DNA of 49,810 nucleotides from Bacillota bacterium (GTDB lineage Bacteria > Bacillota > Sulfobacillia > JACIYH01), in the NCBI GenBank assembly GCA_014360055.1, contig JACIYH010000013.1, forward strand, positions 1 to 49,810. Direction: 5' to 3'. Positions within the stretch are counted from its first letter, which is position 1, and each line of letters begins with the position of its first letter. The notes below the pieces were generated by a model. It worked only from the letters and a program-made list of their open reading frames with translations. It did no database searches and was not told where the DNA came from. Both the position numbers and the translations under genes were made by a program. Positions 1 through 49,810 of the stretch are shown one piece after another.

Positions 1-106
1 GTCCCACCTTAAGGTTGAGAACGCCAGCCGCGGAATATCCCGCCCCCGCGCCGCACCTGCTGTGCTTCATGCCAACTAGGCCGGCGTGGGCGCTGTAGGA
101 TGGGAG

Positions 107-733
107 CTAAACCTGGTGGGCGAGGATGGCTACGGTGCAGGTGAGCGCCCCGGCCACCATGAATACCCTGTGGCTAAGCCAGTTGCCCCCGAACCTCCTG
201 CCCGCTGCAGCGCCTGCTGCGACGAAGAGGGGACAGGCCACCGCCACCGGTAGCACCACGGTGAGCGGAAAGCGCAGCAGGCCCAGGCCGAGGCCCGCCG
301 CAAGTGCATCCAGCGCCAGGGCCAGGCTGAGCAGGGCGGCTTCGCCGGCTTCCAGCCGGCCGGATACGTTGAAGTCCGCCCGGGCCGGGTCGCCCAGCAC
401 CTGGAGCAGAGTGCGGAACGGCCCCAACCGCAAGGCAGCCCCGGGTTCCTCGCCGGATTGCCGCGCGATGGTGAGCAGGTAGTGCCGCCAGCCCTGGTAT
501 ATCTGGCAAGTGCCCACGACGAAGAGAAGCGTTTTCCCCAGCCGGGCGGCCACCACGGCGTCCTGGGGGGTGACGGCAGTGGTTCCGGCCAGGAGGGAGA
601 CGGCCATGAGGCCGCCCGTTATGCCTGCCAGCATGAGGTAGGCGGAAAAGGGAAGACGGATCGACTGCACACCGTACGCGACACCTGCCCCCAGGCTGTC
701 GAGGCTGAGGGCAATGGCCAGCAGGAAGGGTAA
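107..733 (-). CDS. ytaF: YtaF-like sporulation membrane protein (MntP-type)
   Basis: Polytopic membrane protein of the YtaF/MntP family. The frame shows a helix LPFLLAIALSLDSLGAG with the conserved small-residue/Asp pattern, and the second half repeats it as LALALDALAAGLGLG, the internal duplication expected for this fold. The family is associated with sporulation in Bacillota; its transported ion is not established. The first helix is encoded upstream of the first usable start (GTG at 670-668), yet the frame has no ATG, GTG or TTG before the stop at 751-749. An ATG at 752-750 is one base out of frame, so a one-base frameshift or sequencing error near 735-748 is likely. It lies downstream of the AbrB-like gene on the same strand. 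Family call is good; the 5' end is not settled. Confidence 0.72.
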   Translation of the reverse strand, partial: LPFLLAIALSLDSLGAGVAYGVQSIRLPFSAYLMLAGITGGLMAVSLLAGTTAVTPQDAVVAARLGKTLLFVVGTCQIYQGWRHYLLTIARQSGEEPGAALRLGPFRTLLQVLGDPARADFNVSGRLEAGEAALLSLALALDALAAGLGLGLLRFPLTVVLPVAVACPLFVAAGAAAGRRFGGNWLSHRVFMVAGALTCTVAILAHQV

Positions 734-755
734 GACCGCCGGCGCGCCTCATACC

Positions 756-779
756 CCCGCGTCCAATGTATGACGCGGG
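756..779. other. 8-bp inverted repeat ahead of ytaF
   Basis: CCCGCGTC and GACGCGGG form a perfect 8-bp stem with an 8-nt loop, in the 110-bp gap between the AbrB-like gene and ytaF. On the minus strand the stem ends 3 nt before ATG 752. There is no T-run, so attenuation or mRNA protection is as likely as termination. Confidence 0.4.
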
Positions 780-861
780 CTGCCGGGAGGGGATGCGTGC
801 TGGTGCCCTGAAAGGCCCTACTGCCGCCGGGCGTCGGGGATACGTTTTGCGCAGGCAGCGG

Positions 862-1116
862 TTACGGCTGAGGCGCCGAGGAGGCGAGTTCCCCGGCGCA
901 CGCCCGGCACACCTTCAGGCCTCTGTAGTCCCTGAGGTGACTGGTGCTGCCGCAGAAGACACACACCTGCTCGTACCGCTTGAGAATTATTTTATCATCC
1001 TCGACGAAGAACTCCAGGGAAGAGTTCTCGTGGATGCCCATCATCTTGCGGAGTTCGGTGGGGAGGACGATGCGCCCCAGTCGGTCCGTACGGCGCACTA
1101 TGCCCGGTTCCTTCAC
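862..1116 (-). CDS. AbrB/SpoVT-family transcriptional regulator with zinc-ribbon tail
   Basis: Small DNA-binding regulator of 84 residues. The N-terminal half is a classical AbrB swapped-hairpin domain (GIVRRTDRLGRIVLPTELRK, followed by KIILKRYE). The C-terminal half carries CVFC and CRAC, two CxxC pairs spaced like a small metal-binding ribbon, a tail often seen in clostridial AbrB homologues. The GTG at 1116 is chosen over the upstream start at 1194 because AGAAGGTG sits at proper distance and homologues begin right before the AbrB motif. Homologues act as transition-state or sporulation regulators; targets here are unknown. It may regulate ytaF just downstream. Confidence 0.85.
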   Translation of the reverse strand: MKEPGIVRRTDRLGRIVLPTELRKMMGIHENSSLEFFVEDDKIILKRYEQVCVFCGSTSHLRDYRGLKVCRACAGELASSAPQP

Positions 1117-1277
1117 GCTTGCACCTTCTTTCCTGTCATGGCAGCAGCCGACAAATCTCGACGAAATGCTACCAGCCCGCGTGGTTCCCGTCAAGCAGAG
1201 GGCAGACGTGCCGGGCCGCCGGTGGGTATTTGCCGATTCAGCCCTGAGTGATAGGATGCCGGCAGGGGAGAAGTGAA

Positions 1278-2108
1278 GTGATTGTCAGCGCCAGCAGGCG
1301 GACGGACATCCCCGCCTTCTTCGCCGACTGGTTCATGGAGCGGGTGCGGGCGGGCTATTGCTCTTACCCCAACCCATTTAACCCGGCACAGCGGGTCGTC
1401 GTTTCGCTCCGTCCTGAGGATGTTGATGTCATTGTGTTCTGGAGCAAGGATCCCCTCAACCTCCTGCCGAGGTTGCCGGGGTTGTCCGCACGCGGGTACC
1501 GCTTCTATTTCCAGTTCACGGTCAACGGATACCCCCCCTTCCTGGAGCCGGGGCTGCGACCCCTTGAGCAGATACTGGACACCTTCGCGAGGCTGGCCGA
1601 TCTGATCTGGCCCGCGCCTGTGGTGTGGCGCTACGACCCCATCATACTGAGCGATGCCACTGGGCCCGATTATCATCGCCGCCGGTTTGAGAGCATCGCC
1701 GGCCGCCTTGCCCACTACACCCGCCGGGTGATGATCAGCTTGTTCGACGATTACCGTCGGGCCGGGGCACGGCTGCGCCGCGCCGCCCGGCAGGCCTGTG
1801 TGAGGCTCCTGCCCGTCGCCCCCGGGGCACCGGAGGTGGACGCGCTCCTGCGCGACCTGGGTCAGGCGGCGCGCGCCCATGGGCTGGAGGTTTTCAGTTG
1901 CGCCGAAGCCGCTGACCTGACCCCCCTGGGTATTCCACCGGGCCGGTGCATCGACGACCAGCTCATTTGGAAGACGCTGGGAGTGCGCGTAAGCGCCAGG
2001 AAGGACCGGGGCCAGCGCGCCGCCTGCAGGTGTGTGGAGAGTCGGGACATAGGGGTGTACGGGACCTGCCGCCACGGGTGCGTGTACTGCTATGCCGGTC
2101 CCTGCTGA
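1278..2108 (+). CDS. DUF1848 family protein
   Basis: Begins VIVSASRRTDIPAFFADWF, the hallmark start of DUF1848 proteins, and continues with PNPFNP and DVDVIVFWSKDP, also typical. A C-terminal CRHGCVYC motif (CxxxCxxC spacing) resembles the iron-sulfur ligand set of radical SAM enzymes, but it is at the end of the protein rather than near the start. The biochemical role is not known. GTG 1278 is chosen because AGGGGAG precedes it by seven bases and the conserved sequence starts here. About 276 residues, normal for the family. It is transcribed divergently from the AbrB-like gene. Confidence 0.85.
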   Translation: MIVSASRRTDIPAFFADWFMERVRAGYCSYPNPFNPAQRVVVSLRPEDVDVIVFWSKDPLNLLPRLPGLSARGYRFYFQFTVNGYPPFLEPGLRPLEQILDTFARLADLIWPAPVVWRYDPIILSDATGPDYHRRRFESIAGRLAHYTRRVMISLFDDYRRAGARLRRAARQACVRLLPVAPGAPEVDALLRDLGQAARAHGLEVFSCAEAADLTPLGIPPGRCIDDQLIWKTLGVRVSARKDRGQRAACRCVESRDIGVYGTCRHGCVYCYAGPC

Positions 2109-2165
2109 CCGGCCGATCATCAGGTCCCGCTGTCCCGAAGGCGTGCGCCTCATCCGCAGTGGACA

Positions 2166-2750
2166 TCAGCGCCGCAACTTCCGGTTAAGTCTCAAGCGTA
2201 ATGCGAGTATCTGGTGGGAATGCCGGTTGAGAAGCTCGTCGTGGACGGCCAGCTTGCCCTCAATCCTGTCGAGCTTGTCGAGGATTATCTCCCGCGCATC
2301 GTACAGGCCCCGGATCTTGTCGATCACTTCGGACTCCATGCGCACTTCCAGCCGGGTCATCCGTTCCTCAAGCCGCGCCTGCCCCTCCTTGAGGTCCTGG
2401 ATGTCGGCGTGCATTTGCTCGTAACGCTTCCGTAGCTCCTCGTGGCCCTGTCTGAGTTCCTGCTGACCCTCTTTGAGGTCGCGGATATCGGCGCGCATCT
2501 GGTCGTAGCCCTGGCGCAGTTCCTGCTGACCCTCTTTGAGGTCGCGGATATCGGCGCGCATCTGGTCGTAGCCCTGGCGCAGTTCCTGCTGGCCCTCTTT
2601 GAGGTCGCGGATATCGGCGCGCATCTGGTCGTAGCCCTGCCGCAGTTCCTGCTGGCCTTCTTTGAGGTCCTGAATGTCCACGCGCGTTTCGTCTTGACCC
2701 TGTCGCAGCGTTACCAACTCGTCCAGGATTCTGCGCAGCAACTCCTCCAC
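2166..2750 (-). CDS. Coiled-coil protein with 21-residue tandem repeats
   Basis: 194 residues, almost entirely charged heptad-like sequence. The core is a 21-residue unit beginning DLKEGQQELRQGYDQMRAD, present in three near-identical copies plus diverged flanking copies, so a long alpha-helical coiled coil is expected. The C-terminal segment (DKIRGLYDAREIILDKLDRI) resembles proteins with repeated 'RxDI.DLKEGQ' units common in Moorella-like bacteria. GTG 2750 is preceded by AAGGGAG. No enzymatic motif, signal peptide or membrane segment is visible. A scaffold or structural role is inference only. Confidence 0.75.
   Translation of the reverse strand: MEELLRRILDELVTLRQGQDETRVDIQDLKEGQQELRQGYDQMRADIRDLKEGQQELRQGYDQMRADIRDLKEGQQELRQGYDQMRADIRDLKEGQQELRQGHEELRKRYEQMHADIQDLKEGQARLEERMTRLEVRMESEVIDKIRGLYDAREIILDKLDRIEGKLAVHDELLNRHSHQILALRLRLNRKLRR
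2461..2649. repeat. Three tandem 63-bp repeats inside the coiled-coil gene
   Basis: Units start at 2461, 2524 and 2587 with only one or two base differences between them; a diverged fourth begins at 2650. The 63-bp period equals 21 codons, keeping the frame. The near identity at DNA level suggests recent expansion or ongoing copy-number change. Confidence 0.9.
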
Positions 2751-2896
2751 TTCGCGGCACTCCCTTCCCGGTGACTGTCGACCTGGATGATACCACAGGT
2801 GAGCCTGGAAGGAAAGGGGTTTCCTGGAGAAATTTGGCGAGTCGTTCTACTTTCAGTCGAAACGTGGTAACACCTTGCCGGGGCACCCGGCTTTGC

Positions 2897-2968
2897 GGGG
2901 CAGGTGGGCACCCTGCGGGCGGCGAGTTGGGCGGGGCAGGTGGGCACCCTGCGGCTGGCGAATTGGCC
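2897..2968. repeat. 36-bp tandem duplication in an intergenic region
   Basis: Two copies of a unit starting GGGGCAGGTGGGCACCCTGC (2897 and 2933), with a degenerate third start near 2969. Each copy contains the short inverted repeat GGTG-GG-CACC. It occupies the 290-bp gap between the divergent coiled-coil gene and the MFS transporter, where no gene was recognised. Confidence 0.7.
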
Positions 2969-3042
2969 GTGGCAGGAGTGTCAGTGTTGGCGGCACGCTA
3001 GGAGTGGTAAGTGATCAAAGCTGCCGGGTTGGGGGTGGGGAC

Positions 3043-4221
3043 GTGCAGCGGCTGGTGCTGGGATATGTGCTGGCCGTGGGCGCTGTGGAGTTCTTCGCCT
3101 ACAAGATCCTCGATCCCTTCTACCTCCAGTTCCTCACCACCGGGCGCGGCATAGGCCTGACACCCGCGCAATTCGGCCTGTTCGTCGCCCTGGGTGGCTG
3201 GGCGACCATGGCCGTGGACTACCTTACCGGTGCCCTGGCCGATAAGGCGGGGCGGCGGCTGTGCTGGGCTCTCTCCATGTTTGTGTACGCGGGCGCCATG
3301 TTCTGGCTGAGCCGCGTGACCACCTTCGCACAGGCCCTGGCGACTCCCCTGCTGCAGGGACTCTCCTGGGCGCTCGTGAGCGGTTCCCGGGAGGCGTGGC
3401 TTTACGACCACGTGGGCCGCGAGGGCACGCGGCGGGCTATGGCCTCTCTCTATCTATGCTCCGTTCCCCTTACTGTGGCCGCGGCCGCGCTGGCCACCTG
3501 GTTGGGAATGTGGGCGGGCATCCGGCTGCCCATCGCCCTCACGGGATTCATCATGCTCGCGGTGGGCTTCCTCGTGCTCACTTTTCCGGAGAACTACGGG
3601 AGCCGGGAGCGGAACTGGCCGGTCGTTTTGCGCAGCGGCCTGCGCCAGTTCCTGGCCGGGCGGGCCCTGCAGCTCATTGCCCTGCAGAGTTTCTTCATGA
3701 CACTGCCCGTCTGGATCAATTCGGCCTGGTGGTTCACCTTTGTGGTGCAGGAATGGGAGATGAAGGTGGCGCGGGCCACTCTCGCCTTCGGTGTGGCCGC
3801 CGTGGCGGGGGCGGTGGCGGGGTTGCTGATCTCCCGCCTGAAGGCGAACGACTACCACGCCCTGCTCGTTTACCCCACCCTTGCCGCCGCTGCTTCGTAC
3901 TCGCTCATGTCGGTTGCCCCGTCACCAGGGGCACTGGTAGGCCTGGTAGTGGTCGCGGTGGCCGCGGGCTACCTGCGCGGGGCCGGCATCACCCTGTTGC
4001 GCAACCAGCACATCAGAGAAGACCGGGCCACGGCCCTCTCGTTCCTGAGTACGCTGGAGGGTGCCTTCTGGGTGGTAGGCCCCCTGCTGTGGTCGGTGCT
4101 GATAGGGGCTCTGGGGTTGCGGGGGACGTTCGCCGTGGCCGCGGGATGCTGCCTGGTCTCGCTTGCTTTGCTGGTTGCGGCCATGGCCGTCCCCGCACCG
4201 GTCGCGGGCCCGGAACAGTAG
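3043..4221 (+). CDS. MFS transporter
   Basis: Major facilitator superfamily permease of about 392 residues with some 12 hydrophobic segments. The loop after helix 2 reads GALADKAGRRLCW, matching the MFS signature G-x-x-x-D-x-x-G-R-R. A second-half counterpart is less clear. The substrate cannot be told from sequence. GTG 3043 is preferred because GGGGGTGGGG precedes it and the first helix begins directly; GTG 3004 is an alternative. The gene stands alone between the repeat-containing spacer and the aldolase operon. Confidence 0.8.
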   Translation: MQRLVLGYVLAVGAVEFFAYKILDPFYLQFLTTGRGIGLTPAQFGLFVALGGWATMAVDYLTGALADKAGRRLCWALSMFVYAGAMFWLSRVTTFAQALATPLLQGLSWALVSGSREAWLYDHVGREGTRRAMASLYLCSVPLTVAAAALATWLGMWAGIRLPIALTGFIMLAVGFLVLTFPENYGSRERNWPVVLRSGLRQFLAGRALQLIALQSFFMTLPVWINSAWWFTFVVQEWEMKVARATLAFGVAAVAGAVAGLLISRLKANDYHALLVYPTLAAAASYSLMSVAPSPGALVGLVVVAVAAGYLRGAGITLLRNQHIREDRATALSFLSTLEGAFWVVGPLLWSVLIGALGLRGTFAVAAGCCLVSLALLVAAMAVPAPVAGPEQ

Positions 4222-4467
4222 GCGGACGCGTGGCAGGCGGGGCGCGCGGTGGGAGCCGGGGAGGCGGGTGGTCTGGATGACGTCTCTCTGCCCGGATCTC
4301 GCACCGGCAGGATTCGCGGGCGCACGCGCGGAAACACAGGTGTGACCTCGCTTGACGCCGAAAGGCGAGGGGCCACGGCGCCGGCCTCGGCCGTCCTCGG
4401 AGGCGAGGGGCGACGGCGGCCGGCGGCCGAGTGCAGTCGAAACACATGGGAACAGGAGTGATGTGCG

Positions 4468-5391
4468 TTGGCCAAGGCAAAGTTCGCGGGAGTGTTCGCA
4501 CCCATCCCCACCCCCTTCGATGAAGGCGGGGAAATCGCTTACGGACCGCTGCGGCAGAACCTGGCGCGGTGGGCGGGTACGCGCCTGGCGGGGCTCGTGG
4601 TGCTGGGGAGCAACGGGGAGTTCGCACTCCTCGACCCGGACGAAAAGGAAGCCCTGGTGGGATTCGTGCGCGAGCACTTCCCGGCGGACCGGCCCGTGAT
4701 CGCGGGCACCGGGTGTGAGTCCACGCGGGCCACCATCCGCTTCACCCGGCGGGCGGCCCAGCTGGGGGCAGACGCGGCTTTGGTGCTGAATCCTTACTAC
4801 TACAAGGGCTCGATGACGGACGCCGCCCTCAAGCGGTTCTTCCTGGAGGTGGCGGAAGCCTCGCCCATCCCGGTGATGGTGTACAACATGCCCAGGAACA
4901 CCGGTCTCAACCTCTCGGCCGGTCTGGTGGTCGAACTGGCCCAGCATCCCAACATCGTGGGCGTGAAGGATAGCTCCGGGAACATCGTGCAGATTTCCGA
5001 GATCGTGGCGGGTGCCCCCGAGGGGTTTGCCGTGTTCGCGGGCTCGGGTAGTTTCCTCCTTCCCACCATCTTGATGGGCGGCGTGGGCGGTACCCTGGCG
5101 GTGGCGAACGTGTTGCCGAACCAATGCGCCGACATCGTATCTCTTGCCGGAGAAGGACGGCTCGAGGAAGCCCGTGTCCTGCAACTTGGCATCCTGGAGG
5201 CCAACGCGGCGGTGACCAGCCGTTGGGGGATCGCCGGCCTGAAGGCGGCACTGGACATGATCGGCTACTACGGCGGTCCGCCGCGGCCTCCCATCCTGCC
5301 CCTCGGGGAGGCCGAGCGTTCCCGCTTGCGGGAGATCCTCAGGCAGGCAGGGGCTCTGGGGGAGATGGAGGACGTTGAAGGTGGCCGGTGA
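4468..5391 (+). CDS. DapA-superfamily aldolase, 4-hydroxy-2-oxoglutarate aldolase-like
   Basis: Class I (Schiff-base) TIM-barrel aldolase of 307 residues. Catalytic Lys167 lies in GVKDSSGN and the assisting Tyr139 in VMVYNMP. Where true dihydrodipicolinate synthase has a Thr-Thr pair, this protein has GSNGEFALL. Together with GTGCEST and the C-terminal NAAVTSRWGIAGLKAA and GYYGGP motifs, it resembles mammalian-type 4-hydroxy-2-oxoglutarate aldolase (HOGA1) more than DapA. That enzyme splits 4-hydroxy-2-oxoglutarate into pyruvate and glyoxylate. TTG 4468 has AGGAG nine bases upstream. It heads a run with an iron alcohol dehydrogenase and an SCP2 protein, suggesting catabolism rather than lysine synthesis. 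The exact substrate remains inferred. Confidence 0.85.
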   Translation: MAKAKFAGVFAPIPTPFDEGGEIAYGPLRQNLARWAGTRLAGLVVLGSNGEFALLDPDEKEALVGFVREHFPADRPVIAGTGCESTRATIRFTRRAAQLGADAALVLNPYYYKGSMTDAALKRFFLEVAEASPIPVMVYNMPRNTGLNLSAGLVVELAQHPNIVGVKDSSGNIVQISEIVAGAPEGFAVFAGSGSFLLPTILMGGVGGTLAVANVLPNQCADIVSLAGEGRLEEARVLQLGILEANAAVTSRWGIAGLKAALDMIGYYGGPPRPPILPLGEAERSRLREILRQAGALGEMEDVEGGR

Positions 5392-5493
5392 GAGGGAGCG
5401 CTGGGGATAGCTTGTGGCACAGGTGGACAGATGACTCTTACGACGGAGGGGATGAGGTGGAGCGGAGCGGGTGACCCAGTGGGGGGTGGCGCC

Positions 5494-6699
5494 ATGTCCG
5501 ACTTCTTTCAGTTCCAGCTGCCCACCCGGGTGGTGGCGGGTGAGCAGGCGCTGGCGGGATTGGCGGACGAGGTGAAGGCGCTCGCGGGAACCGGAGATGG
5601 CGGGTGCCGCGTGCTGCTGGTGAGCGACCGAGACCTGGCCGACGCCGAGCCCGTCCGGCTGGTGGTGGATGTCCTGCGGTCGGGCGGAGTGGAGCCGGAA
5701 GTCTTTGGGGAAGTGGTGCCTGATAGCTCGGTGGCCATCGTGAGGGAGGGGGCGGAGGCCTATCGGTCGGCGGAGGCGGCGGCGCTGGTGGCGGTGGGCG
5801 GGGGCAGCAGCCTGGATACCGCCAAGGCCATCAACATGATGGTATCCACCGGGCAGGATCTCCTGGACCTGCAGGGTGTGGGGGTGCTGGACCACCCCCT
5901 GCGGCCCCTGGTGGCCATCCCCACCACGGCCGGTACCGGCAGCGAGGTCACCTTTTTCGCCATGATCCGGGACGCGGAGCGGGGCGAGAAGCTCCCCTTC
6001 GTGAGCAGCTACCTGGCGCCCCACCTGGCGGTACTGGTGCCCCGCCTGACTGCGGGGATGCCGGCCATGCTGACCGCAACCACTGGCGTGGATGCTCTCA
6101 CCCACGCCGTGGAAGCGTTCCTGTCCGCGAACCGGGACCCCATCTCCGATGCCCTGGCCCTGCGGGCGGCGGCCCTGATCTGGCGGTACCTTCCCCGGGC
6201 CACCGCCTGCGGCTCCGACCTGGAGGCACGTGCTCACATGCAGGTGGCCGCCTGTCTGGCGGGGATGGCTTTCAACCACCCCATGGTGGGCGTGGTCCAC
6301 GCTCTGGCCCACGCCCTGGGGGGTCGTTACGGCGTTCCCCACGGGCTGGCCAACGCCATCTTCCTGCCCGAGGGGATGCGGTTCAACCTTCCGGGGAACG
6401 AATGCCGCCTGGTGGAACTGGGGCGGGCCATGGGCATCCCGGACCTGCCGGCGCCGGCAGACCCCGGTGGCGTGAGCGCGGAGCCGGAGGCCCTGAGGGA
6501 TGGTGCGCTGAAAGTGGTGGAGGAGACGGCGCGCTTCATAGATTCTCTGGGGATACGGCGCAGCCTGCGGGCGGCCGGGGTGGGGGAGGAGGCCGTACCC
6601 GTGCTGGCGGAACTGGCCCTTTCCGACGGGTCGCTGGCCGCCAATCCGCGCTGGCCGGAGTTCGATGACCTGGCGGCCATGGTAAGGGCCGTCCTATAG
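5494..6699 (+). CDS. Iron-containing alcohol dehydrogenase
   Basis: Group III alcohol dehydrogenase of 401 residues. NAD(P)-binding motif GGGSSLDTAK and the family signature PTTAGTGSEVT are present. The four expected iron ligands are visible: Asp200 and His204 (GVDALTHAVEAF), His269 (the first His of HALAHALGG) and His283 (GVPHG), with spacing as in E. coli FucO. ATG 5494 is chosen over an in-frame ATG at 5431 because of the GGGGGGTGG ribosome binding site and family length. Between the HOGA-like aldolase and an SCP2 protein, it probably reduces or oxidises an aldehyde or hydroxyacid of the same pathway. Confidence 0.92.
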   Translation: MSDFFQFQLPTRVVAGEQALAGLADEVKALAGTGDGGCRVLLVSDRDLADAEPVRLVVDVLRSGGVEPEVFGEVVPDSSVAIVREGAEAYRSAEAAALVAVGGGSSLDTAKAINMMVSTGQDLLDLQGVGVLDHPLRPLVAIPTTAGTGSEVTFFAMIRDAERGEKLPFVSSYLAPHLAVLVPRLTAGMPAMLTATTGVDALTHAVEAFLSANRDPISDALALRAAALIWRYLPRATACGSDLEARAHMQVAACLAGMAFNHPMVGVVHALAHALGGRYGVPHGLANAIFLPEGMRFNLPGNECRLVELGRAMGIPDLPAPADPGGVSAEPEALRDGALKVVEETARFIDSLGIRRSLRAAGVGEEAVPVLAELALSDGSLAANPRWPEFDDLAAMVRAVL

Positions 6700-6730
6700 C
6701 CCACCAATTCACCGCGAGGGGGAGTCTTGC

Positions 6731-7141
6731 ATGCCGTTCTTCCGCGACGCCGATGACGTGTACGATCTGCTGGGGGGACTGTTCCGGCAGGGCCGCGAGC
6801 ACCCCAACCTGGGACCGAAGGTGGCGGCCTCCAGGATCCTCATACAGTTCCAGTACCGGGAGCCGGATGCGGTGATCACCATCAATGCCAAGAACCCGCA
6901 GGAGCCTCCCTTTGACGTGATCCTGGGGCCGACCGACATCAAACCGGACGTGACCATGACCATGAAGGCGGACGTCGCCCATGAGTTCTGGCTGGGTAAG
7001 GTGAACCTGCTCACCGCCCTGGCGCGGCGGCAAATCGTGGCGCAGGGACCGGTGTCGGTGGCCATCAAGCTGGTACCGGTCCTGGGCCCTGCCTTCTCTC
7101 TCTACCGTCAGTACCTTGAGCAGAAAGGCCGCCAGCCCTGA
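6731..7141 (+). CDS. SCP2 sterol-binding-domain protein
   Basis: A 136-residue single-domain SCP2-like protein. The pattern IQFQYREPDAVITI, then a strand with PDVTMTM and the helix DVAHEFWLGKVNLLTALARRQI followed by GPVSVAIKLVP, is the usual SCP2 core (split here as motifs, not one string). SCP2 domains hold hydrophobic ligands; in anaerobes they often sit beside dehydrogenases or acyl-CoA genes. It follows the iron ADH by 31 bp, with GAGGGGGAG before ATG 6731, so it is likely the third gene of that operon. Confidence 0.82.
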   Translation: MPFFRDADDVYDLLGGLFRQGREHPNLGPKVAASRILIQFQYREPDAVITINAKNPQEPPFDVILGPTDIKPDVTMTMKADVAHEFWLGKVNLLTALARRQIVAQGPVSVAIKLVPVLGPAFSLYRQYLEQKGRQP

Positions 7142-7162
7142 GCGGTTGACTGTGAGGCCGGG

Positions 7163-8266
7163 TCAGAAGGGGAACGGCCAGGGGACGTCCAGTTCGCGGC
7201 AGTTGGTCCTGATCTCCTCCAGGACGGCCGCGTTGACCGGGACGCCGTACCGGGCCCTTTCCTCTTCGGCTTCGAATTCCTTTTCTCCGGCCAGGAAGAT
7301 GCGGTCCTGGCCTTGTTCCTTGGGGGATTCCTTCAGTTCCCGGATGAACTGATCCAGGCGTGTCTTGAACTCTGCGGGCGGCATGACGGCGGCAATGTCC
7401 AGGGCGGCGAAGAAGTGCCCCACGTTGGACGGCCTGCCCTGGGGATCACTGGGCGGGAAGACGTGCGTGAGGAAGCCCGCGCCGGAGAGCACGCCACTGA
7501 GGATGTCCACCACGCCGGACAGGCCGTAGCCCTTGTACCCGGAGGTTTCCGCCGGTCCCCCCAGGGGGAAGAGCCCGCCGCCGTGGAGGATTCGTTCGGG
7601 TTCGTCGGTGGCCTTACCCGTCTCATCGGCCCCCCAGTGGGGAGGCACCTTCTCCTTGCGACGGGCGAACACTTCGATGCGGCCGATGGGTACCACGCTG
7701 GTGGCCATGTCCAGGACGAAGGGCCGTTCCTCCCCGGCGGGGGCGGCCACGCTGATGGCGTTGGTACCGATGATCCGCTTGCGTCCGTAAGTGGGAATGG
7801 CCAGGGGCTGGCTGTTGGTGAGGGAGATGCCGATCATGTCGTGGGGCAGGGCCATCATGGCGTAGTACCCCGCGATGCCGTAGTGATTGCTGTTGCGCAC
7901 CACGACCGCCGCCGCGCCCACCTGTTTGGCCATCTCCAGGCACATGGTCATGGCGCGCACGCCCGCCACCTGCCCCATGCCGTTGTTGGCGTCCAGCACC
8001 GCCAGGGCGGGGGTACGGCGCACCACCGTGACCTCGGTGCGCGGGCTGATGCGCCCCACCCGCAGCCGGTTGAGGTAGTATGTGTTCAGCCTCTGCACCC
8101 CGTGGGACTCGATGCCCCGCAGGTCGGCCCGCACGAGCACGTCCGCGATGATCTCCGCCTGGTCTGGCGGGACCTCGACCCTTTCCAGGATGCGCTTAAC
8201 CACTTCTTTCAGCGTCACTGCGTCTACCCTGATGTACACGGGCTGGGTTGCCTCCGCCACCGGCAC
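7163..8266 (-). CDS. LDH2-family malate/lactate/ureidoglycolate-type dehydrogenase
   Basis: NAD(P)H-dependent dehydrogenase of the LDH2/MDH2 (YlbC/AllD/ComC) fold, 367 residues. Diagnostic parts are RADLRGIESHGVQRL, the substrate-site VVRNSNHYGIAGYYA, the IGTNAISVAAP stretch and the glycine-rich GYKGYGLSG region. Members reduce 2-oxoacids such as oxaloacetate, sulfopyruvate or oxalurate, so the substrate is open. Perfect AAGGAGG sits 4 bp before GTG 8266 but 10 bp before GTG 8260, so the second may be the real start. It converges on the aldolase/ADH/SCP2 run, hinting at a shared hydroxyacid pathway. Confidence 0.88.
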   Translation of the reverse strand: MPVAEATQPVYIRVDAVTLKEVVKRILERVEVPPDQAEIIADVLVRADLRGIESHGVQRLNTYYLNRLRVGRISPRTEVTVVRRTPALAVLDANNGMGQVAGVRAMTMCLEMAKQVGAAAVVVRNSNHYGIAGYYAMMALPHDMIGISLTNSQPLAIPTYGRKRIIGTNAISVAAPAGEERPFVLDMATSVVPIGRIEVFARRKEKVPPHWGADETGKATDEPERILHGGGLFPLGGPAETSGYKGYGLSGVVDILSGVLSGAGFLTHVFPPSDPQGRPSNVGHFFAALDIAAVMPPAEFKTRLDQFIRELKESPKEQGQDRIFLAGEKEFEAEEERARYGVPVNAAVLEEIRTNCRELDVPWPFPF

Positions 8267-8403
8267 GCGCCTCCTTCAAAAGCTTTCTGGGGAGTTTCGA
8301 CGCCGCCGGCCTTTCTCCTACTGTTTCCCCCAAGTTTCTCGGGGTGGAAACCGCCGGGGGCGGACAGGCGTCAGTAAGGGTGGGAGCGCATGGGGGCGTA
8401 GCT

Positions 8404-10722
8404 ATGTCGAAGCCGAGGCTGTTGCTACATAGAGCCGCTGGGGCTTTGTTGTGTTCGGCCCTGGTCGGTGCTCTGATAGTGGGCACCCTCTGTCCACCCG
8501 GGGAGGAGGTTCAGGCGTCCGGCCTGGGCATGTCCCTGCAGGGCCTTACCGCCACCGTGGTGGGTGACGTGTGCAACCTGCGGGCCGGCCCGGGTACCGG
8601 ACATCGGGTGGTGGGCCGGGTGGTGAGGGGAGAACGGCTCCAAGTCCGGGACATCCGTTCCGGTTGGGTGGCGGTGCGGGGAGGCGAGGCCTGGATCGCG
8701 GGATGGTTGGTCGAGATCGACCTCACACCGCGTAACGCCGTGGCGGTGGTGGAGCGCACGGCCGTTAACCTGCGCGGGGGACCCGGTCTCGAGCACGACG
8801 TGCTCGGCCGGACCGATCGCGGGGCTTGCTTTCCCGCGCTGGCCCTGCGCGGCGAATGGGTGAAGGTGCTGCACGGCGAAGGCACGGCCTGGATGTGGCT
8901 GCCGCTGGTTTCCCTGCAGGCGGGACCCGCGGGGACGCCGCCCCCCGCAGGCGCGCCCCCGGCTACCGTGCCCTCCGACATGCCTGCCCCAGGCGGCCCC
9001 CCCGCGGGGGCCTCGCCGGGGCGAGAGGGGTTCCCACCCGGCATGCTGGTGTACCCTGCAGAGGGAAACGCCACCGTGCGCAGGACGGCCGTGCCCGGAT
9101 CGGAAGGTGTGGGGCAGCTCACCGCGGGCAGCCCGGCCGCGTACCTGGACACGCGGCTGGGGTGGATACGCGTGCGCATGGCCGACGGTACCGTGGGCTG
9201 GGTGTGGGGGCCGGAGGCGCGCCCCGAGTGGCCCCATGACCGCAGCGTCTACTGCCGGGTGGGGCCGGACCGGTGGGAGATGGGGCGATACGGTACCGCC
9301 ACCGTGACCGCCGGCAACGTCAACTTCCGGGCCGGTCCCGGGCTCGAGTACCGGGTACTCACCCGCTTGAAGCGCGGCGATGTGCTGCGGGTGCTGGGCC
9401 GCTCGGGGGACTGGATCCACGCCGTTACCGGGGGCGGGACGGTGGGCTGGGTGGCGGGCTGGCTCACCGGAGGGGTAAAGTGCCCCCGCGACGACTTCCG
9501 CGTTTCCGTGGAGGCCGCCGAGGACCGCCGGGTGCTCACGCTCACCGGGGATTTCGGGTCCACCAGCGTGTCCCCCGGGGAAGGTGGGACTGGCCTGGTG
9601 GTGAGGACTTCCCGCCCCCTGCCGGTACGGGCGGCCCTCGGTGTGGGCGCCTTCGAATTCAGCTATATCGCGGTGGCCGGCCACGAGGTGACGGTGTTCC
9701 TGCAGGAGCAGCCCCGGTACCAGGTACTGGAGAACGGTTCGGGCAGGCTGGTGCTGGAGTTCCGGGCCGAGATCTCTTCCATGTCCCTGGAAGCGCGGGA
9801 AAGCGGGGAAGCGCTAACCATCCATACGGCCGGGTACGTCTGGCCTCACGCGAGCCGGGGGGCGGAGGGTGTGGAGGTGTTTCTTCCCGGCGCCCTTTAC
9901 ACGCCGGACACGGGCCCTCTGCCCGCGGACGGTGCACCCCATGCGTCCCGGCTGCTCACCGGCCTGACGGTCCGGCCCGGGGCCGGGGGGCTTAACCTGA
10001 CCCTGGGGGTGGCGCCCGGGGTGAGCTACCGGGTGGAGAAGGAACCTAACCTCGTCCGCATCCACCTGCTGCCGCCCGGCCTGCGAGGTAAGACCATCGT
10101 GGTCGACCCCGGCCACGGGGGCGGGGATACGGGGGCGCGGGGGCCTGCGGGTCTTCTGGAGAAAGACGTCAACTGGGAGATTGCCCGCCGCCTGGCCGAG
10201 CTGCTCGAGAGCCGGGGAGCTCGGGTGATCCTCACCCGGCGGGGTGATGCGTCCGCGGTGGCGCCCCCGGGTTGGACACCGGACCGGGACGACTACGAGG
10301 GCGAACTGGCCTGGCGGGCGGGATGGTCATGGGGGGCCGACCTTTACGTCTCCATCCACAATGACTACCACCCCAGCCGTTCCGCCCAGGGGACCACCAC
10401 TTATGTGGCACCGGGCACCCTCAACGGGGCGGAGTCGAGGCGCCTGGCCTGGCTCATACAGGAAGAGGTGGTGGGGGCCGTCGGCACCGTGAGCCGGGGG
10501 GTGCAGGACGGCGACTATTACGTCATCAGGAAGGCCGCCTGCCCCGCCGTCCTGGTGGAGTTGATGTACCTGTCCAACCCCAGGGAGGAATCCCTCCTGC
10601 GCCAGGATGCCACCCGGTGGCTGGCCGCCCGGGCCATCCTCCGGGCCCTCGACCGCTATTACGGCGTGCCGGCACCCGAAGCGCCGCCGCAACCGCAAGG
10701 ACCTCCGGCACCCCGCCCCTGA
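8404..10722 (+). CDS. N-acetylmuramoyl-L-alanine amidase with four SH3-like domains
   Basis: Secreted cell-wall hydrolase of 772 residues. A signal peptide or anchor helix (ALLCSALVGALIVGTLC) is followed by three clear SH3b repeats (NLRAGPGTGHRVVG, NLRGGPGLEHDVLG, NFRAGPGLEYRVLT), with a diverged one between the second and third after a Pro-rich linker, then an AMIN-like beta region. The C-terminal Amidase_3 domain has the zinc set VDPGHGGGDTG, LLEKDVN and SIHND plus the catalytic Glu in VELMYLSN. ATG 8404 starts at the signal peptide; its SD is weak. Amidase_3 enzymes cut the lactyl-amide bond of peptidoglycan in sporulation, germination or cell separation. Confidence 0.93.
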   Translation: MSKPRLLLHRAAGALLCSALVGALIVGTLCPPGEEVQASGLGMSLQGLTATVVGDVCNLRAGPGTGHRVVGRVVRGERLQVRDIRSGWVAVRGGEAWIAGWLVEIDLTPRNAVAVVERTAVNLRGGPGLEHDVLGRTDRGACFPALALRGEWVKVLHGEGTAWMWLPLVSLQAGPAGTPPPAGAPPATVPSDMPAPGGPPAGASPGREGFPPGMLVYPAEGNATVRRTAVPGSEGVGQLTAGSPAAYLDTRLGWIRVRMADGTVGWVWGPEARPEWPHDRSVYCRVGPDRWEMGRYGTATVTAGNVNFRAGPGLEYRVLTRLKRGDVLRVLGRSGDWIHAVTGGGTVGWVAGWLTGGVKCPRDDFRVSVEAAEDRRVLTLTGDFGSTSVSPGEGGTGLVVRTSRPLPVRAALGVGAFEFSYIAVAGHEVTVFLQEQPRYQVLENGSGRLVLEFRAEISSMSLEARESGEALTIHTAGYVWPHASRGAEGVEVFLPGALYTPDTGPLPADGAPHASRLLTGLTVRPGAGGLNLTLGVAPGVSYRVEKEPNLVRIHLLPPGLRGKTIVVDPGHGGGDTGARGPAGLLEKDVNWEIARRLAELLESRGARVILTRRGDASAVAPPGWTPDRDDYEGELAWRAGWSWGADLYVSIHNDYHPSRSAQGTTTYVAPGTLNGAESRRLAWLIQEEVVGAVGTVSRGVQDGDYYVIRKAACPAVLVELMYLSNPREESLLRQDATRWLAARAILRALDRYYGVPAPEAPPQPQGPPAPRP

Positions 10723-10729
10723 CCGGCAG

Positions 10730-11026
10730 CTAGCGGCGGGGAGTGCGCAGGGCCAGGCGGGTGACCCCCCAAACGGCGAAGAAGGTTACCGCCACCCCCA
10801 GGAGACCGGCCAGGGCCGTCGCCGCGCTGCCCGGCAGCCCGGGGAGGAGGTAATCCGGGATGGGAGCCTGGAGCAGGGTCATGGCCCGGTCGATGAAACC
10901 GTGGTCCTCGGCGACCCGTTCCAGGCCGTCCGGCCAGGAGGAGGCAACGGGCGCGAGCACGAGCACCACCAGGCCGGCAGCGGCCAGCATCCACCAGTGA
11001 ATTCTGCTGTGGCGTGGTTCCGTCAT
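10730..11026 (-). CDS. PDGLE-domain protein of a nickel/cobalt ECF transporter
   Basis: A 98-residue membrane protein with two hydrophobic helices around SSWPDGLERVAED, the PDGLE signature. PDGLE proteins are small accessory components of CbiM-type cobalt/nickel transporters, replacing CbiN. It is the last gene of the cbi operon on this strand, 64 bp after cbiM, which supports the assignment. The role of PDGLE in the complex is known mainly by association. Confidence 0.85.
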   Translation of the reverse strand: MTEPRHSRIHWWMLAAAGLVVLVLAPVASSWPDGLERVAEDHGFIDRAMTLLQAPIPDYLLPGLPGSAATALAGLLGVAVTFFAVWGVTRLALRTPRR

Positions 11027-11090
11027 GGGATGTCCCCCGCTTTCTTCACATGGGGTTCCTGTCGGCTTCGTCCCCGCTGACCGCCCGTCC

Positions 11091-11741
11091 TCAGGCCGTC
11101 ACCTTCGCCGGCTCCGATGGCCTCGCACCCAGGAGGCCGGGGCGCACGCGGGCCAGGTAGGCGAGGACGGCGGTGGTGATGATGCCTTCGCCCAGCCCGA
11201 TGAGGGCGTGCCACGATGCCATGGCGGGGAGAGCCACCCGCAGGGGGAGGGTGCCGGCGAGAGCCAGTTCCAGGGCGGCCGCCACCGCTGCCACCACCAC
11301 CGAGACCCAACTGGCCACGAAGGTGGCCACGGGCCGGAAACCGGTCGCGCGGCCGGCCAGCAGCCGGTATGTCAGGTAAGCGGCCAGGGTACCCAGCACC
11401 GCCATGTTGAGGATGTTGGCCCCCAGGGCGGTGATGCCGCCGTCCCCGAATACCAGGGCCTGGATGATAAGCACGGCGGTGAGGCTCAGGCAGGCCGCCC
11501 AGGGTCCGAACAGGATGGTCAGCAGGGCCCCTCCCAGCAGGTGTCCGGAGGTGCCCCCGGCGATGGGGAAGTTCACCATCTGGGCGGCAAACACGAAGGC
11601 CGACATAGCGGCGAGCACCGGGATGCGGCCTTCATCCAGCTCGCGGTTGAGGCGGGAGGTGGCGTATCCCACGGCGCCTGCACCCATCACCGCCGTGCCT
11701 GCCAGGGTCCGGGGGTCCAGAAATCCGTCCGGAATGTGCAT
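11091..11741 (-). CDS. cbiM: CbiM-type substrate-binding (S) component, Ni/Co ECF transporter
   Basis: 216 residues starting MHIPDGFLDP. The N-terminal Met-His of CbiM/NikM forms the metal site, and both residues are present at the very start. Multiple transmembrane helices follow, with the conserved NFPIAGGTSGHLLGG segment, whose His also belongs to the family pattern. It overlaps the 3' end of the upstream cbiQ-cbiO fusion by 55 bp in a different frame, so the two are probably translationally coupled. Cobalt versus nickel cannot be told from CbiM alone; see the promoter dyad and nikR. Confidence 0.95.
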   Translation of the reverse strand: MHIPDGFLDPRTLAGTAVMGAGAVGYATSRLNRELDEGRIPVLAAMSAFVFAAQMVNFPIAGGTSGHLLGGALLTILFGPWAACLSLTAVLIIQALVFGDGGITALGANILNMAVLGTLAAYLTYRLLAGRATGFRPVATFVASWVSVVVAAVAAALELALAGTLPLRVALPAMASWHALIGLGEGIITTAVLAYLARVRPGLLGARPSEPAKVTA

Positions 11742-13276
11742 GTCTTCGCCTCCTCGTCCAGGAAGTCGCGGGGATCGCGTCCGGGTGGGGTCAGACTGAC
11801 CGCCCAGGGCATGCGCAGCCGGGCCCGCTCGACCAGTTGCCCGTCGGCCAGCAGCCCGGGCGTGCCCGAGGCCAGCACCTCACCTCCCTCCAGGAGCAGG
11901 ACGTAGTCGGCCCAGGCGGCGGCCAGGTCCACGTCATGGGTGGCCAGGATGATGGTCTTACCGACCTGGCGCAGCCTTTCCAGGACGGCCAGCAACTCGG
12001 ACTGGGTGGCCGGATCCAGGAAGGCGGTGGGTTCGTCCAGGACCAGGATGGCCGGGTCCATGGCCAGCACTCCCGCCAGGGCGACGAGCCTCTTTTGGCC
12101 GTAGGACAGGTCGGCGACCGGCCGGTCGGCCAGCTGGCTTATCTCCAACTGGTCCAGGGCACGACTGACTGCCTCCTGCATGCGGGCCGGGGGCCAGCCC
12201 AGTTGCAGGGGGCCGAAGCTCACGTCCTCGCGCACGGTAGGGGCGATGACCTGGTCGTCCGGATCCTGGAAAACGAAGCCCACCCGTGTGCGAGCCCAGG
12301 TAAGCGACGCCTTCTCCAGGCGGCGTCCCAGTATGTGTACTTCCCCGCGGGCGGGGGAGAGAAGGCCATTGAGGTGCAAGAGCAGGGTGGACTTGCCGGC
12401 CCCGTTGGGACCCAGCAGGGCCAGCCGGCTGCCCCTCGGGACCGCAAAGGATATGCCCTTGAGTACGGGCGGGCCTCCCGGGTAGGAGAACCAGAGGTCG
12501 CGCACCTCCACGGCGGCGCCACTCCTCAGGTTTGCCGCCACGGCCCCGTCCGCGGCGTCGTCGCCCCTGCCTGCCGCCACGGCCCCGTCCGCGGCGTCGT
12601 CGCCCCCCGTGCCTGCCGCTGCGCCCGCGTGCCCGGTGCCCGGCCGGTATACGCGGGCCACCATGGCCTGGTGGATGCGCTCGCCGCGGTCCAGGGTGCG
12701 TAGCAGGGATGCGCCCAGCAGGCGACCCAGGACGATTGCCGAGCCGGAGTGGAGGACGCTGCGGGGGCGGAATCCCCGGCAGGCCAGGGCCTTCTGCATG
12801 CGCTGGATCTCCTGGTATGCAAGGTCGCCGTAGCGGACGATGCCCGCGATGAGGCGGGTGAGGATGGGGGGAAGGCCCAGGTGGCGGAGGGTACGCAGCA
12901 GGCCCCGCCACCCGGTGATGCTGACCAGCAGCGTCACGGCCAGGAGGGCAGCAACCATGCGCAGGGAGAGGATCAGGCCCCGCTCCAGACCGGGCAGGGA
13001 GAGGGTCAGGCCCGGCCACGCGCTGCCCAGTGGCGATAGGGCGGGCGGGCCGCCGGTCAGCCCCAGGATCGCCACCGTGGCAACAGCAAGAAAGAGAGGA
13101 TATGCCAGGAGCCTGGCCAGGTTCCGCCACGTGACGCCCCGCCACCGGCACACGGTGAACAGGACCAGCACGGCGCCCGCCAGAACCGGAATCCTGTTCA
13201 GGTTGACCAGGACAGCCGCCGCTGCCAGAAACCCTGCTGCCAGAATCCTGCTCCGCGTCAGGTGCGTCATCCTCAC
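11687..13276 (-). CDS. Fused CbiQ-CbiO: T component plus ATPase of Ni/Co ECF transporter
   Basis: 529 residues joining two proteins that are usually separate. Residues 1 to about 212 are a CbiQ/EcfT membrane domain with coupling-helix motifs (ALACRGF near 164-169). A Gly/Ala/Asp linker (about 220-250) follows, then an ABC ATPase: Walker A GPNGAGKS (289-296), Q-loop at 337, signature LSYGQ (390-394), Walker B LVLDEP (411-416) and switch histidine in ATHDVD. The LSYGQ form is seen in Cbi/Nik ATPases. GTG 13276 or ATG 13270 is the start. A continuous frame and intact motifs argue for a working fusion that enforces 1:1 T:ATPase stoichiometry. Confidence 0.92.
   Translation of the reverse strand: MRMTHLTRSRILAAGFLAAAAVLVNLNRIPVLAGAVLVLFTVCRWRGVTWRNLARLLAYPLFLAVATVAILGLTGGPPALSPLGSAWPGLTLSLPGLERGLILSLRMVAALLAVTLLVSITGWRGLLRTLRHLGLPPILTRLIAGIVRYGDLAYQEIQRMQKALACRGFRPRSVLHSGSAIVLGRLLGASLLRTLDRGERIHQAMVARVYRPGTGHAGAAAGTGGDDAADGAVAAGRGDDAADGAVAANLRSGAAVEVRDLWFSYPGGPPVLKGISFAVPRGSRLALLGPNGAGKSTLLLHLNGLLSPARGEVHILGRRLEKASLTWARTRVGFVFQDPDDQVIAPTVREDVSFGPLQLGWPPARMQEAVSRALDQLEISQLADRPVADLSYGQKRLVALAGVLAMDPAILVLDEPTAFLDPATQSELLAVLERLRQVGKTIILATHDVDLAAAWADYVLLLEGGEVLASGTPGLLADGQLVERARLRMPWAVSLTPPGRDPRDFLDEEAKTCTFRTDFWTPGPWQARR
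12533..12606. repeat. 39-bp direct repeat encoding the CbiQ-CbiO linker
   Basis: Two copies, 12533-12567 and 12572-12606, identical over 35 bp with a 39-bp period. In protein terms DDAADGAVAA occurs twice, separated by GRG. The duplication falls exactly in the interdomain linker and keeps the frame. Confidence 0.85.
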
Positions 13277-13294
13277 GCCCGGATCACCGCTGAC

Positions 13295-13324
13295 ATTGTA
13301 GCACGAACTTCTCTAGCGTGCTAC
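13295..13324 (-). promoter_or_regulatory. Candidate promoter and operator dyad of the cbi operon
   Basis: A perfect 8-bp inverted repeat GTAGCACG / CGTGCTAC (13298-13305, 13317-13324) with an 11-bp spacer lies 22 bp upstream of the cbiQO start. On the minus strand its downstream arm overlaps a good -10 hexamer TACAAT (13300-13295). Seen as 7-bp half-sites it is GTAGCAC-N13-GTGCTAC, similar in layout to known NikR operators (6-7 bp half-sites 13-16 bp apart). A NikR homologue is encoded at 36288. No T-run follows, so this is not a plain terminator. Confidence 0.5.
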
Positions 13325-13441
13325 CACCGGCAAACGCTTGCGGGGTGGCTGGCTTCAGCTCCTGGCATGGCGAGGGTGATAGCATGGATGTGCGAGGGAT
13401 CGGTGTGACAATGGAGGGGACCGTTCAGGTGCGAGGGATAA

Positions 13442-13972
13442 GGCCGGGCCCCCTCGAAATACCAGGACGCCTGGGATGATGACAACGGGCACGGCACCCA
13501 CGTGGCCGGCATCGTGGCGGCGGTGGACAACGCGATCGGCGTGGTGGGAGTGGCCCCAGAGGCGTGGCTCTACGGGGTGAAGGTGCTGGACCGGAGCGGG
13601 TCCGGCTATTACCCCGACATCATCGAAGGGATCCAGTGGTGCACAGATAATGGCATGCAGGTCATCAACATGAGCCTGGGTGGTCCCACGGACAGCCCCG
13701 CCCTGCATGACGCCATCATCGCCGCGTGCAACCGGGGCATCACGGTGGTGTGCGCCGCGGGCAACGAGGGTCCCGGGGAAGATACGGTGGTCTACCCCGC
13801 CCGCTACCCGGAGGTCATCACCGTCGCCGCCACCGCAGCCGACGATTCCGTCCCCGATTTCTCCAGCCGCGGCCCGGAGGTGGACAACGCCGCGCCGGGC
13901 GTGAGCATCCTGTCGACATGGAAGGGCGGAGGCTATGCCACGGCAAGCGGCACCTCCATGGCTTCCCGCTAA
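13442..13972 (+). pseudogene. Subtilisin-like (S8) protease remnant, truncated at both ends
   Basis: The frame opens right after a TAA (about 13439-13441) with no start codon and reads into DDDNGHGTHVAGIVAAV, holding the catalytic His. The oxyanion Asn is in CAAGNEG and the catalytic Ser in GTSMAS. The prodomain and catalytic Asp region are missing, and the frame stops right after GTSMASR where an intact enzyme reads GTSMAAPHVTG or GTSMASPHVAG. It is clearly related to the intact subtilase at 24270 (shared IGVVGVAPE and NGMQV.NMS). It cannot encode an active protease. Confidence 0.85.
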
Positions 13973-14076
13973 GCGGTTCGCGCTGAAGCAGGAGTCAGCC
14001 CTTCGTAAGGCGAATCAACTGGGGTCGCCGGCCTGTCCGGCGCCCTGGTTGTCTCCCTGCCCGAGAAGGTGACCTC

Positions 14077-14976
14077 TTGCTCGCAGGCTACCTGTATCTC
14101 CTGGTGGCGGTATTCGCCTGGTCATCCTACCCGGTCCTGGCCAAGATCGCCTACGGCCTGGGGATGACGCCCCTGACGCTGGGGTTCCTCCGCTTCGGCT
14201 TCGCCCTTCCCGTTCTGCTCCTTGCCTGCGCCGGGCTTCACCGGGTCCGCCCGTGCTCGCTGCGCTGGGACCGTCCCTTGTGGCGGAGGGTGCTCGCCCA
14301 GGGGGTCGCCTCTGCCGGCGCCGCCCTGACCTCTTTGTACGCGGTGGAGTTGATGCCCGCCTCGCTGGCCACCATTCTCCTCTACCTGTCACCGACGTTC
14401 ACGTGCCTCCTGGCGGCGGCTTTCTTCCGGGAGAAGATCACGCGGGGACGGCTGGCCGCTCTCGTGGTGACCCTGGCCGGGCTTGCAGCGGTCGTTGGTC
14501 CTGCCGGGCCGGTGGCGGCACCCCCGGGGGCAGTGGTTCTGGCGGTGGCGAGTGCCTTCCTGTCGGCCGTCTACTTTCTTTTGGGGCAGCAGAACAGCGG
14601 GCGGGTCCACCCCCTGGTACTGGCCGCGGTCATGGGGGTGGTGAGCGTCATTCTTTTTGCGGCTGTGCGGCTGGCTCTACCCGGGACGGAGGTGCCGGTC
14701 GCCGCGGTAAGGGGGACTGTCCTTCTCCTGGCGGTCGCCATCGCTCTCTTACCGACCACCCTGGGACCCGTCATGGATCTGCTGGGCATACGCGTGGTGG
14801 GGGCGGCCCGGGCTGCCATCTTCATCACCCTTGAGCCGCCCCTTGCCCTGCTGCTGGCGCGCCTCTTGCTGGGCGAACGGCTCCTTCCCGTGCAGGTGCT
14901 GGGAGCGGCCCTGGTTTTGGCCGGTGTGCTCATCCTGGGCCTGGAGGACTACTATCGTTTGCGCCTGCGCTCCTGA
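14077..14976 (+). CDS. EamA/DMT-family exporter
   Basis: 299 residues, about ten hydrophobic helices in two EamA halves. The first half contains WSSYPVLAKIAYGLGMTPL and FLRFGFALP, and its end has the typical ASLATILLYLSPTFTCLLA. The second half has the matching AARAAIFITLEPPLALLLA followed by LGERL. DMT permeases export amino acids or other metabolites. TTG 14077 has AAGGTG at a suitable distance. It is a single gene between the subtilase remnant and the ferredoxin/AOR pair. Confidence 0.88.
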   Translation: MLAGYLYLLVAVFAWSSYPVLAKIAYGLGMTPLTLGFLRFGFALPVLLLACAGLHRVRPCSLRWDRPLWRRVLAQGVASAGAALTSLYAVELMPASLATILLYLSPTFTCLLAAAFFREKITRGRLAALVVTLAGLAAVVGPAGPVAAPPGAVVLAVASAFLSAVYFLLGQQNSGRVHPLVLAAVMGVVSVILFAAVRLALPGTEVPVAAVRGTVLLLAVAIALLPTTLGPVMDLLGIRVVGAARAAIFITLEPPLALLLARLLLGERLLPVQVLGAALVLAGVLILGLEDYYRLRLRS

Positions 14977-15188
14977 CCCGGGTGCCGCCGCACCGTACCA
15001 CGGCAAGCGGCGGGATGGCATGGGGCCCGGTGACGGCCGGGGCGCCAGTTCCGGGGTGATCGGGTGCCTTTCGACAGGGGAATTCCCTTCGCATGGCGAA
15101 GATCTCTGCACCTTTGGCCGTGGGTCTTCGCGGTCCCGCCCGGAGGCTGGCCCGCTGCGGCCTGGTACTCCCTGTGCGGAGGTTAGTC

Positions 15189-15974
15189 ATGTACGATTTG
15201 CGAATTGTGGTGGAGGAAGTTAGGGGATTCTGCGACATGCCTATGCGGCCGGGTGATTACTGTGAACTGCGGGGCAGCCGCCTGTCCATTCCCGAGGGCT
15301 TCTGCATGTGGGCACTGCAGAGCGTGCTCCCCCTGCTACCCGCCAAGCAGCGCCGCATCGCGGAGGAAAATGATTGGGTACCCCGTACTTTCCGGGTGGC
15401 CTGCCCCGACCCCGACGGGATGGTAATCCTGCGCATCGAGCAGATCGATCCCCGTGGTGAGTCGCGCACGGGAAGCCCACCAGAGCGCGCCGCCGGACGG
15501 GAGCCGCGCACGGGGAGTCCGCTGCCGCGGTTACTGGTTGACCACCGCGCCTGCACCGGGTGCCGCGCCTGTGAGCTGGCGTGCAGCTACCGGCACGAGG
15601 GGGCCTTTGCTCCCTCCCTGTCCCGAATCAGGGTGAGGAAGGACGAGCCCGCCGGGCTGGACGAGCCCGTGGTGTGCCGCCAGTGTGGGGTGGCCCGCTG
15701 CGTGCAGGTATGCTCCTGCGGGGCCCTGAGCCGCGATGGGCGTACGGGGGCGGTGGTCGTGGACGCGGGGCTGTGCATGCGCTGCGGCGACTGTGCGGAG
15801 GCGTGTCCCTTCGGCGCCATCAGGATCCACCCTGACACCGCCCTTCCCCTCATCTGCGACCTCTGCGACGGCGATCCCGCCTGCGTGGGACGGTGCGTCA
15901 CGGGCGCCCTCCGTTACGGCCGGGCCGGCGACGCCGCGCGCGATGTGAGCGCGCCTGGGGGACGAGCGGAATGA
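15189..15974 (+). CDS. TIGR04076-domain / four-cluster ferredoxin fusion, AOR partner subunit
   Basis: 261 residues. About 1-90 (MYDLRIVVEEVRGFC ... IPEGFCMWAL ... RVACPDPDG) match the small TIGR04076 family of anaerobes. A linker with a repeated RTGSP leads to a DmsB-type ferredoxin domain with sixteen cysteines in four groups: CTGCRACELAC, CRQCGVARCVQVC, CMRCGDCAEAC and CDLCDGDPACVGRC, predicting four [4Fe-4S] clusters. ATG 15189 has GGAGG six bases upstream. The stop overlaps the AOR start (ATGA), so the two are coupled and this protein most likely passes electrons to or from AOR. The TIGR04076 role is unknown. Confidence 0.88.
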   Translation: MYDLRIVVEEVRGFCDMPMRPGDYCELRGSRLSIPEGFCMWALQSVLPLLPAKQRRIAEENDWVPRTFRVACPDPDGMVILRIEQIDPRGESRTGSPPERAAGREPRTGSPLPRLLVDHRACTGCRACELACSYRHEGAFAPSLSRIRVRKDEPAGLDEPVVCRQCGVARCVQVCSCGALSRDGRTGAVVVDAGLCMRCGDCAEACPFGAIRIHPDTALPLICDLCDGDPACVGRCVTGALRYGRAGDAARDVSAPGGRAE

Positions 15975-17863
15975 AGACGGGTGCGGAGCGGTGGTGCGGT
16001 TACGCCGGGCGGGTGCTGCGCGTGGACCTGGATACGGGGCGTAGCACCATTGAGCCCCTCGATCGCGAGGCGGCGCGCCGGTACCTGGGCGGACGCGGCC
16101 TCAACATGCGGGTACTGTATGACGAGGTCCCCCCTGAGGTGGAGCCCCTTTCTCCCGAGAACCGGCTCATGTTCGCCACCGGGCCCCTGGTGGGTACCGC
16201 AGTCTCGGGTGCTTCCCGGGTGAACGTGAGCGCGCGGTCCCCCCTCACCGGCATCCTGGGGGACAGCAACGCCGGGGGGTTCTTCGGACCCGAACTCAAG
16301 TACGCCGGGTTTGACCAGGTGATCATCCGGGGGCGGGCGTCCGACCTGACCTACCTCCTGATCACGGAGGAGGGGGCCTGCCTGCGCCCCGCCGGGCACC
16401 TCCGGGGCCTGGATGTCTGGCAGACCCAGCAGGCCATCAGGGCGGAGTTGGGCGATGAGGGTGTGCAGGTGGGGGTGGCGGGCCCGGCCGCCGAGAACGG
16501 GGTGCTGTTTGCCGGAGTGTTCTTCAACCTGGCCCGTCCCGCCGCCCGGACCGGCATGGGGGCGGTGATGGCGGCCAAGGGCCTCAAGGCGGTGGCAGTC
16601 CGGGGCCGGGGGGCGGTGAGGGTGGCCGACCGCGCCGCCTTCGACGCCGCGGTGGCGGAGGCCGACGCCGCCATATTCGCCCATCCCGAATACGAACCCC
16701 GTAAGCGGCTGGGCACCACCCGGCTGGTGCGGGCCCTGCACGGCCTGGGGTGCCTGGCCAGCTTCCACTTCCGGACGGGCCGGTTCCCGGGGGTGGACCG
16801 GGTTTCCGGGGAGCATCTGGCGGCCACCTACCGGCTCAAGGGTAAGGCCTGCTTCGGTTGCAACATCCCCTGCAGCCGCTTCTTCCGCGTGGATTCCGGA
16901 CCCTTCGCCGGGCTTGCCAGCGAGGGTCCCGAGTTCGAGGGTCTGGCCGGGTTCTCTTCCCGGGTGGGGAACGACGACCTGGCGCTGGCGCTGCGCGCCA
17001 TCGACATGTGCAACCGTTACGGCATGGACGTGATCTCCACCTCCGAGGTCATCTCTTTCCTCATGGAACTGGCCGAGGCCGGTATCGTAGGCCCCGGCGA
17101 GGCCGACGGCCTGGACCTGCGCTGGGGCAACGGCCGGACCATACTGGCGCTCATCGAGAAGATCTGCCGCCGGGAGGGGATAGGGGAGGTACTGGCGGGC
17201 GGGGTGCGCCGCGCCGCCCAACTCATCGGCCGGGGAAGCGAGCGCTACGCCATGCACATCAAGGGCATGGAGGTGTTTCAGGCCGACCCCCGCGGCATCA
17301 AGGGGTACGCCCTGGGGCTGGCGGTGGCCAGCCGGGGCGGCGATCACCTGCGCTCGGAACCGTGGTTCGAACTCACCGGCAACCGGGAGGAAGCCCTGCG
17401 CCGCTTCGGGGTGGCGGAGGCGGCTGAGCGACTTGCCGCGGCAGGTAAGGGCGTCCTGGTCAAACACTACGAGGAGCGGTGCGCCCTGGCCGACTGCCTG
17501 GAAGTGTGCAAGAACACCCTGGTCAACATGGAGATCCTGCCCTACGACCAGGCGGCCCGCCTCCTGAGCGCCGCTACCGGCTGGGAATTCTCCGAGGAGG
17601 AAGTGCGCGACGCATGCGAGCGCCTGGTGAACCTGGAACGTTGCTACAACGCCCGCCTGGGGCTGGGGCGCCGGGACGACACCCTGCCCGAGCGCTTCAC
17701 CCGTGAGCCCCTTCCTCCCGACAGCGGACCCTCGGCGGGCAGCGTGGTGGAACTCGACCGGATGCTGGATGAATATTACCGTGCCCGCGGCTGGGACGAG
17801 TCCACGGGCCTCCCCAAGAAAGAGACGCTCTCCCGCCTCGGCCTCGACCGGCCAGCCCCCTGA
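15971..17863 (+). CDS. Aldehyde ferredoxin oxidoreductase (tungsten type)
   Basis: 630 residues, normal for AOR catalytic subunits. The cofactor-binding start (GYAGRVLRVDLDTG, YLGGRGLNMRVLYDE) and the metallopterin loop NAGGFFGPELKYAGFDQ are present. The [4Fe-4S] ligands are Cys294, Cys297 and Cys301 (CFGCNIPC), with Cys509 or Cys513 in DCLEVC as the late fourth ligand. AORs oxidise aldehydes to acids with ferredoxin, or reduce acids in acetogen-like anaerobes. ATG 15971 overlaps the ferredoxin stop. The aldehyde substrate cannot be deduced. Confidence 0.94.
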   Translation: MKTGAERWCGYAGRVLRVDLDTGRSTIEPLDREAARRYLGGRGLNMRVLYDEVPPEVEPLSPENRLMFATGPLVGTAVSGASRVNVSARSPLTGILGDSNAGGFFGPELKYAGFDQVIIRGRASDLTYLLITEEGACLRPAGHLRGLDVWQTQQAIRAELGDEGVQVGVAGPAAENGVLFAGVFFNLARPAARTGMGAVMAAKGLKAVAVRGRGAVRVADRAAFDAAVAEADAAIFAHPEYEPRKRLGTTRLVRALHGLGCLASFHFRTGRFPGVDRVSGEHLAATYRLKGKACFGCNIPCSRFFRVDSGPFAGLASEGPEFEGLAGFSSRVGNDDLALALRAIDMCNRYGMDVISTSEVISFLMELAEAGIVGPGEADGLDLRWGNGRTILALIEKICRREGIGEVLAGGVRRAAQLIGRGSERYAMHIKGMEVFQADPRGIKGYALGLAVASRGGDHLRSEPWFELTGNREEALRRFGVAEAAERLAAAGKGVLVKHYEERCALADCLEVCKNTLVNMEILPYDQAARLLSAATGWEFSEEEVRDACERLVNLERCYNARLGLGRRDDTLPERFTREPLPPDSGPSAGSVVELDRMLDEYYRARGWDESTGLPKKETLSRLGLDRPAP

Positions 17864-17884
17864 CCCGGGCAGCCAGATCCCGGT

Positions 17885-17910
17885 CCGGAGCAGCCAGCCC
17901 CCCGCTCCGG
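17885..17910. terminator. Candidate hairpin after AOR
   Basis: CCGGAGC and GCTCCGG form a 7-bp stem with a 12-nt loop, 22 bp beyond the AOR stop and before the convergent pseudogene. No T-run follows, so a bidirectional or Rho-assisted terminator is only a suggestion. Confidence 0.3.
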
Positions 17911-17949
17911 GTCCGGTGCGGGGCCGGGGGTGCTGCGTAGCCCGGGCCG

Positions 17950-18880
17950 CTACGGGGTCGGGGCCGGTGCGGGGAGGGGGACGGCGAAGATCCCCCGACT
18001 GGACGTAACGTATGCCATGTCCCCGGCCACGGCCACGTCGTAGGCGTAGCCGGGTGGGTTATACTGCCACGATATGCTGCCCGTATGGAGGCTGCAGGCG
18101 ACGATCCCCGCTCCGTAACGCACGATCAGGGTATCACCGGTCAGGACCCAGTTCTCGTGCTCGTGGAAGCCGGCGGGCAGCGAGGAAACCCCGGGCTGGT
18201 GAACCTCCCACAGGAAACTCCCGTCGCCAGCCCGGTAAGCGCTGATGCGGCTGTATGAGGTGAGGAGCAGGACGTCCCGGTAGTACCGCAGCCCGTACCG
18301 CTCTCCCGCGGGCACCGGGATTGAATACGCGGGGCTGCCGTCCGGCCCCAGGTGGTGGATGGGGCAGCGCTCCTGCGTCAGCACGGCCACAGCCAGGCCG
18401 TGGGGTGTGGCTGCCCAGTCGACCCCAAAGCAGTCGTCGGGCAGTCGCCGCGTCCAGAGGGTGTCTCCGTCCAGGCCGGCGATCCCCTTCCTGCGCAACT
18501 CCCGGCCCACCAGCTCGAGAGTGCTGAGGTTGCCGCCATGCCCGTTGACGAAGATGATGTGGGTGATGCCGTGGCGCACGAGGTGGTGGCAGATGTCACC
18601 CAGGTATGTCGCCAGGGTGGCGGGTGAGGTGGACAGGGTACCGGGGAAGTCGCCGTGATAGGCGGCATACCCCACCGGGATGGCCGGCACCAGTACCGCC
18701 TCCGGCACCAGGGCCGCTGCGCGACGGGCCAGCTCGCTCGCCAGGATCATGTCCGTCCCCAGGGGCATGTGGGGTCCATGCTGCTCGATGCTCCCCACCG
18801 GTACCAGGGCCAGAGGGGCCTTCTTGAAGACATCGGCCGTGAGTGGGGTTCGTTCTTGCAGCTGGCGGCCGGAATGCTGG
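17950..18880 (-). pseudogene. Chimeric remnant: creatininase N-terminal part joined to PQQ-repeat fragment
   Basis: The upstream part of this frame reads LQERTPLTADVFKK, APLALVPVGSIEQHGPHMPL and later FVNGHGGN, the N-terminal half of a creatininase-family amidohydrolase including metal-ligand motifs. After RRKGIAG, near 18450, it changes in frame to beta-propeller sequence (DGDTLWTRRL, YRAGDGSFLWEVHQPG, CSLHTGSISWQYNPPG), PQQ/WD-like repeats. The creatininase C-terminal half, including further active-site residues, is absent. No start codon precedes the conserved N-terminus; the first GTG (18798) is inside the VGSIEQHG motif. It abuts an ABC-permease fragment. A working protein is unlikely. 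Confidence 0.75.
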
Positions 18881-19053
18881 CTGCTGCCATTGCCATGGGT
18901 CTGGGAGTCACGATCGGGCTTGTTTCAGGATACGTGGGAGGGGCGGTTGACCAGGTACTGATGCGCCTGATGGACATCATGCTTGCGTTCCCGTACCTGC
19001 TGCTGGCGATGATTGTAGTGGCCATCCTCGGACCGAGCATCAGCAAGGGCTAA
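18850..19053 (+). pseudogene. DppC/OppC-type ABC permease fragment
   Basis: About 68 residues with strong likeness to the middle of peptide-ABC permeases: IGLVSGYVGGAVDQVLMRL, MDIMLAFPYLLLAMIVVAIL and GPS, then a stop. The N-terminal helix, the EAA loop and later helices are missing, and no other transporter subunits are nearby. It overlaps antisense the 5' edge of the creatininase remnant, and its stop TAA overlaps the next fragment, so it is debris from rearrangement. Confidence 0.78.
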
Positions 19054-19205
19054 CCGGGGTCTGGCCCTGCCGGTGAGGGACGACCGGGGCGCGGTGCGTT
19101 TCCTGGAGTCCGGGAACATCCGCCTCCCTGAAGAGGTGAAGGATTACCACCCCGAGCGGGTGAAAAAGAGAGGGGTGGACGAGGGGCGTCGTCCTGTGAA
19201 GATCG
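19052..19205 (+). pseudogene. C-terminal fragment resembling methylaspartate mutase E subunit
   Basis: From the AAC that overlaps the previous stop, the frame reads NRGLALPVRDDRGAVRFLES, then GNIRLPEEVKDYHPERVKKR. This matches the end of the glutamate mutase E subunit (pattern 'ARD..GAVRFLD.GNLP.PEEVK.FHR'). The rest of that roughly 480-residue enzyme is absent. Homology is recalled from family patterns, so the family call is moderate; that it is a fragment is more certain. Confidence 0.55.
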
Positions 19206-19277
19206 GCGGGCTGGACATAGAGAGGGCGAGGGACCAGGGTGGTGGGAAGCCCGCGACAGCCGTAGGAGGGGAAGGGA

Positions 19278-20468
19278 ATGGCAGGGGAACTGGGAGGCCC
19301 CCGGCTGGCGGCGAGGATGGCCGACGTGCGGGAGTCGGGTACCGTGGAACTGATGGACCGGGCGCGCCAGTTGCGTGCCCGGGGCCAGGACGTGGTGAGC
19401 CTGGCGGGAGGAGAGCCCGACTTCGACACGCCTGCGGGGGCGGTGGAGGAGGCAGTGCGGGCCCTGCGGGAGGGGTTTACCCACTACGTGTCAAGCCGGG
19501 GGATACCTGAACTGCGGCGGGCAATCGCTGGGAAGTTGCAGCGGGAGAATGGCGTCGCCTACGATGCCGATACCGAAATCGTGGTCACCGTGGGGGCCAA
19601 GATGGCCCTCCTGTCGGCCATCCTCGTCCTGGTGGAGCCGGGGGAAGAGGTGATCTCCTTCGGCCCGGCCTGGGTTTCCTACCAGCCCATGGTGGCCCTG
19701 GCCGGGGGTCGCCTGGTGGCTGTTCCCCTGCGAGCAGAAGGGGGGCGCTTCGCCTTCGACGAGGCCGAGGTGCAGCGAGCCGTTACCCCCAGGACGAAGG
19801 TGCTCCTGGTCAACAACCCCCACAATCCCACGGGCAAGGTTTTCTCCCGGGACGAACTCGCCTTCCTGGCCGGGCTTGCCCGCGAGCACGACCTGGTGGT
19901 GATCGCCGACGAGATCTACGAACACATCGTTTACGACGGTCGCCGGCACGTGAGCATGGCTTCCCTGGACGGGATGCGGGAGCGTACCGTGACGGTAAAC
20001 GGTTTCTCCAAGGCGTATGCCATGACGGGGTGGCGGCTGGGTTACCTGGCTGCCCCGGCGGCGGTGGCCTCGGCTGCCCTTGCCATCACGCAGCAGACCA
20101 CCACCTGTGCCACGTCCTTTGCCCAAAAGGGAGCGGTCGCCGCCCTCACCACTGGCGGGGGAGCCGTAGCCGCCATGGTGGCCGAGTTCGCCCGCAGGCG
20201 CCAGTTCCTGCTCGAGCGCTTCCGGGCCATTCCTGGAGTGGAGTTGATCCCCCCGGAGGGAACGTTTTACGCCTTCCCCCGCCTGCCCGGTGACACCCCG
20301 TCGACGGAGGTGGCGCGGCGGCTCCTGGAGGAGAAGCAGGTGGCGGTGGTGCCGGGGTCGGTGTTCGGGGAGGCCGGAGAGGGGTTCCTGCGCCTTTCCT
20401 TCTCCTGCTCGCTGGGGGAGCTGTGCCGGGGACTGGATCGCCTGGAGGCCTTCTTCCGGGGCGGCTGA
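19278..20468 (+). CDS. Class I/II pyridoxal-phosphate aminotransferase
   Basis: 396 residues, fold type I aminotransferase like bacterial aspartate aminotransferases. Landmarks are SLAGGEPDFDTP, HYVSSRGIPELRRAIA, the cofactor region NNPHNPTGKVFS, the Asp/Tyr pair in VVIADEIYEHIVYDG, the PLP lysine in NGFSKAYAMTGWRLGY and the substrate-carboxylate arginine in FLRLSFSCS. AGGAGGGGAAGG precedes ATG 19278. It is followed 41 bp later by a disrupted GntR regulator and an MFS transporter, perhaps once a regulated amino-acid locus. Confidence 0.93.
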   Translation: MAGELGGPRLAARMADVRESGTVELMDRARQLRARGQDVVSLAGGEPDFDTPAGAVEEAVRALREGFTHYVSSRGIPELRRAIAGKLQRENGVAYDADTEIVVTVGAKMALLSAILVLVEPGEEVISFGPAWVSYQPMVALAGGRLVAVPLRAEGGRFAFDEAEVQRAVTPRTKVLLVNNPHNPTGKVFSRDELAFLAGLAREHDLVVIADEIYEHIVYDGRRHVSMASLDGMRERTVTVNGFSKAYAMTGWRLGYLAAPAAVASAALAITQQTTTCATSFAQKGAVAALTTGGGAVAAMVAEFARRRQFLLERFRAIPGVELIPPEGTFYAFPRLPGDTPSTEVARRLLEEKQVAVVPGSVFGEAGEGFLRLSFSCSLGELCRGLDRLEAFFRGG

Positions 20469-20509
20469 CCGCTTGGGCGATGAGGAGTATCCTGTAGGGA
20501 GGGCACGGT

Positions 20510-21211
20510 GTGGAGGAAGCTCTGGCGCGGAGGGTGGCGATGGCGGACACGGGGTGCCTGCGGCGGGCTGATCACCGCCTGCTGCGGGATGATGTGGCCG
20601 ATGCCCTGCGGGATGCCATTCTCGACGGGAAAATGGCCCCTGGTACCAGGCTGATCGAATCGGCCATAGCCGAGCAGATGGGTGTGAGCCGTGGCCCGGT
20701 GCGGGAAGCCCTGGTTGAACTGGAAAGGCAGGGCCTGGTGGTGATGGAGCCGCACCGGGGGGCGGTGGTGCGGCCCATGCAGCCACGGGACGCCTGGGAG
20801 GTATACACGCTGCGTGCCGAACTGGAGGCACTGGCCATCGGCCAGGGCCGGGAATAGTGGGGCGACGAGGAGATTAGCACTCTGCGACAGGTGCTGACCC
20901 GGATGGAAGCGCTGCGCGACGAAGACGGCCAGGCCGCTGCCGCGAAGCTAGACCTGGAATTCCACGGCCTGGTGTGCGGCATGTCTCGTAATCGCCGCCT
21001 CATCGGCATGTTCAGAGGTCTTGACCCCCTGGTGTGGGGCCTCTTCCTCGCCGTGACCAGCTATCTGGGACTGGGCCCTACCGTTATGGCGCAGCGCCAC
21101 CGGCCCATCGTGGAAGCCCTCGCCGCGCGGGACTTCGAGTTGGCCATGCGCGTGGTGCGGGAGCACTACGTCAGGACGGCCGAAGAGATGTTGCGCCAGC
21201 AGGGTGCATAG
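20510..21211 (+). pseudogene. GntR/FCD-family regulator interrupted by an in-frame TAG
   Basis: One frame encodes an N-terminal winged helix (LRDAILDGKMAPGTRLIES, EQMGVSRGPVREALVELER) and an FCD ligand-binding domain (VYTLRAELEALAIG ... WGDEEISTLRQVLTRMEA ... LDLEFHGLVCG, then RHRPIVEALAARDFELA). It is broken once by TAG at 20855-20857 between ALAIGQGRE and WGDEEIS. No base is gained or lost, and the downstream part stays well conserved. As written only the DNA-binding domain with a short stub is made; a recent nonsense mutation, a base error or readthrough are the options. It sits between the aminotransferase and an MFS gene it may have controlled. Confidence 0.85.
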
Positions 21212-21259
21212 TCGCGGCCAAGGGGATGGTGCAGCATTGTTTAGGACTGACGGGCCTCA

Positions 21260-22612
21260 ATGCATGACCGTATTCTGACGGCAGCCCGGCCGCCCAGGCC
21301 GTGGCACGACTGGCGGGTGCTGGTGGGCCTGTTTTTCGCGGGCTGGGTGGTGACGTACACCAACCGCACCGTCCTCTCTGCAGGCCTCAAGCTGCTGGAG
21401 CAGGAGTGGTCCGTCAGCCCCGCCGGCCTGGGCCTCATCAACTCGGCATTCTTCCTTGCGTACGCCCTCATGCAGGTGCCGGCCGGTGTCCTGGCCGACC
21501 GGTTGTCGCGCCGCATGGTCCTGCTGGCGGGGTGGTTCCTGCATGCCGCCGGCACGGTGGCCGGTGCCTTCTGCTCCGGCATCGGTCTTTTCGCGGGTGC
21601 GCGGGTCGCCACCGGCCTGGGGCAGGGGACCTACTACTCAACCCAGTATGCTCTGGCCGTGGCCTCGGTCCCGCCCGAGCACCGGGCCCGGGCGCTGGCT
21701 CTCATCAATTCGGGGATGAGCGCCGGCATCCTTGCCGGCTGGGGTGCTGGGGCGGTGTTGCTCTACCGGTGGGAGGTACCGTGGCGTTCGGGCTTCCTGG
21801 CCCTGGGGCTGCTGACGGCGGGTCTGGGTGTGCTCATGATGCTGGCATTGCGGGAAGAGCCGCGTTCCGGGCGAACTCCGGGCCCGGGCCGGAGCACTGC
21901 CGCAGCGGTGCCGGGGCGGGGCGCCACGACCCCAGCGTCTGGTCGCCACGGGGGAACGACCGGGCCGGGCAGGAGCGGAAGGACGCTGGTGCTTGCCTGC
22001 GCCACCTCGTTCTGCAGCATGTATGCTTTCTACGTCCTCCTGGCCTGGCTGCCCTTCTATCTCCAGGCGGCCCGCCACCTGGAGGGCGGGGAGGCCGGGC
22101 TGGTCTCCGCGCTGGTGCCGTTGGTATCCATTCCGGCGTCTTTACTTGCCGCGGCCTGGTCGGACCGCCCCACCCCCACGCGGTTGCGCCATGCGACGTC
22201 GGCCTCATCTGAGGGGCCCGCTCCGCCCGCGGGCGGCGGGAAGGCCGGGTCGCGGCGGGCGACCGCGCTGTCGGTGCTGCTTCCTGCTTCGGCGCTGGCG
22301 GTGTTGCTGGTGGGGCTGGTCCCGGGGCATGGGGCACTGTATGCCGGTGTGCTCCTTTACGGTTTGACCGGGAAGCTGGTGGTGGACCCGCTGCTAGTGG
22401 CTGAGGTTGCCGGGGCGGCGCCTGGGGAGGCGTACGCGAGGGTATTTGGTATGCTGAACCTTGCCTCGACCGTGCCCACCTTCCTTGCTCCTGCGGTGAC
22501 GGGCTGGCTTGTTGACTTCACGGGCGGGTTCGAGATGGCATTCGTGGTGTCTGCCGTCCTGCTTGCGATTGGCACTGCCACTGCGGTGAGCCTGCGCCGC
22601 GCCACGCGCTAA
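21260..22612 (+). CDS. MFS transporter
   Basis: 450 residues, about twelve helices, resembling anion:cation symporter or sugar-acid-type MFS proteins. Helix 1 reads LVGLFFAGWVVTYTNRTVLS, helix 2 ends with GVLADRLSRRMVLLAGW (MFS signature) and helix 5 contains INSGMSAGILAGWGAGAVLL. A Gly/Pro/Thr-rich central loop joins the halves. Substrate unknown. It is co-directional with the broken GntR gene and aminotransferase. The ribosome binding site ahead of ATG 21260 is weak. Confidence 0.85.
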   Translation: MHDRILTAARPPRPWHDWRVLVGLFFAGWVVTYTNRTVLSAGLKLLEQEWSVSPAGLGLINSAFFLAYALMQVPAGVLADRLSRRMVLLAGWFLHAAGTVAGAFCSGIGLFAGARVATGLGQGTYYSTQYALAVASVPPEHRARALALINSGMSAGILAGWGAGAVLLYRWEVPWRSGFLALGLLTAGLGVLMMLALREEPRSGRTPGPGRSTAAAVPGRGATTPASGRHGGTTGPGRSGRTLVLACATSFCSMYAFYVLLAWLPFYLQAARHLEGGEAGLVSALVPLVSIPASLLAAAWSDRPTPTRLRHATSASSEGPAPPAGGGKAGSRRATALSVLLPASALAVLLVGLVPGHGALYAGVLLYGLTGKLVVDPLLVAEVAGAAPGEAYARVFGMLNLASTVPTFLAPAVTGWLVDFTGGFEMAFVVSAVLLAIGTATAVSLRRATR

Positions 22613-22664
22613 GCGGGCCGCCCTTGCGGTCGTCCTAACTCCTGCCAGATAAAGTCAGGGTCTA

Positions 22665-22692
22665 CGGGGGTGCTCCGGGTGGGGCACCCCCG
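22665..22692. terminator. Strong GC hairpin after the MFS gene
   Basis: CGGGGGTGC and GCACCCCCG pair perfectly over 9 bp with a 10-nt loop, about 50 bp after the MFS stop and just before the excisionase gene. No T-run follows. It could terminate the MFS transcript or mark the left edge of the integrase module. Confidence 0.45.
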
Positions 22693-22740
22693 AGTATCAT
22701 GTACTGCCGCTGCGGGCGGCGGAGGGGGTGGTGTCGGGTG

Positions 22741-22947
22741 ATGGGTGAAGATCTGCCGCCCATCCTCACCGTGGAGGAGGCGGCGGCCCTGCTGAGGCTG
22801 AAGCGGAGCACCGCCTACGAGCTGGTCCGGCGCGGGCAGATTCCTTCGTTCCGGGTGGGGCGGTTCATCCGCGTGCCCAGAGACGCCCTGCTGAGGATGG
22901 CCGAGCAGGCCGGGCGCAAGGTAGAGGCGCCGGGCGGGGCGAAGTAG
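22741..22947 (+). CDS. Excisionase-type helix-turn-helix protein
   Basis: 68 residues, a single MerR-like HTH_17 domain: PPILTVEEAAALLRLKRSTA, then YELVRRGQIPSFRVGRFIRV and PRDALLRM. This is the standard excisionase/DNA-binding-domain pattern. ATG 22741 is chosen as the first residue next to the conserved part. It lies 49 bp before a tyrosine integrase, so it most likely acts as the recombination directionality factor of a small integrated element. Confidence 0.88.
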   Translation: MGEDLPPILTVEEAAALLRLKRSTAYELVRRGQIPSFRVGRFIRVPRDALLRMAEQAGRKVEAPGGAK

Positions 22948-22996
22948 CAGGCGGCGCCCCGCCCGGCCCTCTCTGGGAGAGGAGGGCGCGGAACGA

Positions 22997-24175
22997 GTGA
23001 GAGGGCACATCAGGAAGAGGGCGAAGGATTCGTGGACGGTAGTGGTGGAGTTGCCCCGCGACCCCGAGACCGGGAAACGGCGGCAGAAGTGGGTGACGGT
23101 GAAGGGGACGAAGAGGGACGCGGAGAGGGTGCTGGCCGAAGTGGCGGCCCAGGTCACGGCAGGCACCTTCGCTGCGCCGCGGGCAAAGCTGAGCCTGGGG
23201 GAGTACCTCGACCAGTGGTACGAGGCCTGCCACACGGGGGTGAGGCTGAACACGCAGGGGTGCTGGCAGCGGGCGATCAAGCACTGGAAGGAGGTACTGG
23301 GGGGCGCACCGCTGGCTCGCCTGACCGCCCTGGACATACAGCGTGCCCTGGCCCGCCTGCCGGAGCACCTGTCGGGCGCGAGCAGGCACACCTTCTTCGG
23401 CGTGCTCAGGTCGGCGCTCGGCCAGGCGGTGAAGTGGGGTCTGCTGCCACGCAACCCGGCCGAAGGTGTGAAGCCGCCGCCCCGATCTCGGAGGGAGTTG
23501 CAGGTCTGGAACGAGGAGCAGGCAGCCCGGTTCCTGGAGGCCGCGCGCTCCACGCGGTACTACGCCCTGTTTTACCTCGCCCTGGCTACGGGGATGCGGA
23601 TCGGGGAACTGCTGGGGCTCACGTGGGACGACGTGGACCTGGATACGGGGGTCATCCAGGTCCGCCGCGCCATCGCCACCTGCGTGGCCCGCACGGGGGA
23701 GCCGGTCTGGCAGGAGCCCAAGACTTCTGCCGGCCGCAGGCGCGTCCCCATCGGTGGGCAGGCCGTGGAAGTCCTCAGACAGCACCGCAAGGCCCAGCTT
23801 GAGCAGCGGCTGCGGGCCGGGCCCGAGTGGCGCGACTATGGCCTCGTGTTCTGCACCCGCAAGGGGGGGGCCCTGTTCAACATGAACGTCAACAAGGCCC
23901 TCGCCGCGTGCTGCAAGAAGGCCGGCGTCCCCCGCATCCGGTTCCACGACCTGCGGCACACCCACGCCACTTTACTGCTGCGGCAGGGCGTCCACCCGAA
24001 GGTGGTGTCGGAACGGCTGGGGCACACGAGCGTAAAAATCACGCTTGACATTTACAGCCACGTACTGCCCGACACCCAGGAGGAGGCCGTCCGGGCTGTG
24101 GAGAGAGCCCTTGGAGCCTGCCGCGTTGGCAATCCGTTAGCAAACCGCCCCCGAAGGGGGAGGGGCGGTCGCTGA
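22997..24175 (+). CDS. Tyrosine-type site-specific integrase
   Basis: 392 residues. An AP2-like arm-binding N-terminus (GHIRKRAKDSWTVVVELP) and SAM-like core-binding region (SLGEYLDQWYEAC) lead to the catalytic domain. The catalytic set is complete: Arg in ATGMRIGELLGLTWDDVD, Lys in KTSAGRRRVP, His-x-x-Arg in FHDLRHTHATLLL, His in LGHTSVKITLDIY and the nucleophile Tyr in IYSHV. GTG 22997 has GGGAGAGGAGG upstream. No other phage or conjugation genes follow, so it looks like the remnant, or the whole, of a very small integrative element. Confidence 0.95.
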   Translation: MRGHIRKRAKDSWTVVVELPRDPETGKRRQKWVTVKGTKRDAERVLAEVAAQVTAGTFAAPRAKLSLGEYLDQWYEACHTGVRLNTQGCWQRAIKHWKEVLGGAPLARLTALDIQRALARLPEHLSGASRHTFFGVLRSALGQAVKWGLLPRNPAEGVKPPPRSRRELQVWNEEQAARFLEAARSTRYYALFYLALATGMRIGELLGLTWDDVDLDTGVIQVRRAIATCVARTGEPVWQEPKTSAGRRRVPIGGQAVEVLRQHRKAQLEQRLRAGPEWRDYGLVFCTRKGGALFNMNVNKALAACCKKAGVPRIRFHDLRHTHATLLLRQGVHPKVVSERLGHTSVKITLDIYSHVLPDTQEEAVRAVERALGACRVGNPLANRPRRGRGGR

Positions 24176-24206
24176 AAGCCCTGGCACTGTGAGAAAAGAG
24201 GGAGCA

Positions 24207-24260
24207 CTCCCGCGTTGACTGCATGGGGGGCAGCAACATCATATTCTGTCAACGCGGGAG
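24207..24260. promoter_or_regulatory. 13-bp perfect inverted repeat upstream of the subtilase
   Basis: CTCCCGCGTTGAC (24207-24219) and GTCAACGCGGGAG (24248-24260) are perfect inverted copies with a 28-bp spacer. The right arm ends 9 bp before the subtilase GTG. There is no T-run on either strand. It lies between the integrase end and the protease, so it may be an operator, an mRNA hairpin hiding the ribosome binding site, or an element end. Confidence 0.55.
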
Positions 24261-24269
24261 GGGTTCCCC

Positions 24270-25421
24270 GTGTGGCCGATCGCCGGTATGCTGCTGTTAG
24301 GCGTGGTGGGTGGGGCGGCGCGAAGCCGATCCCGGCGCGTGCCGTCTCCGGACAGGAAAATCGTCACCTTTTGGAAGGATGTCCCTCTGGAGCAGGGGGC
24401 GGATCTGGTCAGGTCGTTGGGGGGAAAGGTCCTCCGGGAACTACCCCTGATTAACGGCCTGGTATGTGAGTTCCCGCAGGCTACGACCGCCTTTTACCGC
24501 GCCCTGGCCCTTTCGCCGCAGATCATGGACGTGGAAGAGGACGGGCTCATGCAAATCCTGTGCCGGTGGCGTCAGCCCACCGTGCATCCCCGCCAGAGCG
24601 TGCCCTGGGGAGTGGAGCGCGTAAGGGCCCCGCGTGCCTGGGAGGAAAGCCGGGGAAGGGGCGTGAGAGTGGCGGTCATCGACACGGGTGTGGATGGGGC
24701 CCACCCCGACCTCAAGGGGGCGGTGCGGGGAGGAGTCAACTTCGTCAAGCCCGATGCGCCTCCGGTGGATGACAATGGCCACGGTACCCATGTGGCCGGT
24801 ATCATCGCCGCGCGGGACAACCAGATTGGCGTGGTGGGGGTTGCCCCGGAAGTGGATGTCTGTGCCCTCAAGGCCTTCGACGGCAGGGGTGCGGGGGCTA
24901 TCTCGGGCATCATCAGTGCCCTGGAGTGGTGCATCCAGAACGGCATGCAGGTCGTCAATATGAGCTTCGGCGGCAACCACAACCGCGCCCTCGGGCGCGC
25001 CCTCGACGCGGCCCGGGAGGCCGGGCTGGTGCTGGTGGCGGCCGCCGGCAACAACGGGCGTCCCAACTCGGTGGATTTCCCGGCCAGTCACCCGGGGGTG
25101 ATCGCAGTCAGTGCTCTCAACGCCGACGATACACTGGCCAGCTTCAGCAGCCGCGGTCCTGAGGTGGACTTGGCCGCGCCGGGAGCGCGCATCCTTTCCA
25201 CCTACTCCGGTCAGAGCTACCGCGAACTCAGCGGCACCTCCATGGCGGCTCCCCACGTGACAGGGGTGGCGGCCCTGCTCCTGGCACGCCGCCCGCGCCT
25301 GAGCGGTAGCGAGGTGCTCGAGCACCTGAAAAAGACTGCCACCCGGTTGCCCGCCCTCGGGCCGGATGAGCAGGGAGCCGGTCTGGTTAACGCAGCCGCT
25401 GCCCTGGGCATAGAAGACTAG
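24270..25421 (+). CDS. Subtilisin-like serine protease (S8)
   Basis: 383 residues. A short hydrophobic N-terminus (AGMLLLGVVGGAA) may be a signal or anchor, followed by an I9-like propeptide. The peptidase domain has Asp in VAVIDTGVDGAHPDL, His in NGHGTHVAGIIAA, oxyanion Asn in AAAGNNGR and Ser in GTSMAAPHVTGVAALLL, all intact. It ends with a normal fold (GAGLVNAAAAL). GTG 24270 is the likely start. Subtilases of this size in spore formers act outside the cell or in spores. It is the intact relative of the remnant at 13442. Confidence 0.92.
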   Translation: MWPIAGMLLLGVVGGAARSRSRRVPSPDRKIVTFWKDVPLEQGADLVRSLGGKVLRELPLINGLVCEFPQATTAFYRALALSPQIMDVEEDGLMQILCRWRQPTVHPRQSVPWGVERVRAPRAWEESRGRGVRVAVIDTGVDGAHPDLKGAVRGGVNFVKPDAPPVDDNGHGTHVAGIIAARDNQIGVVGVAPEVDVCALKAFDGRGAGAISGIISALEWCIQNGMQVVNMSFGGNHNRALGRALDAAREAGLVLVAAAGNNGRPNSVDFPASHPGVIAVSALNADDTLASFSSRGPEVDLAAPGARILSTYSGQSYRELSGTSMAAPHVTGVAALLLARRPRLSGSEVLEHLKKTATRLPALGPDEQGAGLVNAAAALGIED

Positions 25422-25445
25422 GGAAGCCAGAAAGGGGGCCGCAAG

Positions 25446-26168
25446 GTGGACGCCGCCGGGGCCGACGGCACCAGACAGTCGTGTCGTAAGAAGAAGCAGG
25501 AGCTTCATGCCAGGCTGGCGGAACTGGAGCAGCGCCGCCGGGAACTGGTGGCCCGCCTTGAGGAAGTGATGGCTGCCTCCCCACGGGCGACCGCCGACCC
25601 GGCCGCCGGTCAGGCTACCAACCCGCAAAGCGACCGACCCACCAGCGCGCCGGATAATCCGACCGGTGACTGCGACGGGCAGGCCAGCCATGCATTTCCC
25701 GTGGGAAGGGGGCAGGAACTGGACTACTGCCTGCGGCTGCTGAAGCTGCGGTGCCGGGCGATGGCCGAGGAAGTGGCGGAGGTGGCCCTGCTGGCGGAGG
25801 CTCTCCACAGCCTGGCGAGGGCCGCCGGGGGCGTGGACGTCCGGTCCCGCGCAGCCGTTCCCCCGGGGGCGGTATCTTCCCCCGCGCCGCCCCCCGGGGC
25901 TCCCACTCCGGCTGTCCCTCCGGCGACACCAACGCCGCCAGCCCCGGCGGCTTCTCCTGCGGCGCAGGCACCAGCGGCACCGGCCCCGGCGGCTCCCCCA
26001 GCGGCGCAGGCAACGCCGCCGGGCCCGGGGGTTCCTCCTGCGGCCCAGGCGGCACGCGCCGGAGGGGCCCCCGCGGCCGCGGGACCGGACGGGCTGGCGG
26101 CCATTATCTCCTCGCCGCAGTTTCAAAAGGTGGCGGCTCAGTTGCTCGCCCAGTTGATCAAGAAGTAG
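25446..26168 (+). CDS. Coiled-coil protein with Pro/Ala-rich linker and short C-terminal motif
   Basis: 240 residues of no known family. An N-terminal Lys/Glu/Arg-rich helix (LHARLAELEQRRRELVARLE) is followed by a helical segment (YCLRLLKLRCRAMAEEVAEV), then about 70 residues of low-complexity Pro/Ala/Thr. The last 23 residues (AAIISSPQFQKVAAQLLAQL plus IKK) form an amphipathic helix like one in the convergent neighbour. GTG 25446 lies 25 bp after the subtilase stop, so co-transcription is likely. No enzymatic motif, signal peptide or membrane helix is seen. Confidence 0.65.
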   Translation: MDAAGADGTRQSCRKKKQELHARLAELEQRRRELVARLEEVMAASPRATADPAAGQATNPQSDRPTSAPDNPTGDCDGQASHAFPVGRGQELDYCLRLLKLRCRAMAEEVAEVALLAEALHSLARAAGGVDVRSRAAVPPGAVSSPAPPPGAPTPAVPPATPTPPAPAASPAAQAPAAPAPAAPPAAQATPPGPGVPPAAQAARAGGAPAAAGPDGLAAIISSPQFQKVAAQLLAQLIKK

Positions 26169-26529
26169 GGGTCTCCGGGTTGCCGCCCGCCCCGGACGGG
26201 CTGTCTTTTTGGTCGGCCAGGAGCCTGGCCAGGACCTCGACGGCTAGCTGCGCGAACGCGGGTTGCCGGAGCAACTCGGCGAGGAGGTCCATGGTCGAGG
26301 ACTGCACCGTGCTTTCCCCGGTGAGATCCTGCCTCACCGTGTCGAGCAGATCGCGGAGCGAGTTCAACGACGATTCCACGCCCTCCAGGCGGGTGCGGCC
26401 CAGCTGGGCGGCGGCCTTGAGTTGCTCGAGTTGCTGTGCCAGCTGGCCGCTCTCGATGGCCTGCCTGAGTGCTTCCTTGAGGGAGGCCGCGTCAATCTTC
26501 CCGGGCTCAAACATGCCTGCCACCTCCAT
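26158..26529 (-). CDS. Small helical protein of unknown function
   Basis: 123 residues, nearly all helix: ASLKEALRQAIESGQLAQQL, GVESSLNSLRDLLDTVRQDL, then LLAELLRQPAFAQLAVEVLA and a polar tail. No recognised family, signal or membrane segment. It converges on the previous gene and overlaps its 3' end by 11 bp. The segment LLRQPAFAQLAVEVLARLL resembles the C-terminus of that gene (IISSPQFQKVAAQLLAQLI). The start could be GTG/ATG at 26529 or the ATG six codons later. Confidence 0.6.
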   Translation of the reverse strand: MEVAGMFEPGKIDAASLKEALRQAIESGQLAQQLEQLKAAAQLGRTRLEGVESSLNSLRDLLDTVRQDLTGESTVQSSTMDLLAELLRQPAFAQLAVEVLARLLADQKDSPSGAGGNPETPTS

Positions 26530-26809
26530 ACCATCACTGGTTACCTGTCACAGCATATGTGGCAGCCTGCCCGGCGGTCAGGGTTCACGCCCAGACCGCC
26601 AGCACGGTTATTCCGGCAACGGCCCGCCGTGAGAAGGACAGAAGGGATCGGGGAGAGAATCGTTTGCGTGCGCGGGGGCCGTGGAATCCCGCGCGTGGGG
26701 GTCGGTGCTTTGGCTGGAGGAACTGGTGATGCCCCGGGCAAGCGTGGGGGGCGCAAGGGCAGGCGGGCACCCGCTGGTGTCATGCGCGGACCGGCACAAG
26801 GCCGCACCG

Positions 26810-26917
26810 GGCGGCAGCGGGGTGGCATGCAAGCGGACGCGCGGCACCGGGGTACTGTGCACCCGAGCTGGCGGCAGCGGGGTGGCGTCCAACCGGGCGG
26901 CGGGCGGCAGCGGGGTG
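26810..26917. repeat. Three copies of a 15-bp GC-rich repeat at the start of the ligase gene
   Basis: GGCGGCAGCGGGGTG occurs at 26810-26824, 26870-26884 and 26903-26917, with a weaker copy near 26840. They cover the region where the ligase gene must begin, and each ends in GGGGTG, which could act as a ribosome binding site. The copies make the true start ambiguous. Confidence 0.7.
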
Positions 26918-29385
26918 CCTGGGTGCCGTACGTGGTGGCCGTTGTCGTGCTGGCCGTACTGGTGCTGGGGCCGTTCTTCCGCGGGCTGTTCTTCCCCGGG
27001 GAGCAACTGATTGCGCTGGCGGCGGTCACAGGTGCCTTTGTGCTCCTCTGGGTGTTCATGGCCTGGCGGGGGGATGAGCGCCCGCGGCGGGCGGTGGAGT
27101 GGGCGGGCCTGGCCGTGGTGGTGGTTTACTGGGCGGCGACCCTGGTGGCGGTCACACCCAGGGCGGCGGTGGGGGAGGCCCTCAAGTACACCGCTTATTT
27201 CATGGTGCTCTGGATGTTCGCACGGCTGGGGGACCGCGAGGGCTGGCGGCTGGCCCTTTCCGTTCCCCTGGTGGTGGCGGCACTGGGGGTGGCGATCCTC
27301 GGGCTGGGGGCGGCGGCGGGGACCTTCTCGTACCCGGGTGCCTTCGAGGGGGGCCGCCTCTGCTCCAGCCTGCAGTACCCCAACACCGCCGCCACTTACC
27401 TCACCTCCGGTATCATCCTGGCCAGCGGGCTGGCGGGTTGGGCAGCCGGCGGAAGTGGCCGTGGTGTCCCGGGGACGGTCGCCCGGTTTCCCGCCTGGCG
27501 GAGCCTGGCGGGCGCCGGGGTACTGGCCGGCAGCACGGCGGTGATATTCCTGGCCTTCGTGTTCACCCTCTCCCGGGGTGGCTGGGTGGTGTTCCCCTTC
27601 CTGCTGGTGCTGCTCGCCCTGCTCATCCCCCGGGGCCAGCGCTCCCTGACCCTCTCCGTGCTGGGCGCGGCGCTGCTGGGCGGCCTGGCGGCGATGCCGG
27701 GTCTGGGCCGCGTGCTGAGCGGTCCCCGCGGCGAAGCGGTATGGATGTATACCGCCCTGGCCTTTGTCCTGGGGGGGCTGCTGGGAGTGGTAGCCCGGCT
27801 GGCCACGCATGTGGCGGATCTGGCGGCGGCGCGGCCTGGTGTTCCCCGCGGTGCCGAAGGTGCGGTGGGGCCGGCGCCGGCCGGTGAGGCCCGCACCGAC
27901 GCCGTGAGCCAGGCGGTGGCGGGAGCGGATGGCCGTGCCGCAGGGACGGTCGTTGGCCGGCCGCTTTCGCCTGGCGTGCACACGGTACGGCGGGTGGCGG
28001 TAGGGGTGGCCGTCCTGGTGATGGTGGCTGGCATCGTCCTCGCGCTGGCGCGGCCGGCGGCGGTCGCCACCCTGGTACCGGCCCAGTTGCGGGACCGCCT
28101 GGCGGCCATCAACCTGTCCCAATCCGGGGCTCAGGACCGCATCCACTGGACCCTGGACGCCCTCCGGCTGGTGGCCAGGCGGCCGGTGCTGGGAGCGGGT
28201 GGGGGAGGCTGGAATGCCCTCTACGGGACAGTCCAGACCTACGCCTATTTCAGCACCGAGGTACACAACCACTATGCCCAGGTGTGGGTGGAGACCGGTA
28301 CCCTGGGTCTCTTCGCCTTCCTGGCGGTGTGGGCGGGTCTGGCCCGGTCCTACTGGAGGGCCAGGCAGGTGGTGCGCGGGCCGGCGGGGGCGCTCCTTGG
28401 CGCCACCTTCGTGGCCGCCCTGGGCCTGGGTGCCCACGCCGTCCTGGATTTCAACCTTTCTCTGCCCGCGGTGGCCGCCACCCTGTGGGCGCTGTTCGGG
28501 TTGGTGACGGCCGCCGAGCCGGTGCCCGAGCCGCAGGGCAGGCGCAGGGCGGGCACGCCGTGGTGGCTGGCCACCGGGGTGCCGCTGGCAGCCCTGGCCG
28601 TCCTCCTCCTTATGGTGTCGCTCCGCATCGGGCATGACGCCGGACAGCGGGGTGCCGCGGAGCTCAACGGGGGCAACCCCGAGGGGGCGCTGGTGCAGTT
28701 CGAAAAGGCCCGCAAATACGATCCGTGGACCGCGTCCTTCTCCATTGACCTGGGACAGATCTACGAGAGGCTGGGTCGACAGAGCGGGGCCCCGGGGCTG
28801 TTCGAAAGGGCGCGCCTCTCTTTCCAGCGCGGGGTGGCCCTCGACCCCTACAACTTCCAGTACCGTACCCTCTACGCCAACTTCCTGCTCCGCCAGGGTG
28901 AGGCGGAAGCGGCCCTGCGTGAGTTGGAGACCGCCATCAGTTGCCGTCCGGCCCTGGCGGCCGGTTACGAGAACCTGGCCATCGCCTGCGTGCGGGTGGC
29001 CCTTTCTCCCCAGGTCGATGCAACGCGGGCCCGGCTCTACCTGGACCGGGTGGACGGGGTGGCACGGCAGATGGAGGACTACTCGGCGCGGGCGCCCGCC
29101 TTTGCCGGTGACCGTCGGCTGCCCGCCAGCACGCCCCGTCTGGTGCTGGCGCGGGGTGAGGCCCTGTTGCTGAAAGGTGACCTGGCGGGTGCACGCAAGA
29201 ACCTGGAGGAGGCGGCCCGGCAAAAGGATCTCAAGCCGGAGGCCAGCCTGTTCCTGGCCGCACTGGCCCACCTGAGCGGGCAGGATCCCGGCCCCGCGCT
29301 GAAGGATGCCGCTTCCATACCGGAGGCCGCCCTCCAGGCCCGGGTGATCGCCGACCGCGCGCGCACCCTGGTTTCGTCACCGTGA
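26827..29385 (+). CDS. O-antigen ligase (Wzy_C)-like membrane protein with C-terminal TPRs
   Basis: About 850 residues. Roughly a dozen helices (from VPYVVAVVVLAVLVLG) carry the O-antigen-ligase/polymerase hallmark: the SGAQDRIHWTLDALRLVARR segment with GAGGGGWNALYG, and the periplasmic VHNHYAQVWVETGTLGLFAF with its key His. A soluble C-terminus holds TPR-like helices (AELNGGNPEGALVQFEKARK, LSFQRGVALDPYNFQYR, NFLLRQGEAEAALRELETAI). Such proteins join or polymerise glycans, or attach them to proteins, outside the membrane. The start is uncertain: ATG 26827 follows GGGGTGG; ATG 26782 is possible. The 300 bp upstream hold no other gene. Confidence 0.85.
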   Translation: MQADARHRGTVHPSWRQRGGVQPGGGRQRGAWVPYVVAVVVLAVLVLGPFFRGLFFPGEQLIALAAVTGAFVLLWVFMAWRGDERPRRAVEWAGLAVVVVYWAATLVAVTPRAAVGEALKYTAYFMVLWMFARLGDREGWRLALSVPLVVAALGVAILGLGAAAGTFSYPGAFEGGRLCSSLQYPNTAATYLTSGIILASGLAGWAAGGSGRGVPGTVARFPAWRSLAGAGVLAGSTAVIFLAFVFTLSRGGWVVFPFLLVLLALLIPRGQRSLTLSVLGAALLGGLAAMPGLGRVLSGPRGEAVWMYTALAFVLGGLLGVVARLATHVADLAAARPGVPRGAEGAVGPAPAGEARTDAVSQAVAGADGRAAGTVVGRPLSPGVHTVRRVAVGVAVLVMVAGIVLALARPAAVATLVPAQLRDRLAAINLSQSGAQDRIHWTLDALRLVARRPVLGAGGGGWNALYGTVQTYAYFSTEVHNHYAQVWVETGTLGLFAFLAVWAGLARSYWRARQVVRGPAGALLGATFVAALGLGAHAVLDFNLSLPAVAATLWALFGLVTAAEPVPEPQGRRRAGTPWWLATGVPLAALAVLLLMVSLRIGHDAGQRGAAELNGGNPEGALVQFEKARKYDPWTASFSIDLGQIYERLGRQSGAPGLFERARLSFQRGVALDPYNFQYRTLYANFLLRQGEAEAALRELETAISCRPALAAGYENLAIACVRVALSPQVDATRARLYLDRVDGVARQMEDYSARAPAFAGDRRLPASTPRLVLARGEALLLKGDLAGARKNLEEAARQKDLKPEASLFLAALAHLSGQDPGPALKDAASIPEAALQARVIADRARTLVSSP

Positions 29386-29401
29386 CGCCGCAGTGCCGGG
29401 A

Positions 29402-30640
29402 TCAGGCCTCCTCTTCGAGGGCCAGGCGGGCGAGCGGGAAGGGTTCCAGGACCCGTTCCAGGATGCCGTGCAGGTAGGCGATGGCCACCCCGTAGTTCAC
29501 GATGGGTACGCCCGCCTGCTGCGCCTGCATGATACGGTAAAGCATCTCCCTGCGGTTGATCATGCACCCGCCGCAGTGCACGATGAGCCGGTAGCGGCCC
29601 AGGTCCTCGGGGTAGTCCAGCCCCGACTTGACCTCGATCTGGAGGTCGCCGCCCACCCGCTGCCTCAGCCAGCGGGGGATCTTGACCCGCCCGATGTCGT
29701 CGGCCACGGGATGGTGGGTACAGGCTTCCGCAATGAGCACGCGGTCGCCGGGCTCCAGGCGATCGATGGCCCTCGCCCCCCGCACCAGCGTGGGAAGATC
29801 ACCCTTGTAGCGGGCGAACAGGATGGAGAAGGACGTAAGCCAGACGTCCCGGGGGGTGTCCGCGCTCACCTTGGCGAACACCTGGGAGTCGGTGATCACC
29901 AAACGGGGTTTCTGGCCCAGCACCCCGAGCAGGTGGCGCAGTTCCCTTTCCTTGACTATGGCGCCGCAGGCATCGTGGTCCAGTATGTCCCTCAGGGTCT
30001 GCACCTGCGGGAGGATGAGGCGTCCCTTGGGGGCGGCCAGGTCGATGGGTACCACCAGGACCACCAGGTCGCCGGGAGAGAGCAGGTCCCCCACGATGGT
30101 GGGAGCCGCCCAGTCGCGGGGGGCCAGGCGCACGATTTCCATCTTGAGCCTGTCCACACCGTCCCTGGTGAGGGAACTCACCGGCACGAAGGGGACGTCC
30201 AGGCGCGCGGAGAGTTCACGGGCCAGCGCTTCCCCCTGGCCGGGGGGTAGGAGATCCGTCTTGTTTAGGACGCCCAGGACCGTGATCCCCCCGGAGCGCA
30301 ACCGGGCGACGATTTCTTCTTCGTATTGCCCCGCACCCGCGGCGGGGTCCACCACCAGGAGGGCAAGATCGGTGCGCCGCATCACGCTCTCCGTGCGGCG
30401 CACGCGCAGTTCTCCCAGCGTCCCCACGTCATCTATCCCCGCGGTGTCGATGATCACCACCGGGCCGAGGGGGAGAATCTCCATGGATTTATAGACGGGG
30501 TCGGTGGTGGTGCCCGGTACCTCGGAGACCAGGGCGATGTCCTGTCCGGTGAGGGCGTTGATGAGGCTGGACTTGCCCGCGTTGCGGCGGCCGAAGATGG
30601 CGATGTGGAGACGCTCGCCCCGCGGGGTGCGCTCGCTCAT
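29402..30640 (-). CDS. hydF: [FeFe]-hydrogenase H-cluster maturation GTPase HydF
   Basis: 412 residues. The N-terminal GTPase domain has G1 GRRNAGKS (17-24), G2 in GTTTDP (43-48), G3 DTAG (65-68) and G4 NKTD (126-129). The C-terminal domain has the three cluster cysteines: Cys307 in CTHHP and Cys356/Cys359 in HCGGC, exactly the HydF pattern. HydF is the scaffold that carries the 2Fe subcluster and hands it to the hydrogenase. ATG 30640 has GGGAGG seven bases upstream and overlaps the stop of the aspartase-like gene (ATGA), so the two are translated together. hydE and hydG are not in the window. Confidence 0.96.
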   Translation of the reverse strand: MSERTPRGERLHIAIFGRRNAGKSSLINALTGQDIALVSEVPGTTTDPVYKSMEILPLGPVVIIDTAGIDDVGTLGELRVRRTESVMRRTDLALLVVDPAAGAGQYEEEIVARLRSGGITVLGVLNKTDLLPPGQGEALARELSARLDVPFVPVSSLTRDGVDRLKMEIVRLAPRDWAAPTIVGDLLSPGDLVVLVVPIDLAAPKGRLILPQVQTLRDILDHDACGAIVKERELRHLLGVLGQKPRLVITDSQVFAKVSADTPRDVWLTSFSILFARYKGDLPTLVRGARAIDRLEPGDRVLIAEACTHHPVADDIGRVKIPRWLRQRVGGDLQIEVKSGLDYPEDLGRYRLIVHCGGCMINRREMLYRIMQAQQAGVPIVNYGVAIAYLHGILERVLEPFPLARLALEEEA

Positions 30641-32190
30641 GGCTGAACCTCCCGGCCCCGGGCACCCTCGGCTGGGGCGTCCTGCTGCGCGCGGGGGCAC
30701 GGACCCTCGACAGGCGTGGGCCGTTTCTTGAGCAGGCGGGAGCCCGGGATACCGGGGCGGGTCAGTTCCTCCTTGCTGAAGATGACCTGCACGTCCTCTT
30801 CGGGGAGTAGACCCTTTTCCGCCACCACCTGCGCCAGCGGGCGCCCGCACTGATGGGCCTCGTGCAGCACGCGGCAAGCCTCCGCGTAACCGATGTGGGG
30901 GACCAGGGCGGTGGCCAGGCCGTCGCTGCGCTCGAGCAGGTCGCGGCAGCGCTGCCGGTCGGCGGTGATTCCGCGCACACACTTCTCCACGAAGATACCC
31001 AGGGTGCGGGTGAGCAGGCTCATGGACCCCAGCAGGTGGTGGGCCACCAGGGGGAGGAAGGCGTTGAGCTCGAGCTGACCGGCCTGGGCGGCCAGGGTGA
31101 TGGCCAGGTCGCCCGCGATCACCTGGTAGGCCACCTGGGTGACCATCTCGGGGATCACGGGGTTGACCTTGCCGGGCATGATGGACGACCCGGGCTGGAG
31201 TTGGGGCAGGGCGATTTCGGCCAGGCCGGCGCCCGGCCCAGAAGACAGAAGCCGCAGGTCCCCCGAGATCTTGGCCAGCGTGACGGCACCTGCCTTCAGC
31301 AGTCCCGAGACCTCCACGAACACGTCGGCGTTCTGAGTGGGGTCGACCGTGTTCTCCGCCCGGGCGAGGCCCAACCCGGTCAGTTCCCGGAGTTTCTCAA
31401 TGACCAGGAATACGTAGCGCCGGTCCGCCCCCAGCCCGGTTCCCACGGCGGTGCCGCCCAGGTTCACCTGGCGCAGGCGTTCTTCCATCTTGTACAGACG
31501 CCAGCGGTCCCGCGCCACCGCCTCCGCCCAGGCGGAAAACTCCAGCCCCAGGGTAATTGGTACGGCGTCCTGCAGCTGGGTCCTCCCCGGCTTGAGCACG
31601 CCCGCAAACTCCGCCTCTTTGGCCTGCAGGGCCGACTGCAGCGATGCGAAGGCGTCCGTGAGGGGTCGCAGCAGGCGGATGGCGGCTATGCGCAGGGCGG
31701 TGGGATAGGTGTCGTTGGTGGACTGGGAGAGGTTGACGTGATCCAGGGGGTGGACGAGGGAGTAGTCCCCCCTCGTTCCCCCGAGGATCTCGATGGCCCG
31801 ATTCGCCAGCACCTCGTTCATGTTCATGTTGGTGGAGGTGCCGGCACCACCTTGAAAGGCGTCCACGATGAACTGGTCGGCCAGGGCGCCCTCGGCTACC
31901 TCGGCGGCCGCCCGCGCGATGGCCTCGCCGATGCGGCGGTCGAGCAGCCCGGCCTCCACGTTGGCCAGGGCGGCGGCCTGCTTCACCAGGGCCAGGCTCT
32001 TGATCAGTTCAGGGTGCACCCGCTGCCCCGACACGGGGAAGTTAGCCGCCGCCCGCACGGTGGCGATCCCGTAATATGCTTCCTGCGGAACTTCAATTTC
32101 CCCCAGGAAGTCCCTTTCCGTCCTGGTTGCCGTCCCCGTCCACCTCCTGGCCGGGCCGCGCCGCCCCTCACCGCCTGGCGGCGTGCGCAC
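30637..32190 (-). CDS. aspA: Aspartate ammonia-lyase (fumarase/aspartase superfamily)
   Basis: Class II fumarase/aspartase fold. Conserved regions are TERDFLGEIEVPQEAYYGI, GGAGTSTNMNMNEVLANRA, LSQSTNDTYPTA and the signature loop GSSIMPGKVNP. This pattern favours aspartase over argininosuccinate or adenylosuccinate lyases, though fumarase activity cannot be excluded. It would yield fumarate and ammonia. It precedes hydF with a 4-bp overlap; an aspartase next to hyd maturation genes is a recurring clostridial arrangement. The start is unclear: GTG 32190 is the only in-frame canonical codon ahead of the core, while a strong AGGAGG at about 32145 is followed by no in-frame ATG, GTG or TTG. The C-terminal tail is unusually long and basic. 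Confidence 0.9.
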   Translation of the reverse strand: MRTPPGGEGRRGPARRWTGTATRTERDFLGEIEVPQEAYYGIATVRAAANFPVSGQRVHPELIKSLALVKQAAALANVEAGLLDRRIGEAIARAAAEVAEGALADQFIVDAFQGGAGTSTNMNMNEVLANRAIEILGGTRGDYSLVHPLDHVNLSQSTNDTYPTALRIAAIRLLRPLTDAFASLQSALQAKEAEFAGVLKPGRTQLQDAVPITLGLEFSAWAEAVARDRWRLYKMEERLRQVNLGGTAVGTGLGADRRYVFLVIEKLRELTGLGLARAENTVDPTQNADVFVEVSGLLKAGAVTLAKISGDLRLLSSGPGAGLAEIALPQLQPGSSIMPGKVNPVIPEMVTQVAYQVIAGDLAITLAAQAGQLELNAFLPLVAHHLLGSMSLLTRTLGIFVEKCVRGITADRQRCRDLLERSDGLATALVPHIGYAEACRVLHEAHQCGRPLAQVVAEKGLLPEEDVQVIFSKEELTRPGIPGSRLLKKRPTPVEGPCPRAQQDAPAEGARGREVQP

Positions 32191-32253
32191 CCCGGGCCCT
32201 CACCGCCTGGCCAGAGGCGCACCCTGCGGCGAGGGCCGGGGGTACGTTGGGTC

Positions 32254-33615
32254 TCAGGCAGGGACTTTCAGCCCGGCTTCCTCTTCTACTTCCGAAATGG
32301 CCGCTTCGATCACGTCGAGGGCCTCTGCCAGTTGCTCTTCGGTGATCACCAGGCTGGCCAGCATGCGGATGACGTTGCCGTACAGGCCGCACTTGAGTGG
32401 GATGACGCCCTTCTGCATGCAGCGCCGCAGCACTTCAGAGGTTTCCCGCCCCGCAGGTTCTTTGGTGGAACGATCCTTGACCAGTTCCACTCCCACCATG
32501 GCGCCCAGGCCCCGCACGTCGCCGATGAGGGGATGGGAATCCTGCATGGCCCGGAAACGGTCCATCATCATGCGGCCCAGCGCCTCGGCGCGACCCGGCA
32601 GGTCTTCCTTCTCCATTATGTCCAGGACCTCCAGGGCAGCCACGCAGCCCACGGGGTTACCCACGTAGGTGCCGCCAATACGGTTGTCGGCGGGCGCGTC
32701 CATCACCTCCGCCCGGCCCACCACCCCGGAGAGCGGGATGCCGGCGGCCAGCGACTTGGCCACGGTGACCAGGTCGGCCTGCACCCCCGAGTGTTCGAGG
32801 GCAAAGAGACGCCCGGTGCGGCCGAAACCGGTCTGGACTTCGTCGACCATCAGCAGGACCCCGTGCTTGCGGCAGATGTCCGCGATGCGCCCCAGGTACT
32901 CGCGTGGCGGCACCACGAAACCACCCTCACCCTGGACGGGCTCTACGATGACGGCAGCGGTGTCCTCCGGGGCCACAAACAGTTCCAGCATGCGGTCGAG
33001 GAGGTCGGCGCAGGCCACGCCACACGCCGGGTAGGTGGCCCGGATGGGGCAACGGTAGCAGTATGCGTAAGGGACCCGGTAGACCTCGGGCGCGAAGGGG
33101 CCGAAGCCCGCCCGGTAGGGTTTGCTCTTGCTGGTGAGGGTCATGGCCATCATGGTCCGCCCGTGGAAGGCCCCCTCGAAGGCGATGATGGCCGTCCGCC
33201 GCGTATAGGCGCGGGCGATTTTCACGGCGTTCTCCACCGCCTCGGCGCCCGAGTTGAAGAAGGCGCACTTGGCCGGCTGCCTGACCGGCGCCTTCGCTCC
33301 CAGCCTTTCCGCCAGGGTGACCAGCGACTCGTAGGGGATGATGGTGAAGTCGGTGTGCAGGAACCGGTCCACCTGCCGGTGCACGGCCTGGTTGACCTGG
33401 GGGTGGCAGTGGCCCACATTGAGGACGCCGATGCCGCCCGTCAGGTCGATGAAGGTGTTGCCGTCGATGTCGGTGACCAGTGCCCCGCGCCCGTGGTCGA
33501 TCACCACGGGGGCGTGTACCGAGAAGGCCGCCGCCACATAGCGGTCCTTGCGCGCCAGCACTTCCCGTGACCGCGGTCCGGGCACCTCCGTCACCAGCCT
33601 GATATGATTGCGCAC
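32254..33615 (-). CDS. gabT: Class III aminotransferase, 4-aminobutyrate aminotransferase-like
   Basis: 453 residues, ornithine/GABA aminotransferase family. Markers are DGNTFIDLTGGIGVLNVGHC, the phosphate-binding FFNSGAEAVENAVKIARAYT, AFEGAFHGRT, EPVQGEGGF, the cofactor Asp in LMVDEVQTGFGRTG, the PLP lysine in TVAKSLAAGIPLSGVVGR and GGTYVGNPVGC. The layout is closest to GabT, converting 4-aminobutyrate and 2-oxoglutarate to succinate semialdehyde and glutamate; related omega-amino substrates are possible. GTG 33615 has GGAGGGG six bases upstream. It is the first gene of a minus-strand set with aspA and hydF. Confidence 0.88.
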   Translation of the reverse strand: MRNHIRLVTEVPGPRSREVLARKDRYVAAAFSVHAPVVIDHGRGALVTDIDGNTFIDLTGGIGVLNVGHCHPQVNQAVHRQVDRFLHTDFTIIPYESLVTLAERLGAKAPVRQPAKCAFFNSGAEAVENAVKIARAYTRRTAIIAFEGAFHGRTMMAMTLTSKSKPYRAGFGPFAPEVYRVPYAYCYRCPIRATYPACGVACADLLDRMLELFVAPEDTAAVIVEPVQGEGGFVVPPREYLGRIADICRKHGVLLMVDEVQTGFGRTGRLFALEHSGVQADLVTVAKSLAAGIPLSGVVGRAEVMDAPADNRIGGTYVGNPVGCVAALEVLDIMEKEDLPGRAEALGRMMMDRFRAMQDSHPLIGDVRGLGAMVGVELVKDRSTKEPAGRETSEVLRRCMQKGVIPLKCGLYGNVIRMLASLVITEEQLAEALDVIEAAISEVEEEAGLKVPA

Positions 33616-33644
33616 CCCACACCCCTCCTCTTTTTATACGGTGC

Positions 33645-33671
33645 TGTATATCCCATTCGGTGACGGGTCAA
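33645..33671 (-). promoter_or_regulatory. Candidate sigma-A promoter of the gabT gene
   Basis: On the minus strand, TTGACC (33671-33666) and TATACA (33650-33645) are separated by 15 bp, slightly short of the optimum. They lie 30-56 bp upstream of GTG 33615 in a locally AT-rich island that stands out from the GC-rich surroundings. Confidence 0.5.
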
Positions 33672-33790
33672 TACTTCCCTCCTCAATTTACTGCATCCCG
33701 CCGGTAGGGCCCACCCCCTTCTCGCAACCCTATTGTCATGCCCTTGCAACATTTTTACCATGCGGCTAATATGAGTGGGGAGGTGCGGCT

Positions 33791-34669
33791 ATGCCGGCGG
33801 CCCCGCAGCGGGGCCCGCAGGATTGGGCGCGGGCACTGGAAGAACTGCGGCGCGAAAATCAGCGTTTGACGCAGGCCAACCGGGAGCTGGAGGAGCGGGT
33901 GTCCAAGCTGCGCCGGGCCAATGCGGAACTGGCCCGTGCCTGCCAGTTCACCTCCGATTGTTGCCACGAACTGCGGGCTCCCCTGGCGTCCATCATCGCT
34001 TACGCGGAACTGCTCCAGGAGGGGGCGGGGGGGCCTCTCACGGACCTGCAGAGGGAGTACGTGGACGGCATTGTGGAGCAGGGGCAGGAGTTGCTCACCT
34101 CCATGAACGACATCCTGGACCTGGCCCGCATGGAGGCCGGCCGCATGGAGGTGCGTACCGCTCCGCTCCGGTTACCGGAGGTGGTTGGCCCTCTGGTAAA
34201 ACGGATGCAACCCCGCGCCCGCCGCAAAGGCCTCTCCCTCAATGTGGACCTGGGTGATGGGGCGGAGGTCCCGCTGGTGGAGGCGGACCGTCAGAAGGTG
34301 GAGAGGGTATTGTGCAACATCCTGGACAATGCCCTCAAGTTCACGCCGCCCGGCGGCCAGGTGTTGGTCAGGGTCCGATGGGACCCGCCGGCGGGCGTGG
34401 TGGTGGCGGTGCGCGATACCGGTCCCGGTATCCCTCCCGAAGAGCAGGAGGCCATATTCGACCGATACTACCGGGCACGTGACCGGGGTGACAGTGCCGG
34501 GGCCGGACTCGGGCTTAGCCTGGCCCGCCAACTGGTAGAGATGCAGGGAGGGCGCATCTGGGTGGAGAGCGAGCCCGGAAAGGGTGCCACGTTTTACGTT
34601 GCCTTTCCGCCGCGTGCTGCAGGACGGTCGGGCACCACAGGGGGTCCGAGTACTGCAGGAGGGTCGTGA
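33791..34669 (+). CDS. Cytosolic sensor histidine kinase
   Basis: 292 residues with no membrane segment. An N-terminal coiled coil (LEELRRENQRLTQANRELEE) replaces a sensor domain. The HisKA motif is CCHELRAPLASIIAYAELL with the phospho-acceptor His; N box NILDNALKFTPPG, G1 DTGPGIP, F box IFDRYYRARD and G2 GAGLGLSLA are all present, so it should be active. ATG 33791 has GGGGAGGTG upstream. The response-regulator gene begins 19 bp after its stop and a ZIP metal transporter follows, so the signal may be metal or redox related; this is inferred from position only. Confidence 0.93.
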   Translation: MPAAPQRGPQDWARALEELRRENQRLTQANRELEERVSKLRRANAELARACQFTSDCCHELRAPLASIIAYAELLQEGAGGPLTDLQREYVDGIVEQGQELLTSMNDILDLARMEAGRMEVRTAPLRLPEVVGPLVKRMQPRARRKGLSLNVDLGDGAEVPLVEADRQKVERVLCNILDNALKFTPPGGQVLVRVRWDPPAGVVVAVRDTGPGIPPEEQEAIFDRYYRARDRGDSAGAGLGLSLARQLVEMQGGRIWVESEPGKGATFYVAFPPRAAGRSGTTGGPSTAGGS

Positions 34670-34688
34670 ACTCCAGGGGGGTGAGGTT

Positions 34689-35405
34689 TTGCCGGGTAGG
34701 ACGGTCCTGGTGGTGGAAGATGACCCGGCGGTATCCAGGCTGGTGGAACACCGGCTCACCCAGGAGGGGTACCGGGTGGTAACCGCCTCCGACGGGGAGC
34801 AGGGTCTGCGGCTTTTCGAATCGGCGAAGCCCGACCTGGTGATCCTGGACCTCATCCTGCCCAAGATCGACGGGTATGAGGTCTGCCGCATCATACGCAA
34901 GGCGTCCATGGTCCCCATCATCGTCCTGTCTGCAAAGGGGGATGAGGTCGACAAGCTGGTGGGCTTCCGCATGGGCGCCGACGACTACGTCACCAAGCCC
35001 TTCAGTGCTGCCGAACTGGCCATGCGGGTGGCGGCCGTGCTGCGGCGGTCCGACGGCACCCGTGACGACCGGGAGGGGGCGGTACTGGACTTCGGGGACC
35101 TGTGCATCGACCGTCGGCGGCGCCTGGTGACGGTGAAGGGCCAGAAGGTTCAACTCACCCCCAAGGAGTTCGACCTTCTGTGGGTGCTGGCTTCCCACGT
35201 TGAGTACGTGTTCACCCGCGAGCAACTGCTCTACCAGGTCTGGCAGTCCGATTACGAGGGCGACGTCGATAACGTGACCGTGCTGGTGAGCCGCCTGCGG
35301 GACAAGATAGAGGAGGACCCCGCCCACCCCCGCTTCATCAAGACGGTGTGGGGGGTGGGGTACAAGTTCAGCGTCCCCAGAGCGGAACAGGAGGCTGTGC
35401 GTTGA
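34689..35405 (+). CDS. OmpR/PhoB-family response regulator
   Basis: 238 residues. The receiver domain (TVLVVEDDPAVSRLVEHRL) has the phospho-acceptor Asp in LVILDLILPKIDG and the Lys in DDYVTKPFSAAEL. The C-terminal winged helix (VQLTPKEFDLLWVLASHVEY, VLVSRLRDKIEEDP, TVWGVGYKF) is of OmpR type. TTG 34689 is taken because GGGGGGTGAGG lies just upstream and the receiver fold begins here, although the frame is open further upstream. It is the partner of the histidine kinase before it. Its stop overlaps the TTG start of the ZIP gene. Confidence 0.93.
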   Translation: MPGRTVLVVEDDPAVSRLVEHRLTQEGYRVVTASDGEQGLRLFESAKPDLVILDLILPKIDGYEVCRIIRKASMVPIIVLSAKGDEVDKLVGFRMGADDYVTKPFSAAELAMRVAAVLRRSDGTRDDREGAVLDFGDLCIDRRRRLVTVKGQKVQLTPKEFDLLWVLASHVEYVFTREQLLYQVWQSDYEGDVDNVTVLVSRLRDKIEEDPAHPRFIKTVWGVGYKFSVPRAEQEAVR

Positions 35406-36181
35406 CCCTGGCGGTGGCGGCGGCGGCCGGTCTGGCCATCGCCCTGGGAGGGCTGGTACCGGCGATCTTGCGCGGTAAGCGGTGGCCCTCCACCCTCCTG
35501 CTGGGATTGGCGGGCGGGGCGGTGCTGGGCATCGTGGGCCTCGAGGTCCTGCCGGCCGCCCGCGAGCGGGGCTCTCTGTTCACCCTGGTTGCCGGCGTGG
35601 CGACCGGGGTTGCCCTCATGGGCGGTCTGCACCTGGTGCTGGACTCCCACGGCCACCGGGCAGGGGAGGGCCGGGGAAGCGAGGCCCGCGGAGGAGAGAC
35701 CCGGGGAGGGGAGGGCGTTTGCCCCGCCCACGGCCAGGAACGCTGGCTGAGGGCTGGTTTCCTCACCTGGCTGGCGGTGGCGGTCCACAACGTGCTTGAC
35801 GGCTTCGGCATCGGGGCCGGTTTCGGGGAGTCGGGCCATCTGGGGATGGCCCTGGCGGCGGCGGTGGCGATACATAACCTCCCGGTGGGCATGCTGGTGG
35901 CCACGCCCCTGGTCCTCGGGGAGGCGGGTGGGTCCCGGGTGGTGGTGAACACTGCACTGGCGGGGATGTGTACGCCCGTGGGGGCGTTACTGGGCGAGAG
36001 CCTGGCCGGGTTGTCGCCGGTCGCCCTGGCGGCGTCACTGGGGCTGGCCGGGGGAAGCCTGCTCTTCATCCTGGGCGAACTCCTGCACATGTCCTGGTGT
36101 GAATCGCCCGTGCTCACCGTGGTCGGGGGGTCGGCCGGGGCCCTGCTCACCGCGCTGGCGCACCTGCTGGGCGGCCACTAG
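35402..36181 (+). CDS. ZIP-family divalent metal transporter
   Basis: 259 residues, eight hydrophobic helices. The ZIP metal-path motifs are in helices 4 and 5: VAVHNVLDGFGIGAGF and AVAIHNLPVGMLVATPL. The central loop is Gly/Arg/Glu rich with an HGH, as in many ZIPs. Members import Zn, Fe, Mn or Ni. TTG 35402 overlaps the response-regulator stop (TTGA) and has AGGAGG seven bases upstream, so expression is coupled to the two-component system. The next gene is nikR, raising the chance that nickel is a substrate. Confidence 0.88.
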   Translation: MTLAVAAAAGLAIALGGLVPAILRGKRWPSTLLLGLAGGAVLGIVGLEVLPAARERGSLFTLVAGVATGVALMGGLHLVLDSHGHRAGEGRGSEARGGETRGGEGVCPAHGQERWLRAGFLTWLAVAVHNVLDGFGIGAGFGESGHLGMALAAAVAIHNLPVGMLVATPLVLGEAGGSRVVVNTALAGMCTPVGALLGESLAGLSPVALAASLGLAGGSLLFILGELLHMSWCESPVLTVVGGSAGALLTALAHLLGGH

Positions 36182-36192
36182 GGGCCGGCCCC
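36181..36192. other. 12-bp GC palindrome after the ZIP gene
   Basis: GGGGCCGGCCCC is a perfect palindrome starting at the last base of the ZIP stop codon, about 95 bp before nikR. It has no loop or T-run, so a protein-binding site is more plausible than termination. It could be chance in such GC-rich DNA. Confidence 0.3.
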
Positions 36193-36287
36193 GGTTGCCC
36201 TGGTGCTCCCGTCCGGCGACCACCGGGGGCGGTGGTGAGAGGCGGGGTGAGGAAGGTCCGTACACAACCGGGAACGGGGGATGAGCG

Positions 36288-36707
36288 GTGGGGGAACTGC
36301 GCCGGTTCGGAGTTTCCATGGAGGAGGAACTCCTCGAGAAGTTCGACCAACTCGCCCGCTCACGGGGCTACAGCAACAGGTCGGAGTTCCTGCGCGATCT
36401 GGCGCGGCGGGAACTGATCGAGCGCCAGTGGGAGCTCGAAGATGCCGAGGTGGCGGGCACGGTCACCCTGGTTTACGACCACGACGCGCGGGGCCTGGGG
36501 GATGAACTCACGCACCTGCAGCACGACCACCACGAACTGGTGCTCTCCACCATGCACGTGCACCTGGACGAGCGCAATTGCCTGGAAGTGGTGGTCCTGC
36601 GCGGCCCCGCTGCGCGCGTGCGTGCCCTCGCCCACGCCATGATCGCCCGGCGCGGGGTCAAGCACGGTCAACTGACCATGACCTCTACCGGCCGCGAGCT
36701 CCCCTGA
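36288..36707 (+). CDS. nikR: Nickel-responsive regulator NikR
   Basis: 139 residues. The N-terminal ribbon-helix-helix (LRRFGVSMEEELLEKFDQLA, GYSNRSEFLRDLAR) binds DNA. The C-terminal ACT-like domain holds the high-affinity nickel site: His79, His90, His92 and Cys98, with the same spacing as E. coli His76, His87, His89 and Cys95. NikR with Ni(II) normally represses nickel importers. GTG 36288 lies after GGGGGATGAGCG. Likely targets in this window are the CbiMQO operon, whose promoter has a suitable dyad at 13298, and perhaps the ZIP gene upstream. Confidence 0.95.
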   Translation: MGELRRFGVSMEEELLEKFDQLARSRGYSNRSEFLRDLARRELIERQWELEDAEVAGTVTLVYDHDARGLGDELTHLQHDHHELVLSTMHVHLDERNCLEVVVLRGPAARVRALAHAMIARRGVKHGQLTMTSTGRELP

Positions 36708-36711
36708 CGAG

Positions 36712-38751
36712 GTGGTGGATTTGAGGGAGGAAGCTGGCCGCCTTCTCACGGTCCCCGACGAACTGGCCGGGGTTGAGGAGTTCTGGGTGACGGGGAACGA
36801 GTTCGTGGCCCTGCCCGAGATCCGGGCGCGGGATGGGACCGTGCTCTCCCTCAACGTGCTCTCCTGGAGCGCCCGCGGCCTGCTGGAACTGGTCGGTACG
36901 GAGTCGGTCCCCTTGCTGCGGGTGGGGGTTGAGCCTTCCCCGGGCGAAGCCCAGCGCGAGGAGGGTGCGCGGGTGCGGTCGCGTGAGCCCGCGCCGGGGG
37001 AACGGGGGGTGGGAGTTGCCGGTGACCGGCAGGAGCCGGCGGTTGCGGGGGTACACCGCGCGGCGGAATGGATACCGGAGGTCATTTACCGGGTGTCCTG
37101 GGGCACCATGCGGGTCACCTGGCTGACTCCGCCCGGGCACAAGGGCCTGGTGGTACACGCCGAGGTGGATCCCCCTCCCGGGCCGGTCACCATCTACCTG
37201 GAGGGGCAAATGGGTCAGGTCCGGCACCGGGTTTTCACCCCCCGTGCCCTGCCCGTGCCGGTGCTGAGCCGGTGGCATCGCTGGATGGAGTGTCTGCTCT
37301 GGGAGGTGGGATACCCCTGGCCGTTCCTGGCCCTGGCCGTGCGGCCCGCCCAGGCGGACGCGCGACTGGAGTCCTGGCCGGAACCGGGCGCCGGGGAGCG
37401 GCGGGCCGGCGCCGGGGCCGAGTCGTCGTCCCTCCCGGCCGAGGCCGGTATCCAGCCCTTGCAGGTGGCCGACACGCCTGTGCGCTTTCGTGTCAGCCGG
37501 CAGGGGTCAGAGCTGACCGTTATGATGGGGGTGGCCTGCGACGGGGACGGAGCCGCCTGCCAGGTCGTGGACATGCTGCGCCACGGATACCCGTACCTGC
37601 GGGAGGAGTCCCTTCGGGAGGCGGAGCGCCTGGGGGGCGGGACGGAAGCCGCCCGGGGGGAAGAAACCCTGCGGCTATGGCGGCGTAACCTTTTGTTCAA
37701 TTTCTACTACAGCCGGGGGAGGTGCCTGGATAGCGAACAGGAGGTGCTGGTGACTTCGCGCAGCCCCCGCTACTACGTGTGTGCCGCCCACTGGAGCCGC
37801 GATTCCCTGCTCTGGAGTTTCCCCGGGCTGCTGGTGGCGGAGCCGCGGGTGGCGCGCGAGGCGTTGCTCACCGCCTTCCGGCTGTACGCCCGGCGCGCGG
37901 GGACCCACAGCCTGTACCTGGACGGGACCGAGCTTTATCCCGGCTTCGAGCTGGACGAACTGGCGGCGTTCCCGCTCGCCCTGGCACTCTACCTGCAAGA
38001 GACGGACGACCGCTCGGTGCTGGACCTGGCTCCCGTGCGTGAGGGGCTGGCCGTTGTGTGGGAGAGGCTGGAGGAGGTTCGCCTCCACCCCCACCACGTC
38101 TACCGCACCTTTCTGCTCCCTTCCGACGACCCCGCCCACCACCCCGTGGTGACGTACGACAACGTGCTGGCCTGGAAGGCCCTGCGGGTCTTTGCCGGCC
38201 TGGGATGGGTTGGGGCGGGCGACAAGGCGGACCGCCTGCGGGAGGAGTTGACGGCGCGCGCGGTGGTGCCGGGGCCCTTCGGCCCCATGTGGGCCTGGTC
38301 CTTCGACCCGCCCGCCGATAGCTCTGCGCGCGGCGAGGCGGGGACATGGCTGCTGTACGATGAACCTCCGGGATCGCTGGCGCTGCTGCCGCACTATGGC
38401 TGGTGTGATCCCCTGGACCCGGTCTACCTGAACACCCTGCGCTGGATATGGAGTCCCCACAATCCGTGGTACGTGGGCGAGGGCCCCTTCGCCGCCCCGG
38501 CCTGTCCCCATGCCCGCCATCCGTGGGTGATGGCCCTCGCCAACGCCCTCCTGGTGCCGCCGGAAAGCTGGCGGGCGCTGGGGGTCGACCCCGGGCGCTT
38601 CCCCCGTACCCTGGCGGCTGCCCCCCTGGACGGGGGACTGGCCTGCGAGACGGTGGACGCCTGCTCCGGTCGCGTGCGCACGGGGGCAGCCTTCGCCACC
38701 TGTGCGGGGTTCATGGCCTATGCCCTGGCCCGGGCAGGACTTCGGGGTTGA
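36712..38751 (+). CDS. Six-hairpin (alpha/alpha) glycosidase-like protein
   Basis: 679 residues. The C-terminal half looks like an (alpha/alpha)6-barrel glycosidase of the GH125/debranching-enzyme kind: [20 protein letters not shown] (Arg-Asp typical of the substrate site), then [20 protein letters not shown] and [13 protein letters not shown]. The N-terminal half is beta-rich, as in such enzymes, with two low-complexity insertions. The exact GH family and substrate are not certain. GTG 36712 starts 4 bp after nikR, so it may be co-transcribed, but a functional tie to nickel is not obvious. Its last 41 bp overlap the convergent dehydrogenase. Confidence 0.68.
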
Positions 38752-39703
38752 CCGGGGTAGGGGGGACCTCGCCCCGGAGGACGGCGACCAGGTTCTCGGC
38801 GGCCAGGGTGGCCATGCGGGTCCGGGTGGCGATGCTGGCGCTGGCTATGTGGGGGAGGGCCACCACGTTGGGAAGGGAGAGCAAGGGGTGGTCCGGTCCG
38901 ATGGGCTCCCGCTCGAAGACGTCCAGGCCCGCCGCCCAGATCCAGCCTTCCCGCAGGGCCCGGTAGAGGGCCGCCTCGTCCACCAGAGGGCCGCGGGCGG
39001 TGTTGACCAGGATGGCCGTGGGCTTCATGAGGCGCAACTCTCGCTCTCCGATGAGGTGATGGGTATCCGGGGTGAGGGGAGCGTGGATGCTTACCACGTC
39101 GGACTGCCGCAGGAGATCGTCCAGCGCCACCCGGGCGGCCCCCAGTGCCTTTTCCGCGTCCTCCCAGCGCTGGGGGTCGTGGTAGAGGATGCGCATGTCG
39201 AACCCGCGGGCGCGGCGTGCCACGGCCTGCCCGATGCGCCCGAAACCCACCAGGCCCAGCGTGCTGCCGTAGACGTCCCGGCCGGTGAGGAGCATGGGAC
39301 CCCAGGTCTTCCACTGGCCGGCAGCCAGGAACCGGGTCGCCTCCACCAGGCGCCGTGCCGTGGCCAGGATGAGGGCAAAGGCCAGGTCGGCGGTGGTCTC
39401 GGTGAGCACCCCCGGCGTATTGGTGACCACCACCCCGCGGGCGGTGCAGGCGGGGACGTCCACGTTGTCGTAGCCCACCGCCATGTTGGCGACCACCCGC
39501 AGGCGAGGGGCATGTTCCAGGAGTTCGGTGTCCACCCGCTCGGTAAGCAGGCAGAACAACCCCTCGCACCCGGCCACCTCTTCGAGCAGGGTGGCGCGGG
39601 GCACGGGATCGTCGCTGTCCCAGATGCGTACCTGGCACTCTCGTCGCAGGATCTCGAGGGCGGCCTGGGGAATGCGTCGGGTAACATATACCGGTGGCTT
39701 CAA
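38711..39703 (-). CDS. D-2-hydroxyacid dehydrogenase (glyoxylate/hydroxypyruvate reductase-like)
   Basis: 330 residues. The Rossmann motif [20 protein letters not shown] and the catalytic triad (Arg in [10 protein letters not shown], Glu in DVFEREP, His in LPHIASASI) are intact. [20 protein letters not shown] and [19 protein letters not shown] match glyoxylate reductase-type members rather than SerA, and no ACT domain follows. It would interconvert glyoxylate and glycolate or hydroxypyruvate and glycerate. TTG 39703 is the start. The 3' end overlaps the glycosidase gene by 41 bp on the other strand. Confidence 0.9.
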
Positions 39704-39784
39704 CTTTCCTACCCCCCTGGCACAGGTCAGATTGCTTGTTCTTGACTGTGGCCGGGATTCCTGCCCGGGAAGGGAGAGGGGACC

Positions 39785-40705
39785 GTGGAGTTCAAGGTGC
39801 TAGCCAATGGCGCAGGATACTTCGCCGGACCCACCAACTGCGGGCTGGTGTGGAGGGGGCGGGAGGGCATGCTCATCGATTCCGGCCTGGACGAGAGCAC
39901 GGCACGCAAAGTCCTCCGCTACCTCAACGAGCGTGGCCTGCGCCTGGTGGCCATCTTCAACACCCATTTTCACGCCGATCACGTGGGAGGCAATGCCTTC
40001 CTGGTGGCGCGCACGGGCGCCCGGGTTTTCGCCCCGGAGGAAGAGGCCGAGTTCATCCGCCGTCCCCTGCTGGAGCCCACCTCACTGTACGGAATGGCGG
40101 CTCCGCCCCCCGTCCTGCGCAACAAGTTCCTCATGGCTTCGCCCACCCCTGCCGTGGAGGGTGTGACGGCGTCCTCCTGGCAGGACCCGCTGGGGGCGGG
40201 GCTATCCCTGGTCGAGTTACCCGGCCACAGCCCGGCCCAGCTGGGTGTGGCCACCCCCGGGGGCGTGCTGTTCGCGGGGGACCTCTTCTTTTCCAGCGGG
40301 GTGCTGGACAAGCACGGCATCCCCTACAACGCCGACGTGACCAGGCATCTGGCCTCCCTGGAGCGGGCGGCGGTGTGGGCCGCGCAGGGGAAGTACCCGT
40401 GGATGGTCCCCGGCCACGGCCCCGCCTGCGATCCGGGGGATGCCCTGCTCACCATCGAAGCCAACCGTCAGCGGGTGACGGACCTGCTTCACCTTATTGA
40501 GGATCTGCTGGCGGAGTCCCGGTCCGTGGCCGACCTGGTGCAGGTGCTCGCCCACCACTACGCCCGCCTGCTCTCCACCCCCGGGGAGTACCTGCTGGTG
40601 CAGTCGGCCCTGCAGGCCTGCCTCAGCCACCTGGCGGAGGAGGGCCGGGTGGAGGCGGTCATGGATGACAACCGCCTGCTGTGGCGCCGCCACCCCGCCT
40701 CCTGA
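39785..40705 (+). CDS. MBL-fold metallo-hydrolase
   Basis: 306 residues. The metal motif is [15 protein letters not shown] (HxHxDH), with further ligands in [20 protein letters not shown] and [14 protein letters not shown] helical C-terminal extension (about 220-300) is typical of glyoxalase II-like or lactonase-like bacterial members. The substrate is unknown. GTG 39785 is preceded by GGGAAGGGAGAGGGGA. A long minus-strand extension of the lytic transglycosylase frame runs through its 3' half. Confidence 0.88.
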
Positions 40706-42559
40706 CGGTTCCCCCGTGCCGTCGGCGGAGCCGCCGTCCCCGTACAGGTGGCGGTAAACCAGGTACGAGCCTGCCACCCTGGCCACGTACTCGCGGGTCT
40801 CGGAGAAAGAGATGGCGGTGGGGAAGCCTTCCCTGCCGCGGAACACGGGGGAAGCCGCCCACCGGCGCACGTTCCCCAGTCCCCCGTTGTAGGCGGCCAG
40901 TGCCCGGGGGATGTCGCCCCCGCAGCTTGCGATCGTGCGGGCCAGGTACCAGGTGCCCAGGCGCAGGTTGACCTCGGGGCGGAAGAGGTCTTCCCGGGTG
41001 ATCTTCATGCCCAGGGCGCGGGCGGCGCCCTCGGCGGTGGCGGGCATGAGTTGCATGAGGCCGCAGGCACCGGCGGGCGACACCGCCCACGCCGCGAAGT
41101 GGCTCTCTTCCCGCATCACCGCCCACACCAGGAAGGGGTCCACCCCGAAGGCAGCCGATACTTCCCCCACCAGGTCCGGGTAGGGGCGGGGATAGGCGAG
41201 CCGATAGGCGGCCGGGGCGGGCAGATCCGGCAGTACCGACATGGCCCTTTCCGCGGCCATGGTCACGTTCCCGCGGCCGGCGTACCACTCCGCCACCGCC
41301 AGCCTCCCCGTGGGCCCGCCGTGGCGCGCCAGCACCTCCACCTCCACCTGGGCCAGGGGAACGCCGCGGCGGCCGAGTCCCTCCAGGGCGCGGACCGCGG
41401 CCGCAGCGGGGGGCGGAGCCGGGTCGGGCACAGGGGGGTAGGGGAGGGGGTGTTCCACCTCCAGGCCGGCGCACCAGGCCAGCCCGGGTGAGATGGCCAC
41501 CCGGAACCGCCCGGCCTCCCGGGTATCCCCCCGGTTGCGGGAGAGGACGTAGCCCCGCAGGGCGGCATCGTCCCGCAGGAGACCCTTCTCGCCTGCCAGG
41601 CTCCGGTACACGGCCAGGGCCTCAAGAGGACGTCCCAGTTCCTCCAGCAGGCAGGCGCCCCGCCAGCGGGCTTCCGCCTCCGGTGACTCCAGGTAGGCGC
41701 GGGCGGCCTCCTGGCGGCGACCCAGGCGCTCGAGCACCCTGCCCAGGCCGCGGGCACCCGCGGGGCCCAGGCGCCCGTAGGCCTCGGCGGCTGCCTCCAG
41801 CTTCCCGGACTTTTCGAGGGCGCGGGCGTAGACGGCCAGTGTGGCGCCATCGTCGGGGAACTCGGCCAGGTAGCGGGCCAGCCAGGGAAGTGCGGCGCGG
41901 GCGTCCCCCAGGGTGAGGAGAGCCCGGCCCCATTCCCGAGCCACGGGGGCCCTGGCGCGGGCTTCGCTCTCCCCGTGCTCACGGAGGATTTCCAGGGCGG
42001 GCTGCGCCCACCCGCGGTCGTTGAGCCACTCCGCCACCCGGCACCAGTCCGGTTCCAGGCGCAGGAGCGCCTCCACCGCCACCCGGGCCGGAAGCAGGTG
42101 CTTCCAGTGTTCCACGGCCTGTGCGGGCTGGCCGCACTCCTCCAGGAGGCGGGCGAGTTCCTCCCTGACGCCGGGGTCATCCCGCAGTTCCAGGGCGCGG
42201 AGGTACCAGTCGGCGGCCGTGGCCTGCTCGCGCGCGTGCCGGCTCCGGGCCAGGACGAGGCAGGCCTGATAGCCCACCCCGTCGGTGCGGCCGGCCAGGT
42301 CCTCCACCTGCCGGCGTCCGGCGGGCCAGCGGGCCAGCGCGATCACCAGGCGCCGGTAGCCGTCCAGCTCGGGGGGAAGGTCCCGGCGGCCCAGTGTGTG
42401 CCTCAGGTCAGTGGTGAACGAAACGAACAGGTCGCTTTCGCGCTCCAGTCGGGGTCCCAGCAGGAGCCCCCGCTGCCATGCCCCGAGCGCGGCCAGGACG
42501 GTCCCCGCCACCCCCAGGAGTACGAGCAGCCCAAACCACCAGCGCCGTCGCACCGGCAC
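40217..42559 (-). CDS. SLT-type lytic transglycosylase with N-terminal helical repeats
   Basis: An N-terminal anchor (WWFGLLVLLGVAGTVLAALG) and a long TPR/superhelical region lead to a C-terminal Slt domain. The catalytic Glu is in MREESHFAAWAVSPAGACGL, followed by MQLMPATAEGAARALG, NLRLGTWYLA and ALAAYNGGLGNVRRW. This is the Slt70 layout: soluble or anchored murein transglycosylases that cut glycan strands. The domain ends at YRHLYG, near 40740, but there is no stop there; the frame continues 173 codons antisense through the MBL gene to 40217. The extension looks like shadow sequence, so the genuine stop has probably been lost. Confidence 0.88.
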   Translation of the reverse strand: MPVRRRWWFGLLVLLGVAGTVLAALGAWQRGLLLGPRLERESDLFVSFTTDLRHTLGRRDLPPELDGYRRLVIALARWPAGRRQVEDLAGRTDGVGYQACLVLARSRHAREQATAADWYLRALELRDDPGVREELARLLEECGQPAQAVEHWKHLLPARVAVEALLRLEPDWCRVAEWLNDRGWAQPALEILREHGESEARARAPVAREWGRALLTLGDARAALPWLARYLAEFPDDGATLAVYARALEKSGKLEAAAEAYGRLGPAGARGLGRVLERLGRRQEAARAYLESPEAEARWRGACLLEELGRPLEALAVYRSLAGEKGLLRDDAALRGYVLSRNRGDTREAGRFRVAISPGLAWCAGLEVEHPLPYPPVPDPAPPPAAAAVRALEGLGRRGVPLAQVEVEVLARHGGPTGRLAVAEWYAGRGNVTMAAERAMSVLPDLPAPAAYRLAYPRPYPDLVGEVSAAFGVDPFLVWAVMREESHFAAWAVSPAGACGLMQLMPATAEGAARALGMKITREDLFRPEVNLRLGTWYLARTIASCGGDIPRALAAYNGGLGNVRRWAASPVFRGREGFPTAISFSETREYVARVAGSYLVYRHLYGDGGSADGTGEPSGGGVAAPQQAVVIHDRLHPALLRQVAEAGLQGRLHQQVLPGGGEQAGVVVGEHLHQVGHGPGLRQQILNKVKQVRHPLTVGFDGEQGIPRIAGGAVAGDHPRVLPLRGPHRRPLQGGQMPGHVGVVGDAVLVQHPAGKEEVPREQHAPGGGHTQLGRAVAG

Positions 42560-42792
42560 CCCTCCCGACGCCCTGCGGCCTGCTGTACCTTATGCACGGG
42601 GCGGTGGTTCTCCTGCCCGGGCCCCCGCCGGTGGCCGGCCCGGCGTGCGCCGCCTGCGTGGGCGGTCGTCGCCGGGGCGGCACGTCGCATGCCATGGCGG
42701 GTGGCCGACCCGGCGGCACGTTGCGTGCCTCGGCCGGTGGCTTCACGCAATGGGGCGGGGATGGCATAATAGGGCAAGGAGGTGATGGCAGG

Positions 42793-43473
42793 GTGCGGCT
42801 CATTTCCGAAAGGGACGCGGCCACGCTGCGCAAACGGTTCGCCGACCTGACGGGCCCGGTGAAGCTGGTGATGTTCACCCAGTCCGAGTCGGGCTTGAGC
42901 GTCCCCGGGCACGAGTGCGCGTACTGCCGGGAGACGCGCATGCTGGTGGAGGACCTGGGCGAGGTCTCCGACGGCCGCATCGGGGTGGAGGTGCACGACT
43001 TCATCCTCGACAGGGAGGAGGCCTCCCGGTACGGGGTCGAGCGCATCCCGGCGGTGGTCGTGCTGGGGGAGCGCGACCACGGCATACGCTACTACGGCAT
43101 CCCCGCCGGGTACGAGTTCGCCTCCCTGGTCGAGGATATCCTCGATGTGTCGGCACAGAAGAGCGGATTGCGCCCGGAGACGGCGGCGGCACTGCGCGCG
43201 TTGCCCAGAGACGTACACATACAGGTCTTCGTTACCCCCACCTGACCGTACTGCCCGCGTGCGGCCAGGTTGGCCCACAAGATGGCGCTGGAGAGCGATA
43301 GGGTGCGGGCGGACGTGGTGGAGGTATCTGAGTTTCCCCATCTTGCCCAGCGTTACCACGTCTTCGGGGTGCCCAAGGTGGTCATCAACGAGCGGGTCCA
43401 GTTCGAAGGCGCGGTGCCCGAGAAAATGTTCCTGAGCTACGTGCTGCAAGCCGCCGGCGTGGAGGAATCCTGA
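42793..43473 (+). CDS. Glutaredoxin-like protein disulfide oxidoreductase with in-frame UGA (selenocysteine candidate)
   Basis: A two-thioredoxin-fold PDO of 226 residues if TGA at 43243-43245 is decoded. Domain 1 starts LISERDAATLRKRF, has its CxxC in ECAYCRET (Cys42, Cys45) and cis-Pro in RIPAVVV. Domain 2 should carry CPYC after QVFVTPT; the DNA instead reads TGA-CCG-TAC-TGC, giving U151-P-Y-C154. The rest (PRAARLAHKMALESDRV, FGVPKVVI, FEGAVPEKMFL) is well conserved against archaeal PDO to a natural TGA at 43471. A hairpin follows the TGA. GTG 42793 has AAGGAGGTGAT upstream. PDOs shuffle thiols and disulfides; a selenol would make domain 2 more reactive. The alternative is a Cys-to-stop mutation yielding a 150-residue product. 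Confidence 0.82.
43259..43278 (+). promoter_or_regulatory. Candidate bacterial SECIS hairpin
   Basis: GTG-C-GGCC / GGCC-CAC pairs over 7 bp with one bulged C (43262) and a 5-nt loop AGGTT (43267-43271). The loop starts 21 nt after the TGA. Bulge on the 5' arm, short upper stem and a GGU in the apical loop recall the E. coli fdhF SECIS, whose loop begins AGGUC. Placement just downstream of the codon inside the coding region is as required for SelB in bacteria. Confidence 0.6.
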
Positions 43474-43553
43474 CCGGCTACCCGCAGGCGGCGGGCATCG
43501 AGGAGTCCCGACCGCGAGTCTCAGGAGGCCGGTCGTGGAGGAATCCTGACCGG
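43459..43553. repeat. 19-bp direct repeats after the PDO gene
   Basis: GTGGAGGAATCCTGACCGG occurs at 43459-43477 (covering the PDO stop) and again at 43535-43553, 76 bp apart, with a degenerate copy near 43498. The repeats copy the 3' end of the gene into the spacer, suggesting slippage or local duplication. Confidence 0.75.
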
Positions 43554-43557
43554 TGAA

Positions 43558-43634
43558 CTCCGGCGCCGCCGGAGCAAGCCAGTTCGGTAGTGCGCCGCCC
43601 CGTCCTGGTACACACTAGGGCGGGGTGGTTTTTT
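43558..43634 (+). terminator. Hairpins and T-run between PDO and the first flavoprotein gene
   Basis: A perfect hairpin CTCCGGC-GCC-GCCGGAG (43558-43574) is followed by CCGCCC (43595-43600) pairing with GGGCGG (43618-43623), then six Ts at 43629-43634. The second stem plus T-run looks like an intrinsic terminator. The flavoprotein's TTG start (43633) lies in the T-run and its GGGGTGG ribosome site overlaps the stem, so attenuation is possible. Confidence 0.55.
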
Positions 43635-44802
43635 GGCCGAACCCAGGGTTACCGTGGTGGGAGGCGGCCTCGGAGGCACGCCCCTGGCCAACGGCCTGGC
43701 GCGGCTCGGGATCTGCCAGGTCACGCTGGTGGACTTGCTCGGGCAGCACATCTACCAGCCCGGCTTTCTCTACGTGCCCTTCGGCCGTGTCAAACCCGCC
43801 TCGCTGGTGCGCGACCTGCCGACGGTCCTTCATCCGCGCGTGCAACTGGTGGTGGGCGAGGTGGAGGAGGTGGACGCCGGGGCACGGGCGGTCCACCTGG
43901 CCGACGGACGCGTGATCTCCTCGGATTGGCTGGTGCTGGCGCCGGGGGCGGCATATGATCCCGGCCTGGTGCCGGGGTTCGCCGGCAACGTGCACCACTT
44001 CTATTCCCTGGAGGCCGGCCTGGACCTCATGGCCGAGTTGCAGCGCTTCCGGGGCGGGGACGTGGTGGTGGGCATCACCACCCTGCCTTACAAATGCCCG
44101 CCGGCCCCCCTGGAGTTCACCCTTCTCCTGGACGATTTCTTGCGGAAGCGCGGCCTGCGCGGCCGTTACCGCCTGACCTTTGTAACCCCCCTGCCCCAGC
44201 TCATAGGCATGAAATCGCTCTGCGAGGCCTATCAACCCATCTTCAACCGCCGGGGAATCGCGGTTGCCACTCGCTTCACGGTGGAGGAGATCGACGCGCG
44301 TCGCCGCCGCCTGATGTCCCAGGAGGGCGGGGAAGTGCCGTATGACCTGGCCATCCTGGTCCCGCCCCACCGGGGAACGAAGATGGTGCGCCGCTCGGGA
44401 CTGGGGGATCGCCAGGGGTGGATACCCACCGACCGTGAGACCCTGCGGGTGGTGGGGTACGAGCACGTGTACGCCCTGGGGGACGCCACTGACCTCCCCG
44501 TCTCCAAACACGGGGCGGGTGCCCACATGCAGGCCGAGGTGGTGGCCCGTAACCTGGCCGCGGAGATAGGGGGTCGAGAGCCCGGCTGGGAGTATTCGGG
44601 CCGGGTGTTCTGTATCAGCGATACCGGCGCCGGTAAGGGCAGCCTGGTGCACTACAGCTATGACCGGCCACCGGCGCCCCCCACGCCCCTGCCCGTTTTT
44701 CGCTGGGCCAAGCTGGCTACCGGTGCCCTGTACTGGCGGCTGGTCCCGCGCGGGTTGCTGCCGGTGCACGGATACCGCCGCCGCCGTGCTACCGCGCGGT
44801 GA
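43633..44802 (+). CDS. Sulfide:quinone reductase-like FAD flavoprotein (first copy)
   Basis: 389 residues, FAD-dependent pyridine-nucleotide-disulfide fold of the SQR/FccB group. The N-terminal dinucleotide motif is VVGGGLGGTPLANGLA, the second FAD contact YALGDATDLPVSK. Two cysteines sit where the SQR redox pair is expected: Cys155 in YKCPPAP and Cys327 in RVFCISDTG. The third SQR cysteine is not seen. The C-terminus has only moderate hydrophobic helices for membrane attachment. TTG 43633 is the start. A clear paralogue lies at 45842, and DsrE and TusA lie between them, so it probably oxidises sulfide or a carried persulfide. Electron acceptor unknown. Confidence 0.85.
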   Translation: MAEPRVTVVGGGLGGTPLANGLARLGICQVTLVDLLGQHIYQPGFLYVPFGRVKPASLVRDLPTVLHPRVQLVVGEVEEVDAGARAVHLADGRVISSDWLVLAPGAAYDPGLVPGFAGNVHHFYSLEAGLDLMAELQRFRGGDVVVGITTLPYKCPPAPLEFTLLLDDFLRKRGLRGRYRLTFVTPLPQLIGMKSLCEAYQPIFNRRGIAVATRFTVEEIDARRRRLMSQEGGEVPYDLAILVPPHRGTKMVRRSGLGDRQGWIPTDRETLRVVGYEHVYALGDATDLPVSKHGAGAHMQAEVVARNLAAEIGGREPGWEYSGRVFCISDTGAGKGSLVHYSYDRPPAPPTPLPVFRWAKLATGALYWRLVPRGLLPVHGYRRRRATAR

Positions 44803-44944
44803 AGAGATGCCTGGCTGCATAATTGCACTCCTGCCCGTTGCGGTGTCCGCAGGACGAATGCACTGACCGAGCCGGTGAGAACCGCTGCAAAACGGAACAC
44901 GGACGTGCGTCCTGGCCTGCTCGTGAAGGCGGTCACACCAGGTA

Positions 44945-45001
44945 TTGACTGCCGGGCGGGGCAGGTGGTATCATACTCCTGCAAGCAGTTATTTGCGCAG
45001 G
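44945..45001 (+). promoter_or_regulatory. Promoter and candidate operator of the dsrE-tusA-SQR-arsR operon
   Basis: TTGACT (44945-44950) and TATCAT (44969-44974) with an 18-bp spacer form a strong sigma-A-type promoter in the 224-bp spacer. Just after it, CCTGC (44978-44982) and GCAGG (44997-45001) bracket an AT-rich centre. An operator right after the -10 would suit repression by the ArsR protein encoded last in the operon. Confidence 0.6.
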
Positions 45002-45026
45002 TTACCAAATTAGGGAGGGAGACAGC

Positions 45027-45446
45027 GTGGCGGAGGAGCGGTTTTCCATGGTGGTGTTCTCGGGCACGGTGGATAAGCTCTACCCGGTAGCCATCATGTC
45101 TTCGGGAGCAGTGGCTATGGGCATGGAGGTGGACATCTTCGTGACCTTCTGGGGCCTGCAGGCTTTCCGGAAGGGCAACCCGCGGGAACTGGGGCGGGTG
45201 AGCAAGGACTTCGAAGACCAGGCCGGCGCCATGATGCAGATCATGCAGGAGAAGAATGTGCCCTCCTGGTACGATACCCTGCTCCAGGCCAAGGAACTGG
45301 GGAACGTGCGCGTGCACGCCTGTGCCATGACCATGGACCTGTTCGGCCTCACCAAAGACGACCTGGACCCCATCGTGGACGACGTGGTGGGCGTGGGCGA
45401 GTTCGTGGACCGGGCCAAGGAGGGCAAGGTCACCCTCTTTATCTGA
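45027..45446 (+). CDS. DsrE/DsrF-like sulfur-carrier family protein
   Basis: 139 residues, DsrE2-type. The fold-typical start FSMVVFSGTVDKLYPVAIMS, IFVTFWGLQAFRKG and the conserved cysteine Cys99 in VHACAMTMDLFGL match persulfide-carrying DsrE proteins, which pass sulfane sulfur to TusA. GTG 45027 has AGGGAGGGAGA upstream. The gene heads an operon with tusA 45 bp later. The cysteine placement supports sulfur transfer; the acceptor is inferred. Confidence 0.9.
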   Translation: MAEERFSMVVFSGTVDKLYPVAIMSSGAVAMGMEVDIFVTFWGLQAFRKGNPRELGRVSKDFEDQAGAMMQIMQEKNVPSWYDTLLQAKELGNVRVHACAMTMDLFGLTKDDLDPIVDDVVGVGEFVDRAKEGKVTLFI

Positions 45447-45491
45447 CACCGGATCCGACAGGGGCGGGTCCGAACAGAAAGGGGACGGCAG

Positions 45492-45737
45492 ATGAACGAG
45501 CAGACGGTCAAGGCGGACCGGATCATTGACGCCCGCGGTGCGTACTGCCCCGGGCCGCTAATGGAACTGATCAGGGCGGTTCGCGAAGCCCGGGTCGGCG
45601 AGGTCCTGGAAGTGCTCTCCTCGGATTCCGGTTCCAAGCGCGACATCCCGGCCTGGGCCGAGAAGGCGGGCCACGAAGTGGTGGGCGTGTTCCCCGAGCA
45701 GGGATACGACCGCATCGTGGTGCGCAAGGCGAAATAG
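45492..45737 (+). CDS. tusA: TusA-family sulfurtransferase
   Basis: 81 residues. The family motif CPGP (Cys19 in [17 protein letters not shown]) is present near the N-terminus, with the usual [20 protein letters not shown] region. TusA carries persulfide sulfur between donors such as DsrE or rhodanese and acceptors in tRNA thiolation, cofactor assembly or sulfur oxidation. ATG 45492 has AAAGGGGACGG upstream. Its place between DsrE and an SQR-like flavoprotein favours dissimilatory or detoxifying sulfur handling. Confidence 0.95.
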
Positions 45738-45841
45738 CTGGCATGAGAACGGGGCCGGCCCCCGGGCGGAGGGCTCAATGCGGGCCCATGGGGAATCCCG
45801 GATAAGGCCGGCTCCGTGGCATCATTATGGGGGGAAGAACC

Positions 45842-47053
45842 ATGCGGAACTCAGCGCGGGTGGTCATTGCAGGCGGGGGAACGGGCGGCACCTTGGTGGC
45901 CAACTTACTGGCCCGGCGCGGGGTGGCGGTAACCCTGGTGGATGCCACAGGATGGCACACGTATCAGCCCTCCTTCCTGTACCTGCCTTTTGCCGACAGG
46001 GTGCCCCGCAGCCAGGGGCCGCTTTACAGCAGAAGGGTGTCGACCCTGCTGGACGGGCGCGTGAAGGTGGTGGTGGGCACGGTGACCGGCATTGACCCGG
46101 TGGCCCGCCGGGTGGAGATCGCGGAGGGGGCGAGCCTGCCCTACGACTGGCTGGTACTGGCCACGGGCACGGCCTACTATCCCGACGAGATCCCCGGGTA
46201 CCCGGAGGCCGCTCACCACTTCTATTCCCAGGAGGCCGCCCTGCGCCTGCGGGAGGCCCTGGCTTCCTTCCGCGGCGGCGACGTGGTGGTGGGTGTCACC
46301 ACTATCCCCTACAAGTGCCCGCCGGCACCCCTCGAGTTCACCTTGCTGCTGGACGCCTACCTCAGGAGACGGGGCATCAGGGAGCGGACGCGCATACGGT
46401 TCCTGAGTCCACTGCCGCGCGCGTTCAGCATTGAGCCGGTGTCCGAGATGGTGGCACCCATGATGGAGCGGCGGGGTATTGAGATCTCCACCTTCTTCAA
46501 CACCGAAAGCGTGGATGCGGGGGCGCGGGTGGTGCGGTCCCTGGAGGGGGAAGAGGTTCCCTACGACCTGCTGGTCCTGCTTCCTCCTCACGGGGGAGTC
46601 CCCGCCGTGCGCAACTCCGGCCTCGGCGACCGCAGCGGGTGGATCCCCACCGACCGCCACCTCATGAGGGTGCTGGGGCGGGAGCGCATTTATGCCGTGG
46701 GGGATGCCACCGACCTGCCGGTGTCCAAGAGCGGCGTGGCCGCCCACTTCCAGGCCGAAGCGGTGGTGGCCAACATCTTAGATGAGATGGCAGGGCGGGA
46801 GCCCTCCCACGCCTACACAGGGCGGGTGCTGTGCTTCGCGGAGACGGGACTGGGCCGCGCCACGCTCATCTCCTTCGACTACCAGCATCCACCCCGCCCG
46901 CCCGTGCCCAACCGCGTCCTCCACTGGGGCAAGCTGGCCTTCAATGTGCTATACTGGTACACGGTACCTCAGGGCCGCGTACCCCTGCGGGGCGTGACCA
47001 AAGTGGGGGCGGGCGCACGCCCGGTGGAGGAGGAAGCCCGGGTTGGGCACTGA
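45842..47053 (+). CDS. Sulfide:quinone reductase-like FAD flavoprotein (second copy)
   Basis: 403 residues, paralogous to the flavoprotein at 43633. FAD motif VVIAGGGTGGTLVANLLA, second FAD contact YAVGDATDLPVSKSG and the two cysteines Cys159 (YKCPPAP) and Cys331 (RVLCFAETG) are spaced 172 residues apart, exactly as in the first copy. ATG 45842 is preceded by GGGGGGAAGAA; an upstream ATG at 45827 would remove that site. It follows tusA in the operon and overlaps the ArsR gene by 11 bp. Two related enzymes so close suggest a heteromer or different substrates or acceptors. Confidence 0.87.
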   Translation: MRNSARVVIAGGGTGGTLVANLLARRGVAVTLVDATGWHTYQPSFLYLPFADRVPRSQGPLYSRRVSTLLDGRVKVVVGTVTGIDPVARRVEIAEGASLPYDWLVLATGTAYYPDEIPGYPEAAHHFYSQEAALRLREALASFRGGDVVVGVTTIPYKCPPAPLEFTLLLDAYLRRRGIRERTRIRFLSPLPRAFSIEPVSEMVAPMMERRGIEISTFFNTESVDAGARVVRSLEGEEVPYDLLVLLPPHGGVPAVRNSGLGDRSGWIPTDRHLMRVLGRERIYAVGDATDLPVSKSGVAAHFQAEAVVANILDEMAGREPSHAYTGRVLCFAETGLGRATLISFDYQHPPRPPVPNRVLHWGKLAFNVLYWYTVPQGRVPLRGVTKVGAGARPVEEEARVGH

Positions 47054-47369
47054 CGACAGGCTGTTTGAGTTGCAGAGCCAGATCTGTCGCACCCTGGCGC
47101 ACCCCAAGCGGTTGCAGATCATCGAGTTGCTGAAGACGGGGGAAAAGACGGTTTCCGACCTGGCCGAGGCCTTGGGCACCCAGATCCCCAACGTGTCTCA
47201 GCACCTGCAGATGTTGCGCCAGACCAGGCTGGTGGTGGCCAGGCGGGAGGGGGCCAACGTGTACTACGCCCTCTCCAACCCCAAGATCGTGCTGGCCTGC
47301 AACACCCTGCGTGAAGTGCTGGCCGAGCAGTTGGAGATCGACCGGGCGGCCGCGCTGGGCACCCACTGA
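47043..47369 (+). CDS. ArsR-family transcriptional regulator
   Basis: 108 residues, winged-helix ArsR/SmtB fold: LAHPKRLQIIELLKTGEKTV, then the recognition helix QIPNVSQHLQMLRQTRLVVA and wing RREGANVYYALSNP. Two cysteines, Cys15 (QICRTLAH) and Cys86 (LACNTLREVL), fall in the first and last helices, which pack together at the dimer interface in ArsR proteins. They are not at the BigR/SqrR positions but could still form a persulfide or disulfide switch. TTG 47043 overlaps the flavoprotein stop, so it is the operon's last gene and probably its autoregulator. Confidence 0.9.
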   Translation: MGTDDRLFELQSQICRTLAHPKRLQIIELLKTGEKTVSDLAEALGTQIPNVSQHLQMLRQTRLVVARREGANVYYALSNPKIVLACNTLREVLAEQLEIDRAAALGTH

Positions 47370-47380
47370 GGCGGTGGCGG

Positions 47381-47977
47381 CTAGCGGCCGATGAAGAGCT
47401 GGGTTTCCGCTATGCCGTAGGGACCGTTGGCCACGATACCGATGCCCACATGGGTGTGCCTGGGGTTCAGGATGTTGGATCGGTGACCCTGAGAGGACAT
47501 GAACATGGCGTGGGCGTAGCGGGCATTACGTGCCTTGGCGATGTTCTCCGCCCCCATTACGGGTGCGCGGACGCCCGCTGCCACCTCCATCCGGTAGGCG
47601 GTACCGTAGGTAGGCGACACGTGGGAGAAGTAGTTGTTGACCACCATGTCCTGGCTCTTCTTGCGGGCGAGTTCGGTGAGGACGGGGTCCACCGTGAGAG
47701 GGGGCAGCCCTGCCTCGGCACGGGCCTGGTTTACGAGCTGTAGGGCTATCGCCTCTTCAGCGGTCAGCGCCACGGGTTCACCCGCTGGAGGTTGCGGGGC
47801 GGGCTCGGGCGCCGGGTCCGGCGAGGGAGCCGGTGTCGGGGTGGGGGTAGGCGCAGGTGTCGCCACGGGGGTAGGTGCCGGCGCGCGCCAGTACCAGGAA
47901 GCTTGCGCGGAAAGGGGCAGGCAGAACAGGGCCACCACCAGGCAGACTGCCAGCAGGTACCTTTTCCTCAAGGGCAT
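47381..47977 (-). CDS. CAP/SCP-domain secreted protein (YkwD-like)
   Basis: 198 residues. A signal peptide (YLLAVCLVVALFCLPLSAQA) and a Pro/Thr/Ala linker precede a CAP domain: LQLVNQARAEAGLPPLTVD, SQDMVVNNYFSHVSP, GAENIAKARNARYAHAMFM, SSQGHRSNILNP and THVGIGIV. The His and Glu expected at the CAP cavity are present. In Clostridia and Bacilli such proteins are secreted or found in spore coats; the activity is unknown. AAGGAGG lies only two bases before ATG 47977, so the TTG two codons later (47971) may be the true start. Confidence 0.92.
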   Translation of the reverse strand: MPLRKRYLLAVCLVVALFCLPLSAQASWYWRAPAPTPVATPAPTPTPTPAPSPDPAPEPAPQPPAGEPVALTAEEAIALQLVNQARAEAGLPPLTVDPVLTELARKKSQDMVVNNYFSHVSPTYGTAYRMEVAAGVRAPVMGAENIAKARNARYAHAMFMSSQGHRSNILNPRHTHVGIGIVANGPYGIAETQLFIGR

Positions 47978-48142
47978 GACCTCCTTTTATGTCACCTGCC
48001 TTCCAGTGTAAGGGTCGGGCTTGAGAGGGACAACCCGCCCCACACCCCCTGTCGAGCCATGAGGGAGCGCCAGCTCGCCCGGAGGGACGCATGCGCATCC
48101 CGGAGCCATCTGGCGCCCGCGTAACTGAAAATGCCAGGGTTA

Positions 48143-48523
48143 TTACCACTTCCACCGCCGGCCCCGCTGGCCCAGTTGCAGGGTGGCCTGGGCCTTCTGC
48201 CGCTCCAGGGCCTGCACCCGCTCCTGCAGAGAGCGGTTCTCGGCCCGCAGTTTCTCGCGTTCCTCCTCCAGGGCCTGTCTGTCCCGCCTGGCGGCCTCCA
48301 GTTCCTGCTCCACGCGGGCGCGGTGCTGGCGGCACTCTTCCAGGGCAGCCCGTAACGAGGCCAGGCGCCGGTCGCGTTCGGTGATGGCCTCCTTGAAGCC
48401 CTGCAGTTGCTTCTCCAGCCTCTCCTGTTCCTCTTCTAACTGCAGGGCCATGTCGAAGGCGCTGCGGATGCATACCTCCAGTTGCTCGAGGTACGGCCGC
48501 AACGGTTCAAGCTGCTCTGACAT
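48143..48523 (-). CDS. Coiled-coil protein of unknown function
   Basis: 126 residues, almost all charged helix (LQLEEEQERLEKQLQGFKEA, LEEEREKLRAENRSLQERVQ) ending in a basic GRRWKW tail. No signal, membrane helix or enzyme motif. ATG 48523 is chosen because GGGAGG lies eight bases upstream; the frame is open further upstream but without conserved features. It is divergent from the cysteine-rich gene at 48690 and may share its promoter region. Confidence 0.65.
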   Translation of the reverse strand: MSEQLEPLRPYLEQLEVCIRSAFDMALQLEEEQERLEKQLQGFKEAITERDRRLASLRAALEECRQHRARVEQELEAARRDRQALEEEREKLRAENRSLQERVQALERQKAQATLQLGQRGRRWKW

Positions 48524-48689
48524 TTCCCGTCCTCCCGGTCCATGGTATGCGGCCGCCTGCACCGGTTGGCCCCTCACATCATAATCTGAACCAGGAAGCC
48601 CGGCTGGCAGCCATTCACTGGGCCTAGACAAAAAGCGGCGACGTAATAGCTGCCCACCGGCATATGCAGGGCCAGGAAGGAGGGAAACG

Positions 48690-49328
48690 ATGAGCGAGGA
48701 GAAGATGAAGCCCCGCTTCGCGCCCAAAGAGGTGGTCCCGGGTCCGTGCCCGCCCACGGGGTGCCCGCCTCCCACGGAGATCGTGTGCATCCAGGTGGAG
48801 AAGGTCTACGACTTCTGCTTCCAGAACGAGGATCGGGAAGCCTGTTTCACCCTGCCCGCGGAGTGCACGCCACCTGCTCCGCCGGGTTCCACCGCCACCT
48901 GCACCATCACCAGTGTGACCTGCACGCCGGGGACCCCGGTGCCCGTGCCGGGGCAGCCCGGATTCGTCACCGTGGGCATCGTGTTCGTGGTGACGGTGGA
49001 CATCACCGTGCTGAACCCGGATGGCACCACCAGGTGTACCTTCACCCAGAACTTCACCTTCGTGAAGACGGTGGTGCTGTTTGCGCCCGCCGGGACCACC
49101 ATCCAGTGCGAGGTGCCCGATTTCTCGTGCGGGCCGTGCGCGGTGGCCGACACCCAGGTGTGCTGTACCTTCCACCTGTGCATCCTGGTGCAGTCCAAGG
49201 CGCTGGTCAAGCTGCTGGTACCGGCCTACGGGTTCTGCGTACCCGCCCAGTGCGTGGTGGCGCCGAAGATCCCGTGCCCGCCCGGTTTCCCGCCCCAGTT
49301 CGTACCCACGGCGGCGGGTGTCGGGTAG
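48690..49328 (+). CDS. Cysteine-rich protein, possibly spore-coat related
   Basis: 212 residues with 19 or so cysteines, many in Pro- and Thr-rich contexts (GPCPPTGCPPP, CGPCAVADTQVCC, PAQCVVAPKIPCPP). The start EIVCIQVEKVYDFCFQ resembles a segment of hypothetical proteins in spore-forming Firmicutes. Two beta-rich blocks follow. No signal peptide. High cysteine, no secretion signal and a spore-former background suggest a coat or exosporium protein held by disulfides, but this is inference. ATG 48690 has AGGAAGGAGGGAAACG upstream. Confidence 0.65.
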   Translation: MSEEKMKPRFAPKEVVPGPCPPTGCPPPTEIVCIQVEKVYDFCFQNEDREACFTLPAECTPPAPPGSTATCTITSVTCTPGTPVPVPGQPGFVTVGIVFVVTVDITVLNPDGTTRCTFTQNFTFVKTVVLFAPAGTTIQCEVPDFSCGPCAVADTQVCCTFHLCILVQSKALVKLLVPAYGFCVPAQCVVAPKIPCPPGFPPQFVPTAAGVG

Positions 49329-49358
49329 ACAATCCAACCGCCCCACCTGGCATCGTGA

Positions 49359-49380
49359 GGGGAGGGATGATTCCCTCCCC
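49359..49380 (+). terminator. Intrinsic-type terminator after the cysteine-rich gene
   Basis: GGGGAGGGA and TCCCTCCCC form a perfect 9-bp stem with a TGAT tetraloop, 31 bp after the stop codon, followed by ACTTTCT. The weak T tract lowers confidence a little. Confidence 0.65.
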
Positions 49381-49487
49381 ACTTTCTGCCCATCCCCACC
49401 TCGGGTGGCGGTGAGCCAGCGGGCGAGTTCGCTTTGGCCACCAGTGCTGGCGAGAGCCACCGGGAGACCTCGCTTCGGTCCTCAGCC

Positions 49488-49810
49488 TCAGCGCAGCTCG
49501 AAGACGTGCAGGTAGTCGGCGGGAGCCAGGTAGTTGTCGGTGCAGGTCACCATGACCTCCAGATCACCGTCACCGTCCAGACCTCTCACCCACAGGCCCC
49601 AGATGGTGGATTTGCCCAGAAGGGGGCTCTCCCAGGTCCGCTCGAAGTTGATGCCCGCCTTGTCCGAGTCGGGCCCTGCTTCCCAGCGCGCCACCCGGGT
49701 GCCGTCGGCGCCCGCCTCCGCCAACACCATGACTGCCCTCCACGTCGGGGAAGTCGGCGGGAGCGCCCGTGGCGAACGTAACCGGGACCCCCATTTCCTC
49801 CACCCACCGG
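49488..49810 (-). CDS. Partial FG-GAP/VCBS-like protein, C-terminal end only
   Basis: The last about 80 residues of a protein whose start lies beyond the window. LWVRGLDGDGDLEVMVTCTD is an FG-GAP-type calcium-loop repeat (D-x-D-G-D-x-D-L-x-V), and the product ends YLHVFELR. Upstream, the same frame is open to the window edge but reads unlike a protein, whereas another frame gives VPVTFATGAPADFPDVEG and then joins at about 49735. A one-base frameshift there, or a base error, is therefore likely. FG-GAP proteins are usually surface or secreted beta-propellers. Confidence 0.5.
   Translation of the reverse strand, partial: GGWRKWGSRLRSPRALPPTSPTWRAVMVLAEAGADGTRVARWEAGPDSDKAGINFERTWESPLLGKSTIWGLWVRGLDGDGDLEVMVTCTDNYLAPADYLHVFELR

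Follow-up and report, generated by a model that had tools for sequence, protein, structure and literature searches.

The closest described relatives of the gene studied here belong to the TIGR02187 family, whose UxxC form (ABB15282.1) is listed as a predicted selenoprotein (PMC13188914, Table 1; PMC9312934), both papers referring to Kryukov & Gladyshev 2004. This selenoprotein was earlier known as the 'homolog of AhpF N-terminal domain' (Kryukov & Gladyshev 2004; Zhang et al. 2006) and was reported in 2006 in Carboxydothermus hydrogenoformans and Symbiobacterium thermophilum (PMC1794560); the NCBIfam model now carries the name 'PDO_seleno_TRX'. We found no biochemical characterisation of this selenoprotein family in the literature. 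Among proteins of known structure, the protein disulfide oxidoreductases (PDOs) of archaea and Aquifex (1a8l, 1j08, 2ayt, 2hls; SsPDO) are built from two thioredoxin folds, each carrying a redox motif. In S. solfataricus, the main thiol-transferase site of the PDO is the C-terminal one, and thioredoxin reductase supplies the enzyme with electrons from NADPH (PMC7465337); the PDO/TrxR pair is able to reduce the disulfides of oxidised proteins (PMC6211008).

The window, the whole stretch of 49,810 nucleotides of Bacillota DNA that was analysed, contains a PDO gene with a single internal TGA in an otherwise open frame (Table 1). The product has 226 residues in two domains. An earlier note, made from the letters of the window, had placed this TGA where the C-terminal CPYC of a two-domain PDO has its first cysteine, with 76 undamaged codons and a natural stop behind it, and the frame bears out both statements, the 76 being 75 sense codons and the stop. 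The residues around the site read VFVTPT-U-PYCP, with UPYC at residues 151–154. The note's match of these flanks to archaeal PDOs holds as well, and bacterial PDOs match too. In two genomes of the same genus (G001 and G002), the PDO gene has ATG at the site of the window's GTG start, and the end point of the gene is common to all three genus members, past which the sequences diverge. A second copy of the gene end gtggaggaatcctgaccgg (43459–43477) lies 75 bases downstream at 43534–43552; this repeat is absent from G001.

Table 1. Positions of the PDO gene and its associated features in the window.
Feature	Position	Strand	Details
Sec-containing protein disulfide oxidoreductase (PDO) gene, very probable reading	42793..43473	+	GTG start, TGA stop 43471-43473; TIGR02187.2 275 bits; 1a8l E 6e-53
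In-frame TGA, very probably read as Sec	43243..43245	+	residue 151, UPYC
Domain-1 redox motif CAYC	42916..42927	+	residues 42-45
Shine-Dalgarno AAGGAGGTGA	42778..42787	+	good site, read from sequence, 5' of GTG
Sigma-70-like promoter TTCACG-17-CATAAT	42742..42770	+	consensus match only
bSECIS-like hairpin GGCCA-GGU-UGGCC	43263..43275	+	predicted; 22 nt 3' of UGA; not significant for the window sequence alone
Intrinsic-terminator-like hairpin with T run	43594..43634	+	also in G001 and G002

The family assignment was clear from both profile and fold. Residues 6–220 cover positions 2–209 of the 209 in TIGR02187.2, at 275 bits against a cut-off of 185, and the match to the P. furiosus PDO 1a8l has an E value of 6e-53. 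An AlphaFold2 model (17 homologues as input, U modelled as C) showed two thioredoxin-fold units in tandem (pLDDT 93.0, pTM 0.91), each with its redox motif, CAYC at 42–45 and UPYC at 151–154. Foldseek placed 1a8l at the top (TM 0.90), followed by the P. horikoshii, Aquifex and Aeropyrum PDOs and then by AhpF N-terminal domains. The archaeal and Aquifex structures share the architecture of the window protein at TM 0.88–0.91 and 33–43% identity; in the alignment, 1a8l and 1j08 have Cys in the C-terminal motif where the window protein has the putative Sec. The N-terminal domain of AhpF (5h29, 1zyn, 1hyu) has the same tandem thioredoxin fold at 20–26% identity, but there it is part of a flavoprotein, whereas the window protein is free-standing. 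With the TIGR02187 selenoproteins the window protein has the full-length match and the UxxC in common; some Sec members of that family are without the domain-1 CxxC, which the window protein retains, a difference at the level of sequence only.

The presence of TGA or a Cys codon at this site was compared across relatives, and both were seen. The codon aligned with residue 151 is TGA in 11 other members of the class (G001, G005, G008, G014, G018, G019, G024, G025, G026, G033 and G038), so that 12 genomes including the window's have the TGA form and five have the Cys form alone. Within the genus, G001 has TGA at the identical codon of a PDO that is 90% identical, and G002 (locus L014) has TGC in an intact gene. 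In other phyla, 17 of 80 loci, drawn from named genomes of Chloroflexota, Acidobacteriota, Rokuibacteriota, Zixiibacteriota, Thermomicrobiota and others, have TGA at the Sec codon, and the remainder TGC or TGT. A tree of 88 PDO proteins, with the Sec/Cys residue left out, requires a minimum of 15 Sec/Cys changes, at least four of them forced by well-supported branches. As the tree reads, Sec and Cys are repeatedly exchanged in the PDO family, as is usual for selenoproteins, and the TGC of G002, with the SECIS-like hairpin intact, is best taken as a recent exchange in either direction. The earlier note had counted scattered frameshifts and stops in close relatives against a Sec reading; the frames in the genus are intact, and the TGC of G002 is the usual kind of exchange and no refutation. 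One genome of the class, G025 (L016), holds three PDO copies, each with the domain-2 TGA. Two TGA motif matches (L053 and L085, frame 0) were excluded from the PDO counts as small glutaredoxin-like genes. These two, from Anaerolineae, have an in-frame TGA (TTPTUPYC and TTPTUPHC) and lie <5 kb from Cys-form PDO genes.

The genome contains the Sec machinery that the earlier note had proposed to look for, selA, selB, selC and selD. SelA scored 478 bits, SelD (391 bits) is itself encoded with a UGA at the position usual for it, and a tRNA-Sec with a UCA anticodon is present. A contig gap interrupts SelB: its N-terminal part lies on C140 and its C-terminal part on C100, and each is cut off by the end of the contig. 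Across the class, SelA was found in 12 of 12 genomes with a TGA-form PDO vs. three of five with the Cys form only.

The region behind the UGA was assessed against the bacterial SECIS model, which describes a 4–16 bp stem, a 3–9 nt loop with G in the first two positions, a distance of 16–37 nt from the UGA and an MFE of ≤ −7.5 kcal/mol (PMC13188914). The window hairpin fits the geometry of this model with a 5 bp stem, a GGU loop and 22 nt to the UGA. The 5-bp core alone has −6.2 kcal/mol, and the 51-nt fold has −16.8 kcal/mol, which is no better than shuffles (z 0.31 for 43243–43293 alone); compared with synonymous recoding, the hairpin was unremarkable (p 0.36). In the family scan (stem ≥4 bp, loop 3–9 nt with G in the first two positions, spacing 16–30 nt, ≤ −5 kcal/mol), hairpins were found in 25 of 29 Sec forms vs. 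11 of 59 Cys forms (Fisher p 1e-9), and their rank against synonymous recodings of the same peptide differed between Sec and Cys forms in the same direction (Mann-Whitney p 9e-10), both p-values being too small because the tests count related sequences as independent. In several lines the stem letters have changed while the pairing is retained, as in CCAUCCGC/GCGGAUGG of L074 and CCGGCCGC/GCGGCUGG of L063. The Cys-form gene of G002 has a hairpin identical to the window's, and hairpin presence was consequently rejected as evidence for Sec within the genus. Judged by these scans, the hairpin is informative only by comparison across the PDO family. On the SECIS question raised in the earlier note, the geometry fits and such hairpins are enriched among the family's Sec forms, but the window hairpin is not significant by itself.

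By default a TGA codon terminates translation, and together with the TGC in a same-genus species this could point to a chance nonsense mutation that left domain 2 dead and a product limited to the 150-residue N-terminal half. Against such a pseudogene stand the codons behind the TGA. Between the window (L012) and G001 (L013), the 75 sense codons there hold 33 synonymous changes and one non-synonymous change (dN/dS ~0.004), compared with a dN/dS of 0.10 for the codons before the TGA; domain 2 is by this measure under purifying selection, which for practical purposes refutes the pseudogene. The frame is also intact up to the end point common to the genus, and the TGA is not there by chance because G001 and ten other genomes of the class have it at the same codon. 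We therefore regard decay as very unlikely. The window does come from a draft assembly of 141 contigs, where a true TGC could have been misread, but the same TGA was found in many other genomes, among them an independent one whose sequence behind the TGA differs at 32 third positions, making the probability of a sequencing or assembly error negligible. Readthrough, or reassignment of TGA to an amino acid such as Trp, would be compatible with the DNA alone. Yet TGA also terminates the PDO gene and other genes, the site in relatives is Cys and never Trp or Gly, and a UCA tRNA-Sec is present alongside SelA, SelB and SelD, so that decoding as something other than Sec is extremely improbable. Because the TGA is conserved, other relatives have Cys, the downstream codons are under purifying selection, the Sec machinery is complete and a bSECIS-like hairpin is present, the window gene very probably encodes a selenoprotein PDO whose in-frame UGA is read as Sec in the domain-2 active site, as the earlier note had proposed.

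For the function of this selenoprotein PDO, the position of the predicted Sec at the C-terminal thiol-transferase site was considered together with the single TrxB-like gene above the family cut-off in the genome (380 bits). From these we infer a disulfide reductase fed by TrxR. SelB, guided by the hairpin directly behind the UGA, would insert Sec at residue 151. Electrons would pass from NADPH to thioredoxin reductase and on to the PDO, where the domain-2 selenolate U151 would act as the nucleophile attacking substrate disulfides, in peroxiredoxin or other proteins, and C154 would resolve the selenenylsulfide. Domain 1 (CAYC) may assist domain 2. By analogy with the characterised PDOs, work as a disulfide reductase, in this direction and with this partner, is rather likely.

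Alternatively, the same selenoprotein could serve mainly in sulfur transfer, reducing persulfides, and not as a general disulfide reductase. On the same strand 3' of the PDO gene, 43633–47053 holds two SQR-like flavoproteins, a DsrE-family gene (45027–45446) and a TusA-like gene (45492–45737), and the first of these neighbours is retained in the genus, which suggests a possible sulfur link. However, the terminator-like hairpin, conserved in the genus, lies between the PDO gene and these neighbours, and such neighbours occurred at none of the other PDO loci retrieved, the arrangement being seen in the genus only. We consider a main role in sulfur transfer unlikely. The SQR-like flavoproteins are themselves related to NF049943 (the selenoprotein SQR type), below its cut-off.

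The domain-1 CxxC was absent from six of 29 Sec-form PDOs (L020, L025, L026, L028, L079 and L099) vs. one of 59 Cys forms (L027; Fisher p 0.005); L025 is the TGA form of G024. Since two pairs among the six Sec forms are sister sequences, these amount to about four losses. The pattern is only suggestive of Sec in domain 2 relaxing the need for the domain-1 CxxC. It is doubtful that the domain-2 Sec makes the domain-1 dithiol dispensable and that two-site PDOs with Sec have thereby turned, more than once, into one-site reductases resembling the AhpF N-terminal domain; if true, the window protein, with both sites, would represent a Sec form that has not yet undergone the loss.

The earlier note had called a PDO with Sec in its second active site a new flavour of the enzyme. 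This claim fails, since UxxC selenoproteins of TIGR02187 were reported in 2004–2006 and are curated as PDO_seleno_TRX; the window PDO is almost certainly a real selenoprotein and an ordinary one for its family. Standard gene calling would truncate it at residue 150 and lose the main catalytic site. The window gene adds a well-supported member to the TIGR02187 selenoprotein family, and the same-genus Sec/Cys pair that comes with it (G000 and G001 against G002) would allow Sec and Cys to be compared cleanly in naturally occurring PDOs.
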